From: Janthinobacterium sp. 64
GTDB taxonomy: Bacteria > Pseudomonadota > Gammaproteobacteria > Burkholderiales > Burkholderiaceae_D
Length of the DNA: 64,000 bases
Assembly: GCF_002813325.1 (NCBI RefSeq)
Contig: NZ_PHUG01000001.1
Location: 1,426,001 to 1,490,000 of the forward strand
Direction: 5' to 3'
The number at the start of each line of letters is the position of its first letter. Position 1 is the first letter of the stretch. Both the position numbers and the translations under genes were made by a program. Below, piece by piece: positions 1-64,000 of the stretch. The notes beneath the pieces were generated by a model, which was given only the letters and a program-made list of their open reading frames with translations, did no database searches and was not told the DNA's origin.

Positions 1-1
1 C

Positions 2-3000
2 TTGCGTTACATGGCGCCGGAACAGACGGGGCGCATGAATCGGCGGGTCGACTGGCGCGCCGATTTCTATGCGCTCGGCGCCACCTTCTACGAACTGCTG
101 GCCGGCCAGGCGCCGTTCGAGGCGGGCGACGCGATGGAACTCGTGCATTGCCACATTGCCCGCAGTCCCGACTGGTCGCACCCGGCACTCGCACACTTGC
201 CGGGCCAGCTGCTGCCGATCATCCAGCGCCTGCTGGAAAAAAATGCCGATCAGCGCTATCAGAGCTTGCAAGGCCTGCGCAGCGACCTCGATGCCTGCCG
301 CGCGGACCAGCCGGCGCAGGCGCTCAAGCTGTCCGACCACAATGGCCGCTTCCTGGTGCCGCAGACGCTGCATGGGCGCGAAGATGCCATCGCCGTGCTG
401 CTGGCGGCGTTCGAACGCAGTGCCGCGGGCCGCTGCGAGATGCTGCTGCTGGCCGGCCATTCAGGCATCGGCAAGTCGGCGGTCGTCAACGAGGTGCAGA
501 AACCGATCGTCGCCCGGCGCGGCTGTTTCCTGTCCGGCAAGTTTGACCAGCTCCAGCGCGATGTACCGTATGCCTCGCTGATCCAGGCCTTCCAGGGGCT
601 GGTGCGCCAGTTGCTGGGCCAGCCCGAAGCAACGCTGCGGCAGTGGTCCGGAAAACTGCACGGCGCCCTGGGCGATGGCATGGGCGTGCTGGTCGAACTG
701 ATTCCCCAGCTGGCGTTGATCGTCGGTCCCACCGAAGCCTTGCCCGCGTCGGCGCCGGCACAGGCCCAGCTGCGCCTGGACCGCCTGTTCCCCCGCTTCG
801 TCGAAGTCTTCGCCTGCGCCGGGCATCCGCTGGTGCTGTTCCTGGACGACCTGCAATGGGCCGATGCGGCCACCTTGCGGATGATCGAACTGCTCATGCT
901 CTCATGCGACCAGTGCTGCCTGCTGTTCATCGGCGCGTACCGCGACAACGAAGTGAGCGCCGCACCCCCCCTCATCGCGCTGCGCGACAAGCTGCTCGCA
1001 CGCGAGGTGCGCCTGTCCACGCTGTTATTGAGCCCCCTGAGCGAGCCGCAGGTTGCGCAAATGGTCGCGGCTACCGTGCGCGTGGCGGCACCTGACTGCG
1101 CGCCACTGACCCGCATTTGCTACACCAAGACGGCCGGCAATCCATTTTTCCTCAACCAGTTCCTCGCTTCGCTCAATGAGACGGGCCACCTGCGCTACCG
1201 GGCCGAAGGCGATTGCTGGGACTGGGACCTGCGCGCGATACAACAGGTCAAATATACGGACAACGTGGTCGAGGTGCTGCTGGAGAAAATCCACCGCCTG
1301 CCCACGGCAACGCAGCACCTGCTGCAACTGGCCGCCTCCTGCGGCAACCGCTTCACGCTCGACACGCTTGCGCTGACAACGGACCGCTCGCCCCGGCACA
1401 CGCAGCAAGCCTTGTGGCCTGCGCTGCATGCAGGACTGGTCCAGCCGCTCGACGAATGCTATAAATACGTCGATGGCGATACCCGCGCCGGCCACAGCGG
1501 CGTCCATTACCGCTTCCTGCACGACCGGGTGCAGCAGGCAGCCTACCTGGTCGCCGATACCGCTACCCGCGCGGCCAACCATCTTCGCATCGGCCGCCTG
1601 CTGCTGCGGCATGCCACGCCGGGGCAGCAGGACGAGACACTGTTCGAGACCGTCGAACAGCTCAACGCCGGCCGTGCGCTGCTCGACGATGCAGACGAGC
1701 GCGTGCAGCTGGCGGCGCTCAATCTGCAGGCCGGCGTCAAGGCACGGCGTTCGGCCGCGTTCCAGGCCACGCTGGAGCACATGCGAATTGGTCTAGGCTT
1801 GCTGCCCGCAGAGGCGTGGAGCGTCCACGCCGGCCTCTGGCTCGACCTGCAGCTGGGCGCGGCCGAAGCGGCCTACCTGTGCGGCCAGTTCGATGCCGCC
1901 GAGGCGATCTATGCGCTGGTGCGCGCCCGCAGCTTGCGCCCCTTGCAGCAGTTGCGCTGCATCGCCATCCAGGCGCACCAGTATCAATTGCAGGGCCGCC
2001 TGCTCGACGCCATCGCCGTGCAGCGCGATGGCCTGGCGCTGCTGCACATCGACATTCCACACGACGTGGCGCAGATGAAGGCACGCTTCGACGACATCCT
2101 TGCCGATATCGGGCGGCAGCCTGGCGCGCAGGCGCCCACCACCTTGCTGGCAGCCGATGACATGTGCGCGCCGGACGCGGTGGCCGCCATGCAAATGATG
2201 CAGGGCCTGTGGATGGCCAGCTATTACGCCGGCCAGCAGGATCTCAGCGCGCTGATGGTGGCATCGATGACGCGGCTGTCCATGCAACGGGGGAACAGCG
2301 ATTTCAGCGCCGTCGCCTATGTCGGCTACGCGCTGATGCTGGCGCTGTACGACGGCGACGTGGCGCGCAGCTACGACTTCGGCGCGATGGCGATGGCGCT
2401 GGCCAGGCGGCGTGCCAATCTGCAGACGCGCACACTCACGGGCCTGATGTTCGGTGCGCTCATCAGCCACTGGACGCAGCCGCTGCGCAGCTCCGACGCC
2501 CTGTACCAGGAAGCCTTTGGCTGGGCACTGGAAATCGCCGATTTCGTGCAGGTCGGCGTGGTGGCGGCCGTGCGCGCCACCGAACGGATGATCCTCGGCG
2601 ACTATCTGCCGCACCTGCTGCACGACATCGAGCACGATCTGGCGCTGATGCGCGCCAACGGCCAGCAGGCGATGGCCGATTGCTGCGTCGCCGCCGCGGT
2701 CCAGCCGATCAAATGCCTGATGGGCCGCCTGCCCCGGCACGACAGCTACGATGATGCGACGTTCAGCGAGGCGCGCTTCCTCGAACAGTATGGCGATTCG
2801 CAGCTGTACCGCGCCTACTATTTGCAAGGCAAGATCCGCAACGCCTACCTGTTCAACGGCGCCGATGCCGAGCTGCTGGCCGGCCAGCTCGGCATCGTCA
2901 CCCAGATCATGCGCGGCCAGGCCAAGGTTGCCGAGTCGAGCTTCTACGCCGCGCTGATATGGCTGCGTGCCTTGCGGCGCGACCCGGCGCGAGCCGATGC

Positions 3001-4507
3001 GGGCGCTGTGCTGAGCGTGATCGACGCACTGCAGGCGAGCCTCACCGAGTGGGCCAGGCAAGGCTCGGACAATAGCGCGGCCAAACATCTGCTGGTGATG
3101 GCCGAGATGGCGCGCTACCGGGAAGACCTGCAGCTGGCCACGCGCCATTACCGGCAGGCGATCGACGCCGCCGGCCTGGCAGGCTACGTCAACGTGCAAG
3201 CGCTGGGCAATGAGCTGTGCGGCGAATACTGGTCCGAGCAGGGCCATGCGCGCGTGGCCGGCGTCTTCATCCAGGACGCCATCGCGCACTACGGCCAGTG
3301 GGGCGCAGAGGGCAAGGTGACGCAACTGCGGGCGCGCCACGCCGCGCTGCTGTCAAGGATGGATGGCCGCGCCACGCTGTCGCATGTGGGCCCCCACACG
3401 CACGGCAGTTCCGCGCTCGACCTGGTGTCGCTGCTGAAAGCGGCACAGATCCTGTCGAACGAAGTGGGCCTGCGCAACGTGCTGACACGCCTCATTGCCA
3501 TCGTCTGCGAAAACGCCGGTGCGCAGGTGGCGCGCCTGCTGCTGCAGTCCGACGGCAGCTATCAGCTGGAGGCCAATATCGATGGCGACGGCATCACCGT
3601 GCTGCAAGCGCGGCGGCTCGACCTGAACGCCGCCAGCGACCCGCAGTTCCCGCTGTCGCTGCTGCGCTATGTGATCCGCACTGGCGCGGAGGTGATCGAA
3701 GACAGCATCACGGGCGTCTCGCGCTTTGTCGCCGACCCGTACGTGCAGTTGCGGCGGCCGCGTGCCGTCATGTGCCTGCCGATCCGGCACGGCGGCCAGA
3801 TCGACGGCATCCTGTACTTCGAGAACCGGCTTGCAGACGCCTCGTTCACGCAGGAGCGCGTCGCCTTCCTGCGCATGCTCGGTGTCCAGGCGATGATCTC
3901 GATCTCCAGCGCCAGGCTGCATGACGGCCTGGAGCGGCGCGTTGCCGAACGCACGCAGCAGCTGGAAGACGCCAACCGCAAGCTGGCAACCCTGTCGATC
4001 ACCGACGGCCTGACGGGCCTGTCAAACCGGCGCCATTTCGACGACGTGCTGCGCGCCGAATGTGCGCGCGCCGCGCGCGTCGGCCAGCCGCTGGCCGTCA
4101 TCATGCTCGATGTCGATTACTTCAAGCGCTTCAACGACCGTCACGGCCACCAGGCCGGCGACGCATGCCTGATCCGTGTCGCGCAGGCGCTGGCGGCCGG
4201 CATGCGGCGCGCAGGCGACCTGACGGCGCGCTACGGCGGCGAAGAGTTTTCGATCGTGCTGCCGAACACGGGCGCGGACGAGGCGCGCCAGATCGGCGAA
4301 GCGCTGCGGCGCGCCATCGAAGAGCTGGCCATCCCCCTTGCGGGTGCGGATGCGGCACAGGTGACGATCAGCGTCGGCATCGCGGTCCAGTCGCCACCGG
4401 GCGCCGCCGATCCCGACGCCCTGCTGCGCCTGGCCGACGCCGCGCTGTACCACGCCAAGGATGCGGGGCGCAATTGCGTGGTGCTGAAGATGCTGCCGTC
4501 CGGCTGA
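2..4507 (+). CDS. Ser/Thr kinase - AAA ATPase - GAF - GGDEF signalling protein (5' truncated)
   Basis: The gene is open at the left edge, so the kinase N-lobe and true start lie outside. What remains is the kinase C-lobe (MAPEQTGR, the APE region, then DFYALGATFYELL), a large ATPase module with a Walker A motif GHSGIGKS near residue 155 and Walker B-like LVLFLDDLQWAD near 285, about 700 residues of TPR-like helical repeats, a GAF domain (about 1143-1300) and a C-terminal GGDEF domain (about 1333-1497). The signature is GGEEF, with an RxxD inhibitory site (RAGD) five residues upstream, so it should be an active, product-inhibited diguanylate cyclase making c-di-GMP. Relatives with this kinase/ATPase/GAF front usually end in a histidine kinase; here the output is GGDEF. 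Its signal is unknown. It converges on the permease gene that follows. Confidence 0.88.
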   Translation: MRYMAPEQTGRMNRRVDWRADFYALGATFYELLAGQAPFEAGDAMELVHCHIARSPDWSHPALAHLPGQLLPIIQRLLEKNADQRYQSLQGLRSDLDACRADQPAQALKLSDHNGRFLVPQTLHGREDAIAVLLAAFERSAAGRCEMLLLAGHSGIGKSAVVNEVQKPIVARRGCFLSGKFDQLQRDVPYASLIQAFQGLVRQLLGQPEATLRQWSGKLHGALGDGMGVLVELIPQLALIVGPTEALPASAPAQAQLRLDRLFPRFVEVFACAGHPLVLFLDDLQWADAATLRMIELLMLSCDQCCLLFIGAYRDNEVSAAPPLIALRDKLLAREVRLSTLLLSPLSEPQVAQMVAATVRVAAPDCAPLTRICYTKTAGNPFFLNQFLASLNETGHLRYRAEGDCWDWDLRAIQQVKYTDNVVEVLLEKIHRLPTATQHLLQLAASCGNRFTLDTLALTTDRSPRHTQQALWPALHAGLVQPLDECYKYVDGDTRAGHSGVHYRFLHDRVQQAAYLVADTATRAANHLRIGRLLLRHATPGQQDETLFETVEQLNAGRALLDDADERVQLAALNLQAGVKARRSAAFQATLEHMRIGLGLLPAEAWSVHAGLWLDLQLGAAEAAYLCGQFDAAEAIYALVRARSLRPLQQLRCIAIQAHQYQLQGRLLDAIAVQRDGLALLHIDIPHDVAQMKARFDDILADIGRQPGAQAPTTLLAADDMCAPDAVAAMQMMQGLWMASYYAGQQDLSALMVASMTRLSMQRGNSDFSAVAYVGYALMLALYDGDVARSYDFGAMAMALARRRANLQTRTLTGLMFGALISHWTQPLRSSDALYQEAFGWALEIADFVQVGVVAAVRATERMILGDYLPHLLHDIEHDLALMRANGQQAMADCCVAAAVQPIKCLMGRLPRHDSYDDATFSEARFLEQYGDSQLYRAYYLQGKIRNAYLFNGADAELLAGQLGIVTQIMRGQAKVAESSFYAALIWLRALRRDPARADAGAVLSVIDALQASLTEWARQGSDNSAAKHLLVMAEMARYREDLQLATRHYRQAIDAAGLAGYVNVQALGNELCGEYWSEQGHARVAGVFIQDAIAHYGQWGAEGKVTQLRARHAALLSRMDGRATLSHVGPHTHGSSALDLVSLLKAAQILSNEVGLRNVLTRLIAIVCENAGAQVARLLLQSDGSYQLEANIDGDGITVLQARRLDLNAASDPQFPLSLLRYVIRTGAEVIEDSITGVSRFVADPYVQLRRPRAVMCLPIRHGGQIDGILYFENRLADASFTQERVAFLRMLGVQAMISISSARLHDGLERRVAERTQQLEDANRKLATLSITDGLTGLSNRRHFDDVLRAECARAARVGQPLAVIMLDVDYFKRFNDRHGHQAGDACLIRVAQALAAGMRRAGDLTARYGGEEFSIVLPNTGADEARQIGEALRRAIEELAIPLAGADAAQVTISVGIAVQSPPGAADPDALLRLADAALYHAKDAGRNCVVLKMLPSG

Positions 4508-4534
4508 TCCGCATTCACGCTACAGGGCGGCGCC

Positions 4535-6034
4535 TCAATCGCTGCCGTGACTGTTTTCGCGCGCCTGCTCCCTCGCTTTTTCGCTTGACGCCAGGCCGTT
4601 GAAGAACAGATTGAGCAGCACGGCAACGATGGCGGCCAGCAGGATGCCGCTGTGCAGCAACGGCGACAGGGCCTTCGGCATGTGCTGCGCGTACTGTTCC
4701 GCCACCAGCGGCAGCATGCCGAAGCCGATCGACAGGGCCACGATGAACAGGTTGTTGCGGTTGCTCTTGTAGTCGACGCCGGCCAGGATGCGGATGCCGG
4801 TGGCGGCCACCATGCCGAACATCACCAGCCCTGCCCCGCCCAGCACGAACGCCGGCACGGCTTCGGCCGTCTGCGCGATCTTCGGTATCACGCCCATGAC
4901 CAGCAGGATGATGCCGGCCGCTACGCAGACCCAGCGGCTGCGCACGCCCGTCACCCCGACCAGGCCCACGTTTTGCGAGAACGAGGTGTACGGGAAGGTA
5001 TTGAAGATGCCGCCGATCAGGGTGCCCAGGCCATCGACGCGCAAGCCGCGGCTGATGTCGGCCTGCGTGATGCGCTTGTCCGTCATTTCGCCCAGCGCCA
5101 GAAACATACCCAGCGACTCGATCATGACGACGATCATCACCAGGCTCATGGCCACGATGGCGACCACGTCGAAAGTCGGCATGCCGAACTGGAACGGCGT
5201 GACGATGGCAAAGGCCTTGGCGCTGGCCACCTTGGCAAAATCGGCCTTGCCCAAGGCAAACGACAAGGCCGTGCCGGCGATGATGCCGATCAATACCGCG
5301 ATATTCGACAGGAAACCGCGGCCATACTTGGCCACCAGCAAGATAACGGCCAGCACGAAAAAGGCGATGCCCATGTTGTCCAGCGCGCCATAGCCGGGAT
5401 TGGCGATCAGCGGCACGGGGCCTAGCGGCGCAGGCAAGCCGGCCGCCGTGGCGGCAGCGGCCATCTTGAGGAAGGCGGGATCGGCGATCTGCGCCATGGC
5501 GGGCGGCCCGCCCATGGCCCAGTTCACGCCCACGCGCATCAGCGACACGCCGATCACGGCGATGATGCTGCCCGTGACCACGGGCGGAAACAGGGCCAGC
5601 AGGCGGCTGATGCAGGGAGCGATCAGCATGGAAACGACGCCGGCGCCGATCACGGCGCCGAAGATGCCCGTGATGCCCAAGGTGGGATTGTTCGCCATCG
5701 CCAGCATGGGACTGACGGCGGCAAAGGTCACGCCCATCATGACGGGCAGGCGGATGCCGAAGTACTTGCCTATTCCCAGGGACTGGATCAGCGTCACCAG
5801 GCCGCAGCAGAACAGGTCCGCACTGATCAGCGCCGCTACCTGCTCGGGCGGCAGCTTGAGGGCGCGCCCGACGATCAGCGGCACGGCGATGGCGCCCGCA
5901 TACATGACGAGCACATGCTGCAAACCCAGGGTAAACAGCTTGCCGGCTGGCAGGATTTCATCGACGGGCGATGGCGCGGCAGGCGTGCTGCCCGGAGCGC
6001 TGCGGTGGATGGATTTCAAGCGGGGAGAGGCCAT
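4535..6034 (-). CDS. NCS2-family nucleobase:cation symporter (xanthine/uracil permease)
   Basis: This 499-residue inner-membrane protein has the alternating hydrophobic segments of the nucleobase-cation symporter-2 family, which imports purines or uracil with protons or sodium. The family signature QNVGLVGVTGVRSR lies near residue 350, and the N-terminal part (LQHVLVMYAGAIAVPLIVG) is typical of XanP/PbuX-type xanthine or urate carriers. Exact substrate cannot be read from sequence. The start is supported by GGAG five bases upstream of the ATG. It is a single-gene unit, convergent with the kinase-GGDEF gene. Its upstream region holds a TGTATACA palindrome and a second inverted repeat, so regulation by a GntR-type repressor is plausible. 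Confidence 0.9.
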   Translation of the reverse strand: MASPRLKSIHRSAPGSTPAAPSPVDEILPAGKLFTLGLQHVLVMYAGAIAVPLIVGRALKLPPEQVAALISADLFCCGLVTLIQSLGIGKYFGIRLPVMMGVTFAAVSPMLAMANNPTLGITGIFGAVIGAGVVSMLIAPCISRLLALFPPVVTGSIIAVIGVSLMRVGVNWAMGGPPAMAQIADPAFLKMAAAATAAGLPAPLGPVPLIANPGYGALDNMGIAFFVLAVILLVAKYGRGFLSNIAVLIGIIAGTALSFALGKADFAKVASAKAFAIVTPFQFGMPTFDVVAIVAMSLVMIVVMIESLGMFLALGEMTDKRITQADISRGLRVDGLGTLIGGIFNTFPYTSFSQNVGLVGVTGVRSRWVCVAAGIILLVMGVIPKIAQTAEAVPAFVLGGAGLVMFGMVAATGIRILAGVDYKSNRNNLFIVALSIGFGMLPLVAEQYAQHMPKALSPLLHSGILLAAIVAVLLNLFFNGLASSEKAREQARENSHGSD

Positions 6035-6198
6035 TTACGCTCCATTTCCTGGGTTACCGCAGCCCGGATGGGCGCAGGTGAAAGGGAAAAGCAAGAGAGA
6101 AACGGGACGACAGGAACACACTGGCGGTGGATGAGGCATGCGAAGCTCCTTGGATGGGATGACCAAGGTATGCCATGCACGCTTCGTGCCAGGTGGAT

Positions 6199-6222
6199 TG
6201 TATACAGTTTGTGGCGACAAAC
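6199..6222. promoter_or_regulatory. Operator-like palindromes upstream of the permease
   Basis: A perfect 8-base palindrome TGTATACA (6199-6206) is followed directly by a second inverted repeat, GTTTGT-GGCG-ACAAAC (6207-6222). They lie about 165-190 bases upstream of the permease start. TTGTATACAA-like sites are typical of GntR/FCD regulators; that assignment is inference. The remaining sequence between 6035 and 6310 shows no gene. Confidence 0.4.
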
Positions 6223-6310
6223 CAGCATAACGGCGCATGCTGCCCTCCCCCTTCGCACCGATTTCAGGCGCGCCGCCATGAGCATGCACTAAAAGGGGAC
6301 GCGCGCGCCG

Positions 6311-6739
6311 TCAGCGCCGCGTCCGCACTTCCTTGACGGCAGCGGCCGCATCGGCCGCCAGTTCACCGATATCCTTGTCGCGGCGCCGGTCGAACCAGCG
6401 CACGCTGGCACTCACCAGCCACCACGCCGGCAAGCCGACGAGCGCCATCAGCGGTGCGGCAATGAACAGGAAGCCCGTGGCCGGATCACAGCCATACAGC
6501 GCCGCCACCGTCTGCGCGCTGTCAAACAAGCCAGGCCACCACGCCAGCACCGCCGACACCAGGACGGGACCGGCAAAGGTGGCAATGATGATGCTGGAGC
6601 AAATACGGATGAGCGCCTCCTTGCAGTTGCGTGGCCACATGACCATGAAGCTGAGCAAGGTGGCAAAGAAGGCGGCCAGCAAGGGGACGCCCAGCAGCTT
6701 GATCCAGGCAGCCCCTGCGGCGGTGATATCGATATGCAT
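6311..6739 (-). CDS. Small inner-membrane protein of unknown function
   Basis: This 142-residue protein has about three hydrophobic segments: residues 13-32 (WIKLLGVPLLAAFFATLL), about 45-68, and about 88-110 (FLFIAAPLMALVGLPAWWLV). A charged C-terminal tail rich in Arg, Asp and Ala follows. Size and topology recall phage holin-like or accessory membrane proteins, but I recognise no family motif. It lies downstream of the winged-helix gene on the same strand. A terminator-like hairpin separates the two, so it may have its own promoter. The ribosome binding site is weak. Confidence 0.55.
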   Translation of the reverse strand: MHIDITAAGAAWIKLLGVPLLAAFFATLLSFMVMWPRNCKEALIRICSSIIIATFAGPVLVSAVLAWWPGLFDSAQTVAALYGCDPATGFLFIAAPLMALVGLPAWWLVSASVRWFDRRRDKDIGELAADAAAAVKEVRTRR

Positions 6740-6759
6740 GATGTACTTTCAGTTGCGGC

Positions 6760-6783
6760 AAAAAAAGCTGCGCCTGGCAGCTT
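6760..6783 (-). terminator. Intrinsic terminator after the winged-helix gene
   Basis: On the minus strand AAGCTGC-CAGGC-GCAGCTT forms a 7-bp stem with a 5-base loop and runs into seven T residues. It begins 12 bases beyond the stop of the 6796-7230 gene, so it should end that transcript before the membrane-protein gene. Confidence 0.75.
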
Positions 6784-6795
6784 GCTTGCTGTCAT

Positions 6796-7230
6796 TCATT
6801 TGAGAAATTGCTTGCTGCCCTGCCCTTGCGCCGGTCCGAACAAGGCCGCCACCAGCGGATCGCGGCGCGCCGCACCGCGTGGCCAGCACGCCGTGCGGCG
6901 CACCTGCGGCGGCAGTTCGGCCCAGCCGTCGACCTCGTCGTCCGGTTCGCCCAGCGCGTACAGTGCGGGCCGCTGGCGCCCCGGCTCCGTGCAATGGCGC
7001 TGCGCCAGATGGATCTGCCCCATGCCGCACATGTGGCGCAAATAGCGGCTCATGGTGCCCGCATCGAGTCCCAGCAAGGCGGACAATTGCGCCGCGCTGG
7101 CCTGGCCCTGCTCGCGGATGTACTGCGCGATGCGGGCGATGTGCAGCTGCGACTTCTTGCTGCGTCCCTGTAACTGGCGCCCCTGGCGAGGCGCCGCCCT
7201 GCTTTCCACCAACTGACTGCTGTTCAACAT
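6796..7230 (-). CDS. Winged-helix DNA-binding protein, divergent from the S24 repressor
   Basis: This 144-residue basic protein has a helix-turn-helix core at about residues 30-75 (IAQYIREQGQASAAQLSALL then LDAGTMSRYLRHM), resembling winged-helix regulators of the ArsR/MarR or phage type. No metal or ligand motif is evident. The start at 7230 is chosen because GGGAGG lies 7-9 bases upstream; the open frame extends further but without support. A good minus-strand promoter (7299-7327) is overlapped by an operator for the divergent repressor. This gene is therefore probably the repressed partner in a two-gene switch. The pair may be a prophage relic or a domesticated regulator. Confidence 0.65.
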   Translation of the reverse strand: MLNSSQLVESRAAPRQGRQLQGRSKKSQLHIARIAQYIREQGQASAAQLSALLGLDAGTMSRYLRHMCGMGQIHLAQRHCTEPGRQRPALYALGEPDDEVDGWAELPPQVRRTACWPRGAARRDPLVAALFGPAQGQGSKQFLK

Positions 7231-7298
7231 CTGCCTGACCTCCCGTGGTGTCGCCAACCGGCAGACGCTGTAGTGCGTTTGCGACAGGCAACGAGTGG

Positions 7299-7327
7299 AC
7301 TTTATCAATCGCTAATGTTAAAGTCAA
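7299..7327 (-). promoter_or_regulatory. Minus-strand promoter for the winged-helix gene
   Basis: Read on the minus strand, TTGACT (7322-7327) and TAAAGT (7299-7304) are separated by 17 bases. They match sigma-70 consensus at 5/6 and 4/6 positions. Transcription would start near 7292 and run into the gene starting at 7230. Operator O1 (7301-7316) covers the -10 box and part of the spacer. Confidence 0.6.
7301..7316. promoter_or_regulatory. Putative S24 repressor operator O1
   Basis: TTTATCAATCGCTAAT matches the better palindrome at 7339-7354 at 13 of 16 positions. It overlaps the -10 region of the winged-helix promoter, which suits repression of that gene. Confidence 0.5.
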
Positions 7328-7338
7328 GCATTTGGTAA

Positions 7339-7354
7339 TTTATCAAACGGTAAA
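7339..7354. promoter_or_regulatory. Putative S24 repressor operator O2
   Basis: TTTATCAAACGGTAAA is an imperfect palindrome extended by AA/TT flanks (7337-7356). It lies 26 bases before the repressor start and 38 bases from O1. It equals, on the opposite strand and with one mismatch, the core of the hairpin at 8092-8127 after the same gene. Autoregulation is inferred. Confidence 0.55.
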
Positions 7355-7379
7355 TTTCGGGTTTAATGTGGAGATGAAT

Positions 7380-8093
7380 ATGTATCAATACAGACGCGAC
7401 CGCCTGCTGGCCCTGATCCGCGAGCACTACGACAACACGCGCAAGAAAATTTCCGACGTCAGCGGCTGGAGCGAGGCGCGCATCTCGCAAATCCTCTCGC
7501 CCAGCTACCGCGAGGGACGCGCCTTCAGCGAAAAGATCGCGCGCAAGCTGGAAGCGGACCTGCAGCTCGATAGCATGTACTTCGACCAGGGCGCGGCGCC
7601 CGACCAGGCGGCCATGGCCGCGCGCGCGCTGGCCGGCGCGCAGCCCGTGGTCGTGGAAGATGGCGAGGATGAACGCTTTTATCCGATCCGCAAGGTGAAA
7701 CTGCGCCTGTCGGCCGGCATCACGGGCTTTGCCATCGAACCGGAAACGCACGACGGCAGCACCATCAGCGTGCCGCGCAGCTGGGTCGATCGCAATGGCT
7801 ACCACCCTGAAAAACTGGTGGCCATCAAGGTCAAGGGCGAGAGCATGGAGCCGGCCCTGTACGAGGACGACGTGGTGATCATCAATACGGCCGACAGCCG
7901 GCCGGCCGATGGCGTGGTATTCGCGATCAATTATGAAGGCGAACCGGTGGTCAAGCGCATGGCGCGCGATATCGGCGAATGGTGGCTGACGTCGGACAAC
8001 CCGGACCAGCGCAAATACCACCGCAAACTGTGCCGCGGCAATGAATGCCTGATCGTGGGCAGGGTCGTGCGCAAGGAAAGCGACCGCATTTGA
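7380..8093 (+). CDS. LexA/CI-like repressor with S24 peptidase domain
   Basis: This 237-residue protein has an N-terminal helix-turn-helix (about 12-50; ISDVSGWSEARISQILS) and a C-terminal S24 autoprotease domain. The Ala-Gly cleavage site (LSAGITG, about residue 113), catalytic Ser in GESMEP (about 155) and catalytic Lys in PVVKRM (about 192) are all present, so RecA-stimulated self-cleavage after DNA damage is plausible. The ATG at 7380 is preferred because GGAG lies six bases before it; the ATG at 7374 directly abuts GGAG, and the longer frame overlaps the operator region. Its divergent partner and two palindromes form a CI/Cro-like arrangement. No integrase or structural phage genes are nearby. 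Confidence 0.88.
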   Translation: MYQYRRDRLLALIREHYDNTRKKISDVSGWSEARISQILSPSYREGRAFSEKIARKLEADLQLDSMYFDQGAAPDQAAMAARALAGAQPVVVEDGEDERFYPIRKVKLRLSAGITGFAIEPETHDGSTISVPRSWVDRNGYHPEKLVAIKVKGESMEPALYEDDVVIINTADSRPADGVVFAINYEGEPVVKRMARDIGEWWLTSDNPDQRKYHRKLCRGNECLIVGRVVRKESDRI

Positions 8094-8127
8094 GAATGCA
8101 GTTTATCGTTTGATAAACTGCATTCTC
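8092..8127. repeat. Perfect 16-bp inverted repeat containing the operator core
   Basis: GAGAATGCAGTTTATC, the loop GTTT, then its exact complement form a 16-bp perfect hairpin. It overlaps the repressor stop codon and ends 10 bases from the prpE stop. There is no T-run on either side, so it is not a textbook terminator. Its centre TTTATCGTTTGATAAA is the reverse complement, with one mismatch, of operator O2. It may be a third repressor site and/or a bidirectional transcription barrier. Confidence 0.65.
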
Positions 8128-8137
8128 GTCATGGCGC

Positions 8138-10024
8138 TTAAGCCAGCGCTGCCTGGATCTGCTGCAGCGATGCCGGGTCGTCCATCGACGTCAGGTCGCC
8201 CGGGCTGCGCCCTTCGCAGATGGCCTGGATCGAGCGGCGCAGCAGCTTGCCCGAACGCGTCTTCGGCAGCTGTGGCACGAACAGCACGCGCGCGGGCCGC
8301 GCCACGGCGCCCAGCTGGCGGTCGACCACCGCCATCACTTCGCGTTCCAGTGCCGCTTTTGCTTCCACGCTGTCGACACCCTGCGGGTTTTTCAAGATCA
8401 CGAACGCCATCGCCACCTGGCCTTTGAGCTTGTCTTCCACGCCCACCACGGCCACTTCCGACACGTTCGGATGGCTGCTGATGCTTTCCTCGATTTCGCG
8501 CGTGCCCAGGCGGTGGCCGGCCACGTTGATCACGTCATCGGTGCGACCCAGAATAAAATAATAGCCGTCCGCATCGCGCACGCCCCAGTCGAACGTCGAA
8601 TACACTTGCCGGTCGCTGAAGGTGGACCAGTAGGTCTCGACGAAACGCTCGTCGTCGCCGTAGACCGTCTGCATGCAGCCTGGCGGCAGCGGGCCTTCCA
8701 GCACCAGCACGCCCTTCTCGTTGGCGCCGCACTCCTCGCCCGTCGCTTCGTTGAGCAGCCTGACCTGGTAGCCATACATGGCCAGGCCAGGGCTGCCCAG
8801 GCGCGTCGGCGTATCAGCCACGCCTTTTGCCACCGAGAGGATCGGCCAGCCCGTCTCCGTCTGCCAGTAGTTGTCGATGATGTCCACTTTGAGTTCGTCG
8901 GCGATCCATTGGGACGTGGTTTCATCGAGCGGCTCGCCCGCCAGGTACAGCGCCTTCAGGGAAGACAGGTCGTACTTGCGCATCAGTTCCACCGGATGCT
9001 TGCGCAGCACGCGGATGGCCGTCGGCGCCGAGAACATGCGCGTGACCTTGTATTTTTCAACGATGCTCCACCAGATGCCCGCATCGGGACAGATCGGCAA
9101 GCCTTCGTACAGGATGGTGGCCATGCCGGCGATCAGCGGGCCATACACGATGTAGGAATGGCCCACCACCCAGCCGATGTCCGAGGTGGCAAAGAAGGTT
9201 TCGCCGGGCTTGCCGCAGAAGTTGTACTGCATCGACGACGTCAGCGCCACTGCGTAGCCGCCCACGTCGCGCTGCACGCCCTTCGGTTTGCCCGTCGTGC
9301 CCGAGGTGTACAGCACGTAGGACGGCTCGTTCGATTCGAGCCAGGTGACGGGAACCTGCGCATCCAGGTGCCGCTCGCGCAGGGCCGCGTAATCGACGTC
9401 GCGGCCCGGCGTCAGTTGCATCGGCACCAGATGGCGGTCGACCAGCAGCACTTGCTGCGGCTTGTGCGCGGCGATACGGATGGCTTCGTCGAGCAGCGGC
9501 TTGTAGGCGATCGCCTTGCCGTTGCGCGAACCGGCATCGGCGGAGAACACCAGTTTTGGCTGCGCATCGTCGATGCGGCTGGCCAGGCTGTTGGCGGCAA
9601 AACCGCCGAACACCACGGAATGCACGGCGCCGATGCGGGCGCACGCCAGCATGGCAAAGGCCGCCTCGGCGATCATCGGCATGTAGATCAGGACGCGGTC
9701 GCCCTTGACCACGCCCAGCGACAGCAACATGGCGGCGCAGCGCTCCACTTCGCGCTGCAGCTCGCGAAAACTGTAGCTGCGCTCGGTGTTCGTTTCGGTG
9801 GAAATGGCGATCAGCGCGGCGGCATCGCCCTGGCTGTCCACCCAGCGGTCGACGGCGTTGTGGCACAAATTGGTGGTGCCGCCGACGAACCATTTGGCGA
9901 ACGGCGGGCGGGAATAATCAAGCACTTGCGAAAACGGGGTATGCCAGTCGATCTTTTCCGCTTCCTCGCGCCAAAAGGCGTCAGGCGTGTCGATCGAGCG
10001 TTGATAAAATGCTGCGAAATTCAT
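8138..10024 (-). CDS. prpE: Propionate--CoA ligase
   Basis: PrpE activates propionate to propionyl-CoA through a propionyl-AMP intermediate, feeding the methylcitrate cycle in the cytoplasm. The 628-residue protein has the AMP-binding signature YTSGTTGKPKGV (about 238), the acetyl/propionyl-CoA synthetase core YWQTETGWP, and the C-terminal Lys-containing TRSGKLLRR (about 593) that is acetylated in family members. Length matches PrpE. GGAGGAGAC directly precedes the ATG, giving a strong ribosome site. It is the last gene of the prp operon, 102 bases after prpF. Acetyl-CoA synthetase is the alternative family, but context favours propionate. Confidence 0.96.
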   Translation of the reverse strand: MNFAAFYQRSIDTPDAFWREEAEKIDWHTPFSQVLDYSRPPFAKWFVGGTTNLCHNAVDRWVDSQGDAAALIAISTETNTERSYSFRELQREVERCAAMLLSLGVVKGDRVLIYMPMIAEAAFAMLACARIGAVHSVVFGGFAANSLASRIDDAQPKLVFSADAGSRNGKAIAYKPLLDEAIRIAAHKPQQVLLVDRHLVPMQLTPGRDVDYAALRERHLDAQVPVTWLESNEPSYVLYTSGTTGKPKGVQRDVGGYAVALTSSMQYNFCGKPGETFFATSDIGWVVGHSYIVYGPLIAGMATILYEGLPICPDAGIWWSIVEKYKVTRMFSAPTAIRVLRKHPVELMRKYDLSSLKALYLAGEPLDETTSQWIADELKVDIIDNYWQTETGWPILSVAKGVADTPTRLGSPGLAMYGYQVRLLNEATGEECGANEKGVLVLEGPLPPGCMQTVYGDDERFVETYWSTFSDRQVYSTFDWGVRDADGYYFILGRTDDVINVAGHRLGTREIEESISSHPNVSEVAVVGVEDKLKGQVAMAFVILKNPQGVDSVEAKAALEREVMAVVDRQLGAVARPARVLFVPQLPKTRSGKLLRRSIQAICEGRSPGDLTSMDDPASLQQIQAALA

Positions 10025-10126
10025 GTCTCCTCCGGTAGGCGTGCAATCTGTGTCAGGCCTGGGCCAACTGGCCTGGCCGCCGCATTATGTGTACGATCTG
10101 TGTAGCATCTGCCTGCGTATTTCTGC

Positions 10127-11326
10127 CTAAAACGCGTCGCAGGGAATGCGCACGATACCTTCCATCAGTACGCGCGCGCTGCGGCTCATGATGGCCTTGG
10201 TGACGCTCCATGCGCCATCTACCTGGGCCGCTTCCGCGCCCACCATCAGGGTGCCGGACGGGTGGCCGAAGCGTACCGAGTTGCGAGGGCCGCCGCCCGC
10301 CGCCAGGTTCACCAGCGTGCCGGGAATGGCCGCCGCCGTGCCGATGGCAACTGCGGCCGTGCCCATCATGGCGTGGTGCAGCTTGCCCATGGACAGTGCG
10401 CGCACCAGCAGGTCGATATCGCCCGCTGCCACCTGCTTGCCGCTGGACGAGACATAGCCGGCCGGCTTGGCGACAAAGGCCACTTTCGGCGTGTGCTGGC
10501 GCTTCGCCGCTTCATCCAGTTGGGAAATCAAACCCATGCGCAGCGCGCCATGCGCGCGGATGGTCTCGAAACGGGCCAGCGCGGCCGGGTCGCGATTGAT
10601 GGCGTCCTGCAGTTCCGTGCCCGTGTAGCCGATGGCGTCGGCGTCGACAAAAATCGTCGGGATGCCGGCGTTGATCATCGTGACTTTCAACACGCCAACG
10701 CCGGGCACGTCGAGGTCATCGACGAGGTTACCGGTCGGGAACATGGCAGAGCTGCTACCGTCGCCGCCTTCTTCGTCCGCGGCCGGATCGAGGAATTCCA
10801 GCTTCACTTCGGCGGCCGGGAAGGTCACGCCATCGAGCTCGAAGTCGCCCGTTTCCTGCACTTCGCCGTTGGTCATGGGCACGTGGGCGATGATGGTCTT
10901 GCCGATATTGGCTTGCCAGATGCGCACCGTGGCGATGCCGTTTGCCGGCACGCGCGCGGCGTCCACCAGGCCGCTGGCGATGGCGAACGAGCCGACTGCC
11001 GCCGACAGATTGCCGCAATTGCCGCTCCAGTCGACGAAAGGCTTGTCGATGGAGACCTGGCCGAACAGGTAGTCGACGTCGTGCTCAGGCTTGCTGCTTT
11101 TCGCCAGGATCACCGTCTTGCTGGTGCTCGAGGTGGCGCCGCCCATGCCGTCGATCTGCTTGCCGTACGGGTCGGGGCTGCCGATCACGCGCAGCAGCAG
11201 CGCATCGCGCGCGGCGCCCGGCACTTGCGCGCTGGCGGGCAAATCCTGCAGGCGGAAGAACACGCCCTTGCTGGTGCCGCCACGCATGTAGGTGGCAGGG
11301 ATCTTGATTTGGGGGGTGTGGGTCAT
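10127..11326 (-). CDS. prpF: 2-methylaconitate cis-trans isomerase
   Basis: PrpF isomerises the 2-methylaconitate isomer made by AcnD so that it can be hydrated to 2-methylisocitrate. The 399-residue protein begins with the family-typical PATYMRGGTSKGVFF and contains GGATSSTSKT near residue 62 and GNCGNLSAAVGSFAI near 100, matching the diaminopimelate-epimerase-like PrpF fold. The start is backed by a GGAA motif six bases upstream. It follows acnD after 92 bases that contain an inverted repeat, and prpE follows. AcnD and PrpF together replace the single PrpD dehydratase, which is absent here. Confidence 0.95.
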   Translation of the reverse strand: MTHTPQIKIPATYMRGGTSKGVFFRLQDLPASAQVPGAARDALLLRVIGSPDPYGKQIDGMGGATSSTSKTVILAKSSKPEHDVDYLFGQVSIDKPFVDWSGNCGNLSAAVGSFAIASGLVDAARVPANGIATVRIWQANIGKTIIAHVPMTNGEVQETGDFELDGVTFPAAEVKLEFLDPAADEEGGDGSSSAMFPTGNLVDDLDVPGVGVLKVTMINAGIPTIFVDADAIGYTGTELQDAINRDPAALARFETIRAHGALRMGLISQLDEAAKRQHTPKVAFVAKPAGYVSSSGKQVAAGDIDLLVRALSMGKLHHAMMGTAAVAIGTAAAIPGTLVNLAAGGGPRNSVRFGHPSGTLMVGAEAAQVDGAWSVTKAIMSRSARVLMEGIVRIPCDAF

Positions 11327-11373
11327 TAGAGTTCCTGCGTTGAATTGCTGATTAAACCCAGAGGCAAAGAGCT

Positions 11374-11414
11374 GGGGTCAGACGGGGACGCCGAGTTCCG
11401 GCGGGTCTGACCCC
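11374..11414. repeat. Nested inverted repeat GGGGTCAGAC/GTCTGACCCC between acnD and prpF
   Basis: Ten-base arms (11374-11383 and 11405-11414) flank an inner CGCCG-AGTTC-CGGCG hairpin. From general knowledge, GGGGTCAGACCCC-type palindromes are widely dispersed in Oxalobacteraceae intergenic regions. Lying inside the operon, it could stabilise or attenuate transcript between acnD and prpF. Confidence 0.7.
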
Positions 11415-11418
11415 TGGT

Positions 11419-14025
11419 TTACGCTGCTTTCGACGACTCGAGGAAGTCCTGCGCAAAGCGTTGCAGAACGCCGCCCGCCTCGTAAATCGACACCTCTTCC
11501 GCCGTATCGAGGCGGCAGGTGACGGGCACTTCGAGCGTTTCGCCGTTCTTGCGGTGGACGAGCAGGGTCAAAGTGGAGCGCGGCGTGCGCTCGCCCACGA
11601 CGTCGTAGGTTTCGCTGCCATCGAGGCCCAGGGTCTTGCGGTTCACGCCAGGCAGGAACTCCAGCGGCAAGACGCCCATGCCCACCAGGTTGGTGCGGTG
11701 GATGCGCTCGAAGCCTTCGGCCACGATGGCTTCCACGCCGGCCAGGCGCACGCCCTTGGCGGCCCAGTCGCGCGAGGAACCCTGGCCATAGTCGGCGCCG
11801 GCGATGATGATCAATGGCTGCTTGCGCTCCATGTACACCTCGATGGCTTCCCACATGCGCGAGATCGTGCCTTCCGGCTCGATGCGCGTGAGCGAACCGG
11901 CTTTGACTTTGCCATCCTCGATGACCATCTCGTTTTTCAGGGTCGGGTTGGCAAACGTGGCGCGCTGCGCCGTCAGATGGTCGCCCCGGTGCGTGGCGTA
12001 GGAATTGAAGTCTTCTTCCGGCAAACCCATTTTCGCCAGATATTCGCCGGCCGCGCTATCGAGCATGATGGCGTTCGATGGCGACAAATGGTCGGTGGTG
12101 ATGTTGTCGCCCAAAACGGCCAGCGGACGCATGCCTTTCAATGGGCGTGCGCCAGCCAGCGCGCCTTCCCAGTACGGCGGACGGCGAATATACGTCGTCT
12201 GCGGACGCCAGTCGTACAGCGGGCTGACCTTGATGCCATCGTCCACCTGCGCGGCAAACATCGGGATGTACACCTTGCGGAACTGCTCCGGCTTGACGCT
12301 GGAAGCGACGATGGCGTCGATTTCCTCGTCGGACGGCCAGATATCCTTCAGCAGAATCGCCTTGCCATCGGCATCATGGCCCAGCACATCCTTCTCGATA
12401 TCGAAGCGGATGGTACCGGCGATCGCATACGCCACCACCAGCGGCGGCGAGGCGAGGAAAGCCTGTTTCGCGTACGGGTGGATGCGGCCGTCGAAGTTGC
12501 GGTTGCCCGACAAAACGGCCGTGGCGTACAGGTCGCGCGACACCACTTCATCCTGGATCACGGGGTCGAGCGCGCCCGACATGCCGTTGCACGAGGTGCA
12601 GGCGAAAGCCACGACGCCAAAGCCCAGTGTTTCGAGCTCGGTCATCAGGCCCGCTTCCTGCAGATACAGTTCCACGGTTTTCGAGCCGGGCGCCAACGAC
12701 GATTTCACCCAAGGCTTGCGGGTCAGGCCGAGGCGGTTCGCATTGCGCGCGATCAGGCCGGCGGCGATCATGTTGCGCGGGTTGTTCGTGTTGGTGCAGC
12801 TGGTAATGGCCGCGATGATGACGGCGCCGTCCGGCATCTTGCCCGGCTCGTTTTCCACCACGCCGGAAATGCCGCGTGCAGCCAGTTCGGACGTCGGCAC
12901 ACGGTTGTGCGGATTCGACGGTCCGGCGATGTTGCGCACCACAGACGACAGGTCAAACGTCAATACGCGCTCGTACTCGGCGTCGACCAGGCTGTCGGCC
13001 CACAGGCCAGTCTCTTTGGCGTACAGCTCCACCAGTTTCACCAGTTCGTCGTCGCGGCCCGTCAGTTTCAGATACTTGATGGTTTGCGCATCGATGTAGA
13101 ACATGGCGGCCGTGGCGCCAAATTCCGGCGCCATATTGGAAATCGTGGCGCGGTCGCCCAGGGTCAGGTGCGACGCGCCCTCGCCAAAGAATTCCAGGTA
13201 GGACGAGACGACCTTTTGCTTGCGCAAAAATTCCGTCAGCGCCAGCACGGTATCGGTGGCCGTGATGCCCGGCTGCGGTTTACCCGTCAGCTTGACGCCG
13301 ATGATGTCGGGCAAACGCATCCACGAAGCGCGGCCCAGCATCACGCTTTCCGCTTCCAGGCCGCCCACGCCGATGGCGATCACGCCCAGCGCATCGACCA
13401 TCGGCGTATGCGAATCCGTGCCGACCAGGGTATCGGGATAGGCCACGCCATTTTGCACCTGGATCACGGGCGACATGCGCTCGAGGTTAATCTGGTGCAG
13501 GATGCCGTTGCCCGGCGGGATCACGTCGACGTTTTTAAACGCCTTCTTGGTCCAGTCGATGAAGTCGAAACGGTCTTCATTGCGGCGGTCTTCGATGGCG
13601 CGGTTCTTGGCGAAGGCATCGGGGTCGAAACCGCCGCATTCGACGGCCAGCGAATGGTCGACCACCAACTGCGTCGGCACGACGGGGTTGACGAGGGCCG
13701 GGTCGCCGCCCTGGGCAGCGATGGCGTCGCGCAAGCCGGCCAGGTCGACCAGGGCCGTCTGGCCCAGGATGTCATGGCAGACGACGCGGGCGGGGAACCA
13801 CGGAAAATCGAGGTCGCGCCGGCGTTCGATGAACTGGCTCAGCGAAGCATTCAACGTCGCCGGGTCGCAGCGGCGCACGAGGTTTTCGGCCAGCACGCGC
13901 GAGGTATAGGGCAAGGTGGCGTAGGCGCCTGGCTGGATCGCATCGACGGCGGCGCGCGTGTCGAAATAGTCCAGCCCTGTTCCCGGCAAGGCCTTGCGGT
14001 GCAGTGTGTTCATATTAGGGGTCAT
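11419..14025 (-). CDS. acnD: Fe/S-dependent 2-methylcitrate dehydratase (aconitase family)
   Basis: AcnD dehydrates 2-methylcitrate to a 2-methylaconitate isomer using a [4Fe-4S] cluster. The 868-residue protein has full aconitase architecture, with cluster cysteines in ITSCTNTNNP (about 410) and ACTSCNG (about 478) and a C-terminal swivel domain (GSSRDWAAKG). The frame is open far upstream across prpC, but the real start is the ATG at 14025, which overlaps the prpC stop by one base (TAATG). This indicates translational coupling; an ATG at 14013 is a second possibility. The following prpF identifies it as AcnD rather than housekeeping AcnA. Confidence 0.95.
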   Translation of the reverse strand: MTPNMNTLHRKALPGTGLDYFDTRAAVDAIQPGAYATLPYTSRVLAENLVRRCDPATLNASLSQFIERRRDLDFPWFPARVVCHDILGQTALVDLAGLRDAIAAQGGDPALVNPVVPTQLVVDHSLAVECGGFDPDAFAKNRAIEDRRNEDRFDFIDWTKKAFKNVDVIPPGNGILHQINLERMSPVIQVQNGVAYPDTLVGTDSHTPMVDALGVIAIGVGGLEAESVMLGRASWMRLPDIIGVKLTGKPQPGITATDTVLALTEFLRKQKVVSSYLEFFGEGASHLTLGDRATISNMAPEFGATAAMFYIDAQTIKYLKLTGRDDELVKLVELYAKETGLWADSLVDAEYERVLTFDLSSVVRNIAGPSNPHNRVPTSELAARGISGVVENEPGKMPDGAVIIAAITSCTNTNNPRNMIAAGLIARNANRLGLTRKPWVKSSLAPGSKTVELYLQEAGLMTELETLGFGVVAFACTSCNGMSGALDPVIQDEVVSRDLYATAVLSGNRNFDGRIHPYAKQAFLASPPLVVAYAIAGTIRFDIEKDVLGHDADGKAILLKDIWPSDEEIDAIVASSVKPEQFRKVYIPMFAAQVDDGIKVSPLYDWRPQTTYIRRPPYWEGALAGARPLKGMRPLAVLGDNITTDHLSPSNAIMLDSAAGEYLAKMGLPEEDFNSYATHRGDHLTAQRATFANPTLKNEMVIEDGKVKAGSLTRIEPEGTISRMWEAIEVYMERKQPLIIIAGADYGQGSSRDWAAKGVRLAGVEAIVAEGFERIHRTNLVGMGVLPLEFLPGVNRKTLGLDGSETYDVVGERTPRSTLTLLVHRKNGETLEVPVTCRLDTAEEVSIYEAGGVLQRFAQDFLESSKAA

Positions 14026-15179
14026 TATTTGCGGTCCTTGATCGGCACGAATTCCAGGTCTTCCGGGCCCACGTAGTTGGCGCTCGGGCGGATGATCTTG
14101 TTGTCGATGCGCTGCTCGATGATGTGGGCGGCCCAGCCCGAGGTGCGCGAGATGACGAACAGCGGCGTAAACATCGCCGTCGGCACGCCCATCATGTGGT
14201 AGGACACGGCCGAGAACCAGTCCAGGTTCGGGAACATGTTCTTGATTTCCCACATGACCGATTCCAGGCGCTCGGCGATGTCGAACATTTTCGTGGAACC
14301 GGCTTCCTGCGACAGCGAACGGGCCACTTCCTTGATGACGACGTTGCGCGGATCGGAAATCGTGTAGACGGGGTGGCCGAAGCCGATCACCACTTCCTTG
14401 TTGGCGACGCGCTCGCGGATATCGGCTTCCGCTTCGTCCGGGTTGTCGTAGCGTTTCTGGATGTCCAGCGCCACTTCGTTCGCGCCGCCGTGTTTCGGGC
14501 CGCGCAGCGCGCCGATGGCGCCCGTGATGGCCGAGTGGATGTCCGACCCCGTGCCGGCGATGACGCGGCTGGTGAAGGTCGAAGCATTGAATTCGTGTTC
14601 TGCGTACAGGATCAAGGACGTGTGCATGGCCTTTTCCCACGACGCCGACGGTTTTTCGCCATGCAGCAGGTGCAGGAAGTGGCCGCCGATCGAGTCGTCG
14701 TCCGTTTCCACTTCGATGCGCTTGCCGTTATGGCTGTAGTGGTACCAGTACAGCAGCATGGAGCCGAACGACGCCATCAGGCGGTCGGCGATGTCCCGCG
14801 CGCCGGGCGCGTTATGATCGTCTTTTTCCGGCAGGGTGCAGCCCAGCACGGACACGCCCGTGCGCATCACGTCCATCGGGTGGGCCGCGGCCGGCAGCGC
14901 TTCCAGCGCCAGCTTCACGGCCGACGGCAAGCCGCGCAAGGATTTCAGTTTGGCCTTGTAGCCTTTCAGTTCGGCGGACGTCGGCAGCTTGCCGTGCACC
15001 AGCAGGTAGGCGATTTCCTCGAACTCGCAGCTGTCGGCCACGTCCAGGATGTCATAGCCGCGATAGTGCAAATCGTTGCCGGTCTTGCCGACCGAGCACA
15101 GCGCCGTATTGCCGGCGGTGACGCCGGACAGGGCGACGGATTTTTTAGGCTTGAAAGTGGCGGCTTGCGGTGCGTTCAT
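14025..15179 (-). CDS. prpC: 2-methylcitrate synthase
   Basis: PrpC condenses propionyl-CoA with oxaloacetate to 2-methylcitrate. The 384-residue protein is a short type II-like citrate synthase with [16 protein letters not shown] near the N-terminus, the substrate loop [12 protein letters not shown] (about 225), catalytic His in GFGHPVY (about 269) and the late Asp in [11 protein letters not shown]. The ATG at 15179 is chosen because GGAG lies six bases upstream; a TTG four codons earlier falls inside that ribosome site. It sits between prpB and acnD, overlapping acnD by one base. A plain citrate synthase is unlikely given the operon. Confidence 0.96.
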
Positions 15180-15248
15180 TGATTTCTCCAAAAATTGACT
15201 AGTCTCGGTTGCATCACTGCGGGGCCGGCATGCGGCCCCTGCGTCTGT

Positions 15249-16136
15249 TTATTTCTTTTGCGCGGCGAACAGCGCGTCGAGCTTTTGCTCGAAGTCGTGG
15301 TAATTGATCGATTCATACAGCTCCATGCGCGTCTGCATGGTGTCGACGACGTTCTTTTGCGTGCCGTCGCGGCGCAGCGCCTGGTAGACGTTCTCCGCCG
15401 CCTTGTTCATGGCGCGGAAAGCGGACAGCGGATACAGGGCCAGGCCCACGTGGGCGCTGCGTAATTCGTCCAGCGTGAACAGCGGCGTGGAACCGAATTC
15501 CGTGATGTTGGCCAGGATAGGCACGTTGACGGCCTTGGCGAAGGTGGCGTACATGTCCAGATCCGTGATGGCTTCCGGGAAGATCATGTCGGCGCCCGCT
15601 TCGACGCAGGCGACGGCGCGTTCCAAAGCCGATTCCAGGCCATCGACGGCCAGCGCATCGGTGCGCGCCATGATGACGAAGTTCGGGTCCGTGCGCGCAT
15701 CGACGGCCGCCTTGATGCGGTCGACCATTTCTTCCTTGCTCACGATTTCCTTGCCAGGACGGTGACCGCAGCGCTTGGCGCCCACCTGGTCTTCGATATG
15801 CAGGCCGGCCGCGCCGAACTTGATCATCGATTTCACGGTGCGCGCCACGTTGAAGGCGGACGAACCGAAACCCGTGTCGGCATCGACCAGCAGCGGCAGG
15901 TCGCACACGTCGGTGATGCGGCGGATATCGGTCAGCACGTCGTCCAGGCTGGAAATGCCCAGGTCGGGCAAGCCCAGCGAGCCGGCCGCGACACCGCCGC
16001 CGGACAAATAAATGGCTTTGTAACCGGCGCGCTTGGCCAGCAAGGCGTGGTTGGCGTTGATGGCGCCGACGACTTGCAACGGGGATTCTTCCTGGACGGC
16101 CTTGCGGAATGCGGCACCTGCGGAGTATTGAGTCAT
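15249..16136 (-). CDS. prpB: Methylisocitrate lyase
   Basis: PrpB cleaves 2-methylisocitrate to pyruvate and succinate, the last step of propionate catabolism. The 295-residue protein is of the isocitrate lyase/PEP mutase family: Mg-binding DADTGFG (about 86), the catalytic KRCGH motif (about 122) and MARTDA are present. It is the first gene of the prp operon, with AGGTG about seven bases before the ATG. A sigma-54-type promoter lies 65-80 bases upstream, so expression probably needs a PrpR-like enhancer-binding activator, which is not in the window. prpC begins 69 bases downstream. Confidence 0.96.
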
Positions 16137-16200
16137 GTGTTCACCTTATGGGTTTCGGATGGTCCCGAATGTTTCACGGAGTGGCTATGAGCATCACTAT

Positions 16201-16216
16201 TGCAAATGCCGTGCCA
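16201..16216 (-). promoter_or_regulatory. Sigma-54 promoter of the prp operon
   Basis: On the minus strand TGGCACGGCATTTGCA matches the sigma-54 -24/-12 consensus (TGGCAC-N5-TTGCA) at every conserved base, and the next bases AT extend the match. Transcription should begin near 16190, giving a leader of about 55 bases before prpB. The wider 16137-16466 interval holds no gene. Confidence 0.85.
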
Positions 16217-16339
16217 GCACCGCACACCCCGGCCGGAAAATGCGCTACGACACAGTGAAAACCAGGGAAAATGGCCATGCAGCAGCGCTGCACGCGCTGT
16301 CACGCACGGGAACAGCGATGTCACGATTGAGATCAGAAA

Positions 16340-16390
16340 TGTTTCAAATATGTTTCAATCATTCCATTTGAAACACTGAAACATGAAACA
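16340..16390. promoter_or_regulatory. Upstream activator cluster of TGTTTCA half-sites
   Basis: Five heptamers occur in 51 bases: TGTTTCA at 16340 and 16351, and TGAAACA at 16369, 16377 and 16384. The inner pair TGTTTCAA (16351-16358) and TTGAAACA (16368-16375) forms an 8-bp inverted repeat. The cluster lies 125-190 bases upstream of the sigma-54 promoter, the usual distance for an enhancer bound by a PrpR-type activator. A further TGTTTCA sits at 16170 inside the leader. Confidence 0.65.
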
Positions 16391-16417
16391 GGTGAGACTG
16401 CCGCCGGGCGCGCACAT

Positions 16418-16444
16418 AAAAAAACAGCCGGCGGGCGCCGGCTG
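16418..16444 (-). terminator. Intrinsic terminator of the 16467-16715 gene
   Basis: On the minus strand CAGCCGGC-GCCC-GCCGGCTG forms a perfect 8-bp GC-rich stem followed by seven T residues. It lies 23 bases past the stop codon and insulates the prp control region. Confidence 0.9.
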
Positions 16445-16466
16445 AGAGTGATGTTACGAGCTAAAA

Positions 16467-16715
16467 CTAGGCCAGCCGCACCAGCGGATTGGCGATGATG
16501 TTGTCGATCTGGCGCACGGCTTCTTCGCAGGCGGCGGCAATGGCGCCGTCCTCGTCGTCGCGCACGAATTGCATGGTCGAGCCTTCGAATACTTCCAGGC
16601 CTTCCGCGGTGGCGCGTTCGATGTCGCAACTCGCCGACCATTTGCCATCGGTGGTGGGCACGGCCAGGGGAACGATTTCCCAGCCTTTATAGTGAATTTT
16701 AGAACTGCTATCCAT
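16467..16715 (-). CDS. Small conserved-type protein, paralogue-like pair member 1
   Basis: This is an 82-residue acidic cytoplasmic protein without signal peptide or membrane segment. It starts MDSSSKIHYKGWEIVP and ends with a helix EEAVRQIDNII. The ATG at 16715 is set by AAGGAGG six bases upstream. The next upstream gene on the same strand has a similar plan: an aromatic-Gly-aromatic start (YKGW versus YRGF), a central beta-like stretch and a C-terminal helix ending in hydrophobic-Asp-Asn. The two may be diverged copies. Function is unknown. Confidence 0.7.
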   Translation of the reverse strand: MDSSSKIHYKGWEIVPLAVPTTDGKWSASCDIERATAEGLEVFEGSTMQFVRDDEDGAIAAACEEAVRQIDNIIANPLVRLA

Positions 16716-16838
16716 GGGGTGCCTCCTTGGTGACTGACTCAATAGTGGAAATCGTAGCATGAAGCGCGACTGGCAGCGACGTGTTTCACGCGCCAGTGGT
16801 AGTCAGGCTCACTTTCGGGCTAAACGATTTACGCTCGC

Positions 16839-17075
16839 TCAAGGGCGCAGCAGATTATCCACTTCCGTCTTCGCTACTTCCAGGCCAGCCGTGCAAGCCG
16901 TCTCGGGCGCCGCATAGCCGCCCAGGGTGCGGCTGCGCGTGATCGCCTGCGCCTCGGGTTCACCTTCGCGCTGCAGGCGGTAGGTAAAATCCCATAAATC
17001 GTCGTTGTCCTTTTGCGGGGTCACGGAAATCGTAAAACCGCGGTACTGTTCGCTGCGTGCAGTGATATCGTTCAT
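16839..17075 (-). CDS. Small conserved-type protein, paralogue-like pair member 2
   Basis: This 78-residue soluble protein starts MNDITARSEQYRGFTISV and ends EVAKTEVDNLLRP. AAGGAGG five bases before the ATG supports the start. Its plan resembles the 82-residue protein 124 bases downstream on the same strand (see that entry). No catalytic or binding motif is visible. It lies between the prp regulatory region and a divergent metallo-hydrolase gene and may share the 17076-17241 divergent promoter interval. Confidence 0.7.
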   Translation of the reverse strand: MNDITARSEQYRGFTISVTPQKDNDDLWDFTYRLQREGEPEAQAITRSRTLGGYAAPETACTAGLEVAKTEVDNLLRP

Positions 17076-17205
17076 GAATTCCTCCTTGGAAGAATGAGGT
17101 TACCATGCTGCAAGCGCCAGGGTGCGCACGACTGCCGCGCACTCCTTATCTGTTTTTCGCATGTTCAATGTCAATTCTCAGCATTTTTTTAGCGTACTCT
17201 GGCGA

Positions 17206-17211
17206 TATAAT
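17206..17211 (+). promoter_or_regulatory. Likely -10 element of the metallo-hydrolase gene
   Basis: A perfect TATAAT lies 30 bases before the ATG at 17242, giving a short leader. No convincing -35 box stands 17 bases upstream; that stretch is T-rich. Confidence 0.45.
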
Positions 17212-17241
17212 GCCTTTCCCTGTCCGCCCTTTGCCGCCGTG

Positions 17242-18099
17242 ATGACTCCACAAATCCAAGCTTTCTTCGACCCCGCCACCGCCACCGTCACCTATGTTGT
17301 CTACGAGGCCGATGGCCGTGACTGCGCCATCATCGATTCCGTGCTCGACTACGATCCGAAGGCGGGCCGCACCTCGACCGCCTCGGCCGACAAGGTGATC
17401 GCCTTCGTGCGCGAACACGGCTTGCAGTGCCGCTGGCTGCTGGAAACCCACGCGCATGCCGACCACTTGTCCGCCGCGCCCTACCTGCAGCAGCAGCTGG
17501 GCGGCGACGTGGCCATCGGCGCCGCCATCCAGACGGTGCAGCAGGCGTTCGCGGCCGTCTACCATCAGGACGGCGCCAGGGCCGACGGCTCGCAGTTCGA
17601 CCAGCTGTTCGCGCCCGACCAGGTGTTTCATATTGGCAAGCTGGAAGTGCGCGCCCTGCACGTGCCCGGCCATACGCCGGCCGACCTGGCTTACCAGATC
17701 GGCGACGCCGTTTTCGTCGGCGACACCCTGTTCATGCCGGACGTGGGCTCGGCCCGCTGCGATTTCCCCGGCGGCTCCGCCTCCCTGCTGTACCGCTCCG
17801 TGCAGCGCCTGCTGGCGCTGCCGCCGCAAACGCGGCTGTTCATGTGCCACGACTACCCGCCCAACGGCCGCGCGCCGCGCTGGGAAGTGACGGTGGCCGA
17901 ACAACGGGCCAGCAATATCCACTTGCGCGACGGCATTACGGAAGTACAGTTCGTGGCCATGCGCACGGGACGCGACGCCACGCTCGACATGCCGACATTG
18001 ATCCTGCCCGCCATCCAGGTCAACATCAATGCGGGCAAGCTGCCCGAACCGGAAGACAACGGCGTGCGCTACCTCAAAATACCGCTGAACGCGATCTGA
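17242..18099 (+). CDS. MBL-fold metallo-hydrolase, ETHE1/persulfide-dioxygenase-like
   Basis: This 285-residue soluble protein has the metal motif THAHADH (about 69-75), a later ligand in VPGHTPADL and the Asp of VFVGDTLF, followed by HDYPPNG. The combination is typical of ETHE1-like or Blh-like sulfur metallo-beta-lactamases, which oxidise glutathione persulfide, usually with one iron. A glyoxalase II role is less likely because of the long C-terminal stretch. The start at 17242 is the first Met giving a normal N-terminus; the open frame extends upstream into AT-rich promoter sequence. No rhodanese or sulfur-transport gene is adjacent. A hairpin follows the stop. Confidence 0.82.
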   Translation: MTPQIQAFFDPATATVTYVVYEADGRDCAIIDSVLDYDPKAGRTSTASADKVIAFVREHGLQCRWLLETHAHADHLSAAPYLQQQLGGDVAIGAAIQTVQQAFAAVYHQDGARADGSQFDQLFAPDQVFHIGKLEVRALHVPGHTPADLAYQIGDAVFVGDTLFMPDVGSARCDFPGGSASLLYRSVQRLLALPPQTRLFMCHDYPPNGRAPRWEVTVAEQRASNIHLRDGITEVQFVAMRTGRDATLDMPTLILPAIQVNINAGKLPEPEDNGVRYLKIPLNAI

Positions 18100-18157
18100 T
18101 TGCCCTGGGCACTCCCCGCCCCTCGCACCTCCTTTCTTGATACCACGCAAGTTTCAC

Positions 18158-18192
18158 CCCGGGCAATCCGCATACAGTGCAGATTGCCCGGG
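18158..18192 (+). terminator. Hairpin after the metallo-hydrolase gene
   Basis: CCCGGGCAATC and its exact complement form an 11-bp stem with a 13-base loop, 58 bases beyond the stop. No T-run follows, so it may be a weak or Rho-assisted terminator, or an RNA-stabilising structure upstream of the lipase gene. Confidence 0.5.
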
Positions 18193-18240
18193 CTTGCTTG
18201 GGCGCCGCCTTTTCCTGCTTGACGCTGACGGAGCGCCCGC

Positions 18241-20370
18241 ATGTCGCCCGACCCTACGCTCGATACCAATTGCATGCTGCTCGCCGAAGCCGAAGGCACG
18301 ACCTTGTTCAGCCATGCGCTGCTCAAGGCCGTCACGCGCCTGCCGCGTCCCGGCATCATCATCTTTGTGCACGGCGTCAATTCCGACGGTGAATGGTATG
18401 AGCAGGCGGAACAAGGCCTGTGTGAAGGTCTGAATGCCCGCCTGAAACGCCGCGATGAGGACCTGGTAATCCCCGGCCCGGCCGCCGGGCAGATGAAGGC
18501 TGCGACATACGCGCGCGAATTGACGGATGACGGCTTCCTCAATCCCAAGCGCAATGCCACCACCTTCCTGCAAGCGGACGACGCCAATTCGCCCGTGATT
18601 CGCTTTCGCTGGGGCTACAAGGCCAACGGCGAGGAATTGCAGGCGTTTGGCGACGGCATCTATCTCAACGAAAAGAATTACTGGGGCGGCGGGCCGTTCG
18701 CCAACGGCTGCAGCGCCCTGCCTGACCTGTGGGGCCAGGGTTTGTCGGAAGAACTGTTCCTGTGGATGCATATCCAGCACATGAACCCGACGAATGACCG
18801 GCAAGTGTATGCCTGTCCGCCGCGCCCGTATTTTGTGTTCGCCGCGTGGCGCCTGGCGCGGCTCGTGCAATCGATCAGGGCGTGCCAGCACGACGCGCCC
18901 GTCACCATCGTCTGCCATAGCCAGGGCAATATGGTGGCCATGGCGGCCGCCTTTCTCGGCGAGACGCTGGGCGCTTCCGCCGTGGCCGACTGTTACGTAC
19001 TGTGCAACCCGCCCTACAGCCTGCTCGATAGCAATTTCACGGAAAACTGGATCAGCGGCCATTTGACGGATGAGCACGGCAACACGGGCCGGCAAAAGTA
19101 TGAGGCGCGCACGCAAACCTTGAAAGCGTTTTTCAACATCCTGCGCACCCGCTCGGCGATGCAGCAGGATGCCGCATTTGTCGACGAGTGCAGCGCCAAT
19201 CGCAAGCCTGAACGCAAGGACAGCTACACGGCCGCGTTCGACCGCGCAGACTACGGCTTGCAGGGCTCTACCTATGGCAGGGTCACCCTGTATTTCAATC
19301 CGCACGACCAGGTGATTTCCGCCACCCCCGTGCAAGGCATAGGCTGGCGCGGCATGTCGGCGCAGGAAATTGCCGATACGGCCGGCGACGGCGTCTTCAC
19401 GCAGCGCGTGTTTGCGCAAAACCACCTTGTCGGCCAGGAAAATGAAAAGGACTATGATATCTGGCAGCGCAATGGCCAGCCATTGAGGCCGGACAGCCTC
19501 GATTTCTGGCACCCGCGTTCACTTGTCGCCGAGTACTCGATCAAAAAGGGCATGCGGGCCAGCAAAGGCATCGGGCGCAAGATACTGACCTTTTTGTTCG
19601 CGCCCATCGCCATCGTGCTTTCCAAAGCAGCCGGCACGCGCATCAACGCCCTGCCGCCCAAGTCCTGGCGGCTGCCGATGAAGGCGCCCAGGCTGCCCGA
19701 GGCATTCCTGCCGCACTCGAAGCGCTTTGCCGACATCAGCGAACAATTTGACGAAGGCTGCGATCCCCCGGCCGACTCCCTGCACAAGGACCGCGCCGCC
19801 GAAGCCGATGGCGCGTATGCGCCCTACCGCTCCCAGGGCAAGGGAGATGCGCAAACCGAGGCGGCGCTGCGCTACGAACAGAACGCCATGCTGCGCATGC
19901 AGGCCAGGCGCGACGGCTTGGTCGAAAAAGGCAAGCCTGTGACGGCGGTGGACAAGCCGGAGGAGGCTAGCAAGGAATTCAATGCCTGGCGCAAGAACGA
20001 AATTCAGAACTACCTGGCTGCCAACATCGACACCCACGCCACCGATCACTCGACCATCATGACCAATTCCGAGCATGCGCAGAAGGCGCTGGCGTATGAC
20101 GTGGCGGTGGGCGTGTGCACGATCAGGCAGGAGGCGCTGCGCGAATTAAGGGTCGCGGCGGATTGGAGCCTGTTGAAAGGCTCATCTTTCGAGTCTGGAG
20201 AGTTCTTTGAATACTACGACAATGGGACATTTAAAAATGTATCTTTATTTACATGGGCAAATGACAAAGACAGCCCTGCCAGAAAACCAGAAAGCATCGT
20301 TGACGAGCGCCAGAATGCAAGGCCTGCCGACCCTTCCACCAACTTTGCGCTGAGGACTGACGGTGCGTAA
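18241..20370 (+). CDS. Type VI secretion lipase effector, Tle3-like
   Basis: This 709-residue protein is an alpha/beta hydrolase with an early IIIFVHGVNSDG segment (about 40) and a nucleophile elbow CHSQGN with Ser at residue 227; the acid is probably in FNPHDQV (about 360). Size, elbow and an extended charged C-terminal region match the Tle3 phospholipase effectors carried by VgrG proteins into rival cells or hosts. GGAG seven bases before the ATG supports the start. The next gene overlaps by 8 bases and encodes the Tla3-type partner. No vgrG, PAAR or structural T6SS gene is in view. The last 60 codons or so are AT-rich, unlike the rest. Confidence 0.8.
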   Translation: MSPDPTLDTNCMLLAEAEGTTLFSHALLKAVTRLPRPGIIIFVHGVNSDGEWYEQAEQGLCEGLNARLKRRDEDLVIPGPAAGQMKAATYARELTDDGFLNPKRNATTFLQADDANSPVIRFRWGYKANGEELQAFGDGIYLNEKNYWGGGPFANGCSALPDLWGQGLSEELFLWMHIQHMNPTNDRQVYACPPRPYFVFAAWRLARLVQSIRACQHDAPVTIVCHSQGNMVAMAAAFLGETLGASAVADCYVLCNPPYSLLDSNFTENWISGHLTDEHGNTGRQKYEARTQTLKAFFNILRTRSAMQQDAAFVDECSANRKPERKDSYTAAFDRADYGLQGSTYGRVTLYFNPHDQVISATPVQGIGWRGMSAQEIADTAGDGVFTQRVFAQNHLVGQENEKDYDIWQRNGQPLRPDSLDFWHPRSLVAEYSIKKGMRASKGIGRKILTFLFAPIAIVLSKAAGTRINALPPKSWRLPMKAPRLPEAFLPHSKRFADISEQFDEGCDPPADSLHKDRAAEADGAYAPYRSQGKGDAQTEAALRYEQNAMLRMQARRDGLVEKGKPVTAVDKPEEASKEFNAWRKNEIQNYLAANIDTHATDHSTIMTNSEHAQKALAYDVAVGVCTIRQEALRELRVAADWSLLKGSSFESGEFFEYYDNGTFKNVSLFTWANDKDSPARKPESIVDERQNARPADPSTNFALRTDGA

Positions 20371-21829
20371 ATTCATTGCCACGCCGCACCAGCGACTGGC
20401 CTGGGCGCTCGCCGCATCTTTCATAGTCATTTGCCTTGCGCTCTGGCTCAACTGGCCAAGCTATGCAGGTCACCAGACTATCCATTCACCTGGAGAACTC
20501 ATGAAACAGTTCCTTGCGCTGCCCATGCTCGCCGCTTTTTCCCTATTTGCGCTATTGACGGCCTGCGCCGTGCAGCCTGCGCAGAAGGAAGACGATCTCC
20601 CAACAATCACGGACCACGTTCCCTTCCGGGCACAAGTGGTGGGCCTGCAGTGGCTCAATCCGCTGCAGCGGCTCGACTATCCGACCGAATGGCAGCTGCT
20701 ATGGACGTTAGGATTGGCCAAGCCCAACGAAAATGACGATATGGTCAGGACGGATCCCAGGGGGTTCAGCACCTTGCAGGCCGTCGCCCCCATTGCTCAC
20801 GATATCAATGGCAGGGAAACGTTCAAGGGTTATCACCATAAGTATCTGCGCGAGCTGATGAGCAATTTCCACGACATTTACTATTCCAGCCCCACCTACT
20901 TCTACCACGTCTATCCCAAGGATAAAAAACAGAACTGGCGCGAACTGGCCGGCATACGCGTGGAGTATGCCCTGCCTGAAGGAAAATTCGATTTGGCAGA
21001 AGTACACCAATTCACACAACAAACCATCACCGACACCTTCAGCATAGGTAACATCCACTTCCCCACCCTCTGGACCCGCGCCACCCCACCCGACGTGCGC
21101 ATCAGCCTGGGCGGCAACAATGCGGGCTTCGTCTCCCTGCAAGCCGCGCTGGCCTATCTGGAAGCGCATCCACAGCAAACCGTATGGGTCATGAACCGGG
21201 ATGCGCCGAGCCGGCCGAAAACCATGCAGATCAATGAAAACCTGGTGCTGCTGGTGCTGGCCGGCCCCGATTATAAAACGGAGCGGGCGGCGCTGGCGTG
21301 GATAGGCTATCCGGCCACGAAAAACGTGGCCGATTTTGAACTGAGCAAGGACCAGCCGCCGCGCGCCGTGCAGGCCTGGCAGGCCGTACTTGCCGACGCG
21401 GCGCGCCAGGGCGGCAAGACGGAGACCGATATCGGCTACGTCATCCACGACGCCAGCCAGACCCTGCCCACCTCCTCCGACCGTCTGGGCCAGCTGGCGC
21501 ATGCGCTGACCCTGGAAGTGCCGGGCTTCGACTTCCTGCCGCAGACTTTCAATACACCGGCCCTGCTGGGCGAAATGGGCGCCGGCACGGCGCTGACCAA
21601 CGTGGCCCCGGCCATCGCCCATGCGAACCACGTCGGCAAACCCGTGCTGGTGGCGGGCACCAGCGATCCTGCCAGCGTCACGGGGGTGCTGGTGTCGCCG
21701 CCGGCCACGGTGCGGCCCATCAATCACAACAAGCCGTGGTTCCGCGCCCGCGGCGAAAACCATGCGTATCTGCCGTGGTGGGGCATCCGCCACGATGCGG
21801 CGGACGATCTGCAGGGCTACTCAGATTAA
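20363..21829 (+). CDS. Tla3-like (DUF2875) partner of the Tle3 lipase
   Basis: This protein overlaps the lipase stop by 8 bases and matches the lipase-adapter family found beside tle3 in Pseudomonas, where Tla3 helps load the lipase. Two starts compete. GTG at 20363 (488 residues, GAGG seven bases upstream) gives a first hydrophobic segment WALAASFIVICLALWL. ATG at 20501 (442 residues, GGAG five to six bases upstream) begins MKQFLALPML and has a lipobox LTAC about 20 residues in, as for a lipoprotein. The latter would place it in the periplasm, where an immunity protein would act. Role as adapter or immunity factor is open. Confidence 0.72.
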   Translation: MRKFIATPHQRLAWALAASFIVICLALWLNWPSYAGHQTIHSPGELMKQFLALPMLAAFSLFALLTACAVQPAQKEDDLPTITDHVPFRAQVVGLQWLNPLQRLDYPTEWQLLWTLGLAKPNENDDMVRTDPRGFSTLQAVAPIAHDINGRETFKGYHHKYLRELMSNFHDIYYSSPTYFYHVYPKDKKQNWRELAGIRVEYALPEGKFDLAEVHQFTQQTITDTFSIGNIHFPTLWTRATPPDVRISLGGNNAGFVSLQAALAYLEAHPQQTVWVMNRDAPSRPKTMQINENLVLLVLAGPDYKTERAALAWIGYPATKNVADFELSKDQPPRAVQAWQAVLADAARQGGKTETDIGYVIHDASQTLPTSSDRLGQLAHALTLEVPGFDFLPQTFNTPALLGEMGAGTALTNVAPAIAHANHVGKPVLVAGTSDPASVTGVLVSPPATVRPINHNKPWFRARGENHAYLPWWGIRHDAADDLQGYSD

Positions 21830-21951
21830 AGTCCGAAGGCACCGCTCCTCACATGGCGTCAAACGCAATAACACAATGCAAATGATGCGTCTTCCGCCAT
21901 GCCAGATCCCTCAGTACCATGTGGTGACCCTATTCGAGGATCCACCACGCC

Positions 21952-23409
21952 ATGCAAGCACCTTCAAAACCCAGTCCACCCGACCAGCAGGCCACAGAAG
22001 CCGGTAGCGCCATGCGCCCCGTGCGCGGCGCGCTTGCCAGCCTGTCCCTGGCGATGCTGCTGCCCGCGCTGGGTACCAGTATCGCCAACGTGGGCTTGCC
22101 CGACATGGCCAGGGCCCTGCACGCGCCGTTCCAGGATGTGCAATGGATCGTGCTGGCCTATCTGCTGGCCATCACCGCGCTGATCGTCAGCGTGGGCCGC
22201 CTTGGCGACATGGTCGGCCGGCGCCGCCTGCTGCTGGCCGGCATCGCGCTGTTTGCCGTCGCTTCCATCCTGTGCGCCCTGGCGCCCACCTTGTGGCTGC
22301 TGGTTGCCGCGCGCGCCCTGCAGGGCCTGGGCGCGTCCGTCATGATGGCGCTGACCATGGCCTTTGTCGGCAGCACCGTGCCCAAGGCCAGAACGGGCAG
22401 CGCCATGGGCCTGCTCGGCACCATGTCGGCCGTCGGCACCACGCTTGGCCCCGCGCTGGGCGGCCTGCTGATCGCGCACTTCGGCTGGCAAGCCATTTTC
22501 CTCGTCAACGTGCCGCTGGCCGGCGTGGCGCTGCTGATGGCCTGGCGCTTCCTGCCGGCCGACCAGCGCGGCGCCAACGCCAAGCGTCCCGTCTTCGACC
22601 ACCGCGGCACCGTGCTGCTGGCCCTGACCTTGTGCGCCTATGCGCTGGCGATGACCGTGGGCCGCGGCCATTTCGGCGCGCGCAACGTGGCGCTGCTGCT
22701 GGCCGCCTGCGTCGGCGCCATCCTGTTCGTCCGCGTCGAACTGAAGGCGCCGGCGCCGCTGATACGCCTGGCCATGCTGCGCGCGCCCGTGCTCAGCGCC
22801 GGCCTGGCGACCAGCATGCTGGTGTCGACTGTGATGATGTCCACCCTGGTGGTCGGCCCCTTCTACCTGGCGCGCGGCCTGGGCCTGGGCACGGCCGTCA
22901 CCGGCATGGTGCTGGCGGCCGGGCCGCTGGTGGTGGCGTTCTGCGGCGTGCCGTCCGGCTGGCTGGTGGACCGCTACGGCGCGCAGCGCATGGGCGGCGC
23001 GGGCCTGTGCGGCGCGGCCTTCGCCTGCCTGGCGCTGGCCCTGCTGCCCGCCAGCCTGGGCATTGCCGGCTACGTCGTCCCGATCATGCTGCTGACGGCC
23101 AGCTATGCGCTGTTCCAGGCAGCCAACAATACGGCCGTGATGGTCGATATCGCTGCCGAGCAGCGCGGCGTCATCTCCGGCATGCTCAATCTGTCGCGCA
23201 ATCTGGGCCTCGTCACGGGCGCCTCCGTGATGGGCGCCGTCTTCGCTGCCGGCACCAGCGATATCGCCAGTGCTCCGCCAGTCGCCATGATCGGCGGCAT
23301 GCACGCCACCTTTGCCGTCGCCAGCGCGCTGATACTCGCCGCGCTGGCCATTTTCGCGCTCGGCCGCGCCCTGGCCAAGCCACCCACGCCTTCCGGAGAC
23401 CCCGCATGA
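21952..23409 (+). CDS. MFS drug exporter, DHA2 (14-TM) type
   Basis: This 485-residue inner-membrane protein has the hydrophobic pattern of 14-TM drug:proton antiporters, with motif A GRLGDMVGRRRLLL (about 80) and motif C GTTLGPALGGLL (about 165). It probably exports toxic compounds across the inner membrane. Its stop overlaps the start of the adaptor gene (ATGA), so it is translationally coupled to the RND genes. The ribosome site is weak (GAGG about 12 bases away); an internal ATG at 22012 is an alternative. DHA2 pumps normally pair with EmrA-type adaptors, but the adaptor here is RND-type. Confidence 0.9.
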   Translation: MQAPSKPSPPDQQATEAGSAMRPVRGALASLSLAMLLPALGTSIANVGLPDMARALHAPFQDVQWIVLAYLLAITALIVSVGRLGDMVGRRRLLLAGIALFAVASILCALAPTLWLLVAARALQGLGASVMMALTMAFVGSTVPKARTGSAMGLLGTMSAVGTTLGPALGGLLIAHFGWQAIFLVNVPLAGVALLMAWRFLPADQRGANAKRPVFDHRGTVLLALTLCAYALAMTVGRGHFGARNVALLLAACVGAILFVRVELKAPAPLIRLAMLRAPVLSAGLATSMLVSTVMMSTLVVGPFYLARGLGLGTAVTGMVLAAGPLVVAFCGVPSGWLVDRYGAQRMGGAGLCGAAFACLALALLPASLGIAGYVVPIMLLTASYALFQAANNTAVMVDIAAEQRGVISGMLNLSRNLGLVTGASVMGAVFAAGTSDIASAPPVAMIGGMHATFAVASALILAALAIFALGRALAKPPTPSGDPA

Positions 23410-24548
23410 TGCGCCCCCGTCCGATCCCGTCCCTGCCCGTCCCGCTGTTACTGCTGCTTGCCCTGGCCTGCAACGCCACGTTATCCGGCTGCGGCCGTTC
23501 CCAGGCCGCGCCTGGCGGCCCGCCGCCCAAGCCCACCGTGTCCGTGGCGCTGCCCGAATCGTCGATGGTGCAGGCGACCCTCGACTACACGGGCCGCATC
23601 GAAGCGTCGCAGCGCGTGGAAGTGCGCTCGCGCGTCTCCGGCTATTTGCAGCAGATCGCCTTTCGCGACGGCCAGCAGGTCAAGGCCGGCGATGCGCTGT
23701 TCGTCATCGACCCGCGCCCCTTCGCCGCGGCGCGCGACCGTGCCCGGGCCAGCCTGGCCCAGGCCGATGCGCGCAGCAAGCTGGCCAAGGCCCAGTTCGA
23801 GCGCAGCAACCGGCTGCAGCAAACGGGCGCGGCCAGCACCGAGGAGCTGGAACGGGCGCGCGGCGAACTGGAAGGCGCGCAGGCAGCCGTCATGCTGAGC
23901 CAGGCGGAATTGCTCAGCGCCGAACTGGAACTGTCTTTTACCACCATGCGCGCGCCCATCGCCGGCACCGTGTCGGACCGCCGCGTCGATGTCGGCAACT
24001 ACGTGGCCGGCGGCGCGGCGCAAAGCGGCGTGCTGACCACCATCGTCGCGCACAGCCCCGTGCGCGCCATGGTCGACCTGTCGGAGGCGGATTTCCAGCG
24101 CCTGCGCCAGCAAAGCAAACTGCCATCGAAGGTGCAACTGGCATTCGACGGCGGCGGCCCCGCGCAGGATGCCAGCGTCGACTTTGTCGACAACGAAATC
24201 AGCGCCCGCTCGGGCACCGTGCGCCTGCGCGCCAGCCTGGCCAACGCTAACCGCGCCATCATGCCGGGCAGCTTTGCGCGCGTGCGCATCCCCGTCGGCG
24301 CGGCGCAGCAGCGCCTGCTGGTGCCCGACGCCGCCATCCTCAGCGACCAGAACACAAAAATGGTGTTCGTCGTGGACGCGGCGGGCAAGGTGGCGCCGCG
24401 CAAGCTGGAACTGGGCGGCCTGCGGGGCGACAAGCAGATCGTGCTGTCCGGCCTCGGACCGCACGAAAAAGTCATCGTCTCCGGCGCGGCCAAGGTGCGC
24501 CCGGGCGACCAGGTGCTGGTGGCCGCTGCGCGCGCCAACGGCGCATAA
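23406..24548 (+). CDS. RND efflux periplasmic adaptor (membrane-fusion lipoprotein)
   Basis: This 380-residue adaptor begins with a lipoprotein signal ending in LSGC (Cys about 29) and has a lipoyl half (VRSRVSGYLQQIAFRDGQQV), an alpha-helical hairpin (about 100-160) and the second lipoyl/beta-barrel half (TMRAPIAGTVSDRRVDVGNY). It links the inner-membrane pump with the outer-membrane channel in the periplasm, as AcrA/MexA do. GGAG seven bases before the ATG, plus the 4-base overlap with the MFS stop, fix the start. The open frame upstream is out of phase with the real MFS gene. The RND gene starts 9 bases downstream. Confidence 0.95.
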   Translation: MMRPRPIPSLPVPLLLLLALACNATLSGCGRSQAAPGGPPPKPTVSVALPESSMVQATLDYTGRIEASQRVEVRSRVSGYLQQIAFRDGQQVKAGDALFVIDPRPFAAARDRARASLAQADARSKLAKAQFERSNRLQQTGAASTEELERARGELEGAQAAVMLSQAELLSAELELSFTTMRAPIAGTVSDRRVDVGNYVAGGAAQSGVLTTIVAHSPVRAMVDLSEADFQRLRQQSKLPSKVQLAFDGGGPAQDASVDFVDNEISARSGTVRLRASLANANRAIMPGSFARVRIPVGAAQQRLLVPDAAILSDQNTKMVFVVDAAGKVAPRKLELGGLRGDKQIVLSGLGPHEKVIVSGAAKVRPGDQVLVAAARANGA

Positions 24549-24557
24549 GGAGAGAGC

Positions 24558-27500
24558 ATGCGTTTTTCCCGATTTTTCATCCGCCGTCCCGTGTTTGCCA
24601 TCGTGCTGTCGATCCTGATCACGCTGGTCGGTGCGGTGTCGGCCATGCGTCTGCCGATCTCGGAATTTCCCGAGATCGTGCCACCCACGGTGACCGTGAA
24701 GGCCAGCTACCCGGGCGCCTCGGCGCAGGAAATCGCCGATACCGTCGCCGCGCCGATCGAACAGGAGATCAACGGCGTCGACGGCATGCTCTACCTGTCC
24801 TCGCAATCGGTGGGCGACGGCAAGCTGACCATCAGCGTGGTGTTCAAGGCGGGCACCAACGTCGAACAGGCCCAGTCGCTGGTGCAGAACCGCGTGGCGG
24901 TGGCCGAAGCGCGCCTGCCCGATGCCGTGCGCCGGCTGGGCCTGGCCGTCAAGAAGGCATCGCCCGACCAGCTGATGGTGGTGCTGTTCGATTCGCCCAA
25001 AGGCACGCGCGACCAGCAATACATTTCCAACTTCATCGGCACGGCCATCAAGGACAAGCTGGCCCGCGTCGAAGGCGTGGGCGACATCTACACGCGCGGC
25101 GCGCGCGACTTCTCGATGCGCATCTGGCTCGACCCGGCGCGCGTGGCCTCGCTGGGATTGACGGCGCCGGAAGTGATCGCGGCCGTGCGGCAAGCCAATT
25201 CCCAGGTCGCCGCCGGCGTATTGAACCAGCCGCCCGGCGGCAGCGACGGCGCCTTCCAGGTACAGGTGCAGGCGCAAAGCCGCCTGCGCGACGTGGCCGA
25301 ATTCGAAGCCATCGTCGTGGCCGCCCATGCCGGCGGCGGCGTGGTGCGCCTGCGCGACGTGGCGCGCGTCGAGATGGGAGCACAGGATTACACGGAAAGC
25401 GGCTTCGTCGACAATCGCACGGCCATCGCGCTGAGCATCAGCCTGCTGCCCGGCTCGAACGCGCTGGCCACGGGCGAGCGCGTGCTGGACCTGCTGGCAA
25501 AAATGCAAGCCGACTTCCCGCAGGACATCGCCTACCACAGCTATTACAATCCGACTGAATTCATCCGCTCCTCGATCGACAAGGTGCGCGACACCATCTT
25601 CGAAGCGGCCCTGCTGGTGTGCCTGGCCATGCTGCTGTTCCTCGGCTCGTGGCGCGCCGCCATCATTCCCATCCTGGCCATTCCCGTGTCCCTCGTCGGC
25701 ACCTTCAGCGTGCTGGCCGCGATGGGCTATAGCCTCAATACCCTGTCGTTGTTCGGCCTGGTGCTGGCGATCGGCATCGTCGTCGATGACGCCATCGTGG
25801 TGGTGGAAAACGTCGAGCGGCACATGGAGGACGGCATGAGTCCCGTCGCCGCGGCGCAGCGCAGCATGGATGAAGTGGGCTTCGCCCTGGTCGCCATCGC
25901 GCTGGTGCTGGTGGCGGTCTTCGTGCCGACGGCCTTCATCGACGGCATCTCCGGCATGTTCTACCGCCAGTTCGCCGTCACCATCGCCGCCTCCACCGTG
26001 ATCTCGGCGCTGGTCTCGCTGACGCTGTCGCCGGCCCTGGCCGCGCTGCTGCTCAAGCCGCAGCACGATGCCAACAGCCTGGGCGCGCGCTGGATGCGCA
26101 TTTTCAACCGCGGCTTTTCCCGCCTGACGGGCGGCTACGTGCGGCTGACGGGGCGCATCCTCTCGCGGCGCTGGCTGATGCTGCCCGTGTACCTGCTGCT
26201 GGCGGGCCTGACCCTGTGGCGCCTGGACGCGACGCCGCGCGGTTTCGTGCCGCAGCTGGACCGCGGCTACGCCATCGTCTCGATCCAGCTGCCGGCCGGT
26301 TCGACCCTGGCGCGCACCAGCGAAGTGGTGCAGGATGCCACGGCCCGGCTGATGAGCCATCCCGGCGTGGCCCACACGGCCGCCTTCGTCGGCACCGATG
26401 GCGCCACGTTTACGTCGGCGCCCAACACGGCCGTCATCTTCACCATGTTCAAGGACTTCGGCGCGCGCGCCAGCGATGGCCTGGATGGCCCGGCCATGCT
26501 GGGCGCCATGCGCGCCAGGCTGGCGCCCATCAGCGCGGCGCGCGTGATGGTGATACCGCCGCCTTCCGTGCGCGGCATCGGCACGGGTGGCGGCTTCAAG
26601 CTGATGCTGCGCGACACGGGCGGCCATGGACCGCAAGCCTTGCAGGCGGCCGCGCGCGCCATCGTCGAGGAAGCGGGCAAGCTGCCCTCGGTGACGGGCG
26701 CCTTCACGCCGTTCAACGCCATGAGCCCGCAGATCAAAGTTGAACTGGACCGTACCAAGGCCGAATACCTGGGCGTGCCGCTGCTGCGCCTCAACGAAAC
26801 ACTGCAAAGCTACATGGCGCCCGTGTTCGTCAACGACATGAACCTGATGGGCCGGGTGTGGCGCGTCACCGCCCAGGCGGACGCGCCCTACCGGCGCGGC
26901 GTGGCCGACCTGGCAGCCCTGAAGACGCGCGCCGCCAACGGCGACATGGTCCCGCTGGGCAGCGTGGCCGCCTTCAGCGAAGGCACGGCGCCATTCCGCG
27001 TGCCGCGCTACAACCTGTATCCCGCGGCCGAAATCCAGGGCAGCACCAGGCCTGGCTACTCGACGGGGCAAACCATCGCCGCGATGGAAGAACTGCTCAA
27101 GGCGCGCCTGCCGGACGGCTTCGACTACGAGTGGACGGAACTGGCGCTGCAGGAAAAACACGCGGGCGGCAGCACCGGCATGGTGCTGGGCCTGGCCGTG
27201 CTGCTCGTGTATCTGCTGCTGGCGGCCCTGTTTGAAAGCTGGCTGCTGCCCCTGTCCGTCGTGCTGATCGTGCCCAGCTGCGTGCTGGCCACGCTGGTCG
27301 GCGTGTCGTGGCGCGGCCTGGACAACAACGTGCTGACGCAGATCAGCATCGTGGTGCTGATCGGCCTGGCGGCCAAGAATGCCATCCTGATCGTCGAATT
27401 CGCGCGCCAGGCGATGGCGGCCGGCGCCGATGCGCGCGAGGCGGCCATCGCCGCCGCCCGCACGCGCCTGCGGCCCATTCTCATGACGTCGCTGGCCTTT

Positions 27501-29060
27501 TTGCTGGGCGCGATACCGCTGATGCTGTCTTCCGGCGCGGGCGCGGAAATGCGCCAGTCGATGGGCACGGCCGTCTTCGCCGGCATGCTGGGCGTGACCG
27601 TGTCCGGCCTGTTGTTTACACCGTTGTTTTTCACCTTGCTGAGCCGGCGCCGCGCGGCGCCGCTGCTGGCGGCCACGCTGCTGGCCCTGGCCGGCTGCAG
27701 CGTCGGCACGCCCACGGCGACGCGGGGGTTCGATACTGCGCGGCTGCCGGTCCTGCCCTCGGCCGCCGGCGCACCGGAGCTGCAGGCCGGCGCGCCGCCG
27801 GCGCTATGGTGGCAGGCACTAGGCGACGCCAGGCTGGAGCAATTAGTGCAACGCGCCTGGCACGACAATGACGACGTGCGCATCGCCGCCGCGCGCCTGG
27901 CCAGCGCCAGCGAATTTGCGCAAGCGGCGCGCGGCGCCCGCCTGCCCACGGCGGATCTCGATGCGCAGGCCGGGCGCGCGCGCCTGGCGGCGATCGGGAG
28001 CCGCGACGGCCAGCCGCACATCGCCTCGCCGGTACAGTGGAACGCCGCCTTCAGCTGGGAACTCGACCTGTTCGGCCGCGTACGCCACAGCATCGCCGCA
28101 GCCGAGGCCACGGCGGACGAACGCGCCGCCGTGCGCGACGACGTGCGGCGCCTGATCCTGGCGCAAGTGGTGGACGCTTACCTGGTGCTGCGCGGCGCGC
28201 AGCAGATGCGCGCCAGCCTGGAAGAACAATTAGCCAACCAGTCCGGCACCTTGCGGCTGGTGCGCGAGCGCGAGAACGCGGGCCGCGCCGCGCCGGCCGA
28301 ACGCATGCGCGCCGAAGCGCAGATGCGCCTGGCCAGCGCCCGCCTGCCCAGCCTCAACTTTGATGAGCGCGCGGCGCGCAACCGCCTGGCGACCCTCACG
28401 GGGCAGCGGCTCGATGCGCCGGAACTGGCCGCGCTCGACCAGCCGATGCCGCTGGCGCTGCCGCAAACCCTGCTGACGGATGAACCGGCCCATTTGCTGC
28501 TGCGCCGGCCCGACGTGCGCGCGGCCGAACGCGCGCTGGCGGCGGCCAGCGCCCGCGAAGGCGCGGCCATCGCCGAGCGCTTCCCGCGCATCAGCCTGGG
28601 CGCGCTGTTCGGCGCCTCCGGCGTGGCCGGCGACTGGCATGGTGGCGACGCGGCGCGCTGGCATGCGGGCGCCGCCTTTACTCTGCCGCTGTTCGATGGC
28701 GGCACGCGCCGCGCCCGCGCCCGCGCGGCCGGCGCCGACGTGCTGGCCGCGCAGGCCGGCTTCGACAAGGCGCTGGCGCTGGCGTTGGAGGAAGCCGACA
28801 GCGCCATCGCGCAATGGGTGCAGCTGCGCAGCCGCCATGCGGCACTGCGCGAGGCGCACCAGCTGGCGCAGGACAGCGCGCGCCTGGCCAGGGTGCGCTA
28901 CCAGGAAGGCGCGGAAAGCCTGCTGGGCGTGCTCGAAGCGGAGCGCATCGCGCTGGCCACGCAGGAGCAGCTGGTGACGGCCCACCGCGACGTGGCCATC
29001 GCCACGGCCCGTGGCTACACGGCCATGGCAGGCGGCTTCGACGGACCGGTGCCCCGCTAG
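24558..29060 (+). CDS. RND multidrug pump fused in frame to an outer-membrane factor
   Basis: Residues 1 to about 1026 form a complete HAE1-type RND permease: N-terminal MRFSRFFIRRPVFAIVLS, proton-relay Asp pair in GIVVDDAIVV (about 407-408) and Lys in GLAAKNAILIVEF (about 939). Without a stop the frame continues as LLSRRRAAPLLAATLLALAG then Cys (about 1047), a lipoprotein signal peptide, and then a full NodT/OprM-type outer-membrane factor to residue 1500 (WWQALGDARLEQLV at its start). Normally these are two genes. The RND C-terminus is cytoplasmic, so the second hydrophobic segment would lead the factor into the periplasm, where signal peptidase II could release it. AAGGAGAG precedes the ATG. 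An in-frame TTG at 27636 could start the second part separately. Confidence 0.9.
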   Translation: MRFSRFFIRRPVFAIVLSILITLVGAVSAMRLPISEFPEIVPPTVTVKASYPGASAQEIADTVAAPIEQEINGVDGMLYLSSQSVGDGKLTISVVFKAGTNVEQAQSLVQNRVAVAEARLPDAVRRLGLAVKKASPDQLMVVLFDSPKGTRDQQYISNFIGTAIKDKLARVEGVGDIYTRGARDFSMRIWLDPARVASLGLTAPEVIAAVRQANSQVAAGVLNQPPGGSDGAFQVQVQAQSRLRDVAEFEAIVVAAHAGGGVVRLRDVARVEMGAQDYTESGFVDNRTAIALSISLLPGSNALATGERVLDLLAKMQADFPQDIAYHSYYNPTEFIRSSIDKVRDTIFEAALLVCLAMLLFLGSWRAAIIPILAIPVSLVGTFSVLAAMGYSLNTLSLFGLVLAIGIVVDDAIVVVENVERHMEDGMSPVAAAQRSMDEVGFALVAIALVLVAVFVPTAFIDGISGMFYRQFAVTIAASTVISALVSLTLSPALAALLLKPQHDANSLGARWMRIFNRGFSRLTGGYVRLTGRILSRRWLMLPVYLLLAGLTLWRLDATPRGFVPQLDRGYAIVSIQLPAGSTLARTSEVVQDATARLMSHPGVAHTAAFVGTDGATFTSAPNTAVIFTMFKDFGARASDGLDGPAMLGAMRARLAPISAARVMVIPPPSVRGIGTGGGFKLMLRDTGGHGPQALQAAARAIVEEAGKLPSVTGAFTPFNAMSPQIKVELDRTKAEYLGVPLLRLNETLQSYMAPVFVNDMNLMGRVWRVTAQADAPYRRGVADLAALKTRAANGDMVPLGSVAAFSEGTAPFRVPRYNLYPAAEIQGSTRPGYSTGQTIAAMEELLKARLPDGFDYEWTELALQEKHAGGSTGMVLGLAVLLVYLLLAALFESWLLPLSVVLIVPSCVLATLVGVSWRGLDNNVLTQISIVVLIGLAAKNAILIVEFARQAMAAGADAREAAIAAARTRLRPILMTSLAFLLGAIPLMLSSGAGAEMRQSMGTAVFAGMLGVTVSGLLFTPLFFTLLSRRRAAPLLAATLLALAGCSVGTPTATRGFDTARLPVLPSAAGAPELQAGAPPALWWQALGDARLEQLVQRAWHDNDDVRIAAARLASASEFAQAARGARLPTADLDAQAGRARLAAIGSRDGQPHIASPVQWNAAFSWELDLFGRVRHSIAAAEATADERAAVRDDVRRLILAQVVDAYLVLRGAQQMRASLEEQLANQSGTLRLVRERENAGRAAPAERMRAEAQMRLASARLPSLNFDERAARNRLATLTGQRLDAPELAALDQPMPLALPQTLLTDEPAHLLLRRPDVRAAERALAAASAREGAAIAERFPRISLGALFGASGVAGDWHGGDAARWHAGAAFTLPLFDGGTRRARARAAGADVLAAQAGFDKALALALEEADSAIAQWVQLRSRHAALREAHQLAQDSARLARVRYQEGAESLLGVLEAERIALATQEQLVTAHRDVAIATARGYTAMAGGFDGPVPR

Positions 29061-29079
29061 AAGACAGGCGCCGGCGGCG

Positions 29080-29985
29080 TCAAACGGCGCCGATCTGGCC
29101 GGCGCAGGCGTCGACCACGCAGCCGCGCAGCCAGCGGTGGGCGGGGTCGGCATCCATGCGCGGATGCCACATCAGCGACACGGTCAGCTCGGGCATGCGC
29201 AGCGGCAGCGCAAAGCTGAACATGCCGGCACGCAGATTGCCCGTATGCCGTTCCGGCACGGTGGCGATCAGGTCGGAGCCGGCGGCCAGCGCCAGCGCCG
29301 CCGTGAAGCCGCCGACGATGCTGGCGATCGTGCGCTGCAGTCCCAGGGCGGCCAGCGCGTCGTCCATCGGACCCGTATCCTGGTCGCGCCGCGCCACCAG
29401 CACGTGCTCGCCGGCCGCATAGCGCCCGGCGCTGATCGCTCCTTGCGCCAGCGCATGGCCGCTGCGCACCACGCCGACGAAACGGTCGCCGAACAGCCTG
29501 CGCGTGCGCACTTCCGGGCTGGTGAGACTGCCGATCACGCCCGTTTCCAGGTCGATGCTGCCCTCGCGCAGTTGCACGCTTTCACGGTCGACCTTTTGCA
29601 CGAAGCGCAGACGCACGCCAGGCGCCTGCGCGCCGATATGCGCGAGCAGCGCCGGGCCGAAATTTTCCACGAAGCCGTCGCTCGCACGCAGCGTGAAAGT
29701 CTGCTCCAGCTGGCGCGGATCGAGCTGCTGCGCCGGTCCCAACACGGCCAGCGCCTCGCCCACCAGCTGCCCCACCCGTTCGCGCAATTCCAGCGCGCGC
29801 GGCGTGGGCACCAGTTCACGGCCGGCGCGCACCAGCAGCGGATCGCCGGTCGTCTCGCGCAGGCGCGCCAGGGCGCGGCTCATGGCCGATGGACTCAACC
29901 TCAAGCGCCGCGCCGCGCGCGTGACGCTGCCTTCGGCCAACAGCACGTCAAGGGTGATCAACAGGTTCAGGTCGGGTAGCGACAT
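29080..29985 (-). CDS. LysR-family transcriptional regulator
   Basis: This 301-residue protein has the LysR N-terminal winged helix (about 1-60: DLNLLITLDVLLAEGSVTRA then SPSAMSRALARLR) and a substrate-binding-like effector domain (about 90-295). LysR proteins bind DNA as tetramers and respond to small ligands. It starts only 6 bases after the stop of the M28 peptidase on the same strand, so it is probably co-transcribed with it. It converges on the efflux operon with a 19-base gap, so control of the pump is possible but not shown by the layout. Effector unknown. Confidence 0.9.
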   Translation of the reverse strand: MSLPDLNLLITLDVLLAEGSVTRAARRLRLSPSAMSRALARLRETTGDPLLVRAGRELVPTPRALELRERVGQLVGEALAVLGPAQQLDPRQLEQTFTLRASDGFVENFGPALLAHIGAQAPGVRLRFVQKVDRESVQLREGSIDLETGVIGSLTSPEVRTRRLFGDRFVGVVRSGHALAQGAISAGRYAAGEHVLVARRDQDTGPMDDALAALGLQRTIASIVGGFTAALALAAGSDLIATVPERHTGNLRAGMFSFALPLRMPELTVSLMWHPRMDADPAHRWLRGCVVDACAGQIGAV

Positions 29986-29991
29986 GGGCGC

Positions 29992-31440
29992 TTACTCGTC
30001 CTGCTCCGGCGCACGGCCGATCTCGCCGTCGATATTGGCCAGGAACCAGGCCAGCGACGCCATCAGCGCCACGTTGCGCTTGAGGTTATCCGGGTCGACC
30101 TTGTCCAGCGTGTCGGCCGGCGTGTGGTGGTAGTGGAAGTAACTGTGGCTGTCGACCAGCGGCTCGAAGCTGGGCACGCCGCCCGTTTCCAGCCGGTGCA
30201 AGTCGCCCGTGCCCAGCGCGTCGCGGCGCGTGAACGCCTGCGCGCCCATCGGCTGCAGCGCGGCCAGCAACGGCGCAAACAGTTTTTCCGCCTTCGCTCC
30301 CACGCTGGCCTTGATGCCGAACGGGCGGCCGGCGCCGCTGTCCATCTCGATGGCCGCGTATTGCTTGCCGAGCGCCTGCTTGTGGGCCTCGAAATAGGCC
30401 TGGCCGCCACGCCCGCCATTCTCCTCGTTCATCCAGGCGATCACGCGGATGGTGCGGCGCGGGCGGTAGTCGAGCTTTTTCAGGGTTTCCACCACGCCCA
30501 TGGCCGCCACCACGCCGGCGCCGTCGTCGTGCGCGCCCGTCGCTAGGTCCCAGGAATCGAGGTGGCCCGAGACCACCACCACTTCGTCGGCCTTGTCCGT
30601 GCCCGGCCAGTCGGCGATGACGTTGTAGCTGTCCGCTTCCGGCAGGTTTTGCGGCGTCAGGGTCAAATGCATTTTCATCGGGCCGCGCGCGGCCAGGCGG
30701 CCGATCAGCAAGGCGTCTTCCACGGTGACGGCGGCGGCCGGAATGCGTTTATTGTCATCGAGGCCCGTGGCGCCCGCATGCGGGATGCGGAAGTTCGCGC
30801 CGCCCACCGAGCGCACCAGCGCGGCGGCCGCGCCCAGGTCGGCCGCCGCCTTCGGACCATTGAAACGGAAGCGCGAACCCTGGCCGTAGGTGACGCCGGC
30901 CAGGCCCCGCTCGGCCATCTCCTGGTCGAACGGCGTGTCGATCAGCACGATGGCGCCCTTCACTTGCGCCGCGCGGGCCTTGAGCTCCTCGAAGCTTTTG
31001 ACGATGATGAGGGGCGCCGTCAGGCCGGCGGCCGGCGTGGCGCCCGAACCGCCCAGGGCGGTCAGCACCACGCGCTGCGATACGCCTTGCGGACGGCCCG
31101 CGTAATCGACGATGTCCGCCGTTTCCACGCCGCGCACCCAGTGCGGCACTTTCACGGGCTGCAAGGTGACGGTGGCACCCAGCTGGCGCATGGTCTCGGC
31201 CACTTGCTGCACGGCGGCGGCCGCGCCGGCGGAACCGGACAGGCGCGGGCCGATCAGATCCGTCATGTCGGCCAGGCGCGCATACGCCCAGTCGCTTTGC
31301 AGCGCCGTGTCGCGCACCTGCGCCAGCGCTTGCGGCGCATTGCCTGGCGCGGCGGCAAAGGCGCCGGCGCTGACCGCGCAGCCAAGGGCGATGAATAAAG
31401 CGGAACGGCGCAGCGGCGCGCCAGTCAGGATGGTATGCAT
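29992..31440 (-). CDS. Secreted M28-family zinc metallopeptidase with PA domain
   Basis: This 482-residue protein has a Sec signal peptide (ALFIALGCAVSAGAFAAAPG, cleavage about 30), an inserted protease-associated domain (about 110-245) and an M28 catalytic domain with zinc ligands in SGHLDSWD (about 293), GAHDDGAG, MNEENGG, EMDSGAG and HYHHTPADTLD. It probably acts in the periplasm or outside as an aminopeptidase or carboxypeptidase on peptides. All ligands are present, so activity is likely. It leads a two-gene unit with the LysR gene. The 31441-31617 interval upstream shows nothing but probable promoter sequence. Confidence 0.9.
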   Translation of the reverse strand: MHTILTGAPLRRSALFIALGCAVSAGAFAAAPGNAPQALAQVRDTALQSDWAYARLADMTDLIGPRLSGSAGAAAAVQQVAETMRQLGATVTLQPVKVPHWVRGVETADIVDYAGRPQGVSQRVVLTALGGSGATPAAGLTAPLIIVKSFEELKARAAQVKGAIVLIDTPFDQEMAERGLAGVTYGQGSRFRFNGPKAAADLGAAAALVRSVGGANFRIPHAGATGLDDNKRIPAAAVTVEDALLIGRLAARGPMKMHLTLTPQNLPEADSYNVIADWPGTDKADEVVVVSGHLDSWDLATGAHDDGAGVVAAMGVVETLKKLDYRPRRTIRVIAWMNEENGGRGGQAYFEAHKQALGKQYAAIEMDSGAGRPFGIKASVGAKAEKLFAPLLAALQPMGAQAFTRRDALGTGDLHRLETGGVPSFEPLVDSHSYFHYHHTPADTLDKVDPDNLKRNVALMASLAWFLANIDGEIGRAPEQDE

Positions 31441-31617
31441 GTAATGTCAATTCCAGTCAACGAGGTCGAAGCGGGTACGCCGTGGCCAGGGGGGCAAGGC
31501 GCGGCTTTCTACGATAGCGTATTTATTCTGTCATTGCAGCAACTTTTACGGGATCGATTGCCTCTCCCCCCCGGAGTCGATTACCATCAAGATTCGTGAT
31601 CGCTACCGGAAACCGCC

Positions 31618-32148
31618 ATGCTCAAGGGAACCCTCTGCACCATCCGGCACTTGCAGGCCGCCGACCTGAATACCTATATCGCGCTCGTCAACGACCTGCC
31701 CTCGCGCGGCGAGTTTTTCTCGATGCAATTCAAGTCGCCCGAGGCCATGCGGCGCGACTTCCTGCAAACGGGATTTGTCACCGAGGACAGCGAACTGTTC
31801 CTCATCGAAGACCACTCACAGCACATCATCGGCACGATCACGCACTTCAAAAGCCGCACGCCAGCCTCGCGCGAGATCGGCTACCGCTTGTTCGACCGGC
31901 AGCGGGACGGACGCGGCTACATCAGCGAAGCGGCGCACCTGGTGGTCGATTACCTGTTCAACGCCTATTCGTACCACCGGCTGGAGCTGCTGATGGACCC
32001 GCTGAACATCGGTTCCGAGCGCATCGCGCAAAAGAACGGATTTACCGAGGAAGGCTTGCTGCGCCAGGCCTTCTTTATCAATGGCGTGATGCGCGATGTC
32101 AAAATGTACAGCCTGCTGCGTCCCGAATGGCAGGCGCGCCGCAGCTGA
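31618..32148 (+). CDS. GNAT-family N-acetyltransferase (RimJ/RimL-like)
   Basis: This 176-residue protein has the GNAT fold: an N-terminal TIRHLQAADLNTYIALVND, the acetyl-CoA loop region GYRLFDRQRDGRGYISEA (about 95-110, a degenerate Q/RxxGxG/A) and the C-terminal NIGSERIAQKNGFTEEG typical of RimJ/RimL acetyltransferases. It should transfer acetyl from acetyl-CoA to an N-terminal or small-molecule amine. The CCGGAAA motif seven bases upstream supports the ATG. It stands alone; the substrate is unknown. Confidence 0.88.
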   Translation: MLKGTLCTIRHLQAADLNTYIALVNDLPSRGEFFSMQFKSPEAMRRDFLQTGFVTEDSELFLIEDHSQHIIGTITHFKSRTPASREIGYRLFDRQRDGRGYISEAAHLVVDYLFNAYSYHRLELLMDPLNIGSERIAQKNGFTEEGLLRQAFFINGVMRDVKMYSLLRPEWQARRS

Positions 32149-32168
32149 CTTGTTACGGCCGGGGGGCG

Positions 32169-32228
32169 ATTGTAATAAGTTGTATTAGACGTGGAACAAG
32201 CTTGCGGCAGCAGATATAGTCCACTTCA
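32169..32228 (+). promoter_or_regulatory. Bipartite promoter motif, copy 1
   Basis: ATTGTAATAAGTTG (32169-32182) and TATAGTCCACTTCA (32215-32228) recur upstream of the WxxGxW-protein gene (48424-48483) with exactly the same 46-base offset. TATAGT is a good -10 box; the upstream element contains TTGTA repeated at a 10-base period, as in OmpR-type activator sites. Gene start is 41 bases downstream. Confidence 0.6.
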
Positions 32229-32268
32229 TGCAGATCATTGTGATCTCGCCGGAATGGAAGGAAATGCC

Positions 32269-32715
32269 ATGTTGAACAAGAAACTCCTGGGTGCGGTAAT
32301 GGTCGCTGCAGTGGCTGTGTCTTCGGCCGCAGTCGCCGGTGACCGCGACTTCAATACCGTTGCAGGCGCCGTTGTCGGGGCGGCCATTGGCAACAGCACC
32401 GGCGGACGCAATGGCGCGATCGTCGGTGGCGTGCTGGGCGCCGCCGTCGGCAACAGCATCAGCACGAATGACCGCTACTACGACCGTGGCGGCTATCGCG
32501 GCGGCTACCGCGAAACCTATTATGCGCCTGCGCCGCAACCGGTGTACTACGCGCCGGCCCCGCAGCCCGTGTATTACGCGCCGCCACCACGCTACTACGG
32601 CCCGCCGGCCGTCGTCTACGTGCAACCGGGCCGCGGCTACTACCGCGACCATGGCCGCCGCGACTACTATGACCGCGGCCACGGTCACGGTCACGGCTGG
32701 GGCCATCGCCGCTAA
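32269..32715 (+). CDS. Glycine-zipper envelope protein with Tyr/Pro-rich tail
   Basis: This 148-residue protein has a signal peptide (MLNKKLLGAVMVAAVAVSSA, cleavage about 23) followed by a glycine-zipper 2TM-like segment (VAGAVVGAAIGNSTGG and IVGGVLGAAVGNS, about 30-65). The tail has tandem YYAPAPQPV repeats and ends His/Arg-rich (GHGHGHGWGHRR), which could bind metal. Such proteins sit in the periplasm or outer membrane and are often stress-induced. GGAAGGAA before the ATG supports the start; the frame extends 26 codons upstream without support. A conserved promoter motif lies upstream and a strong terminator downstream. Confidence 0.85.
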   Translation: MLNKKLLGAVMVAAVAVSSAAVAGDRDFNTVAGAVVGAAIGNSTGGRNGAIVGGVLGAAVGNSISTNDRYYDRGGYRGGYRETYYAPAPQPVYYAPAPQPVYYAPPPRYYGPPAVVYVQPGRGYYRDHGRRDYYDRGHGHGHGWGHRR

Positions 32716-32740
32716 GCAGCACCCTGTACCCGCACCATGA

Positions 32741-32776
32741 AAAACCTGCGCCAGCCTGCTGCCGCAGGTTTTTTTT
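32741..32776 (+). terminator. Intrinsic terminator of the glycine-zipper gene
   Basis: AAAACCTGCG pairs with CGCAGGTTTT across a 12-base loop and ends in a run of eight T residues, 26 bases after the stop. Confidence 0.9.
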
Positions 32777-32864
32777 GTTAGATAAGCAAGGTATCGCCCC
32801 TGCACAATTTCGGCTAAGCTGTATCCTATGATCAACATTGCTGGCCGCATGGACCGCTCAACCG

Positions 32865-33815
32865 ATGCATTTAATCAAAGACGCGCTTGACTTCGGCCCC
32901 TGGCTCGATGCCGCCGCCGGCAGCAGCGTGGGCGCCGGCCCCCTGCCGCGGCGCGAGAACCAGGACAACTTCCTGCTGATCGATGCCAGCGGCCACGCCG
33001 TCTGCCTGTCGCGGCAGGCGCCCTTCCACTGCCAGGTGCCAGGCTGGCCGCGCGGCCATGTACGTGCAGCCGTGCTCGACGGCATGGGCGGCCATGGCCA
33101 GGGGCGCGAAGCGGCGGAAGCGGCCGTGCAAGGCTTGCTGGCCGTGCCCGCCTGCCTCGACCCGGCCAGCCTGGCAGCCAGGCTCGACCAGTTGCACACG
33201 CGCTTGCAGAACACCTTCGCCAGGACCGCGCCTGCCCAGGCGCGTCCGCCCGGCACCACCCTGACCTTGCTGGAAGTGCCGCCCGGCGAAGCGCCGCTGC
33301 TGTATCACGTGGGCGATTCGCGCCTGTATGAAATTGCCGATGGCGTGGCCAGCATCCTCACCGTCGACCACGTGCCGGCCACCGTGTACGCCATGCGCGG
33401 CGCGCTCGACGAAACGCGCTGGCGCGCCACCGTGCACGGCGAGCACCATCCGCAAATCTCGCAGGCCTTTATTTTAGGCAACGCCCTCAGCGACAGCTTG
33501 CAGCTCGACAAGCCCTTGATCGGCCTCGATGCGACCGCCTTGCCGCCCTTCCTCGCGCACCTGGGCGACCGCCGCGTGCTGCGCGTGCGCCCCGGTGCCC
33601 ACTATCTGCTGGCCAGCGACGGTTTCTGGGCTTGCGAGGATCCGCTGGCGCTCACGGCCCGCTGGCCCGCCCTGTGCGCCGGCAAGAGTGCTGCCCAGGC
33701 CGTCAGCGCCCTGTTCCACGACTTCCTCTCCGATCCGCCAACAGGTTTACATAGCGACAACATTACCATGGTGGTACTGCGCTTCGATGCGGCGTTCAGC
33801 GGCCCGAGCGGCTAG
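32865..33815 (+). CDS. PP2C-type protein phosphatase
   Basis: This 316-residue protein shows the PPM motifs in order: RRENQDNF (about 28), VLDGMGGHGQG (about 70), PGTTLTLLEV, VGDSRLYE, LASDGFW and SDNITMVVLRF. These supply the Asp ligands of the Mn/Mg centre that removes phosphate from Ser/Thr. No membrane segment is seen. The start is uncertain: the ATG at 32865 is the first Met that gives a normal N-terminus, but its ribosome site is poor. An FHA protein gene follows after 345 bases, and two kinases lie in the window, suggesting a shared phosphorylation circuit. Confidence 0.9.
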   Translation: MHLIKDALDFGPWLDAAAGSSVGAGPLPRRENQDNFLLIDASGHAVCLSRQAPFHCQVPGWPRGHVRAAVLDGMGGHGQGREAAEAAVQGLLAVPACLDPASLAARLDQLHTRLQNTFARTAPAQARPPGTTLTLLEVPPGEAPLLYHVGDSRLYEIADGVASILTVDHVPATVYAMRGALDETRWRATVHGEHHPQISQAFILGNALSDSLQLDKPLIGLDATALPPFLAHLGDRRVLRVRPGAHYLLASDGFWACEDPLALTARWPALCAGKSAAQAVSALFHDFLSDPPTGLHSDNITMVVLRFDAAFSGPSG

Positions 33816-33942
33816 CGGCCAGTCGCCCGCGGTGACGCCATACGCAATGACGAGCTGGAGCGGGCGTTGGACAGGCATGATCGTCTCTCGATTCAAGCGT
33901 TGGGGGAGCGGCCAGCATAGTGCAAAACGCCCGTGGCCCGCA

Positions 33943-33966
33943 TCGCGGGTGTAAAAATACCCGCGA
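33943..33966. repeat. Hairpin in the 33816-34160 intergenic region
   Basis: TCGCGGGT-GTAAAAAT-ACCCGCGA forms an 8-bp stem. The 345-base gap between the phosphatase and FHA genes shows no other gene; AT-rich sequence just after the hairpin may hold the FHA promoter. The 124-residue antisense frame across it looks non-coding. Confidence 0.5.
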
Positions 33967-34160
33967 GGCGACTCCATGCAATATCAAAATAACATATCCA
34001 GAAAGACATAAAATGTGTTTTTGAGCAATAGTTTCCATGACATACATGGCGAGGTGTGGCCAGGGACATGAATTTGGGCAAAAAGAGCGCATTCCGGTGC
34101 AGTGAAAGTTGCCAAGCGGGCGCAAAAGCGCGTAAGCTCTCATGTAGAACAGAGGGCGCA

Positions 34161-35786
34161 ATGTCCCCACTCGATTCGAGTCAGAATGTCATGAAAAAAT
34201 GCAGCAACCCGGAGCACCCGCACTGTACGTTCTGGGTCTTGCCTGGGGAAACAGTCTGCGCGGGCAACCACCCGCAAGCGACGACCGCCCCCAGCAGCTA
34301 CGACCTGTTGACCGCACAGCGCAGCGCCCGTTCCGAGCCATCGGCAACGGCGCTTCCGCACGCCCCTGCACATGATTCTGGCATTCGCGATGCCGTTATC
34401 CGCGATGCGGCCATTCAAACGGCAAGCCGCCGCGTGCCGGCCGCCGCCCCGGCGTTTACGCCAGCGCCCGTTGCTCCACCGACGGTGCGGCCGGCCTACC
34501 AGCCCGTGCAAGCCCACCTGCACATCAGCGGCTTCGATCCCCGTGCGGCGGGCGGACGGCAAACATTAAAAATGGAATTGCGCGGCATGAGCGCCGCCTG
34601 CGCGCCGCAGCTGACCTTGCGCCTGCGCTCGGACCTGATCCCGCGCGGCCACGTGCAGCATGATTTCGTGCGCACCACGCGCGGCGATTGGCGCCCCGTG
34701 TTTGTCGAGTTTTCCTCGCGCAACAAGGAACACGGGCAATACCAGATCGAAGTGGAAGTCCACAGCCACGTCGATGGCGCCGTGGCGCAAAAATGGGTCT
34801 GCACGTTTGTCATCCTCGTGCCGCGCCGCGACGCCACCCTGACGGAAATCCACCAGATCTTCCTCAGCACGCACAAGAACGTGCGCGTGATGGCAGACGA
34901 CGCCTCGATCGCCCGCGTGACGGGCGGCGACGGCTGCAACCTCGACGTGACGGCGCGCAATGCCGGCATCGCCCACGTGGATCTGTCTGCGCCGCAAGGC
35001 AAGATCGACATGGGCTTTACCACCATCGCCTGGGACGAGGAATTGATCGAAGTCGACCTGCCCGCCGCCAGCCACTGCCATCCGCACCCGAGCCAGGCCG
35101 CCTGCCTCGTCAATGCGGCGCCGGAAGCGGGCGAACAGCGCCAGATCCGCCTGTTCGCGCTGGAAGAATGCATGCTGGGCCGCTTCGAGCTGGTGGACCC
35201 GGAAGCCGATGTGCTACTCAGCCATTTCAGCCCCGACGGCCAGGACAACAATGGCTTGACGCGCCGCCTGTCGGGCCGCCATGCCATCATCCGGCGCGGC
35301 CAGCAAGGCTTTGAAATCGAGGATGTATCGCGCTACGGCCTGCTGCTCGACGGCGTGTGGCCCGGCAAGCACAAGCCCGTCGCCCTGCGCCTGGGCATGC
35401 GCATCGAATTGTCTGCCAGCATCAAGGGCATCGTCGTGCTCAGCGTCACGGCCCTGCTCGCGCACGGCGTAATCTTGCACCGCATCGACCACGGCGCCCG
35501 CGCCGAATGTTTTTACCTGCTGCTGCCGGACACCCAGCCCACACCGGCCAGCCACCTTGCCACGCCGCAGGCCAGCAGCCTGCCCGTGCTGTTCCACCGC
35601 AACGGCGGTTTCTGGCACATCGATACGGCCAGTGGCAAGGAAACGGCGCTGGCCCCCGCCACTGCCCTGGATAAACTCAGCGGCTTCGCGCGGCACAACC
35701 GCTTCGCCAGCGAACCGTATCCGGAATGCTGGATCATCCGTACCGAAGGCGCGGCGCTGTGCGATACCAGCGTGCTAACCGCCTGA
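34161..35786 (+). CDS. FHA-domain protein with N-terminal zinc-ribbon-like motif
   Basis: This 541-residue protein has an N-terminal Cys/His cluster (CSNPEHPHC then CAGNH, about 13-35) resembling a small zinc ribbon. An Ala/Pro-rich linker, a central beta-rich domain (about 115-220) and a repetitive, adhesin-like stretch (about 265-305) follow. A C-terminal FHA-like domain spans about 337-427 (MLGRFELVDPEADVLLSHFS; SGRHAIIRRGQQGFEIEDVS). FHA domains bind phosphothreonine, so this may read marks from a Ser/Thr kinase. GAGGG five bases before the ATG sets the start. It follows the PP2C gene on the same strand. Function otherwise unknown. Confidence 0.8.
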   Translation: MSPLDSSQNVMKKCSNPEHPHCTFWVLPGETVCAGNHPQATTAPSSYDLLTAQRSARSEPSATALPHAPAHDSGIRDAVIRDAAIQTASRRVPAAAPAFTPAPVAPPTVRPAYQPVQAHLHISGFDPRAAGGRQTLKMELRGMSAACAPQLTLRLRSDLIPRGHVQHDFVRTTRGDWRPVFVEFSSRNKEHGQYQIEVEVHSHVDGAVAQKWVCTFVILVPRRDATLTEIHQIFLSTHKNVRVMADDASIARVTGGDGCNLDVTARNAGIAHVDLSAPQGKIDMGFTTIAWDEELIEVDLPAASHCHPHPSQAACLVNAAPEAGEQRQIRLFALEECMLGRFELVDPEADVLLSHFSPDGQDNNGLTRRLSGRHAIIRRGQQGFEIEDVSRYGLLLDGVWPGKHKPVALRLGMRIELSASIKGIVVLSVTALLAHGVILHRIDHGARAECFYLLLPDTQPTPASHLATPQASSLPVLFHRNGGFWHIDTASGKETALAPATALDKLSGFARHNRFASEPYPECWIIRTEGAALCDTSVLTA

Positions 35787-35808
35787 TACAACACCTCTCA
35801 GGTATTCG

Positions 35809-35913
35809 CTAGCGCGGCACCAGTACGAGAAAAATCATCGACAGCCCAATAATGAACACCGCTTCCAGCGAAAACACGAGGGCGGGAATCTGCAATTCGC
35901 GCGGGATTTTCAT
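35809..35913 (-). CDS. 34-residue single-pass membrane peptide
   Basis: A short frame encodes 34 residues beginning MKIPRELQIPALVFSL and continuing as a hydrophobic helix that ends LVLVPR. GAGGTG about five bases before the ATG is a good ribosome site. The charge pattern (Lys/Arg at both ends) suits one transmembrane helix. It lies alone between the FHA gene and the YdjM-like gene. I do not recognise a family; small regulatory or complex-stabilising subunits look like this. Confidence 0.55.
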   Translation of the reverse strand: MKIPRELQIPALVFSLEAVFIIGLSMIFLVLVPR

Positions 35914-36104
35914 GGCGACACCTCTTTAAAACACAGGACTGCTTTCAGCATAGCGCGCCCTGCGCCAATTACATTATCAGCCGCACAACACAATTAACCG
36001 GACGGCATGACTTGCCGAGTCCGCTGATCAAGCTCTCGCGACACACAATTTAACAAATTATCAGCAGATATTCTGCAAATAGCACCCCTCCACGCCCTTG
36101 CATA

Positions 36105-36120
36105 CTGTATATTCATCCAG
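36105..36120. promoter_or_regulatory. LexA-box-like site upstream of the YdjM-like gene
   Basis: CTGTATATTCATCCAG matches the LexA consensus CTGTATATATATACAG at 13 of 16 positions, though the right half lacks the canonical ACAG. It lies between a weak TTGCAT (36099) and TAATAT (36122), i.e. in a promoter spacer, 52 bases before the gene. E. coli ydjM is a known LexA target, which adds weight. Confidence 0.5.
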
Positions 36121-36172
36121 TTAATATCCCCTGCATTTCACACAACGCCACGCATGGCGTTTTACATTTTCT

Positions 36173-36775
36173 ATGGCTTCCAACAAAGCGCATCATGCGA
36201 CCGGTTGGGCTGCCGGCGTGATCGCCGCGGCCCTGGTCGCGCACGCTGGCGCCGGTGGCCCCTACCAAGTGCTGAGCATGCTCGCCTTTGTGATGGGTGC
36301 GCTGGGCGGCACGGCGCCGGACTGGCTGGAAGTGGCCTGGTGGGCGCGCACGCACCGGCTGTGGATCACGCACCGCACGTGGACGCACTGGGGCCTGGCC
36401 TGGATCGCCCTGCTCGTCTACACCTATCAGCAATTGCCGCACCATCTGTGGGCGCCGCCCCTGTTCGGCTTTGCCGCCGGCGGCATCATGCATTTGCTGG
36501 CCGACTGGCCCAATCCGCTGGGCGTGCCGTGGATCTTCCGCCGCCACTCGCTGCGCTGGTGGAAGAGCGGCCGCCACGACATCATCGTCATCATCGCCGC
36601 CTGGCTGGCCGCCACCATCGTGGCCGACCACGTGTTTTTCGACGGCATCCACTGGCAGCGCAGCGTGCTGGCGTTCGATAGCCTGCTGCACTGGTCCGCC
36701 GCTGCCCTGCAGCAAGCTTGGGCAAATCTGCAACAATGGCAGTTGCGCTGGCGCCTGGGCGGCGACGCCAATTGA
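36173..36775 (+). CDS. YdjM-like membrane-bound metal-dependent hydrolase (DUF457)
   Basis: This 200-residue inner-membrane protein has conserved N-terminal HHATG, an APDWLE acidic motif (about 50), HRTWTHWG (about 67-74) and HLLADWPNPLG (about 108-118). These are the His/Asp signatures of the YdjM/DUF457 family of membrane-bound putative hydrolases. Four hydrophobic segments are visible. The E. coli homologue is an SOS gene, and a LexA-like box precedes this one. The chosen ATG lacks a clear ribosome site. The sigma-factor promoter begins within its stop codon. Confidence 0.82.
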   Translation: MASNKAHHATGWAAGVIAAALVAHAGAGGPYQVLSMLAFVMGALGGTAPDWLEVAWWARTHRLWITHRTWTHWGLAWIALLVYTYQQLPHHLWAPPLFGFAAGGIMHLLADWPNPLGVPWIFRRHSLRWWKSGRHDIIVIIAAWLAATIVADHVFFDGIHWQRSVLAFDSLLHWSAAALQQAWANLQQWQLRWRLGGDAN

Positions 36776-36814
36776 CGCCGGCCGTGTGGCAATGTGATAA
36801 TGAGTATCATTCTC
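36772..36814 (+). promoter_or_regulatory. FecI promoter with overlapping Fur box
   Basis: TTGACG (36772-36777), an 18-base spacer and GATAATG with an upstream TG form a good extended -10 promoter. GATAATGAGTATCATTCTC (36796-36814) matches the 19-base Fur consensus at 16 positions and covers the -10 box. Iron-loaded Fur should therefore repress fecI-fecR-receptor expression. Confidence 0.85.
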
Positions 36815-36880
36815 AAACAGCCCAGCCAGCCGGCACCCCGCGTTCCGTCAGCCCAGCTCTTTCCTTGCCTGGAGAACGCA

Positions 36881-37390
36881 GTGAGCACCGTCAGTCCCAC
36901 CCATGCCATCCCCCTGAGCACCCTGTACAGCGAGCACCACGGCTGGCTGTATGGCTGGCTGCGCGGCAAGCTGGGCAACCGGGCCGAGGCGGCCGACCTG
37001 GCGCAGGACACATTCTTGCGCCTGCTGGGCAAGCGCGACGCTGCACCGCTGCGCGAACCGCGCGGCTACCTGGCGACGATTGCGCGCGGCCTGCTGATCG
37101 ACCGCTACCGGCGCCAGGCGCTGGAGCAAGCCTACCTGGAAGCGCTGGCGCAGCAAGCCGAGCCGGTATCGATGTGCGCCGAAACACATGCCATCATCAT
37201 CGAAACCCTGCTCGCCGTCGACCGCCTGCTCGACCGCCTGGGGGCACGCACGCGGACCATCTTCCTGCTGGCGCAAATCGAAGAACTGAGTTACGTGGAC
37301 ATCAGCCGGCGCCTCGGCGTCTCCCTGCCCACCGTCAAGAAGCATCTGGTGCGCGCCTACACGGAATGCCTGCTGCTGGCGGCCGCCTGA
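36881..37390 (+). CDS. ECF sigma factor, FecI-like
   Basis: This 169-residue protein has sigma region 2 (ADLAQDTFLRLLGK; GYLATIARGLLIDRYRRQ) and region 4 (RTIFLLAQIEELSYVDISRRLGVSLPTVKKHL), as in FecI-type iron-starvation sigma factors. The GTG at 36881 is chosen because GGAG lies six bases before it; the longer frame starting near 36794 would be translated from within the Fur box and promoter. The stop overlaps the fecR start by one base (TGATG). It should direct polymerase to the receptor gene when FecR relays ligand binding. Confidence 0.92.
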   Translation: MSTVSPTHAIPLSTLYSEHHGWLYGWLRGKLGNRAEAADLAQDTFLRLLGKRDAAPLREPRGYLATIARGLLIDRYRRQALEQAYLEALAQQAEPVSMCAETHAIIIETLLAVDRLLDRLGARTRTIFLLAQIEELSYVDISRRLGVSLPTVKKHLVRAYTECLLLAAA

Positions 37391-38352
37391 TGTTCGGCCC
37401 ATCCCCATCCATTCCCATCGCGCGCAAGGTGCTGGCCGCCGCCGCCCACTGGCATGTGGAACGCCAGTGCGGCAGCGCCGACCCGGCTGCCCTGCAGGCA
37501 TGGCGCGACGCCAGCGCCGAGCATGAACGGGCCTGGGAACTGCTGCAGCGCATGGACGGCCAGCTGGGCGCGATACCGTCAGCGCTGGCGATTCCCGCAC
37601 TGCAGGCGGCGCAGCAGCGCCGGCGCGCGGCCGCGAAAATACTCGCCCTGCTGGTGGCGGCCGGCGGCGGCATCGCGCTGGGCCAGGCGGGCCTGCAATC
37701 GGGCCCATGGCAAGCCCTGACGGCGTCCTTGCGCACGGCGCCGGGCCAGCGCCGCCACGTCACCCTGGCCGATGGCGGGCGCCTGGAAGTGAATACGGAT
37801 AGCGCCCTGGATGTCGCTTACAGTGCCACGCACCGCCGCATCCGCCTGCATCACGGCGAAATCATGATCACGACGGCGCCCGACCGGCGCCCCTTCCTCG
37901 TCGACACGCCGCACGGCGTGATCCGCGCGCTCGGCACGCGCTTCGGCGTGCGCTGCGACGGCGATGGCAGCACGGTCAGTGTCTACGAACACGCCGTGGA
38001 AGTGCGCTGCGCGGCGCGCACGGACGCCTTGCGCCGCCTGGAAGCGGGACAGCAGCTGCGTTTCAGCGCAACCGGCGCGGATGACGTGCAGATCATGCCT
38101 GCGCACCAGGACAGCTGGCTGCGCGGCATGCTGGTGGCCGCCGACTGGCCGCTGCAACAACTGGTGCGGGAACTGGCGCGCTACCGGCGCGGGCGTCTCG
38201 TCTGCGATGCCGCAGTGGCGCGGCGCCCCGTCACGGGCACCTACCGCCTCGACGACATCGACGCCGTGCTGGAAAGCCTGTGCGCCTCGCACGGCTTGCA
38301 AGTGACGTACTTCACGCGCTACTGGGCCACGGTGTCGGCCCGCGCCACATAA
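37390..38352 (+). CDS. FecR-family anti-sigma/transmembrane signal relay
   Basis: This 320-residue protein has a cytoplasmic DUF4880-type N-terminus (ARKVLAAAAHWHVERQ ... AWRDASAEHERAWELLQRM), a single transmembrane helix (about 85-101, ILALLVAAGGGIALG) and a periplasmic FecR domain (RHVTLADGGRLEVNTDSALD; VIRALGTRFGVR). The C-terminal half resembles the STN fold and contacts the receptor plug. It controls the coupled sigma factor. The ATG overlaps the sigma stop by one base. The receptor gene follows after 113 bases. Confidence 0.92.
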   Translation: MFGPSPSIPIARKVLAAAAHWHVERQCGSADPAALQAWRDASAEHERAWELLQRMDGQLGAIPSALAIPALQAAQQRRRAAAKILALLVAAGGGIALGQAGLQSGPWQALTASLRTAPGQRRHVTLADGGRLEVNTDSALDVAYSATHRRIRLHHGEIMITTAPDRRPFLVDTPHGVIRALGTRFGVRCDGDGSTVSVYEHAVEVRCAARTDALRRLEAGQQLRFSATGADDVQIMPAHQDSWLRGMLVAADWPLQQLVRELARYRRGRLVCDAAVARRPVTGTYRLDDIDAVLESLCASHGLQVTYFTRYWATVSARAT

Positions 38353-38465
38353 TTATTTTCAGTTTTTTTGCGCCAGGGGTTGGTGTTTCGCTGCGCTGCT
38401 TCGGCTTCATAGATAAGTAGCCGATTCATCCTCCATTGACCATACCCTGAACAGAAAGACCGAGC

Positions 38466-40937
38466 ATGCAGCTGACCACCCCCGCCCTCCATCCCGCCGC
38501 GCGCGCCATCCGCCTGGCCGTCCTCGCCATGGCGTGCGCCGCCCCCGCCGCCTTTGTCGCCGCGCCTGCGCTGGCGCAAGGCCAGGCCGTCGCGTCACAA
38601 AGCTACGCCATCAGCGCCGGCCCGCTGGCCACCGCCTTGAATGACTTTGCCGTGGCCGCCGGCGTCAGCCTGTCGACCGACCCGGCGCAGACGCGCGGAC
38701 TGCGCTCGCCGGGCGTGCGCGGCAGCTTCAATGTCGGCCAGGGCTTTGCCCAGGTGCTGGCCGGCAGCGGCCTGGAAGCCGTGCAACTGCCAAACGGCGC
38801 CTACGTGCTGCGCCAGGCGGCGCCAGCGTCCGCAGCGGCGGCCGGCACGGAAAAGACCATGGCGCCCGTGACGGTCAGCGCCAGCATGGAGCGCGACCCC
38901 GTCAGTGAACACAGCAACTCGTATGCGGCGCGCGCCGTCACCGTCGGCAAGGGCGTGCAAACCCTGCGCGAAATTCCGCAATCCGTCAGCGTCGTCACGC
39001 GCCAGAAAATGGACGACCAGAACCTCAACACCATCGACGCCGTGCTGGCCAACACCACCGGCATCACCATGTACGACAGCCCCATGGGCGGACGCTATGT
39101 GTATTCGCGCGGCTTCATGGTCGACACTTACCAGTTCGACGGCGTCAACCGCGCCATGTACTACCCGCAGGCGAACAGCTTTACCAGCAATACGGCCGTG
39201 CTGGACAGGGTCGAAATCGTGCGCGGCGCTACGGGCTTGCTGCAGGGCACGGGCTCGCCGGGCGCCGCCATCAACATGGTGCGCAAGCGCCCGCTGGCGG
39301 AAAAGCAGGTGCAACTGGCGCTCAGCGCGGGCCGCTGGAACGACGTGCGCGGCGAGGTCGACGTCACCGGCCCCCTGAACGAGTCGGGCAGCATCCGCGG
39401 CCGCGCCGTGGCCGCGCATGAGCAGCGCGATTATTTCTATGACGTGGCCGACAGCCGCACCGACGTGCTGTACGGCGTGCTGGAATTCGACCTGGCGCCG
39501 GGCAGCAAGCTGACGACGGGCGCCAGCTACGAAAAACTGCATTCGACGCCGTTCTTTTCCGGCATGGCCCGCTACCGCGATGGCAGCGACCCGAAACTGC
39601 CGCGCGAAACCTTCCTCGGCGCCGACTGGAACCGCTGGAACAGCCGCCAGACGGCCGTCTTCGCCGAATTCGAGCACCGCTTCGACGCCGAGTGGTCGTT
39701 GAAAGCCAGCGCCAACTACACGCGCGAGCGGCATGACGTGAAATACATGTTCAGCCAGGGCGCGCTCGATCCCGCCACCATGGCCGGCATGATGATGTAT
39801 GGCGGCGTGTTCGATTACGGCAGCACCAACAAGGGACTCGACCTGTCGCTCGACGGCAAATTCAACGCTTTCGGCCGCCGCCACGGCTTCAGCGCCGGCA
39901 TCAACACGAACCGCCTGGAAAGCGACAGCGATTTCAGCCTGGCCTTGCTGCAGCAGCCGAACAATCCGCTGCGACCGAATCACGGCGTGGCCGAACCGAG
40001 CGACGCCTGGTTCCGCGAAAACAGCTACCGGGGCGATCCCAGCTTGACGAAAATGACGCAGACGGGCGCCTATGGCGTGGCCCGCTTCAGCGTCAGCGAT
40101 CCGCTCACCGTGGTGGCGGGCGCGCGCGTATCGAACTACAAATGGAGCAGCGTGTACCGCGACACGGGCGAGGTATACATCGACCCCTACCGCGAAAACG
40201 GCGTCGTCACGCCCTATGGCGGCGTGATCTACGCGTTCGACAAGCGCTGGTCCGGCTACGCCAGCGTGTCCGACATCTTCCAGCCGCAAAACCAGCGCAC
40301 GGCCGAAGGCGCGCTGCTCGACCCGCTCAAGGGGCGCAACCTGGAAGTGGGCGTGAAAGGTGAACTGTTCGACGGCAAGGTGAACACCTCGCTGGCGCTG
40401 TTCCGCATCGAGCAGCGCAACCGCGCCGAACTCGACCTGGTCAATACCTGCTCCAGCGGCACCGAGTGCTATTTCTCGGCGGGCAAGGTGCGCAGTGCAG
40501 GCCTCGACGCGGAAATCAGCGGCGAAGTGGCGCCGGGCTGGCAGCTGTTTGCCGGCTACACCCTGAACAACTTCAAATACCTGGAGCAGACGTCGAATGC
40601 GGGCGTGATGTTCGCCAGCACCTACTCGCCGCGCCACATGCTGCGCGCGTGGAGCGACTACCGCCTGCCCGGCGCCTTGCAGAAGTGGAGCGTGGGCGGC
40701 GGCGTAAACTTCCAGACGGAGAGCTCGCGCGTGACGCAGAACGTCACGGTGGCGCAAGGCGCGTATGCCTTGTTCAGCGCGCGCGGCGCCTACCAGATCG
40801 ACCGCAACTGGACGGCGTCGCTGTCCGTGACGAACTTGCTCGACAAGCGCTATTACCAGACGGTGGGCGCGCCGGCGTGGGGCAATTTCTATGGCGAGCC
40901 GCGCAAGGCACAACTGACCTTGCGCGCGCGTTTCTAG
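38466..40937 (+). CDS. TonB-dependent siderophore receptor with signalling (STN) domain
   Basis: This 823-residue outer-membrane receptor has a signal peptide (cleavage after ALAQ, about 38), an STN signalling domain (YAISAGPLATALNDFAVAAG, about 45-115), a plug (IPQSVSVVTRQKMDDQNL; VEIVRGATGLLQGTGSPGA) and a 22-strand barrel ending in Phe (LTLRARF), the BAM recognition end. It imports a ferric siderophore using TonB and signals to FecR; FpvA and FoxA are family examples. The ligand is unknown. It completes the Fur-controlled sigma/FecR/receptor cassette. Confidence 0.94.
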   Translation: MQLTTPALHPAARAIRLAVLAMACAAPAAFVAAPALAQGQAVASQSYAISAGPLATALNDFAVAAGVSLSTDPAQTRGLRSPGVRGSFNVGQGFAQVLAGSGLEAVQLPNGAYVLRQAAPASAAAAGTEKTMAPVTVSASMERDPVSEHSNSYAARAVTVGKGVQTLREIPQSVSVVTRQKMDDQNLNTIDAVLANTTGITMYDSPMGGRYVYSRGFMVDTYQFDGVNRAMYYPQANSFTSNTAVLDRVEIVRGATGLLQGTGSPGAAINMVRKRPLAEKQVQLALSAGRWNDVRGEVDVTGPLNESGSIRGRAVAAHEQRDYFYDVADSRTDVLYGVLEFDLAPGSKLTTGASYEKLHSTPFFSGMARYRDGSDPKLPRETFLGADWNRWNSRQTAVFAEFEHRFDAEWSLKASANYTRERHDVKYMFSQGALDPATMAGMMMYGGVFDYGSTNKGLDLSLDGKFNAFGRRHGFSAGINTNRLESDSDFSLALLQQPNNPLRPNHGVAEPSDAWFRENSYRGDPSLTKMTQTGAYGVARFSVSDPLTVVAGARVSNYKWSSVYRDTGEVYIDPYRENGVVTPYGGVIYAFDKRWSGYASVSDIFQPQNQRTAEGALLDPLKGRNLEVGVKGELFDGKVNTSLALFRIEQRNRAELDLVNTCSSGTECYFSAGKVRSAGLDAEISGEVAPGWQLFAGYTLNNFKYLEQTSNAGVMFASTYSPRHMLRAWSDYRLPGALQKWSVGGGVNFQTESSRVTQNVTVAQGAYALFSARGAYQIDRNWTASLSVTNLLDKRYYQTVGAPAWGNFYGEPRKAQLTLRARF

Positions 40938-40946
40938 ACGAAACGC

Positions 40947-41834
40947 TTATGCCGGAGGACGCAATGGCGCCTTCGGCAGCGGAATGAATTCCGTCTCGCC
41001 CGGCACTTGTCCCATGCGCTGGGCGGTCCAGTCGTCGGCCGCCTGCGACAATCGCTCCTTGCTCGACGAGACGAAGTTCCAGAACAGGAAGCGGTGGCCG
41101 TCCAGCGGCTCGCCGCCGATCACGACGAACTGCACCGGGCCGCCGCTCGCCGTCACCACGGGCACGGCCCCGGCTTCCAGCAAGGCCATGGTGTGCGGCA
41201 CGAGCGCCACGCCATCGAGCAGCACCTCACCGCTGATCGGATAAATCGCCGCTTCTGCCGGCAAGCCTTCCAGGCGCAGCTCGCGCCCCACCTGCAGCGC
41301 CACGTCCAGGTACACCGTCTGCATATAGGTACGCACGGGCGAGGTCTGGCCAAAGGCCGTGCCGATCAAGACTTTGACGACGGCGCCATCGAGCGCCACG
41401 ACGGGAATGTCGGCTTGCGGCGTATGCGTGAAACTCGGCGCATCCTCTTCGTGCGCTTTCGGCAGGGCGGCCCACAGCTGCAAGCCGTGCGTGCGGTGCG
41501 GCTGGCCCGCCAGATCCTGCGGCGTGCGTTCCGAATGCACGATGCCGCGCCCGGCCGTCATCCAGTTGATGGCGCCCGGTTCGATGCGCTGGTACGAGCC
41601 GATGCTGTCGCGGTGGTCGATCGCGCCTTCGAACAGATAGGTGACGGTGGCCAGGCCGATATGCGGATGGGGGCGCACGTCGTGGTTGGCGTCGGGCGCC
41701 ACGTCGATGGGGCCGAAATGGTCAAAGAAAATGAAGGGGCCGACGGCCTGTTTGACGGCGGAAGGCAGCAAACGGCGCACGACGAAGCCGCCGCCCAGGT
41801 CCTTTTCGTGGCTTTTCAGGATGGCCGCGCTCAT
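40947..41834 (-). CDS. Pirin family protein (bicupin)
   Basis: This 295-residue protein begins with an N-terminal cupin carrying the metal motif RPHPHIGLATVTYLFEG (about 55-70) and HSERTPQD (about 105), followed by the C-terminal pirin cupin (about 190-270). Bacterial pirins can act as quercetinases or redox-sensing regulators. The ATG at 41834 overlaps the OsmC stop (ATGA), so the two are translationally coupled; the longer frame lies over the OsmC gene. It converges on the receptor gene with a 9-base gap. Coupling to OsmC suggests an oxidative-stress role, by inference. Confidence 0.9.
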   Translation of the reverse strand: MSAAILKSHEKDLGGGFVVRRLLPSAVKQAVGPFIFFDHFGPIDVAPDANHDVRPHPHIGLATVTYLFEGAIDHRDSIGSYQRIEPGAINWMTAGRGIVHSERTPQDLAGQPHRTHGLQLWAALPKAHEEDAPSFTHTPQADIPVVALDGAVVKVLIGTAFGQTSPVRTYMQTVYLDVALQVGRELRLEGLPAEAAIYPISGEVLLDGVALVPHTMALLEAGAVPVVTASGGPVQFVVIGGEPLDGHRFLFWNFVSSSKERLSQAADDWTAQRMGQVPGETEFIPLPKAPLRPPA

Positions 41835-42229
41835 GCCAGCACCGTGGTGATTTCCGTGGTGACGGCCGTCATCAGCTTGTGGATCGGGCATTTACCGGCC
41901 GCGGCCAGCAATTCCTGGCGCTGCGCCTGCGTCAGCTCGCCCGTCAGGTGCAAGGTGGTGGCCAGGCGGTACACGCCCTTGCGCTCTTCGCTGGCATCGC
42001 GCTCGGTCGACACTTCGACATGCTCCAGGGGGATGCCCTTGTGCTTGGCGTACCAGACGACGGTGAGCGCCTTGCAGGCCGACAGGGCCGCGTCGTACAG
42101 GTCGTGCGGCGACGGGCCGGCATCGCCGCCGCCCTCCTCCACCGAGGCGTCGGCGGAAATGATGTGATCGCGCACGTGCACGATGTGGCGCATGGCTTGC
42201 GACTGGTCGCGGATGGCTTTGATGGTCAT
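41831..42229 (-). CDS. OsmC-family peroxiredoxin-like protein
   Basis: This 132-residue protein has the OsmC/Ohr fold with its two redox Cys in SACKALTVVWYA (about 52) and GKCPIHKL (about 113). OsmC proteins reduce organic hydroperoxides using lipoylated or thiol reductants. The motif GPSPHDLYDAALSACK is typical of OsmC proper rather than Ohr. AGGAA precedes the ATG. It is followed by a pirin gene that overlaps it by four bases. Confidence 0.92.
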   Translation of the reverse strand: MTIKAIRDQSQAMRHIVHVRDHIISADASVEEGGGDAGPSPHDLYDAALSACKALTVVWYAKHKGIPLEHVEVSTERDASEERKGVYRLATTLHLTGELTQAQRQELLAAAGKCPIHKLMTAVTTEITTVLA

Positions 42230-42307
42230 GGCGTTCCTGGGTGCGTTTGGAAAGCCACAATTTACACCGTTTGCCCGCTTTGCGCAGCCGGTAGCCCCGC
42301 TACCTGC

Positions 42308-43054
42308 TCATTTGATACGGAACAGGGCGTCGACCGTCTGCGCCATCTTGAGGCTGGTGACCATCAGCATGTCGTCGGGATTCTGGCGCTGGCGGCTGTT
42401 GGCGCGCTGGTAGCGGTCGGACGGCACCAGGCCCACCGCATTGCCCAGGTTTTTCAGCTGGTCCGACGAGATGCCGGCCACGGCGCCCGCGCGCTTGCCG
42501 AAGCCGCGCGCCATGGCATCGGCCTTGCGCTGCGCATCCTTGACGGCTTCGCCCATCAATTCCTCTTCCAGGCGGATGCGCTGCGTGGCGCCGAAGGTGA
42601 CGGCAAACGCATCGAGGTTGGGCATGGCCAGCAGCGGGCGCATGACGGCGGGCCATTTCGACAGGTCCGCCACATTGATATGCACGCTGGCCTTGATCAG
42701 GTACTGCGGGTTGGCCGGGTCCTGTTCCGCGCCCTTGCGGATTTCCTTGCGCACGTCGCGCACCTCGATGCCGTCCGCCGCCTCGGGTAAGCCCTGCTCC
42801 ACCAGCAGCGCCTTGACTTCCGTGATGCGCGTCTGCATGAGGAGCGTTGCCGCTTCGGGAGAGGGGTCGAAGACGCTGACGTCGAAATCGATCTCGCCCA
42901 AGTCCGGCATGACGAAGCTGTAGGCCGTGCCCGTCGCATGGATGAAGGGATAGGAAGGCAAGTCGCCGGCCAGGGCGGAGACGGGCAGGCAGGCGAACAC
43001 GAGGGACAGCAGGCGGCGCTTGAACACGGACACTCCGGCATGGTTAAGATGCAT
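42308..43054 (-). CDS. SIMPL-domain (DUF541) secreted protein
   Basis: This 248-residue protein has a signal peptide (cleavage after SALAG, about 30) and a SIMPL/DUF541 domain (FIHATGTAYSFVMPDLGEID; KDAQRKADAMARGFGKR, about 180-196). Such periplasmic proteins form oligomeric beta structures; the family is linked to oxidative stress and, in its eponym, to kinase signalling in eukaryotes. The ATG at 43054 is the first in-frame Met after the kinase stop, 35 bases downstream of it, so it probably ends the zinc-ribbon/kinase transcript. Confidence 0.85.
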   Translation of the reverse strand: MHLNHAGVSVFKRRLLSLVFACLPVSALAGDLPSYPFIHATGTAYSFVMPDLGEIDFDVSVFDPSPEAATLLMQTRITEVKALLVEQGLPEAADGIEVRDVRKEIRKGAEQDPANPQYLIKASVHINVADLSKWPAVMRPLLAMPNLDAFAVTFGATQRIRLEEELMGEAVKDAQRKADAMARGFGKRAGAVAGISSDQLKNLGNAVGLVPSDRYQRANSRQRQNPDDMLMVTSLKMAQTVDALFRIK

Positions 43055-43089
43055 GAAGTATCCGTCAAGATGACATATTTGACAATGGA

Positions 43090-45402
43090 TTAATCGAGGC
43101 TGCGCGCCACCCTGAAGCCCACGATGTCGTTCGACAGCACGGTGGAAAAGCCATTGCGCAGGGCCGAGCGCAAATAGCGCGGATGATACAGCCAGGAGCC
43201 GCCGCGCAGGATGCGCCGGCTGCTGTCGCTGCCCTCTTCCCACGCGCTGCCATCGGCGGGCGCGCCGTCGTAATTGTCGTGCACGACGTCCTGCACCCAT
43301 TCCCACACATTGCCATGCATGTCGAACAGGCCCCAGGAATTCGGCGCGAAGCTGCCCAGCGGCGTGGTGCCGCCCCGGTACACGCCGCGCGGGCCGCCGT
43401 TGTAGACATACAGGCCGTCGTAGTTGGCTTGCTCGGTGCTGATCGTGTCGCCCACGTTGAAGGCCGTGCGCGTGCCGGCGCGGCAGGCGTATTCCCACTC
43501 CGCTTCGCTGGGCAGGCGGTACCGCCGCCCGGTGCGCTCGCTGAGCCAGGCCAGGTACAGCTGCGCGTCATTCCAGCTCACGCCGACCACCGGGTGCAGG
43601 TCGGTTTGCACGAAGCCGGGATTGTCCCAGTCCGTCTCGGAACCACCCGCCCAGCCGGTCGCCTTGACGAAGGCGCGCCATTCGCCCACGCTGACGGGGT
43701 GGCGCGCCAGCGCGAACGGGCGCTCGATGCCGACCCAGTGCTGCGGCATCTCGCGTTCGAGCCAGGACTGCTGCGAACCGGCCTGGATGGCGGCCTTGTG
43801 TTCCGCCTCGTGCGCGCCCATCTGGAAGCGGCCGCTGGGAATGAGCACCAGTTCCGGCCCCTGCCCCGCGCCATCGAGAAAGTCATCGCGCAAGATGCCT
43901 TCGGCATTGGCCACCGGTGCCGCGTGCTCGGTTTCCGGCGCCGGCGCGGATGCCAGCGCAGGGACGGATGCGGTCGCGGCGCGGCTGGCCTGCTCCTTGC
44001 GCGCGCGTTCCTGCTCGGCGCGGTAGGCCGCTTCTGCCTTGGCGACGATGGCCTTGCGCTGCAATTCCTGATGCTCCTGCAAGGCCGTGGCGGCATCGGC
44101 CTCACGGCGCGCGCGCAACTGGCCGCGCAGCGCTTCCTTGCGCAGCTTGCGCGCCTCTTCCGCTTCGAAATGGCGCTGCGCCTCCTGTTCGCGGCGCAGT
44201 TTGTCCTGCCGCTGCTTTTCCAGCGCGGCGGCATGGATTTCCGCCTTGCGGCGCTGGTCCAGCTCTTCCTGGCGTATCCGGGCCCGCTTGATCTCTTCCT
44301 CGCGCGCCTGTTCGGCGGCCAGCGCCGCCGCCTTTTGTTGCTGTGCCAGGCGCGCCTGCTGCTGGCGCGCCTGTTCCGCCAGTTCTTCGGGCGACGGCCC
44401 GGCCGCGCGCTCCAGGCTTTCCAGCAAGGCTTGCACCGATTGGGGCCGCAATTCCGGCGTCAGCGAAAAACCGTTCTGCAGCACCTGCCACTGCTGCGCG
44501 TTGAGCGCTTGCGGCGCGGACGGCAAATGGCTGGCGCTGCGCGCATCGTCGAACGGCATGCGCCCTTCGAGCATCTGGTAAATCATCACGGCAACCGCAT
44601 ACACGTCCAGGCGCGGGCTGGGCTGGCGCTGGTTGGCGCCGGCCTCGGGCGCCCGGTAACCGTGCGTGCCCGCGTTCGGCATGTCCAGCGCCAGGCTGCT
44701 GTCCGCATTGCGCACGCGCGTCGCGATGCCGTAATCGAGCAATTTGACGTCGCCTTTCGCCGTCAGGAAGACATTGCCAGGCTTGATGTCGCGGTGCACC
44801 AGCTTGTGCTTTTCCCAAGCATACGACAGGGCCTCGGCCACCGGCTGCAGCAATTCCTGCACTCTGGAGAGCGGCAGCGCGCCCTGGCGGGCCAGGTAGT
44901 GCTCGAGGTCCTCGCCATCGAGGCATTCCATGATGATGAAATAGCTGGCCGTGGCCGGGTCCTGCGCCCACTCGTAGACGCGCACGATGTTTTCATGCGC
45001 GAGTTTTCTCGCCTGGGTCGCTTCCTCGATCAGCAGCTTGGCGTGCGTGGCGCTTTGCGTCAGCTGCGGCGGCAAGATCTTCAGCGCCACCATTTCGCTG
45101 CTGCCCAGCTCCGCGTGCGTGGCCAGGTCGGTCGCTTGCCACACCTGCCCCATGCCGCCCGTGCCGATCAGCCGTTCGAGCCGGTAGCGGCGGTTTTGCG
45201 GGCCGATTTCCTGGCCCGTCATGAAGCCCAGTTCCGTACCCTGGCGCACCGGCAGCGGCGCGGCCACCGGCGCGGCGCCGGGCGGCGCGTACTCGGCGTC
45301 GAGGATGGCGTTCTTGCGGCGTTCAAATTCCTGCTCGCTGAGCAGCCCGTCGTCATGGAGGGCGCGCAGTTCCCGCAGCTTGTCTCGTGCTTTTTGCATC
45401 AT
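43090..45402 (-). CDS. Ser/Thr protein kinase with C-terminal SUMF1-like domain
   Basis: This 770-residue protein starts with a SHOCT-like helix pair (KLRELRALHDDGLLSEQEFE, about 5-35). A PKN2-type kinase follows, with GTGGMGQV (about 84), HRDIKPGN (about 204) and DYGIA in place of the usual DFG (about 222). A long Glu/Arg/Gln coiled coil (about 330-480) leads to a SUMF1/formylglycine-enzyme-like domain (about 510-770; GVSWNDAQLYLAWLSERTG, DMHGNVWEWVQD, ILRGGSW). The Cys pair used by true formylglycine enzymes is absent, so a lectin-like or substrate-binding role is likelier. The ATG at 45402 follows the zinc-ribbon gene by 19 bases. Confidence 0.85.
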   Translation of the reverse strand: MMQKARDKLRELRALHDDGLLSEQEFERRKNAILDAEYAPPGAAPVAAPLPVRQGTELGFMTGQEIGPQNRRYRLERLIGTGGMGQVWQATDLATHAELGSSEMVALKILPPQLTQSATHAKLLIEEATQARKLAHENIVRVYEWAQDPATASYFIIMECLDGEDLEHYLARQGALPLSRVQELLQPVAEALSYAWEKHKLVHRDIKPGNVFLTAKGDVKLLDYGIATRVRNADSSLALDMPNAGTHGYRAPEAGANQRQPSPRLDVYAVAVMIYQMLEGRMPFDDARSASHLPSAPQALNAQQWQVLQNGFSLTPELRPQSVQALLESLERAAGPSPEELAEQARQQQARLAQQQKAAALAAEQAREEEIKRARIRQEELDQRRKAEIHAAALEKQRQDKLRREQEAQRHFEAEEARKLRKEALRGQLRARREADAATALQEHQELQRKAIVAKAEAAYRAEQERARKEQASRAATASVPALASAPAPETEHAAPVANAEGILRDDFLDGAGQGPELVLIPSGRFQMGAHEAEHKAAIQAGSQQSWLEREMPQHWVGIERPFALARHPVSVGEWRAFVKATGWAGGSETDWDNPGFVQTDLHPVVGVSWNDAQLYLAWLSERTGRRYRLPSEAEWEYACRAGTRTAFNVGDTISTEQANYDGLYVYNGGPRGVYRGGTTPLGSFAPNSWGLFDMHGNVWEWVQDVVHDNYDGAPADGSAWEEGSDSSRRILRGGSWLYHPRYLRSALRNGFSTVLSNDIVGFRVARSLD

Positions 45403-45421
45403 CTGGGGTGAAACGCTTCCA

Positions 45422-47740
45422 TCAAGGCTGCAGGGCGACGCCGCAGGCGGCGCAGAATTTATCTTCCGGATGGCCCGCGCGCTGCGCATGGCCGTTCTTG
45501 CAGCGGGCCGGCGCCGCTGCTGCAGCGGCGCCCGGCTGCAGCGCCTGCGCCACGGCCACGCCCAGCTGCGCCTGTGCCGACAGGCCATGTGCATGCGCCG
45601 CGTTCTGCAAGTTGATCAGATCGAGCTGCTGGCGCCGTTCGCGTTCCGCCTGGCCTTCCAGGTAGCTGCGCTCCTGCGCCACGCTGTCCTGCGCCATGCG
45701 CATGGCATCGAGCGGCGCGACAGAATTCTCGGCCGCCGCCAGCGCCGCCAGCGCGTGGATCTGCTCGGCGCTCATGCCCGCCTGCAGCTGCACCTTGAGC
45801 ACTTGCGCCAGCGCGCTTGCATTCTGCCCGGCGGCCATGGCCAGCTTGCCCGTGTCGCTCAAGCTTCCGATTTTCTCGATGCGGTCGATATCGATGCGCG
45901 CCAGTTCGGCCGCATGCGCCTGCTGCGCCAGCAAGGCTTCATATTCGCCCTTCCAGCGCGCGTAATCGCTTTCGCGCTGCTGCGCCATGGCCAGCAAGTC
46001 GCGCTGCCATTGCGCTTCCTGTTCCAGCTGGCGCAGCTGCTGGCGCTGTTCCTCGATGGCCAGCGCGTCGAGCTGTGCCAGCTGCGTTTGCTGCTGCAGC
46101 TGGCGCGCGTGCACGCCGTCGGCCTCGATGGTGCGCAACAGCTTTTCCTGCTGCGCGATGGCGTCTTCGCGCGCGCCGCCACGCCGCAGCGCCGCGACTT
46201 TTTCCGCGATTTCCGCCGCCTGCATCTGCGCCGCTTCATCCTTGTGCGCCTCGGCGCGCAGCAGTTCGCGCTGGCGCGCCAGCTGCATCTGGTCTTCCCA
46301 CTCCTGCACCCGCTCGGCCTCGCGCTTGCGCGCCGCATTCGCCAGCATCAGGCCCTGCCAGGCGGCCTGGTGCTGCTCGGCCTCCAGCTGCGCCTCGCGC
46401 TGGGCCGCATCCGCCTGCGCCTGGCGCAGGCGCGCCAGCTGGGTGCGGCGAGCCGTCTCGTCGTCGATCAGCAGCGCGCTTTCCACTTGCTGCGCGATCG
46501 ACTGCAGGTGCACCTGATGCGTAAAGCGCTGCTGCGCCAGCTGGATCTGTTCGCGCCCGTGCAGCTGCGACAGTTCCAGCTCGCTGCGCATCTTGATGGC
46601 GGCCAGCGCGCGCACGTGCTCCCAGTTGGCCGTTTCATCGGCGCGCTGTGCCCCTTTTTGCGCCAGTTCCTGTTCCAGCTCGCCCAGCGCCAGCGCGACG
46701 CCGTGGTCGAGCGCCTGGCGCCGCGATTTCGCTTCCAGGATGCGGCCATACAGGTCGATCTGGCGCCCGCGCAGCGCTTGCAGGCGCTCCGCTTCCTGGT
46801 GCTTCAGTTCCGCCTGTTCCAGCGTCGCATCCTGCCGCAGCTCTGCGCGCCGCTGCGCATGGCGCGCCGCCAGTTCCTCGCGGCGGATGCGCTGCCACTC
46901 TTCCTCGTCATACAGCTGGTCGAGCTGCTTCATGCGCTCCAGGCTGTGCTGCTCCAGTTCCTGCGCCGGCAAGCCGCCCAGCCACAGGGTGCCGATGCTG
47001 GTGCCGGCATCTCCTTCGCGCTTGTCATGGCGTAGCGCCAGCGTCTCCACGCGCGCCACGGCCAGGCCGGACGGCGCCAGGCGCTGCGTCAGCGCAGATT
47101 GCAGGCGCTCGTTCAATTCGGGGCGCAGATCGGCATTCGCATCCATCTCGCGCAGCGCGCGGCTGCCGATGAATTCCAGCGCAATCTGGCGTACGGACGG
47201 CAGCAGCAAGGCGTGCAGGTGGGCGCGCGTGACGGCGCCCGGCGCGCGCATGAACTGGCGCGCGAACGCATCGGGCTGCCCCAGCGCGATGTCCACGCGC
47301 AGCGACGCGGCCACGTTCAGCAGTTCCGTGCTGGCCAGGCCGGGCAAGTCGAATTCGAGATGCACGGCGTCGGCGCGCGCGATCAGCACTTCAGCCGGAC
47401 GCGCCGGCAGCAGCGCGGGCAGGCGCGCAAAGAAGGCGGCGCTGTCGTAGTCGCCGGCCGGTATCAAGGTGAAAGCGTCCGACTGCACGATCCAGGCGCG
47501 TGACTCGGCCGGCACCTGCAGGCGGCGCGCGGCGCTGCCGAACAGCGAGGACAGCTCGCGCACGCCGAAGAACAGGGCCAGTTGCCCATCAGCAAGACGC
47601 CATTGGTTGGCATGCAGCACCGCGTCGCTGTCGGGTGCCCCCAGCGACAAGCCGCATTGCGCGCAATAGCCGGCGGCAGCGCCGTTCTTGTGCTCGCAAC
47701 GCGGGCAGCGGGCGCCGCCAAAACCAAACAATTGGAACAT
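45422..47740 (-). CDS. Zinc-ribbon, SPFH-like, long coiled-coil protein
   Basis: This 772-residue protein has an N-terminal zinc ribbon (Cys 12, 15, 26, 29) and an SPFH/band-7-like region (about 45-260, with IPAGDYDSAAFFARLPALLP). A very long Glu/Gln/Arg/Ala coiled coil (about 280-640) and a C-terminal second ribbon (CKNGH ... CAAC, about 748-768) follow. No enzyme motif is seen. GGAG six bases before the ATG fixes the start. The kinase-SUMF1 gene follows after 19 bases. The domain plan suggests a scaffold or membrane-associated filament phosphorylated by that kinase; this is inference. Confidence 0.75.
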   Translation of the reverse strand: MFQLFGFGGARCPRCEHKNGAAAGYCAQCGLSLGAPDSDAVLHANQWRLADGQLALFFGVRELSSLFGSAARRLQVPAESRAWIVQSDAFTLIPAGDYDSAAFFARLPALLPARPAEVLIARADAVHLEFDLPGLASTELLNVAASLRVDIALGQPDAFARQFMRAPGAVTRAHLHALLLPSVRQIALEFIGSRALREMDANADLRPELNERLQSALTQRLAPSGLAVARVETLALRHDKREGDAGTSIGTLWLGGLPAQELEQHSLERMKQLDQLYDEEEWQRIRREELAARHAQRRAELRQDATLEQAELKHQEAERLQALRGRQIDLYGRILEAKSRRQALDHGVALALGELEQELAQKGAQRADETANWEHVRALAAIKMRSELELSQLHGREQIQLAQQRFTHQVHLQSIAQQVESALLIDDETARRTQLARLRQAQADAAQREAQLEAEQHQAAWQGLMLANAARKREAERVQEWEDQMQLARQRELLRAEAHKDEAAQMQAAEIAEKVAALRRGGAREDAIAQQEKLLRTIEADGVHARQLQQQTQLAQLDALAIEEQRQQLRQLEQEAQWQRDLLAMAQQRESDYARWKGEYEALLAQQAHAAELARIDIDRIEKIGSLSDTGKLAMAAGQNASALAQVLKVQLQAGMSAEQIHALAALAAAENSVAPLDAMRMAQDSVAQERSYLEGQAERERRQQLDLINLQNAAHAHGLSAQAQLGVAVAQALQPGAAAAAAPARCKNGHAQRAGHPEDKFCAACGVALQP

Positions 47741-47823
47741 ATGTGACTCCTGATGAGAATGATTGTGCGCGCAGCTGTCCGCAACCCGTCTGCCATGCCG
47801 ATTCTAGCAGGACAACTGGCGCA

Positions 47824-47887
47824 GCACTTGCCGCGCACAGCCTGGGCACGGCAAGTGCAGCATCAAATAATGCCATGCGGCAAGTGC
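47824..47887. repeat. Three copies of CGGCAAGTGC in the divergent control region
   Basis: The 10-mer occurs inverted at 47824-47833 and direct at 47849-47858 and 47878-47887; the first two form a hairpin-capable pair. A GTGCAT/ATGCAC palindrome follows near 47884-47898. The 342-base gap (47741-48082) separates the zinc-ribbon operon from a divergent small gene and shows no other gene. Confidence 0.6.
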
Positions 47888-48082
47888 ATTCATATGCACG
47901 GATACAGGGCGAAATAGGCCTCAATTCATGCGGTCGCCCGCCAGCCCCGTGCTGAGTCGTTTCAGCGCCGTTTTTTTGCAGGCCATCCCGCCAAAACCAC
48001 GGCTGGTCGCATCTGCATGGCGCGCTGGCGCGCCCTTGGCTACAGTGCATGCATACCCACCCGCCACCCGAAAGGAACGATC

Positions 48083-48319
48083 ATGAAAACGTTAAACAAC
48101 ATGGAAGCCATCTTTACCGTCGCCGTCGCCATCGCCTGCGGCGCCAGCTACGTCAGCTTCATGCAGCCATCAGCCACCAAAGCGGCGGATGTGGCGCAAG
48201 CGAACCCCATCCCCGTCGTGGTGGTCAGCGCCAAGCGCCTGACGGAACAGGAAAAGAAAATCTCGCTGATCGAGGAACGCCAAGCCTTGCTGGGCAACGC
48301 CACCGCCAGCACCCTGTGA
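48083..48319 (+). CDS. Small secreted or membrane-anchored protein
   Basis: This 78-residue protein has a hydrophobic N-terminal segment (IFTVAVAIACGASYVSF, about 10-27) that could be an uncleaved anchor or signal, then a short VVVVSAKRLTEQEKK stretch resembling a dimeric helix. AGGA seven bases before the ATG supports the start. It is divergent from the zinc-ribbon operon and shares its repeat-containing control region. I recognise no family. Confidence 0.65.
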   Translation: MKTLNNMEAIFTVAVAIACGASYVSFMQPSATKAADVAQANPIPVVVVSAKRLTEQEKKISLIEERQALLGNATASTL

Positions 48320-48423
48320 GCCAACGATGCTGACACCACGCCGCCTGGCGCCAATGTGAATTCCGCCGCGCCAGGCCGCCATTTGTATCGGCCACGGATA
48401 CACGGACACACAGCATTGTGTCA

Positions 48424-48483
48424 ATTGTAATAAGTTGAATCAAAGGCGATCCGCCCGCCTGCAAGCGCCTATAGTCCATTTCA
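48424..48483 (+). promoter_or_regulatory. Bipartite promoter motif, copy 2
   Basis: ATTGTAATAAGTTG (48424-48437) and TATAGTCCATTTCA (48470-48483) repeat copy 1 (32169-32228): the first part is identical, the second differs at one base, and the offset is the same 46 bases. The gene start is 26 bases downstream. Confidence 0.6.
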
Positions 48484-48508
48484 AGCAATCACCGAAATGG
48501 AGCACACC

Positions 48509-49207
48509 ATGAAACCCATCGCACTTTACGCAGCAGCCATGCTTGCCATCAGCACCGCGGCCTTTTTGCCGGCGCAGGCGATGGCACAGAATCAGCTCGG
48601 CGTGAGCATTGTCGTCGGCAACGCCCCGCCTCCGCCACGCTTTGAAAGCGCCCCCGCACCGCGCGCCGGCTATGTGTGGGCACCGGGCTACTGGAACTGG
48701 GACGGCCAGCGCCACGTCTGGACCGGCGGCGAATGGCTGCGCGAACGCGGCGGCAACCAGTATCGCCGCGCCGCCTGGATACAAGAGAACAACCGCTGGC
48801 GCCTGGACCGTGGCGGCTGGGTCGCCGCGCAAGTGCAGCCCGTGCGCTATGACGAGATTCGCATCGCCCCGCCGCCACCGCGCCGCGAAGCCATACCGCG
48901 CGCGCGCCACGGCTACGTCTGGGCACCCGGCCACTGGGAATGGCGCGGCCAGCGCTACGCCTGGACGCCAGGTGTATGGATCGCCGAACGCCGCGGCTAT
49001 GTGTATGCGCCGCCCGCCTGGAACCAGCGCGACGGCCGCTGGCAGATGGAGCAAGGCCGCTGGTCGCCACGCGGCCCGAACGGCGACCGCGACCGCGACG
49101 GCATCCCCAACCGCTATGACCGCGACAATGGCAACCGCCACGACCGCGACGGCGATGGCGTGCCGAACCGCGACGACCGGCGTCCGGATAACCCCCGCCG
49201 CAATTAA
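48509..49207 (+). CDS. WxxGxW-repeat periplasmic protein with Ca-binding-like tail
   Basis: This 232-residue protein has a signal peptide (cleavage after AMAQ, about 27) and two WxxGxW modules ([18 protein letters not shown] at about 60; [18 protein letters not shown] at about 140) as in the YXWGXW family. A tail of DxDxDGxPNxxD repeats (about 192-225) resembles thrombospondin type 3 calcium loops. The ATG at 48509 is preferred because GGAG lies six bases upstream; one at 48497 lacks support. It shares its promoter motif with the glycine-zipper gene. Function unknown; an envelope-stress role is likely. Confidence 0.82.
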
Positions 49208-49224
49208 TACGCATCTGCAGTCCG

Positions 49225-49258
49225 GACAAGGCCACCCATCGCGGTGGCCTTGTCATTT
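49225..49258 (+). terminator. Intrinsic terminator of the WxxGxW gene
   Basis: GACAAGGCCACC-CATCGC-GGTGGCCTTGTC gives a perfect 12-bp stem followed by ATTTT, 17 bases after the stop codon. Confidence 0.8.
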
Positions 49259-49322
49259 TCCGGACATATCCATGTATTAAAATCGCGCGACGATCAATCA
49301 CACTGCGCGAGAAAGATTCACG

Positions 49323-50351
49323 ATGGCGATGGAAACTGCCGGTTTTACCTACGGCTCGGACACCTCAGGCCTGGTCTGGGGCTTCCTGCTTGGCCGCGAA
49401 GCCCAGCCGCTGGCGCTCGACTCGACGGCCGCGCTGGCCTGGCTGGCCGATGGCGCGGCGCGCCCAGCGCAGGAATTCGTCTGGCTGCATTTCAATTTAT
49501 CGCATGCGGCCAGCGAAAAATGGCTGATGACGCATACGCAGCTGGCCGACGAATTCTATGAAACCCTGCACCAGGGTTCCCGCTCGACGCGCATCGAACA
49601 GGCGGAAAACACCCTGATCGCCGTGGTCAACGACGTGGTGCACAATTTCTCGTTCGAAGCGTCCGACATTTCCACCATGTGGGCCAGCGTGGCGCAAGAC
49701 CTCGTCATCACGGCGCGCCGCGCGCCGCTGCAGTCGATCGAGCGCTTGCGCCAGGCCGTCATCAAGAACCACGAGCCGATCCGCTCGTCGGTGGAGCTGC
49801 TGATCCATCTGCTGCGCGACCAGGCCGACGTGCTGGTCAACATCGTGCGCGATGCCGTGGCGCGGGTCGACGATATCGAAGACCACTTGCTGGCCGGGCG
49901 CCTGGTGCCGAAACGCGAAGACCTGGGCGCCATGCGGCGCGTGCTGGTGCGGCTGCAGCGCCTGCTGGCGCCGGAACCGGCCGCCCTGTTCCGCCTGCTG
50001 CAACGCCCACCGGCATGGGTGTCGGAGCTCGACAGCCTGGAATTGCGCCAGTCGACGGAAGAGTTTTCAGTGGTGCTCAGCGATATGTCTTCGCTGCAGG
50101 AACGCATCAAGCTGCTGCAAGAAGAAATCGCCGCCAGGGTCAACGAGGAAAACAGCCGCAGCCTGTTCGTGCTGACCATCGTCACCGTGCTGGCCTTGCC
50201 GATCAATATCATCGCCGGCATGCTGGGCATGAATGTGGGGGGCATTCCGCTGGCCCAGCACCCGCAGGGCTTCTGGATCATCGTTGCCATCATCGTCACA
50301 TTTACCGTCGTGGCGGGATGGCTGGTGGTGCGCGTGCAGAGAAACAGTTAA
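49323..50351 (+). CDS. CorA/ZntB-family metal transporter
   Basis: This 342-residue protein has a long N-terminal cytoplasmic helical domain and two C-terminal transmembrane helices (about 277-298 and 312-335) separated by the signature GMNVGGIP. The GxN loop with GIP is closer to ZntB-type zinc carriers than to CorA, whose loop is GMNFxxMP. It forms a pentameric channel for Zn2+ or Mg2+; direction is uncertain. The start ATG has a weak GAGAAAG site; a second ATG lies two codons on. It converges on the Rnk gene. Confidence 0.88.
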   Translation: MAMETAGFTYGSDTSGLVWGFLLGREAQPLALDSTAALAWLADGAARPAQEFVWLHFNLSHAASEKWLMTHTQLADEFYETLHQGSRSTRIEQAENTLIAVVNDVVHNFSFEASDISTMWASVAQDLVITARRAPLQSIERLRQAVIKNHEPIRSSVELLIHLLRDQADVLVNIVRDAVARVDDIEDHLLAGRLVPKREDLGAMRRVLVRLQRLLAPEPAALFRLLQRPPAWVSELDSLELRQSTEEFSVVLSDMSSLQERIKLLQEEIAARVNEENSRSLFVLTIVTVLALPINIIAGMLGMNVGGIPLAQHPQGFWIIVAIIVTFTVVAGWLVVRVQRNS

Positions 50352-50407
50352 CTCCGGTCCCGGCACGGCCTGGCAGGCGAACGGCAGGCGCCGTCCGCCG
50401 TCAACGC

Positions 50408-50836
50408 TTACCGATGGTATTCGCCAGCCCGTTCAGGCTGATACACGATTTCCTCGATCTTCACCTTCACCACGCCACCGGGCATGGGCCAGGCGATGCT
50501 GTCGCCGACGGACAGGCCCAGCAGCGCGCTGCCGACGGGCGCCAGCACGGAAATGCGGTCGGCCTGGCCTTCCACATCCTTCGGGTACACGAGCGTCAGG
50601 CAGAATTCCTCCTTGTTTTCCACCGTGAAGCGCACGGTGGAATTCATCGTCACGACGGTGGGCGGTATTTCTTGCGGCTCGAGCACCTCGGCACGGCCCA
50701 GCTCATCGAGCAAGGCGGCCTTGTCCGGCGACAAGTTATTTCCCAAGGCATACAACAACGCTTCCAGTCGTTCCAGGTCTTGTGACGACAAAATAATTTT
50801 TGGTTTTTTTTCCAAGATATCCTCACTATTGATCAT
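50408..50836 (-). CDS. rnk: Rnk/GreA-C-terminal-domain protein
   Basis: This 142-residue protein has the GreA/GreB C-terminal FKBP-like fold (VYPKDVEGQADRISVLAPVG; GLSVGDSIAWPMPGG, about 80-120) preceded by a short helical N-terminus, matching Rnk, the regulator of nucleoside diphosphate kinase that binds RNA polymerase. It lacks the long coiled coil of GreA. The ATG at 50836 has no good ribosome site; a TTG seven codons later has GAGG five bases upstream and may be the real start. A 27-codon frame lies just upstream on the same strand. Confidence 0.85.
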   Translation of the reverse strand: MINSEDILEKKPKIILSSQDLERLEALLYALGNNLSPDKAALLDELGRAEVLEPQEIPPTVVTMNSTVRFTVENKEEFCLTLVYPKDVEGQADRISVLAPVGSALLGLSVGDSIAWPMPGGVVKVKIEEIVYQPERAGEYHR

Positions 50837-50867
50837 TAGGGCGACGTCCGGTTTTGCTGGCGGCAGT

Positions 50868-50951
50868 TTACTTGGCCGCGGCAGACAAAATAAACAGCAT
50901 CAGAACGTCCATCATCAGCGGATTATGGACGAACTCGCGGAGCAAGGCCAT
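50868..50951 (-). CDS. Possible 27-residue hydrophobic peptide upstream of rnk
   Basis: A minus-strand frame encodes 27 residues starting MALLREFVHNPLMMDVLMLF and ending in Lys, with a predicted amphipathic to hydrophobic helix. GAGAA lies eight bases before the ATG. It ends 31 bases before the rnk start, so it could be a leader peptide or a small membrane protein. Coding status is uncertain; the evidence is the ribosome site, hydrophobicity and operon position. Confidence 0.3.
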   Translation of the reverse strand: MALLREFVHNPLMMDVLMLFILSAAAK

Positions 50952-51393
50952 AGCGTTCTCGCATTCTTCATTAAAATTTATTAAAATCAATGACTTGCAC
51001 TGGCCGATACCGGCAAAAAATTAATCCCTGCCGTGACGGCTGCAGGCATGCAAGTTACTCTGCATGACATTTTGTTTACCAGCAGCATGTTTTTAGCAAA
51101 AAACCACCGGCAAAAAAAAGATTAAAATTCAGTTTGCATTATTATTAGAAAGATATGCCCCCGCATTTCCCGCCAGACTTGTCGTCTTGCATGCGCCCAA
51201 CGGCCTACGGCATGACCATTAAATTGCCGCACGCCCTGTACTTTCGCGCTGCAAAATGACAATATATCGGCCTTAACAACACGTTGAGAGTTCCGGCTCA
51301 CTTCGGTTTTCATCAGACTGGAACGTAAAGTATGGCAGGGCGAGGCGGGATCACACGGGGCGGCGGCAAGCGTGGCCGGCAGGAGAATGCGTC
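50952..51393. other. Gene-free AT-rich intergenic region
   Basis: The interval between the rnk leader and the GGDEF-EAL gene is distinctly AT-rich around 50970-51150, with A-runs and TTAAAAT-like stretches that may hold divergent promoters. I see no credible gene, RNA or repeat in it. Confidence 0.4.
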
Positions 51394-53286
51394 ATGATGG
51401 TGCCATTGATGCTGCCCTCGGTGCAGTTGCGCGGTGACCGCATAGCCAGGCTGAACTTGCTGGCCGCAGCAGCCATGCTGGCCACGGCCAGCCTGCTGCT
51501 GATCCTCTTCCAGTTGTTTTCCCTCCAGGCATCACTGCAGCGCGACCTGCGCATCCAGGCCGACATGCTGGCGCCAGCCGCCGCCCAGGCCATGCGCCAC
51601 GATGATCGCCTTGCGGCGCAACAAGTCCTCGCGCCCCTCGCCGCCGCGCCGCATGTGCGGCAAGCACTGCTCTACAGTCCGTATGGCACGCCATTCGCCC
51701 GCTACGCGCGCAGCGCCAGCGATGCAGCGCCCGCGGCGCCGCGCAGCGGCCTGCAGATCGATTACCTGGACGGCAGCGCCGCCCTGCTCCAGAACCTGCC
51801 CGGCGGCGGCGCACTGTATCTGCGCGCCAGCCTGGCGCCGCTGTTCGGCAGCCTGGCGCAATTTGCCGCCTTCACCCTGCTGGTCTGCCTGTGCGCGTTC
51901 GGCCTGACGGTCCTGATGGTGCGCCGCACGCGCACCGCCGCCCAGCATGCGGAAAGCCATTTGCACTACCTGGCCCACGTCGACCCCGTCACGCAGCTGC
52001 CGAACCGCCATGAATTCAACGGCGCCCTGGCCTACGCGCTGGCGCGCGCCGACCGCCAGGACAGCAGCGTGGGACTGCTGCTGCTGGACCTGGACAACTT
52101 CAAGGTGGTCAACGATACGCTGGGCCACCATTGCGGCGACCAGCTGCTCAAACTCGTCGCCGAGCGCCTGGTGGCGATCCTGCGCGGCACCGACATCATC
52201 TGCCGCATCGGCGGCGACGAATTCGTCGTCATCGTCGAACCGGCCGACGACGCCTCGGAAATGGCCAGCGTGGCGCGCAAGATCCTCGCCGTGCTGGCCG
52301 CGCCGTTCGCGCTCGAAGGCCACCAGCTGTATGTCAGCGCCAGCATCGGCGTGAGCCTGTATCCGTTCGATGCGCAGGACGTGGCCACCCTGACGCGCAA
52401 TGCCGACACGGCCATGTACCACGCCAAGCACCAGGGCAAGAACCGCTATGCCGTGTTCAAGGCCGAAATGGAATTGCGCGCCCAGCGCCGCCTGCGCATG
52501 GAGGCGAACCTGCGCCGCGCGCTGCAAAACGAGGAACTGTATCTGCACTACCAGCCGCAAATCGACTTGCGCAGCGGGCGCATCGTCGGCGTGGAAGCGC
52601 TGGTACGCTGGAACTGCCGCGAGATGGGCCAGCTGAGCCCCAGCGAATTCATTCCCGTGGCAGAGGAAAGCGGCATCATCGTAGAACTGGGACGCTGGGT
52701 GCTGCAAAGCGCCTGCCGCCAGGCGGCCAGCTGGTGCAAGGCCGGCCTGCTCGATTCGCTCGAACACGTGGCCGTCAACCTGTCGGCCTGCCAGGCGCGC
52801 GACCCGGGCCTGATGGACGATATCCGCGCCATCCTGGACGAGACGCAGCTGCCGCATGGCTTGCTGGAGCTGGAAATCACGGAAGGCGTATTGATGGACA
52901 ATATCCACGCCAACGTGGAACTGATGCGGCGCCTGCAGGACACGGGCATTCACCTGTCGATCGACGATTTCGGCACCGGCTATTCCTCGATGTCCTACCT
53001 GAAGCGCCTGCCGATCGACCAATTGAAGATCGACCGCAGCTTCGTGCACGACCTGCCCGGCGAGGGAGAAGCCATCGTCACGGCCATCATCGCCATGGCG
53101 CACAGCCTGCATCTGAAAGTGGTGGCCGAAGGCGTGGAAACCTTGCAGCAGGTGGAGTTCTTGAGAAAAGCCGGCTGCGACAACGTGCAGGGCTTTTTCT
53201 TCGCGCGCCCGATGACGGCGGCGCAGTTGACGGCATTGCTGCTGGAGCGGCGCGACTGGAGTACGCGCACCGTCATGCCGGCTTGA
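51394..53286 (+). CDS. Membrane GGDEF-EAL protein (c-di-GMP turnover)
   Basis: This 630-residue protein has two transmembrane helices (about 22-43 and 152-172) around a periplasmic sensor domain, then a GGDEF domain (about 190-355) with intact RIGGDEF and the RGTD inhibitory site five residues before it. An EAL domain (about 370-620) follows, with VGVEALVRW, LSIDDFGTGYSSMSYLK and LKVVAEGVE. Both domains keep catalytic signatures, so it may make or break c-di-GMP depending on signal. GGAG eight bases upstream supports the ATG at 51394; 51397 is possible. It converges on prfC across palindromic repeats. Confidence 0.94.
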   Translation: MMVPLMLPSVQLRGDRIARLNLLAAAAMLATASLLLILFQLFSLQASLQRDLRIQADMLAPAAAQAMRHDDRLAAQQVLAPLAAAPHVRQALLYSPYGTPFARYARSASDAAPAAPRSGLQIDYLDGSAALLQNLPGGGALYLRASLAPLFGSLAQFAAFTLLVCLCAFGLTVLMVRRTRTAAQHAESHLHYLAHVDPVTQLPNRHEFNGALAYALARADRQDSSVGLLLLDLDNFKVVNDTLGHHCGDQLLKLVAERLVAILRGTDIICRIGGDEFVVIVEPADDASEMASVARKILAVLAAPFALEGHQLYVSASIGVSLYPFDAQDVATLTRNADTAMYHAKHQGKNRYAVFKAEMELRAQRRLRMEANLRRALQNEELYLHYQPQIDLRSGRIVGVEALVRWNCREMGQLSPSEFIPVAEESGIIVELGRWVLQSACRQAASWCKAGLLDSLEHVAVNLSACQARDPGLMDDIRAILDETQLPHGLLELEITEGVLMDNIHANVELMRRLQDTGIHLSIDDFGTGYSSMSYLKRLPIDQLKIDRSFVHDLPGEGEAIVTAIIAMAHSLHLKVVAEGVETLQQVEFLRKAGCDNVQGFFFARPMTAAQLTALLLERRDWSTRTVMPA

Positions 53287-53303
53287 ATTGCGCCAACGAT
53301 GGT

Positions 53304-53396
53304 GTCGGATTACGCGGCGTGCCGCCGATAATCCGACCTACACAATGAACAGGCAGGTCGGCGTAGGTCGGGTTAGCGCGCAGCGCGTAACCCGAC
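53304..53396. repeat. Pair of REP-like palindromes between convergent genes
   Basis: GTCGGATTA (53304-53312) pairs with TAATCCGAC (53329-53337), with an inner GCGGC/GCCGC stem. GTCGGGTTA (53367-53375) pairs with TAACCCGAC (53388-53396). Both are flanked by GTAGGTCGG-like sequence. This is the look of dispersed REP/BIME units; they may also end transcripts of both genes. Confidence 0.75.
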
Positions 53397-53408
53397 GCCA
53401 CCTCTACA

Positions 53409-55097
53409 TCAAGCCAGCTTGGCCGAATGCTCGCGCGTCGCGTGGAACGTCAGCTTCGGCCAGCGTTCTTCCGTCAAACGCAGGTTCACGCCCGATGTGG
53501 CCAGGTAAGCCATGTTGCCGGCGGCATCGTAGGCCACGTTGTGGCCCAGCGCGTTTTCGAAGTCCTGCAGGATACGCTTATCGTCGCAGCTGACCCAGCG
53601 CGCGCTGCTGATGCTGGTGCCTTCGAACACGGCGTCGACGCCATACTCGTTGAGCAAGCGGCTGGCCACCACTTCGAACTGCAGCACGCCGACGGCGCCC
53701 AGTACCAGTTCGCCGCCCTGCACCGGCTTGAAGACCTGCACCGCTCCCTCTTCGCCCAGCTGCTGCAAGCCCTTGTGCAACTGCTTGATTTTCAAGGGAT
53801 TACGGATGCGCACGGAGCGGAAGAAGTCCGGCGCGAAGTACGGGATGCCCGTAAACGTCAGCATCTCGCCTTCGGAAAAACTGTCGCCGATCTGCATGTT
53901 GCCATGGTTCGGCAAGCCGATGATGTCGCCCGCGTACGCTTCTTCCACCTGCTCGCGCGACGATGCCATGAAGGTCACCACGTTCGACACCTTGATCTCG
54001 CGCCCCAGGCGCAAGTGCTTGACCTTCATGCCGCGCTCGAAACGTCCCGAGCACACGCGCAAGAAGGCGATGCGGTCGCGGTGGGCCGGATCCATGTTGG
54101 CCTGGATCTTGAAGACGAAACCGGTAAACGGCTGCTCGGACGGGGCCACCGAACGCACGGTGGCGTCGCGCTCGCGCGGCGCCGGCGCCCAGTCGACCAG
54201 CGCGGACAGAATCTCGCGCACGCCGAAGTTGTTGATGGCCGAGCCGAAGAACACGGGCGTCTGCACGCCGGAGAGGAATTCTTCGAGGTTGAACGGATTC
54301 GACGCGCCGTGCACCAGTTCCACTTCCATGCGCAGCTGGTCCATCTCGAGCGGGAACATCTCCTGCAGGCGCGGGTTGTCGATGCCCTTGATGATTTCGA
54401 AGGCGCCATCGGCCTTTTCTTCGCCGGCCTTGAACAGCATGATCTCGTCGTTCAGCAGGTGGTACACGCCGCGGAAGTTTTTGCCCATGCCGATAGGCCA
54501 GGTGACGGGCGCGCACTGGATCTTCAGCACCGATTCGAGTTCGTCGAGCAGGTCCAGCGGATCGCGCGTCTCGCGGTCCATCTTGTTCATGAAGGTGACG
54601 ATCGGCGTATTGCGCATGCGGCACACAGCCAGCAGCTTGATCGTCTGCGCTTCCACACCCTTGGCCGCATCGATCACCATCAGCGCCGAGTCGACCGCCG
54701 TCAGCACGCGGTAGGTATCTTCCGAGAAGTCCTGGTGACCCGGGGTGTCGAGCAGGTTGACGACGTGGTCGCGGAATTCGAACTGCATCACCGAGGAAGC
54801 GACGGAAATGCCGCGCTGCTTCTCGATCTCCATCCAGTCCGACGTCGCGTGGCGGCCCGATTTACGCGCCTTGACGGTACCGGCCATCTGGATCGCGCCC
54901 GAGAACAGCAGCAGTTTTTCCGTCAAGGTGGTTTTACCGGCATCCGGGTGGGAAATGATGCCGAAGGTGCGGCGGCGCGCCACTTCGCGCGCGATCACGG
55001 CCGGCGCCTTGCTGCTCGCTGGCGCTGCGGCGTTGTCCGCATTGTCGCTGGAATCGGGGGTAGTGATGTCGTTCTCGTTGGCCATATTGGTGACCAT
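53409..55097 (-). CDS. prfC: Peptide chain release factor 3
   Basis: RF3 is the GTPase that removes RF1/RF2 from the ribosome after peptide release. The 562-residue protein has the G1 motif SHPDAGKTT (about 46), the RGISVASS switch, DTPGHQDF (G3) and NKMD (G4), followed by RF3 domains II and III ([18 protein letters not shown]). It is slightly longer than the E. coli protein because of an N-terminal extension rich in Asp, Asn and Ala. The ATG at 55097 has GAGGG seven bases upstream; the ATG four codons later is an alternative. The very long open frame upstream is antisense to the chemoreceptor. Confidence 0.96.
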
Positions 55098-55259
55098 AAT
55101 ATGGCCCTCGCAAAAAACCCTCGATTTTACAGAAGGATCGCACTTCCGTGTGAACTGCTTCACTCTGGCGAACGGCAAAATTGGCCACTTCATCAAGGGG
55201 TCACAATCGGCGGGCAACATTGCACTGCAGAAATGTTGCCACTCTTCCTTGGAAAACCG

Positions 55260-57317
55260 ATGAAAATCCTCCTCACTCCCGCCATCCGACTCATGCAGCG
55301 CTTGCGCCTGCTGCCCAAATTCATGCTTGTCTGTCTGGTCTTCTTGCTGCCTTTGGTGCTGGCGACCACCCTGCTGATCTCGGAGCTGGGCAAGTCGCTG
55401 GCCCAGGCGCAGGATGCGCAGCGGGGCGTGACCTATGTGCGCCAGCTGCAGGAAGGCACGCGCCTGCTGCAGCAGCGGCGCGGCCTGGAACACTTGCGCC
55501 TGAGCGGCAAGGCGAGCATGGACAACACGGCCGTCAATGCGCGCATCACGGCCACGCTGGCCGCCCTGGCGCGCTTGCCGGCTGGCGCCGGCCTGCCGCA
55601 GGCGGCCGAGCTGAGCAAGCAGTGGCAAGCCCTGCTGGGCCGCCAGACGGGCCTCGCGGCGCGCGACAGCTACGCGGCGCACACGGCGCTGCTGCGCCAG
55701 GCGGCCAAACTGGGCCAGCTGGTGGCCGACCGTTCGCACCTGAGCCTCGACCCCGACGCGGGCGCCAACCACCTGAGCGCCGCATTTACCGCCACCGTGC
55801 CCGACCTGGCCGAAAGCCTGTCCGACATCGCCGGGCGCGGCGCCGCCTACATCGACACGGGCCTGTTCGAAGCGAATGAAGATCAACTCGTCAACGCCAA
55901 CGCCCTGATCGCGCGCCACGAACTGGAACGCCTGCCGGCCCGCTTTGACGAAATCATCGCCGCCAGGCCGGAACTGCGCGCCAGCCTGCAGCCGGCCCTG
56001 AAAGCCGTGCCGGTCGCGCTGGCCTTCCTCGAACGCACGAAAAATGAAGTGACCAATTCCTACGACCAGACCTCGGGCGCGCAATTCCACGCGGCCGGCA
56101 TGCAAGCGATCGACGCCTTGCACGCGCTCTCGGGCGCCTCGGCCAGCGCCCTGGACGGCGTGCTGACGCAGCGCATCGCCCGCGACGAGGCGCGCCGCGC
56201 CCTGATCCTGGCGGCCATGCTGCTGGTGCTGCTGGCCGCCGCCTACCTGTGCGCGGGCTTCTATGCAGCGTTTGCGCGCGACGTGACGCAATTGCGCGTG
56301 GCCGTCGGCGCGGCGGCGGCGGGCGACCTGTCGCTGCGCATCACCTCGCAGGCGCATGATGAAATCGGCGACCTGGTGCGCGACTTCGGCGCCATGACGC
56401 ACGGCCTAGCCACCCTGGTGCAGGAAATCCGCGGCGGCGCAGCCGTCATCGCGGCCGCCGGCGCCGATATCGCCCAGGGCAACGCGGCCCTGTCCGGCCA
56501 CACGGCCACGCAAGCGGACGCGCTGGGCGCCACGGTGGACTCGATGCGCGAGCTGACGGCCACCGTGGGCCGCAACGAAGTCCACGTAGGACAGGGACGC
56601 ACGCTGGTGGCGACGGCGGCCGACGTGGCCCTGCGCGGCGGGCAAACGGTGGGCGCCGTGGTCGAGACGATGGCCTCGATCAAGGCCAGCTCGCACAAGA
56701 TCGTCGACATCATCGGCGTCATCAACGGCATCGCCTTCCAGACGAATATCCTGGCCCTGAACGCGGCCGTGGAAGCGGCGCGCGCGGGCGAGCAGGGACG
56801 CGGCTTTGCCGTCGTCGCCGCCGAAGTGCGCAGCCTGGCGCAGCGCTCGAACGACGCAGCGCTGGAAATCAAGCGCCTGATCGGCGATTCGGTGGCCACC
56901 GTCGATGCGGGCGGCGACCTGGTCAATGCGGCCGGCAACACCATGCGGCAAGTCGTCGATGCGGTGCAGCAGGTGGCCGTGGTGATCGGGCGCATCAGCA
57001 GCGCCGGCGCCGAGCAGAATGGCGAGATCGCCCGCATCAACGGCGCGCTGGCGCAAATCGACGACATGACGCGCCAGAACGCGGGCCTGGTCGACGAGGC
57101 GCGCGCCGGTTCGCAGCGCCTGCACCAGGAAGCCGAGGCGCTGACGCAGGCCGTCAGCCGCTTCCGCCTGGGCGAACACGAGGCATCAGCCACGCGCCTG
57201 CCACCCGCCACGCCCATGCGCGATGGCTTGCCCAGCGTGCGTCCGGCCGGCCTGTGGAGCGCCAATAAGCCGCGCGTCATATCACAAAATCGCGCGGAAC
57301 GGCGCAAGGCTAGCTAG
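55260..57317 (+). CDS. Methyl-accepting chemotaxis protein
   Basis: This 685-residue chemoreceptor has an N-terminal transmembrane helix (about 20-40), a helical periplasmic sensor (about 45-315; all-helical NIT-like), a second transmembrane helix (about 318-340), HAMP (about 342-393) and the signalling domain with hairpin tip [20 protein letters not shown] (about 490-510). It feeds the CheA/CheW array. No C-terminal CheR-binding pentapeptide is evident. The ATG at 55260 is the first after the divergent prfC region and has a GGA-containing ribosome site. Confidence 0.93.
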
Positions 57318-57371
57318 GCTAAAGTGTGCGTGTAGGACAAGGACTACAATTTCGCCTCAGAAGAGACTACA

Positions 57372-57411
57372 AAGTGGCGACTGCTAATCTTATGTTCGCC
57401 ACTTACATAAG
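57372..57411 (+). promoter_or_regulatory. Interlocked inverted repeats upstream of the Crp-like gene
   Basis: AAGTGGCGA (57372-57380) pairs with TCGCCACTT (57396-57404), and CTTATGT (57389-57395) pairs with ACATAAG (57405-57411). The second left arm lies in the first loop, and the right arms abut. The stems are probably alternative rather than simultaneous. A GACTACAA direct repeat (about 57342 and 57363) lies just before. Confidence 0.45.
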
Positions 57412-57543
57412 CTTTTAAAGTAGCTACATCGCGATCTGCAGCGCGCGGTCGAAAAAAAACGCCGTTATCCGATGGATGCGGCACAGCTTTCGACCAGCAA
57501 CGCGGCAGTCGCACTCCGATGTAAAAAGCCTGTGAGGAATACT

Positions 57544-58353
57544 ATGAGCCATACTCAACTTATCACCCCGGTCCAGAAGAACCAGCTGCTGCCGCGCGCC
57601 ATGCCGGCGGCTGGACGGGAAATCAAGCTTGCGTCGCGGGTTAGCCTCAGCAGTGCCCAACAAAATGAATTGCTGGCCGCCCTGCCACGCGCCGCGCTCG
57701 AATCGCTGTTCGAAGACCTGGAACTGGTGGAACTGCCTTTCGGCAAGGAACTGTATGCCTACGGTAACAACCTGGAATACAGCTACTTCCCCACCACCGC
57801 CATCATTTCGCTGCTGTACGTAATGGAAGATGGCGCGACGACGGAAATCGCCGTCGTCGGCCATGAAGGCGTGGCCGGCGCTTCGCTGCTGGCCGGCGAA
57901 CGCGCCATGTGCACGGCTGTCGTGCAAAGCGCCGGCTACGGCTACCGCCTGAAAACGCAAAGCTTGCGCGACGCGTTCAATCAAGGCGGCGCCCTGCCCC
58001 AGTTGCTGATGCGCTACACCAACGCCCTGTTTGCGCAAATGGCGCAGAACGCCGTCGGCGGCCGCCACAGCTCGATCGAGCAAAAGCTGTGCCGCTGGCT
58101 GCTGGACCGCCTGGACCGTTCGCCATCGAACGAATTGAAAGTCACGCAAGAGCTGATCTCGATCATGCTGGGCGTGCGCCGCGAAAGCATCACGGCCGCC
58201 GCCGGTAAATTGCAGGAAGAAGGCTTGATTCACTATCGCCGCGGCAATATCACGGTGCTGGACCGCGCCGGCCTGGAATGCTATGCGGGCGAATGCTACA
58301 AGGTCGCCAAGACGGAATACGACCGCTTGCTGCGCGACGTGTCGCGCTGCTGA
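57544..58353 (+). CDS. Crp/Fnr-family transcriptional regulator
   Basis: This 269-residue protein has a cyclic-nucleotide-binding-like beta roll (about 45-155; ELVELPFGKELYAYGNN) and a C-terminal winged helix (about 180-255; KVTQELISIMLGVRRESITA). No Fe-S Cys cluster of Fnr type is seen at the N-terminus, and the ligand is unknown; the TTEIAVVGHEGVAG stretch is typical of a sub-family of small-ligand sensors. The ATG at 57544 has GAGG six bases upstream; the longer frame is unsupported. A strong bidirectional terminator follows. Confidence 0.88.
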   Translation: MSHTQLITPVQKNQLLPRAMPAAGREIKLASRVSLSSAQQNELLAALPRAALESLFEDLELVELPFGKELYAYGNNLEYSYFPTTAIISLLYVMEDGATTEIAVVGHEGVAGASLLAGERAMCTAVVQSAGYGYRLKTQSLRDAFNQGGALPQLLMRYTNALFAQMAQNAVGGRHSSIEQKLCRWLLDRLDRSPSNELKVTQELISIMLGVRRESITAAAGKLQEEGLIHYRRGNITVLDRAGLECYAGECYKVAKTEYDRLLRDVSRC

Positions 58354-58375
58354 ACCGCTGCTGAGCTGAACAGAT

Positions 58376-58412
58376 AAAAAAATGGCCGGGCTGCATGCCC
58401 GGCCATTTTTTT
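58376..58412. terminator. Bidirectional intrinsic terminator
   Basis: AAAAAAATGGCCGGGC-TGCAT-GCCCGGCCATTTTTTT is a 16-bp perfect stem with A-run before and T-run after. It can end both the Crp-like gene (plus) and the histidine kinase gene (minus). Confidence 0.95.
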
Positions 58413-58426
58413 GCATCCAGAAACAC

Positions 58427-59842
58427 TCACACGCTGGCGTCTTCGCTGAGCTCTTCCGGCTCCGGCGTCAGCGGCAGCGGAATCACGGCTTCCACGCAAG
58501 TCCCCTTGCCTTCCGGCCCCTGGCGCACGGTGAGGGTGCCTCCCAGCAGCAAGGCCCGCTCGCGCATGCCCAGCAAGCCGTGCGACATGGGTTTTTGCAG
58601 CGCGTCTTCGGTGATGCCGATGCCGTCGTCGATCACGCGCAGCACCAGGCCGTGTTCATTGCGTTTCAATGTCACGCTGACCATGCCGGCACGCGCATAC
58701 TTGAGGATATTCGTCAGCGATTCCTGCACGATACGGAACAGGGCAATCGTCAGGGTGGCTTCGCGGTTGTCGATATTGATGGCCACGTCCGTTTCGCAGC
58801 GCACCGAACTCATGCGCGAAAAATCCTCGCAATAGCTTTCGATGGCGGCGCACAGGCCCAGATTGTCCAGCAGGCTGGGGCGCAGGTCTTCCACGATGCG
58901 GCGCTTCAGTTCCACCGTCTCCAGCAAGGTGGCCTTGGCGCGGCGCAACTGCGTGGCCAGTTCCGGCTGCGTGTGGGCCAGTTGCTGCGTGACGGCGCCC
59001 AGGTCCATGCTGATCGAGGTCAGGTTGGCGCCCAGCTCATCGTGCAGCTCGCGCGCCAGGCGCGCTTTTTCCACTTCATTGACGCTGATCAAATGGCGCG
59101 ACAGCACGGATAATTGCTCAGTACGCTTGCTGACCGTCGATTCCAAGGTATCGTTGGCATTTTGCAATGCATATTCGACGGCCGCGCGGTTCTGGAAGCT
59201 GCGCCGCACCAGCTGGTAAAACATGATCAGCACGAGGATGGCCAGGGCATTGATGCCGATGCCGAGCAGCACGGCTTTCTGGTACTCATGATAAAAGGCG
59301 GCGCTGCCGGACGACAGCGCTTCATTCTGTTCGCGCGTCATGATCACCACCTGCAGGCGGATTTCGTCCATGGTGGCACGGTCATCGGTCACGCGCGAGA
59401 TATTGACGATTTCAGCCAGCCCGCCCTGCTTGTAGACCTCGATCGACTCTTGCAGCATCGACATCTTGCGACGGATTAAACTCTTTAATTGCGCCAGGTT
59501 TTTCAGCTGGGTGGGACTGCCCGCGAGCAAGCTTTGCAGCTCATTCAATTCGTTGTCGATTTCCGTGGCAGCCGTCTTCGACGGTCCCAGGTAGGTTTCT
59601 GAGCCGGAAATGAAATAGCCGCGCAAGCTGCTTTCCGCATCGAGCACGAGCACGTTCAAGTACTGCAGACGGTCCGCCACGCGGGCGCTCTGGCTGAGCA
59701 AGGCGTTCGTGCCCTTCAGCGACTGCAGGTTGTGATAGAGACTGAAACCATTGAGTACAAGCAGCAAGGCGCACGTCACGCACAGGATCGTCTTGTAGAG
59801 GGGCAGGCGGTGATTCGGGGCCGGTTCAGCGGTGAAATACAT
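58427..59842 (-). CDS. NarX/DegS-type sensor histidine kinase with CHASE3-like sensor
   Basis: This 471-residue kinase has a transmembrane helix near the N-terminus (about 17-40), a periplasmic CHASE3-like four-helix sensor (about 45-190; LNVLVLDAESSLRGYFISG) and a second transmembrane helix (about 192-215). A HisKA_3 domain with phosphoacceptor His in RELHDELGANLTS (about 267) and a HATPase domain (IVQESLTNILKYA; LRVIDDGIGI; LLGMRERALLLGG) follow. It should phosphorylate the NarL-type regulator encoded upstream. The start is uncertain: ATG at 59842, or 59854 which abuts AAGG. The gap to the regulator gene is about 145 bases. Confidence 0.92.
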   Translation of the reverse strand: MYFTAEPAPNHRLPLYKTILCVTCALLLVLNGFSLYHNLQSLKGTNALLSQSARVADRLQYLNVLVLDAESSLRGYFISGSETYLGPSKTAATEIDNELNELQSLLAGSPTQLKNLAQLKSLIRRKMSMLQESIEVYKQGGLAEIVNISRVTDDRATMDEIRLQVVIMTREQNEALSSGSAAFYHEYQKAVLLGIGINALAILVLIMFYQLVRRSFQNRAAVEYALQNANDTLESTVSKRTEQLSVLSRHLISVNEVEKARLARELHDELGANLTSISMDLGAVTQQLAHTQPELATQLRRAKATLLETVELKRRIVEDLRPSLLDNLGLCAAIESYCEDFSRMSSVRCETDVAINIDNREATLTIALFRIVQESLTNILKYARAGMVSVTLKRNEHGLVLRVIDDGIGITEDALQKPMSHGLLGMRERALLLGGTLTVRQGPEGKGTCVEAVIPLPLTPEPEELSEDASV

Positions 59843-59987
59843 CCTGATGTGCATCCTTAGCAAGGTTCGGCGCGGGAAAAAAACGCCGGCGCCGGCCAAT
59901 TATAGTCCTCGCCACAAACTGCTGCACTGCACAAGTCGTGCTGGCTGGCTGGCTGAGCGATCATGTTTCCATGATCGCACCGCAGCG

Positions 59988-60620
59988 CTAGTCAAGCAAA
60001 TTGTTTTTCATTGCGTAATAGGTCAAGTCGCTGTTCGATTGCAAGCCCATTTTTTCCATGATGCGCGTACGGTAAGTACTCACCGTCTTGATGCTCAGCG
60101 ACAAGGCCACGCCGATATCGGACACGGTGGCGCCGCGCGCCAGGCGCAGGAAGACCTGGAACTCGCGGTCCGACAATTCCGTATGCAGGGCGGCATTCGT
60201 GTCGCGGTCAAACGACTGCGCCAGCAATTCACCGACGGTGGAACTGACATAGCGGCGCCCCTGGAACACGGTGCGCACGGCCGTCATCAGCTCATCGGCT
60301 TCGCATTCCTTGTTCAGATAGCCATTCGCTCCCATCTTGAACAGGTTCAGCGCATATTGCTGCGCAGGATAGCCGCTGAGGATCAGCACGGGCAATTCCG
60401 GCTGGCCCTGGCGGATCGTGCGCAAGGTATCGATGCCGCTCTGATCGGGCATGGCGATATCGAGCAGCAATACATCGCATATTTCGCGGCGGGCGATATC
60501 GAGCGCTTCGCGCCCCGTACCGGCTTCCGCCACCACACTGAAATCGCTTGACGACGAAAAAATCTGCTTGAATCCAGCTCGTACTATTTGGTGATCATCA
60601 CAAATGGCAACGCGTATCAT
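59988..60620 (-). CDS. NarL/FixJ-type response regulator
   Basis: This 210-residue protein has a receiver domain with acidic pair DD (8-9), phosphoacceptor Asp 54 (VLLLDIAMPD) and Lys 104 (GYLNKE), then a LuxR helix-turn-helix (about 148-205; ELSDREFQVFLRLARG, VSDIGVALSLSIKTVSTYR). AAGGGGAAACA precedes the ATG. It is first in a two-gene unit with the histidine kinase. Typical of UvrY/NarL-like regulators of secretion, motility or metabolism; targets cannot be read here. Confidence 0.94.
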   Translation of the reverse strand: MIRVAICDDHQIVRAGFKQIFSSSSDFSVVAEAGTGREALDIARREICDVLLLDIAMPDQSGIDTLRTIRQGQPELPVLILSGYPAQQYALNLFKMGANGYLNKECEADELMTAVRTVFQGRRYVSSTVGELLAQSFDRDTNAALHTELSDREFQVFLRLARGATVSDIGVALSLSIKTVSTYRTRIMEKMGLQSNSDLTYYAMKNNLLD

Positions 60621-60712
60621 TGTTTCCCCTTAAATTTTCCTGGCCTGGGAAAGACTACCGGAACCTGCACGCTGCTCCGGCTTAGCGTCACTAACAAAAA
60701 CGCAACATTAAC

Positions 60713-60751
60713 ATTATATTCAAAATATGGCATGCTGTACGGTAGCGTCAA
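60713..60751 (-). promoter_or_regulatory. Promoter of the response regulator gene
   Basis: On the minus strand TTGACG (60746-60751) stands 18 bases from TATTTT (60722-60727), and a perfect TATAAT lies at 60713-60718. Either -10 is possible, giving a leader of about 86-95 bases. The 60621-60830 gap shows no tRNA. Confidence 0.5.
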
Positions 60752-60830
60752 CGCCAAGGCGGAGCGCCCATGCAGTATAGTCAACTTGCTCAACTGCGAC
60801 CGGACAACCCCACCTATATTGGTACAAATC

Positions 60831-61235
60831 TTATTTTAGCAAGTTTAAAATCGCCATTAATTCATTGCGTATCCACACGCGGTCCAACGGCGCTTCCTGC
60901 GGCACGACGGGCATGGCCGGCAGCACAGGCAATTCGTCGAGGACGGCATGCGAGGCGCCACGGCTGTCGAGCTTGTTGCGCGCGCCGCTGATGGTAAAGC
61001 CCTGCTCATACAGCAATTCGCGGATGCGGCGTATCAGCAGCACCTCATGGTGCTGATAATAACGGCGGTTGCCACGTCGTTTGACCGGCTTGAGCTGGGA
61101 AAACTCCTGCTCCCAGTAGCGCAGTACGTGCGGTTTGACGCCGCACAACTCGCTCACCTCGCCAATCGTGAAATAGCGTTTCGCCGGAATGGGTGGCAAG
61201 GCGATCAACTCGGTTTTACTGATGCGCTCGTTCAT
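60831..61235 (-). CDS. MerR-family transcriptional regulator (ihfA-linked)
   Basis: This 134-residue protein has the MerR N-terminal winged helix (YFTIGEVSELCGVKPHVLRY, about 22-41, then WEQEF) and a helical dimer region, but no metal-binding Cys cluster at the C-terminus. This gene commonly follows ihfA in beta- and gammaproteobacteria. The ATG at 61235 is preferred; a GTG two codons earlier is possible. It begins 10 bases after the ihfA stop, so the two are co-transcribed. The effector is unknown. Confidence 0.92.
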   Translation of the reverse strand: MNERISKTELIALPPIPAKRYFTIGEVSELCGVKPHVLRYWEQEFSQLKPVKRRGNRRYYQHHEVLLIRRIRELLYEQGFTISGARNKLDSRGASHAVLDELPVLPAMPVVPQEAPLDRVWIRNELMAILNLLK

Positions 61236-61245
61236 CGCCACTCAC

Positions 61246-61593
61246 TCAGGCAGCACGTGCCAGCGGACTGGTCTCTTCGACCATGCTTTTCAGCTTCTGG
61301 CTCGCATGAAAAGTCACGACACGGCGTGCCGTGATGGGAATCTCTTCGCCCGTCTTCGGATTGCGGCCCGGCCGCTGCGGCTTGTCGCGCAACTGGAAAT
61401 TGCCGAAACCGGACAACTTGACGGCTTCGCCACGCTCAAGCGCATTGCGGATCTCGTCAAAAAAGGTCTCGACCATATCCTTCGCTTCGCGCTTGTTCAG
61501 GCCCACTTGCTCGAACAACAGTTCGGCCAGCTCCGCCTTGGTCAAGGTGGGTAAATCTTTTTCCGCTTCCTGGCGCACCTTGGCAACCAGCAT
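61246..61593 (-). CDS. ihfA: Integration host factor subunit alpha
   Basis: IHF alpha pairs with IHF beta to bend DNA at specific sites for recombination, replication and transcription. The protein contains the HU/IHF core [20 protein letters not shown] with the DNA-intercalating arm [19 protein letters not shown]. From the ATG at 61593 it has 115 residues, about 16 longer at the N-terminus than the usual 99; a TTG at 61545 would give the standard length, and a GTG at 61698 a longer form. It lies between pheT and the merR gene, as in many Proteobacteria. Confidence 0.93.
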
Positions 61594-61763
61594 GGCCCGA
61601 TGCAAATCGGCGGCCAGTGCGGATTGCAGTACGGCGGAATCAACGTCGCTGTTATTAATTTTCCTGCCCTGCCTTTTCTGTGCGCCCGAGCCCGCCACAT
61701 GGCAAGCTCATCTACGGTTGACGACGGAAAGGCCGTCACACAAGGCGACGGCCAGTCCGGTAA

Positions 61764-64000
61764 TTACGAACGCAGTTTCGCGTCGTGGCCCTGCTTTGCC
61801 GCATCGATCAGGACGGCCATCAGGCCATCGACGACATCGTCTTGCAGGGTGTTTTGAGTATCTTGCAAGCTAATCCGGAAAGCAAGGCTTTTTTCATCCG
61901 TTTCCAGCCCTTTTCCACGATATTCATCAAATAAAACAATGGCTTGCACGATACGCGCGGCAGGGCTTGCCTTGGCGGCGGCGTGGAAGCTGTCGAGCAG
62001 ATCCTGCACCGCTACCGATTGCTTGACGACCACGGCCAGGTCGCGGCTGGCGCCAGGGAATTTCGAGATTTCCTGGTACGCGGGCACGACTCTTTGCGTC
62101 AGGGCAGCGGCGTCCACTTCGAACAGCACGGGCGCCAGCGGCAAGTCGTACTTTTGCATCCAGCGCGGGTGCAATTCGCCGATGAAACCGATGACCTTGC
62201 CGTCGAGTTCCACGTTGGCCGAACGGCCCGGATGCAGGGCCGGGTGCTCCGCCTTGGTGAAACGCAAGACCAGCGGCGCGAACAGCGCTTCCAGGTCCGC
62301 CTTCACGTCGAAGAAGTCGACCGTGCGGGCTGGCTGGCCCCACTGCTCGTCGGCTACCGCGCCGTAGGCCATGGCCGCCACGCGCTTCGGCTGGGCGTAG
62401 CCAGCCACCGACAACGGACCGTTTTGCACGCTGTCGTCGCGCTGGTAGATGGCGCCCACTTCGAAGATGCGCACGCGGTTCGTCTTGCGGTTCAGGTTAT
62501 AGCGCACGTTGGCGATCAGGCTGCCGATCAGCGAGGAACGCATCACGCTCATCTGGCTGGCGATCGGGTTCTGCAATTTGATCGGGTTCGTGTTGCCCGA
62601 GAAATCGCGCTCCCATGCCGTATCGACAAAGCTCATGTTAACCACTTCCTGGAAGCCCAGGTCGGCCAGCTCATGACGTACCGCAAACAAGGAGCGGGTA
62701 TTTTCTGGTGCAATCTGCATCACGTTCGCGGCCACGGGCGGCAAGGTCGGGATGTTTTCAAAGCCGTACACGCGCGCCACTTCCTCGATCAGGTCTTCCT
62801 CGATCTCGATGTCGAAACGGTAGCTGGGCGACGTCACGGAAAACACGCCATCAAGCAAAGTGAATGGCAGGGCCAGGCGCGTGAAGATATCGGCGATCAG
62901 CTCATCATTGAGCGGCACGCCGATGACTTTTTGCGCGCGCGCCGTGCGCATCGATACGGGCTGGCGCTGCGGCAAATTCACCACGTGGTCGTCGACGGGG
63001 CCGACGGTCGTTGCTGGCGTGCCGCAGATTTCCACGATCAGGGCCGTGATGCGCTCGATGTGCTCGACGGTGGTGGCGAAATCGACGCCGCGCTCGAAGC
63101 GGTGTGCCGCATCGGTCGAGAAATTCAGACGACGCGCGCGGCCTTGAATGGCGTTCGGCCACCAGAATGCCGCTTCCAGATAGATGCTGTCCGTATCGTC
63201 CGACACGGAGCTGGCGTCGCCGCCCATGATGCCGGCCAGCGATTCGATTTCTTTATCATCAGCAATGACGCCGATCCACTCGTCGACGGCGATGGTGTTG
63301 CCATTCAACAGCTTGACGGATTCGCCCGCCTTGCCCCAACGCACGTCGAGGCTGCCGTGGATCTTCGCCAGGTCAAACACGTGGCTGGGACGGCCCAGTT
63401 CCAGCATGACATAGTTGGAAATATCGACCAGGGCCGACAGCGGACGCTGGCCGCTGCGCTCGAGGCGCTGCTTCATCCAGTCCGGCGTGGCCGCCTTGGC
63501 GTTCAAACCGCGGATGACGCGGCCCGTGAAACGGCCGCACAGGTCCGGTGCGCTCACTTTCACGGGCAGGATTTCGTCGCTGGAAACCGGCACGGTGCGG
63601 AACTGCGGCGCATTCAGGGGCACGCCCGTGAGGGCCGACACTTCGCGCGCCACACCGAGCACGGACAGGCAGTCAGCCTTGTTCGGCGTCAACTTGATGG
63701 TGAATTTCAAGTCGTTCAAAGCAAAGTAATCGCGGAAATTCTGGCCGATCGGCGCGTCGTCCGGCAACTCCATCAAGCCGGCGTTTTCTTCCGACAATTT
63801 CAATTCGCACGCGGAGCACAGCATGCCTTGCGACTCGACGCCGCGCAGCTGGCCCACCTTGATTTCAAATGGCTTGCCATCGGCGCCAGGCGGCAGCACG
63901 GCGCCAGCCATTGCGCAGACGACTTTCAAGCCAGGACGCACGTTGGGTGCGCCGCAGACGATGTTGAGCATGGTGCCCGTGCCGACGTCGACCTGGCACA
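61764..64000 (-). CDS. pheT: Phenylalanyl-tRNA synthetase beta subunit (5' truncated)
   Basis: PheT forms the alpha2-beta2 synthetase that charges tRNA-Phe. The gene runs off the right edge; the Met at 63971 is internal, because the frame continues as CQVDVGTG upstream. The visible part has the tRNA-binding EMAP-like domain end ([17 protein letters not shown]), B3/B4 editing region, B5 and the catalytic-like core ([34 protein letters not shown]), and the C-terminal ferredoxin-like anticodon-binding domain. ihfA follows on the same strand, a common order. Confidence 0.96.

Follow-up and report, generated by a model that had tools for sequence, protein, structure and literature searches.

The window, a stretch of 64,000 nucleotides from Janthinobacterium sp. 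64, carries a single stop-free open frame of 1500 codons on its forward strand (24558 to 29060), whose translation of 1500 residues (both taken from the ORF list of the window) contains a complete HAE1-type RND permease followed by a complete outer-membrane factor (OMF) of the NodT/OprM type. In profile searches of this chain, Pfam ACR_tran was matched over its full length by residues 3-1028 (1070 bits), and RND_permease_1 (NF000282, NCBIfam) scored 1254.2 bits, narrowly above its cut-off of 1250; Pfam OEP was found in two stretches (E 1.1e-41) and outer_NodT (TIGR01845, NCBIfam) covered residues 1039-1493 with 251 bits against a cut-off of 210. The solved chains closest in sequence to the permease part are RND permeases, 7wlv_A being the closest (E 1.6e-301), while the best PDB match by sequence for the C-terminal part is OprN (5iuy, E 1.8e-54), with OprJ and OprM also matched. 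Both GIVVDDAIVVVENVER and AKNAILI are unchanged relative to 7wlv_A, in an alignment reaching as far as AKNAILI; in the permease half we take DD of helix 4 and K of helix 10 to be the proton-relay motifs. One frame running from an RND permease into a NodT/OprM-like lipoprotein, as described in an earlier note on this DNA, is thus borne out by the ORF and its domain matches, and the fusion through an internal lipoprotein signal is confirmed as real.

Upstream of the fused gene lie an adaptor gene and an MFS gene (Table 1), so that the run encodes every component of a tripartite pump. The MFS gene overlaps the RND adaptor gene by ATGA, which places two kinds of inner-membrane pump beside one adaptor. 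From position 21848 on, the DNA aligns with five Janthinobacterium loci in which permease and channel are separate genes (hereafter split) and with the locus of Janthinobacterium sp. BJB426. Downstream, the LysR-type gene is a possible regulator of the pump. A scan for promoters and terminators gave matches near chance level.

Table 1. Features of the fused pump-channel gene and its neighbours (positions in the window).
Feature	Position	Strand	Basis
MFS transporter, first gene of the same run	21952-23409	+	MFS_1; EmrB-type DHA2 is the best NCBIfam match, below cut-off
Periplasmic adaptor (RND_mfp) with its own lipobox LSGC	23406-24548	+	TIGR01730 above cut-off (tested from 23409)
HAE1-type RND permease, codons 1-1030	24558-27647	+	ACR_tran; NF000282 above cut-off; 7wlv_A
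TTG put forward as internal start, without Shine-Dalgarno	27636-27638	+	Duplex energy
Internal lipoprotein signal: n-region SRRR, h-region AAPLLAATLLALAG, lipobox LAG-C; predicted 13th helix	27642-27695	+	Sequence
Deletion scar, 15-nt direct repeat encoding part of RRAAP	27647-27661	+	Alignment with split G010 (locus L048), base by base
NodT/OprM-type outer-membrane factor, mature from Cys 1047 on, including the stop	27696-29060	+	TIGR01845; OprN 5iuy
LysR-type regulator, converging on the fused gene and lying about 20 bp beyond its end	29080-29985	-	ORF list; domain match

The two halves are joined through RRRAAPLLAATLLALAG-C, where the cysteine is codon 1047 (27696-27698), just where the earlier note had put it behind LAG. 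The sequence at the joint reads LLSRRRAAPLLAATLLALAGC, in the wider context ...FTPLFFTLLSRRRAAPLLAATLLALAGCSVG..., and RRR is followed by 14 hydrophobic residues, the last of them being the LAG of the LAGC lipobox. The joint had been called MLSRRR-like: SRRR is there, but the first residue is Leu and not Met. A lipoprotein signal with its cysteine stands before the channel domain, yet it is internal to the chain and not N-terminal. RRAAPLLAATLLA-AGC occurs both at the fused joint and in the signal encoded by the separate channel gene of the split genome G010, where the lipobox has M for L. Ser occupies position +2 after Cys 1047, which fits outer-membrane sorting under the Lol rule. HAE1-type permeases, as known from AcrB, end on the cytoplasmic side after helix 12. 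The genome contains one LspA gene.

We searched 40 Janthinobacterium genomes, own genome included (3 of the 40 being less than 90% complete or more than 5% contaminated), and found a close orthologue in seven: two fused (own and BJB426, genome G017) and five split (G005, G010, G012, G020, G030). Among the matches listed for the other 33 genomes, the best by score, none exceeded about 50% identity. The BJB426 allele (contig NZ_PDZL01000008.1) shows the same joint in the same frame, with 1503 codons stop-to-stop, and is 98% identical to the window allele; the two differ at 3 of the 66 nt around the signal, all silent, so that the translation is identical. The search for the same fusion in relatives, proposed earlier as a check, was therefore answered positively by the BJB426 assembly. 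A scan of named genomes gave nine loci: BJB426 (fused), seven split loci, of which two are G020 and G030 again, and a permease-only match from Thioclava at 40%. The total for orthologous loci is 2 fused and 10 split, the split ones beyond the genus coming from Duganella, Massilia, Pseudoduganella, Rhodoferax and an Undibacterium MAG; split orthologues have the same order as the window and are 61-99% identical per part, but consist of two genes. Since 5 of the 7 Janthinobacterium orthologues are split, the idea that the genus has long carried the fusion was discarded. Long RND frames in four other genomes (G013, G003, G011 and G027; open frames of 1505-1811) were considered as further fusions and dismissed, the channel lying in a separate frame in all four. 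No fused Janthinobacterium protein appeared among the matches listed from the protein collection.

Base-by-base comparison with the split G010 locus revealed how the genes differ. The fused allele lacks 74 bp between two 15-nt direct repeats (one mismatch between the copies in G010), with the crossover within 27657-27661, a 5-nt shared stretch inside the repeat. Over the 202 bases ending at 27661 there is one mismatch to G010, and 27639 to 27661 are identical; beyond 27661, the fused allele matches G010 74 bases further on, at 94.4% over 214 bases. In all five split Janthinobacterium loci the permease extends 11 residues beyond RRAAP, and its stop and the start of the channel gene overlap as ATGA; in the four loci tested, this start is preceded by the Shine-Dalgarno sequence GGGAG. 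The deletion removed the last permease residues and stop together with the start, ribosome-binding site and n-region of the channel gene, and kept the h-region and lipobox of the channel signal. RRAAP is encoded by either copy of the repeat in the frame of the gene to which that copy belongs, and recombination between the copies therefore fuses the frames automatically. On this alignment the fused state is the derived one in the window lineage, a small deletion having merged the two genes. The number of events is less simple: across 8.1 kb, own, BJB426 and G010 form a near trichotomy with differences of 2.7-3.6%, and the locus tree pairs BJB426 with split G010 (support 0.989), in line with informative sites grouping own with BJB426 (16), own with G010 (18) and BJB426 with G010 (33). 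Given this grouping, the fusion shared by own and BJB426 goes back either to a single deletion, with recombination or lineage sorting afterwards, or to this repeat having given rise to a deletion twice.

Similar proteins exist in other bacteria. Two overlapping protein searches, with residues 960-1500 (best 120 of 557 matches) and with the fused relative P0009 (best 120 of 5795), gave 229 proteins; of the 230 listed in this way, the window protein included, 141 have both domains and the other 89 just the permease. At least 140 other fused HAE1-NodT proteins (P0002-P0031, P0042, P0122-P0230) were found, and the expectation that a one-gene pump-plus-channel would be new was therefore not upheld. 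A later search gave nine fused or part-fused matches, of which five were new (P0231-P0235) and are left out of the 141. The 141 form 19 clusters at 70% identity and are consequently not independent; the few with named sources come from Acidobacteria, Acidoferrales, Thermoanaerobaculia and Entotheonellia, and the source names of P0013 and P0019 join HAE1 and NodT. These fused proteins, annotated as multidrug efflux pumps, resemble the window protein in domain order, place of fusion, a hydrophobic segment at the joint and, in most, a lipobox. They differ in that those listed in the first search are only 26-40% identical over residues 960-1500, that most have a longer loop ahead of the signal (7-92 residues, median 20), that 12 have an A-x-A motif, and that the window fusion sits in a clade of split genes.

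A lipobox is present at the joint in 125 of the 141 (105 of 121 anchored by script and 20 of 20 unanchored by eye), against a lipobox-like match in 10.5% of shuffled joints from 16 cluster representatives; an earlier, cruder count had found Cys in 122 of 141 and in 18 of 19 representatives (the one miss being a misplaced joint), with 6.4% in shuffles. All 121 anchored joints have a net positive loop ahead of the hydrophobic stretch. A-x-A without Cys occurs in 12 of the 121: P0027 and P0031, beside P0022, P0024 and P0026 (LTSC), and, in a second group, P0020, P0142-P0145, P0148 and P0150-P0153, beside P0009 and P0010 (LGAC). Single A-x-A cases in Ala-rich joints may be due to chance, the shuffle control covering the lipobox only. 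Neither motif was found by script in 4 of 141, namely P0134 (LGRC) and P0147, P0154 and P0157, which have no Cys. More telling is the spacing: the arm from Cys to the conserved WW motif of the channel measures 30-38 residues (median 34) in 123 lipobox forms, whereas in the 12 A-x-A forms WW lies 2-10 residues past the motif by eye (0-10 by a script using the last A-x-A), the N-terminal arm of the channel having been lost together with the lipobox Cys. Taken over the fused proteins, these joint motifs fit cutting of the chain.

To place the fusions relative to split genes, a permease tree was built from 95 sequences (59 fused and 36 split, the latter sampled thinly outside the window clade). 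It requires a minimum of nine fused/split changes, with some inner nodes weak (support 0.076, 0.598) and with root and direction of change not fixed by the tree; the direction is visible for the window lineage only, through the deletion. Fused and split sequences are neighbours at support 1.0 in three places: P0029 with P0119, the P0022 group with the own paralogue L003, and P0030 with the own paralogue L001. The window pair is nested inside split orthologues and bears a visible deletion, which speaks against its common descent with the other fused groups. In other bacteria, too, similar mergers appear to have occurred, independently of this one.

How would the channel part be made and released from such a chain? 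As the comparison with G010 shows, an operon of the order adaptor, permease, channel, with an ATGA overlap, lost 74 bp between its RRAAP-encoding repeats, and two frames became one. We suggest that permease and channel are translated as one polypeptide. The old signal peptide of the channel, separated from helix 12 by the short SRRR loop, would insert as a 13th helix with its N-terminus inside and its C-terminus outside, and the channel part would thereby be exported. After lipidation of Cys 1047 by Lgt, LspA would cut ahead of this residue; the channel would go free as a normal outer-membrane lipoprotein, and the signal peptide would remain as a tail helix of the permease. Pump and channel, made 1:1, would finally assemble with the adaptor into a normal tripartite RND pump. 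One chain with a 13th helix, cut before Cys 1047 by Lgt and LspA, is in our judgement probably what happens and offers the best explanation of the sequence features, although the signal follows helix 12 after only a short loop, which counts against it. Of the readings proposed for this locus, that of a polyprotein cut by signal peptidase II is accordingly the best supported. The fixed stoichiometry foreseen by the earlier note would then hold for synthesis only, as nothing keeps the two parts of a cut chain together.

Other explanations were weighed against this one. It is extremely improbable that a sequencing or assembly error hides a stop or 74 bp: the deletion is flanked by repeats and the BJB426 assembly has draft status (cov 10.6 in its node name), but two separate assemblies agree at the joint and yet differ, silently, in adjoining bases, and because of this a slip was rejected. 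We also regard as very unlikely a free channel precursor, made beside the long chain by internal initiation at TTG 27636 or nearby. This TTG is codon 1027, as had been noted, in frame, 20 codons before Cys 1047 and with the entire signal downstream; initiation there is another matter, because the deletion took the native channel start and its ribosome-binding site and left only the signal core and lipobox. Its Shine-Dalgarno duplex is +1.7 kcal/mol, compared with -6.5 to -7.0 at the channel start of four split relatives and -7.1 at the permease start, and the seven ATG, GTG or TTG codons listed from 27549 to 27624 are weak (-1.1 to -3.5 kcal/mol). With no such codon near the joint having a comparable ribosome-binding site, the channel part should come from the long chain only. 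The strongest duplex in the stretch (-7.9) precedes CTG 27744, which lies past the lipobox, so that a product from there would have no signal; scoring stopped before GTG 27846, and products from that codon onward would likewise be without signal. Hardly more credible is a fusion that works uncut as a covalent pump-channel. Tripartite pumps have a permease:channel ratio of 3:3, which one chain with 1:1 parts would match, but the lipobox is complete here, signal-peptidase-like motifs recur across the other fusions, and it is hard to see how a channel tethered by its N-terminus to the inner membrane could have its barrel in the outer one. Left uncut, the A-x-A forms would have their channel anchored no more than about 10 residues from the inner membrane; so short a link could hardly extend as far as the outer membrane, and cutting therefore seems required in them.

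A further possibility is that the deletion broke the channel half, so that the OMF is neither processed nor assembled, the permease uses another NodT channel and the fusion is a recent, near-neutral relic. The genome is rich in efflux systems, with 19 matches for RND permeases and, above cut-off, 16 channels of the NodT type, window gene included; with 15 others available the window channel could be dispensable. Moreover, the fusion occurs in just 2 of the 40 genus genomes and may stem from two young deletion events. The OMF frame is nevertheless intact in both fused genomes at 3.6% locus divergence, as is the signal, with silent differences only. Between the fused alleles, dN/dS is 0.149 for the OMF and 0.117 for the RND half, both within what split Janthinobacterium pairs show (0.143-0.400 and 0.073-0.188, respectively), though if there were two recent deletions these values would mostly measure the time before fusion. 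Lineage changes in the OMF (replacement/silent: own 2/13, BJB426 4/12, split G010 5/11) show no excess of replacements in the fused lineages, whereas the permease half has relatively more of them in the fused branches (own 4/16, BJB426 7/15, G010 1/9), in small numbers, a point in favour of a relic. On balance we consider a relic unlikely, and prefer a chain that is cut to yield a working channel.

In literature on RND-channel fusions and on precedents for polyproteins and internal signals (mainly titles and the starts of abstracts, with subscription journals largely outside), we found no description of natural RND-OMF fusions, and passages of PMC8277102, PMC10434189 and PMC5837995 contain nothing on them.

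A partial parallel is FbcH of Bradyrhizobium japonicum, the cytochrome b/c1 precursor of a respiratory complex and of the signal peptidase I type. There too, a polytopic inner-membrane protein is fused to an exported partner and separated from it at an internal signal peptide; the window fusion differs in its lipoprotein-type site and in a partner destined for the outer membrane. We lean slightly towards a general view in which RND pump-channel fusions are recurrent envelope polyproteins, the channel signal serving as a 13th helix and being resolved by signal peptidase II or, where Cys is lost, by signal peptidase I, with Janthinobacterium representing the birth of one by a single repeat-mediated deletion that left processing intact. 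Such fusions may recur because the signal peptide is kept, which would enable signal peptidase to separate the parts again. Fused and split orthologues, about 97% identical, form a natural pair for testing how a lipoprotein signal behaves behind a 12-helix membrane protein, and whether 1:1 synthesis of pump and channel matters. Finally, P0161-P0171 combine a different type of RND permease, with a differing helix 12, with a similar channel domain, which suggests domain exchange or another separate fusion.
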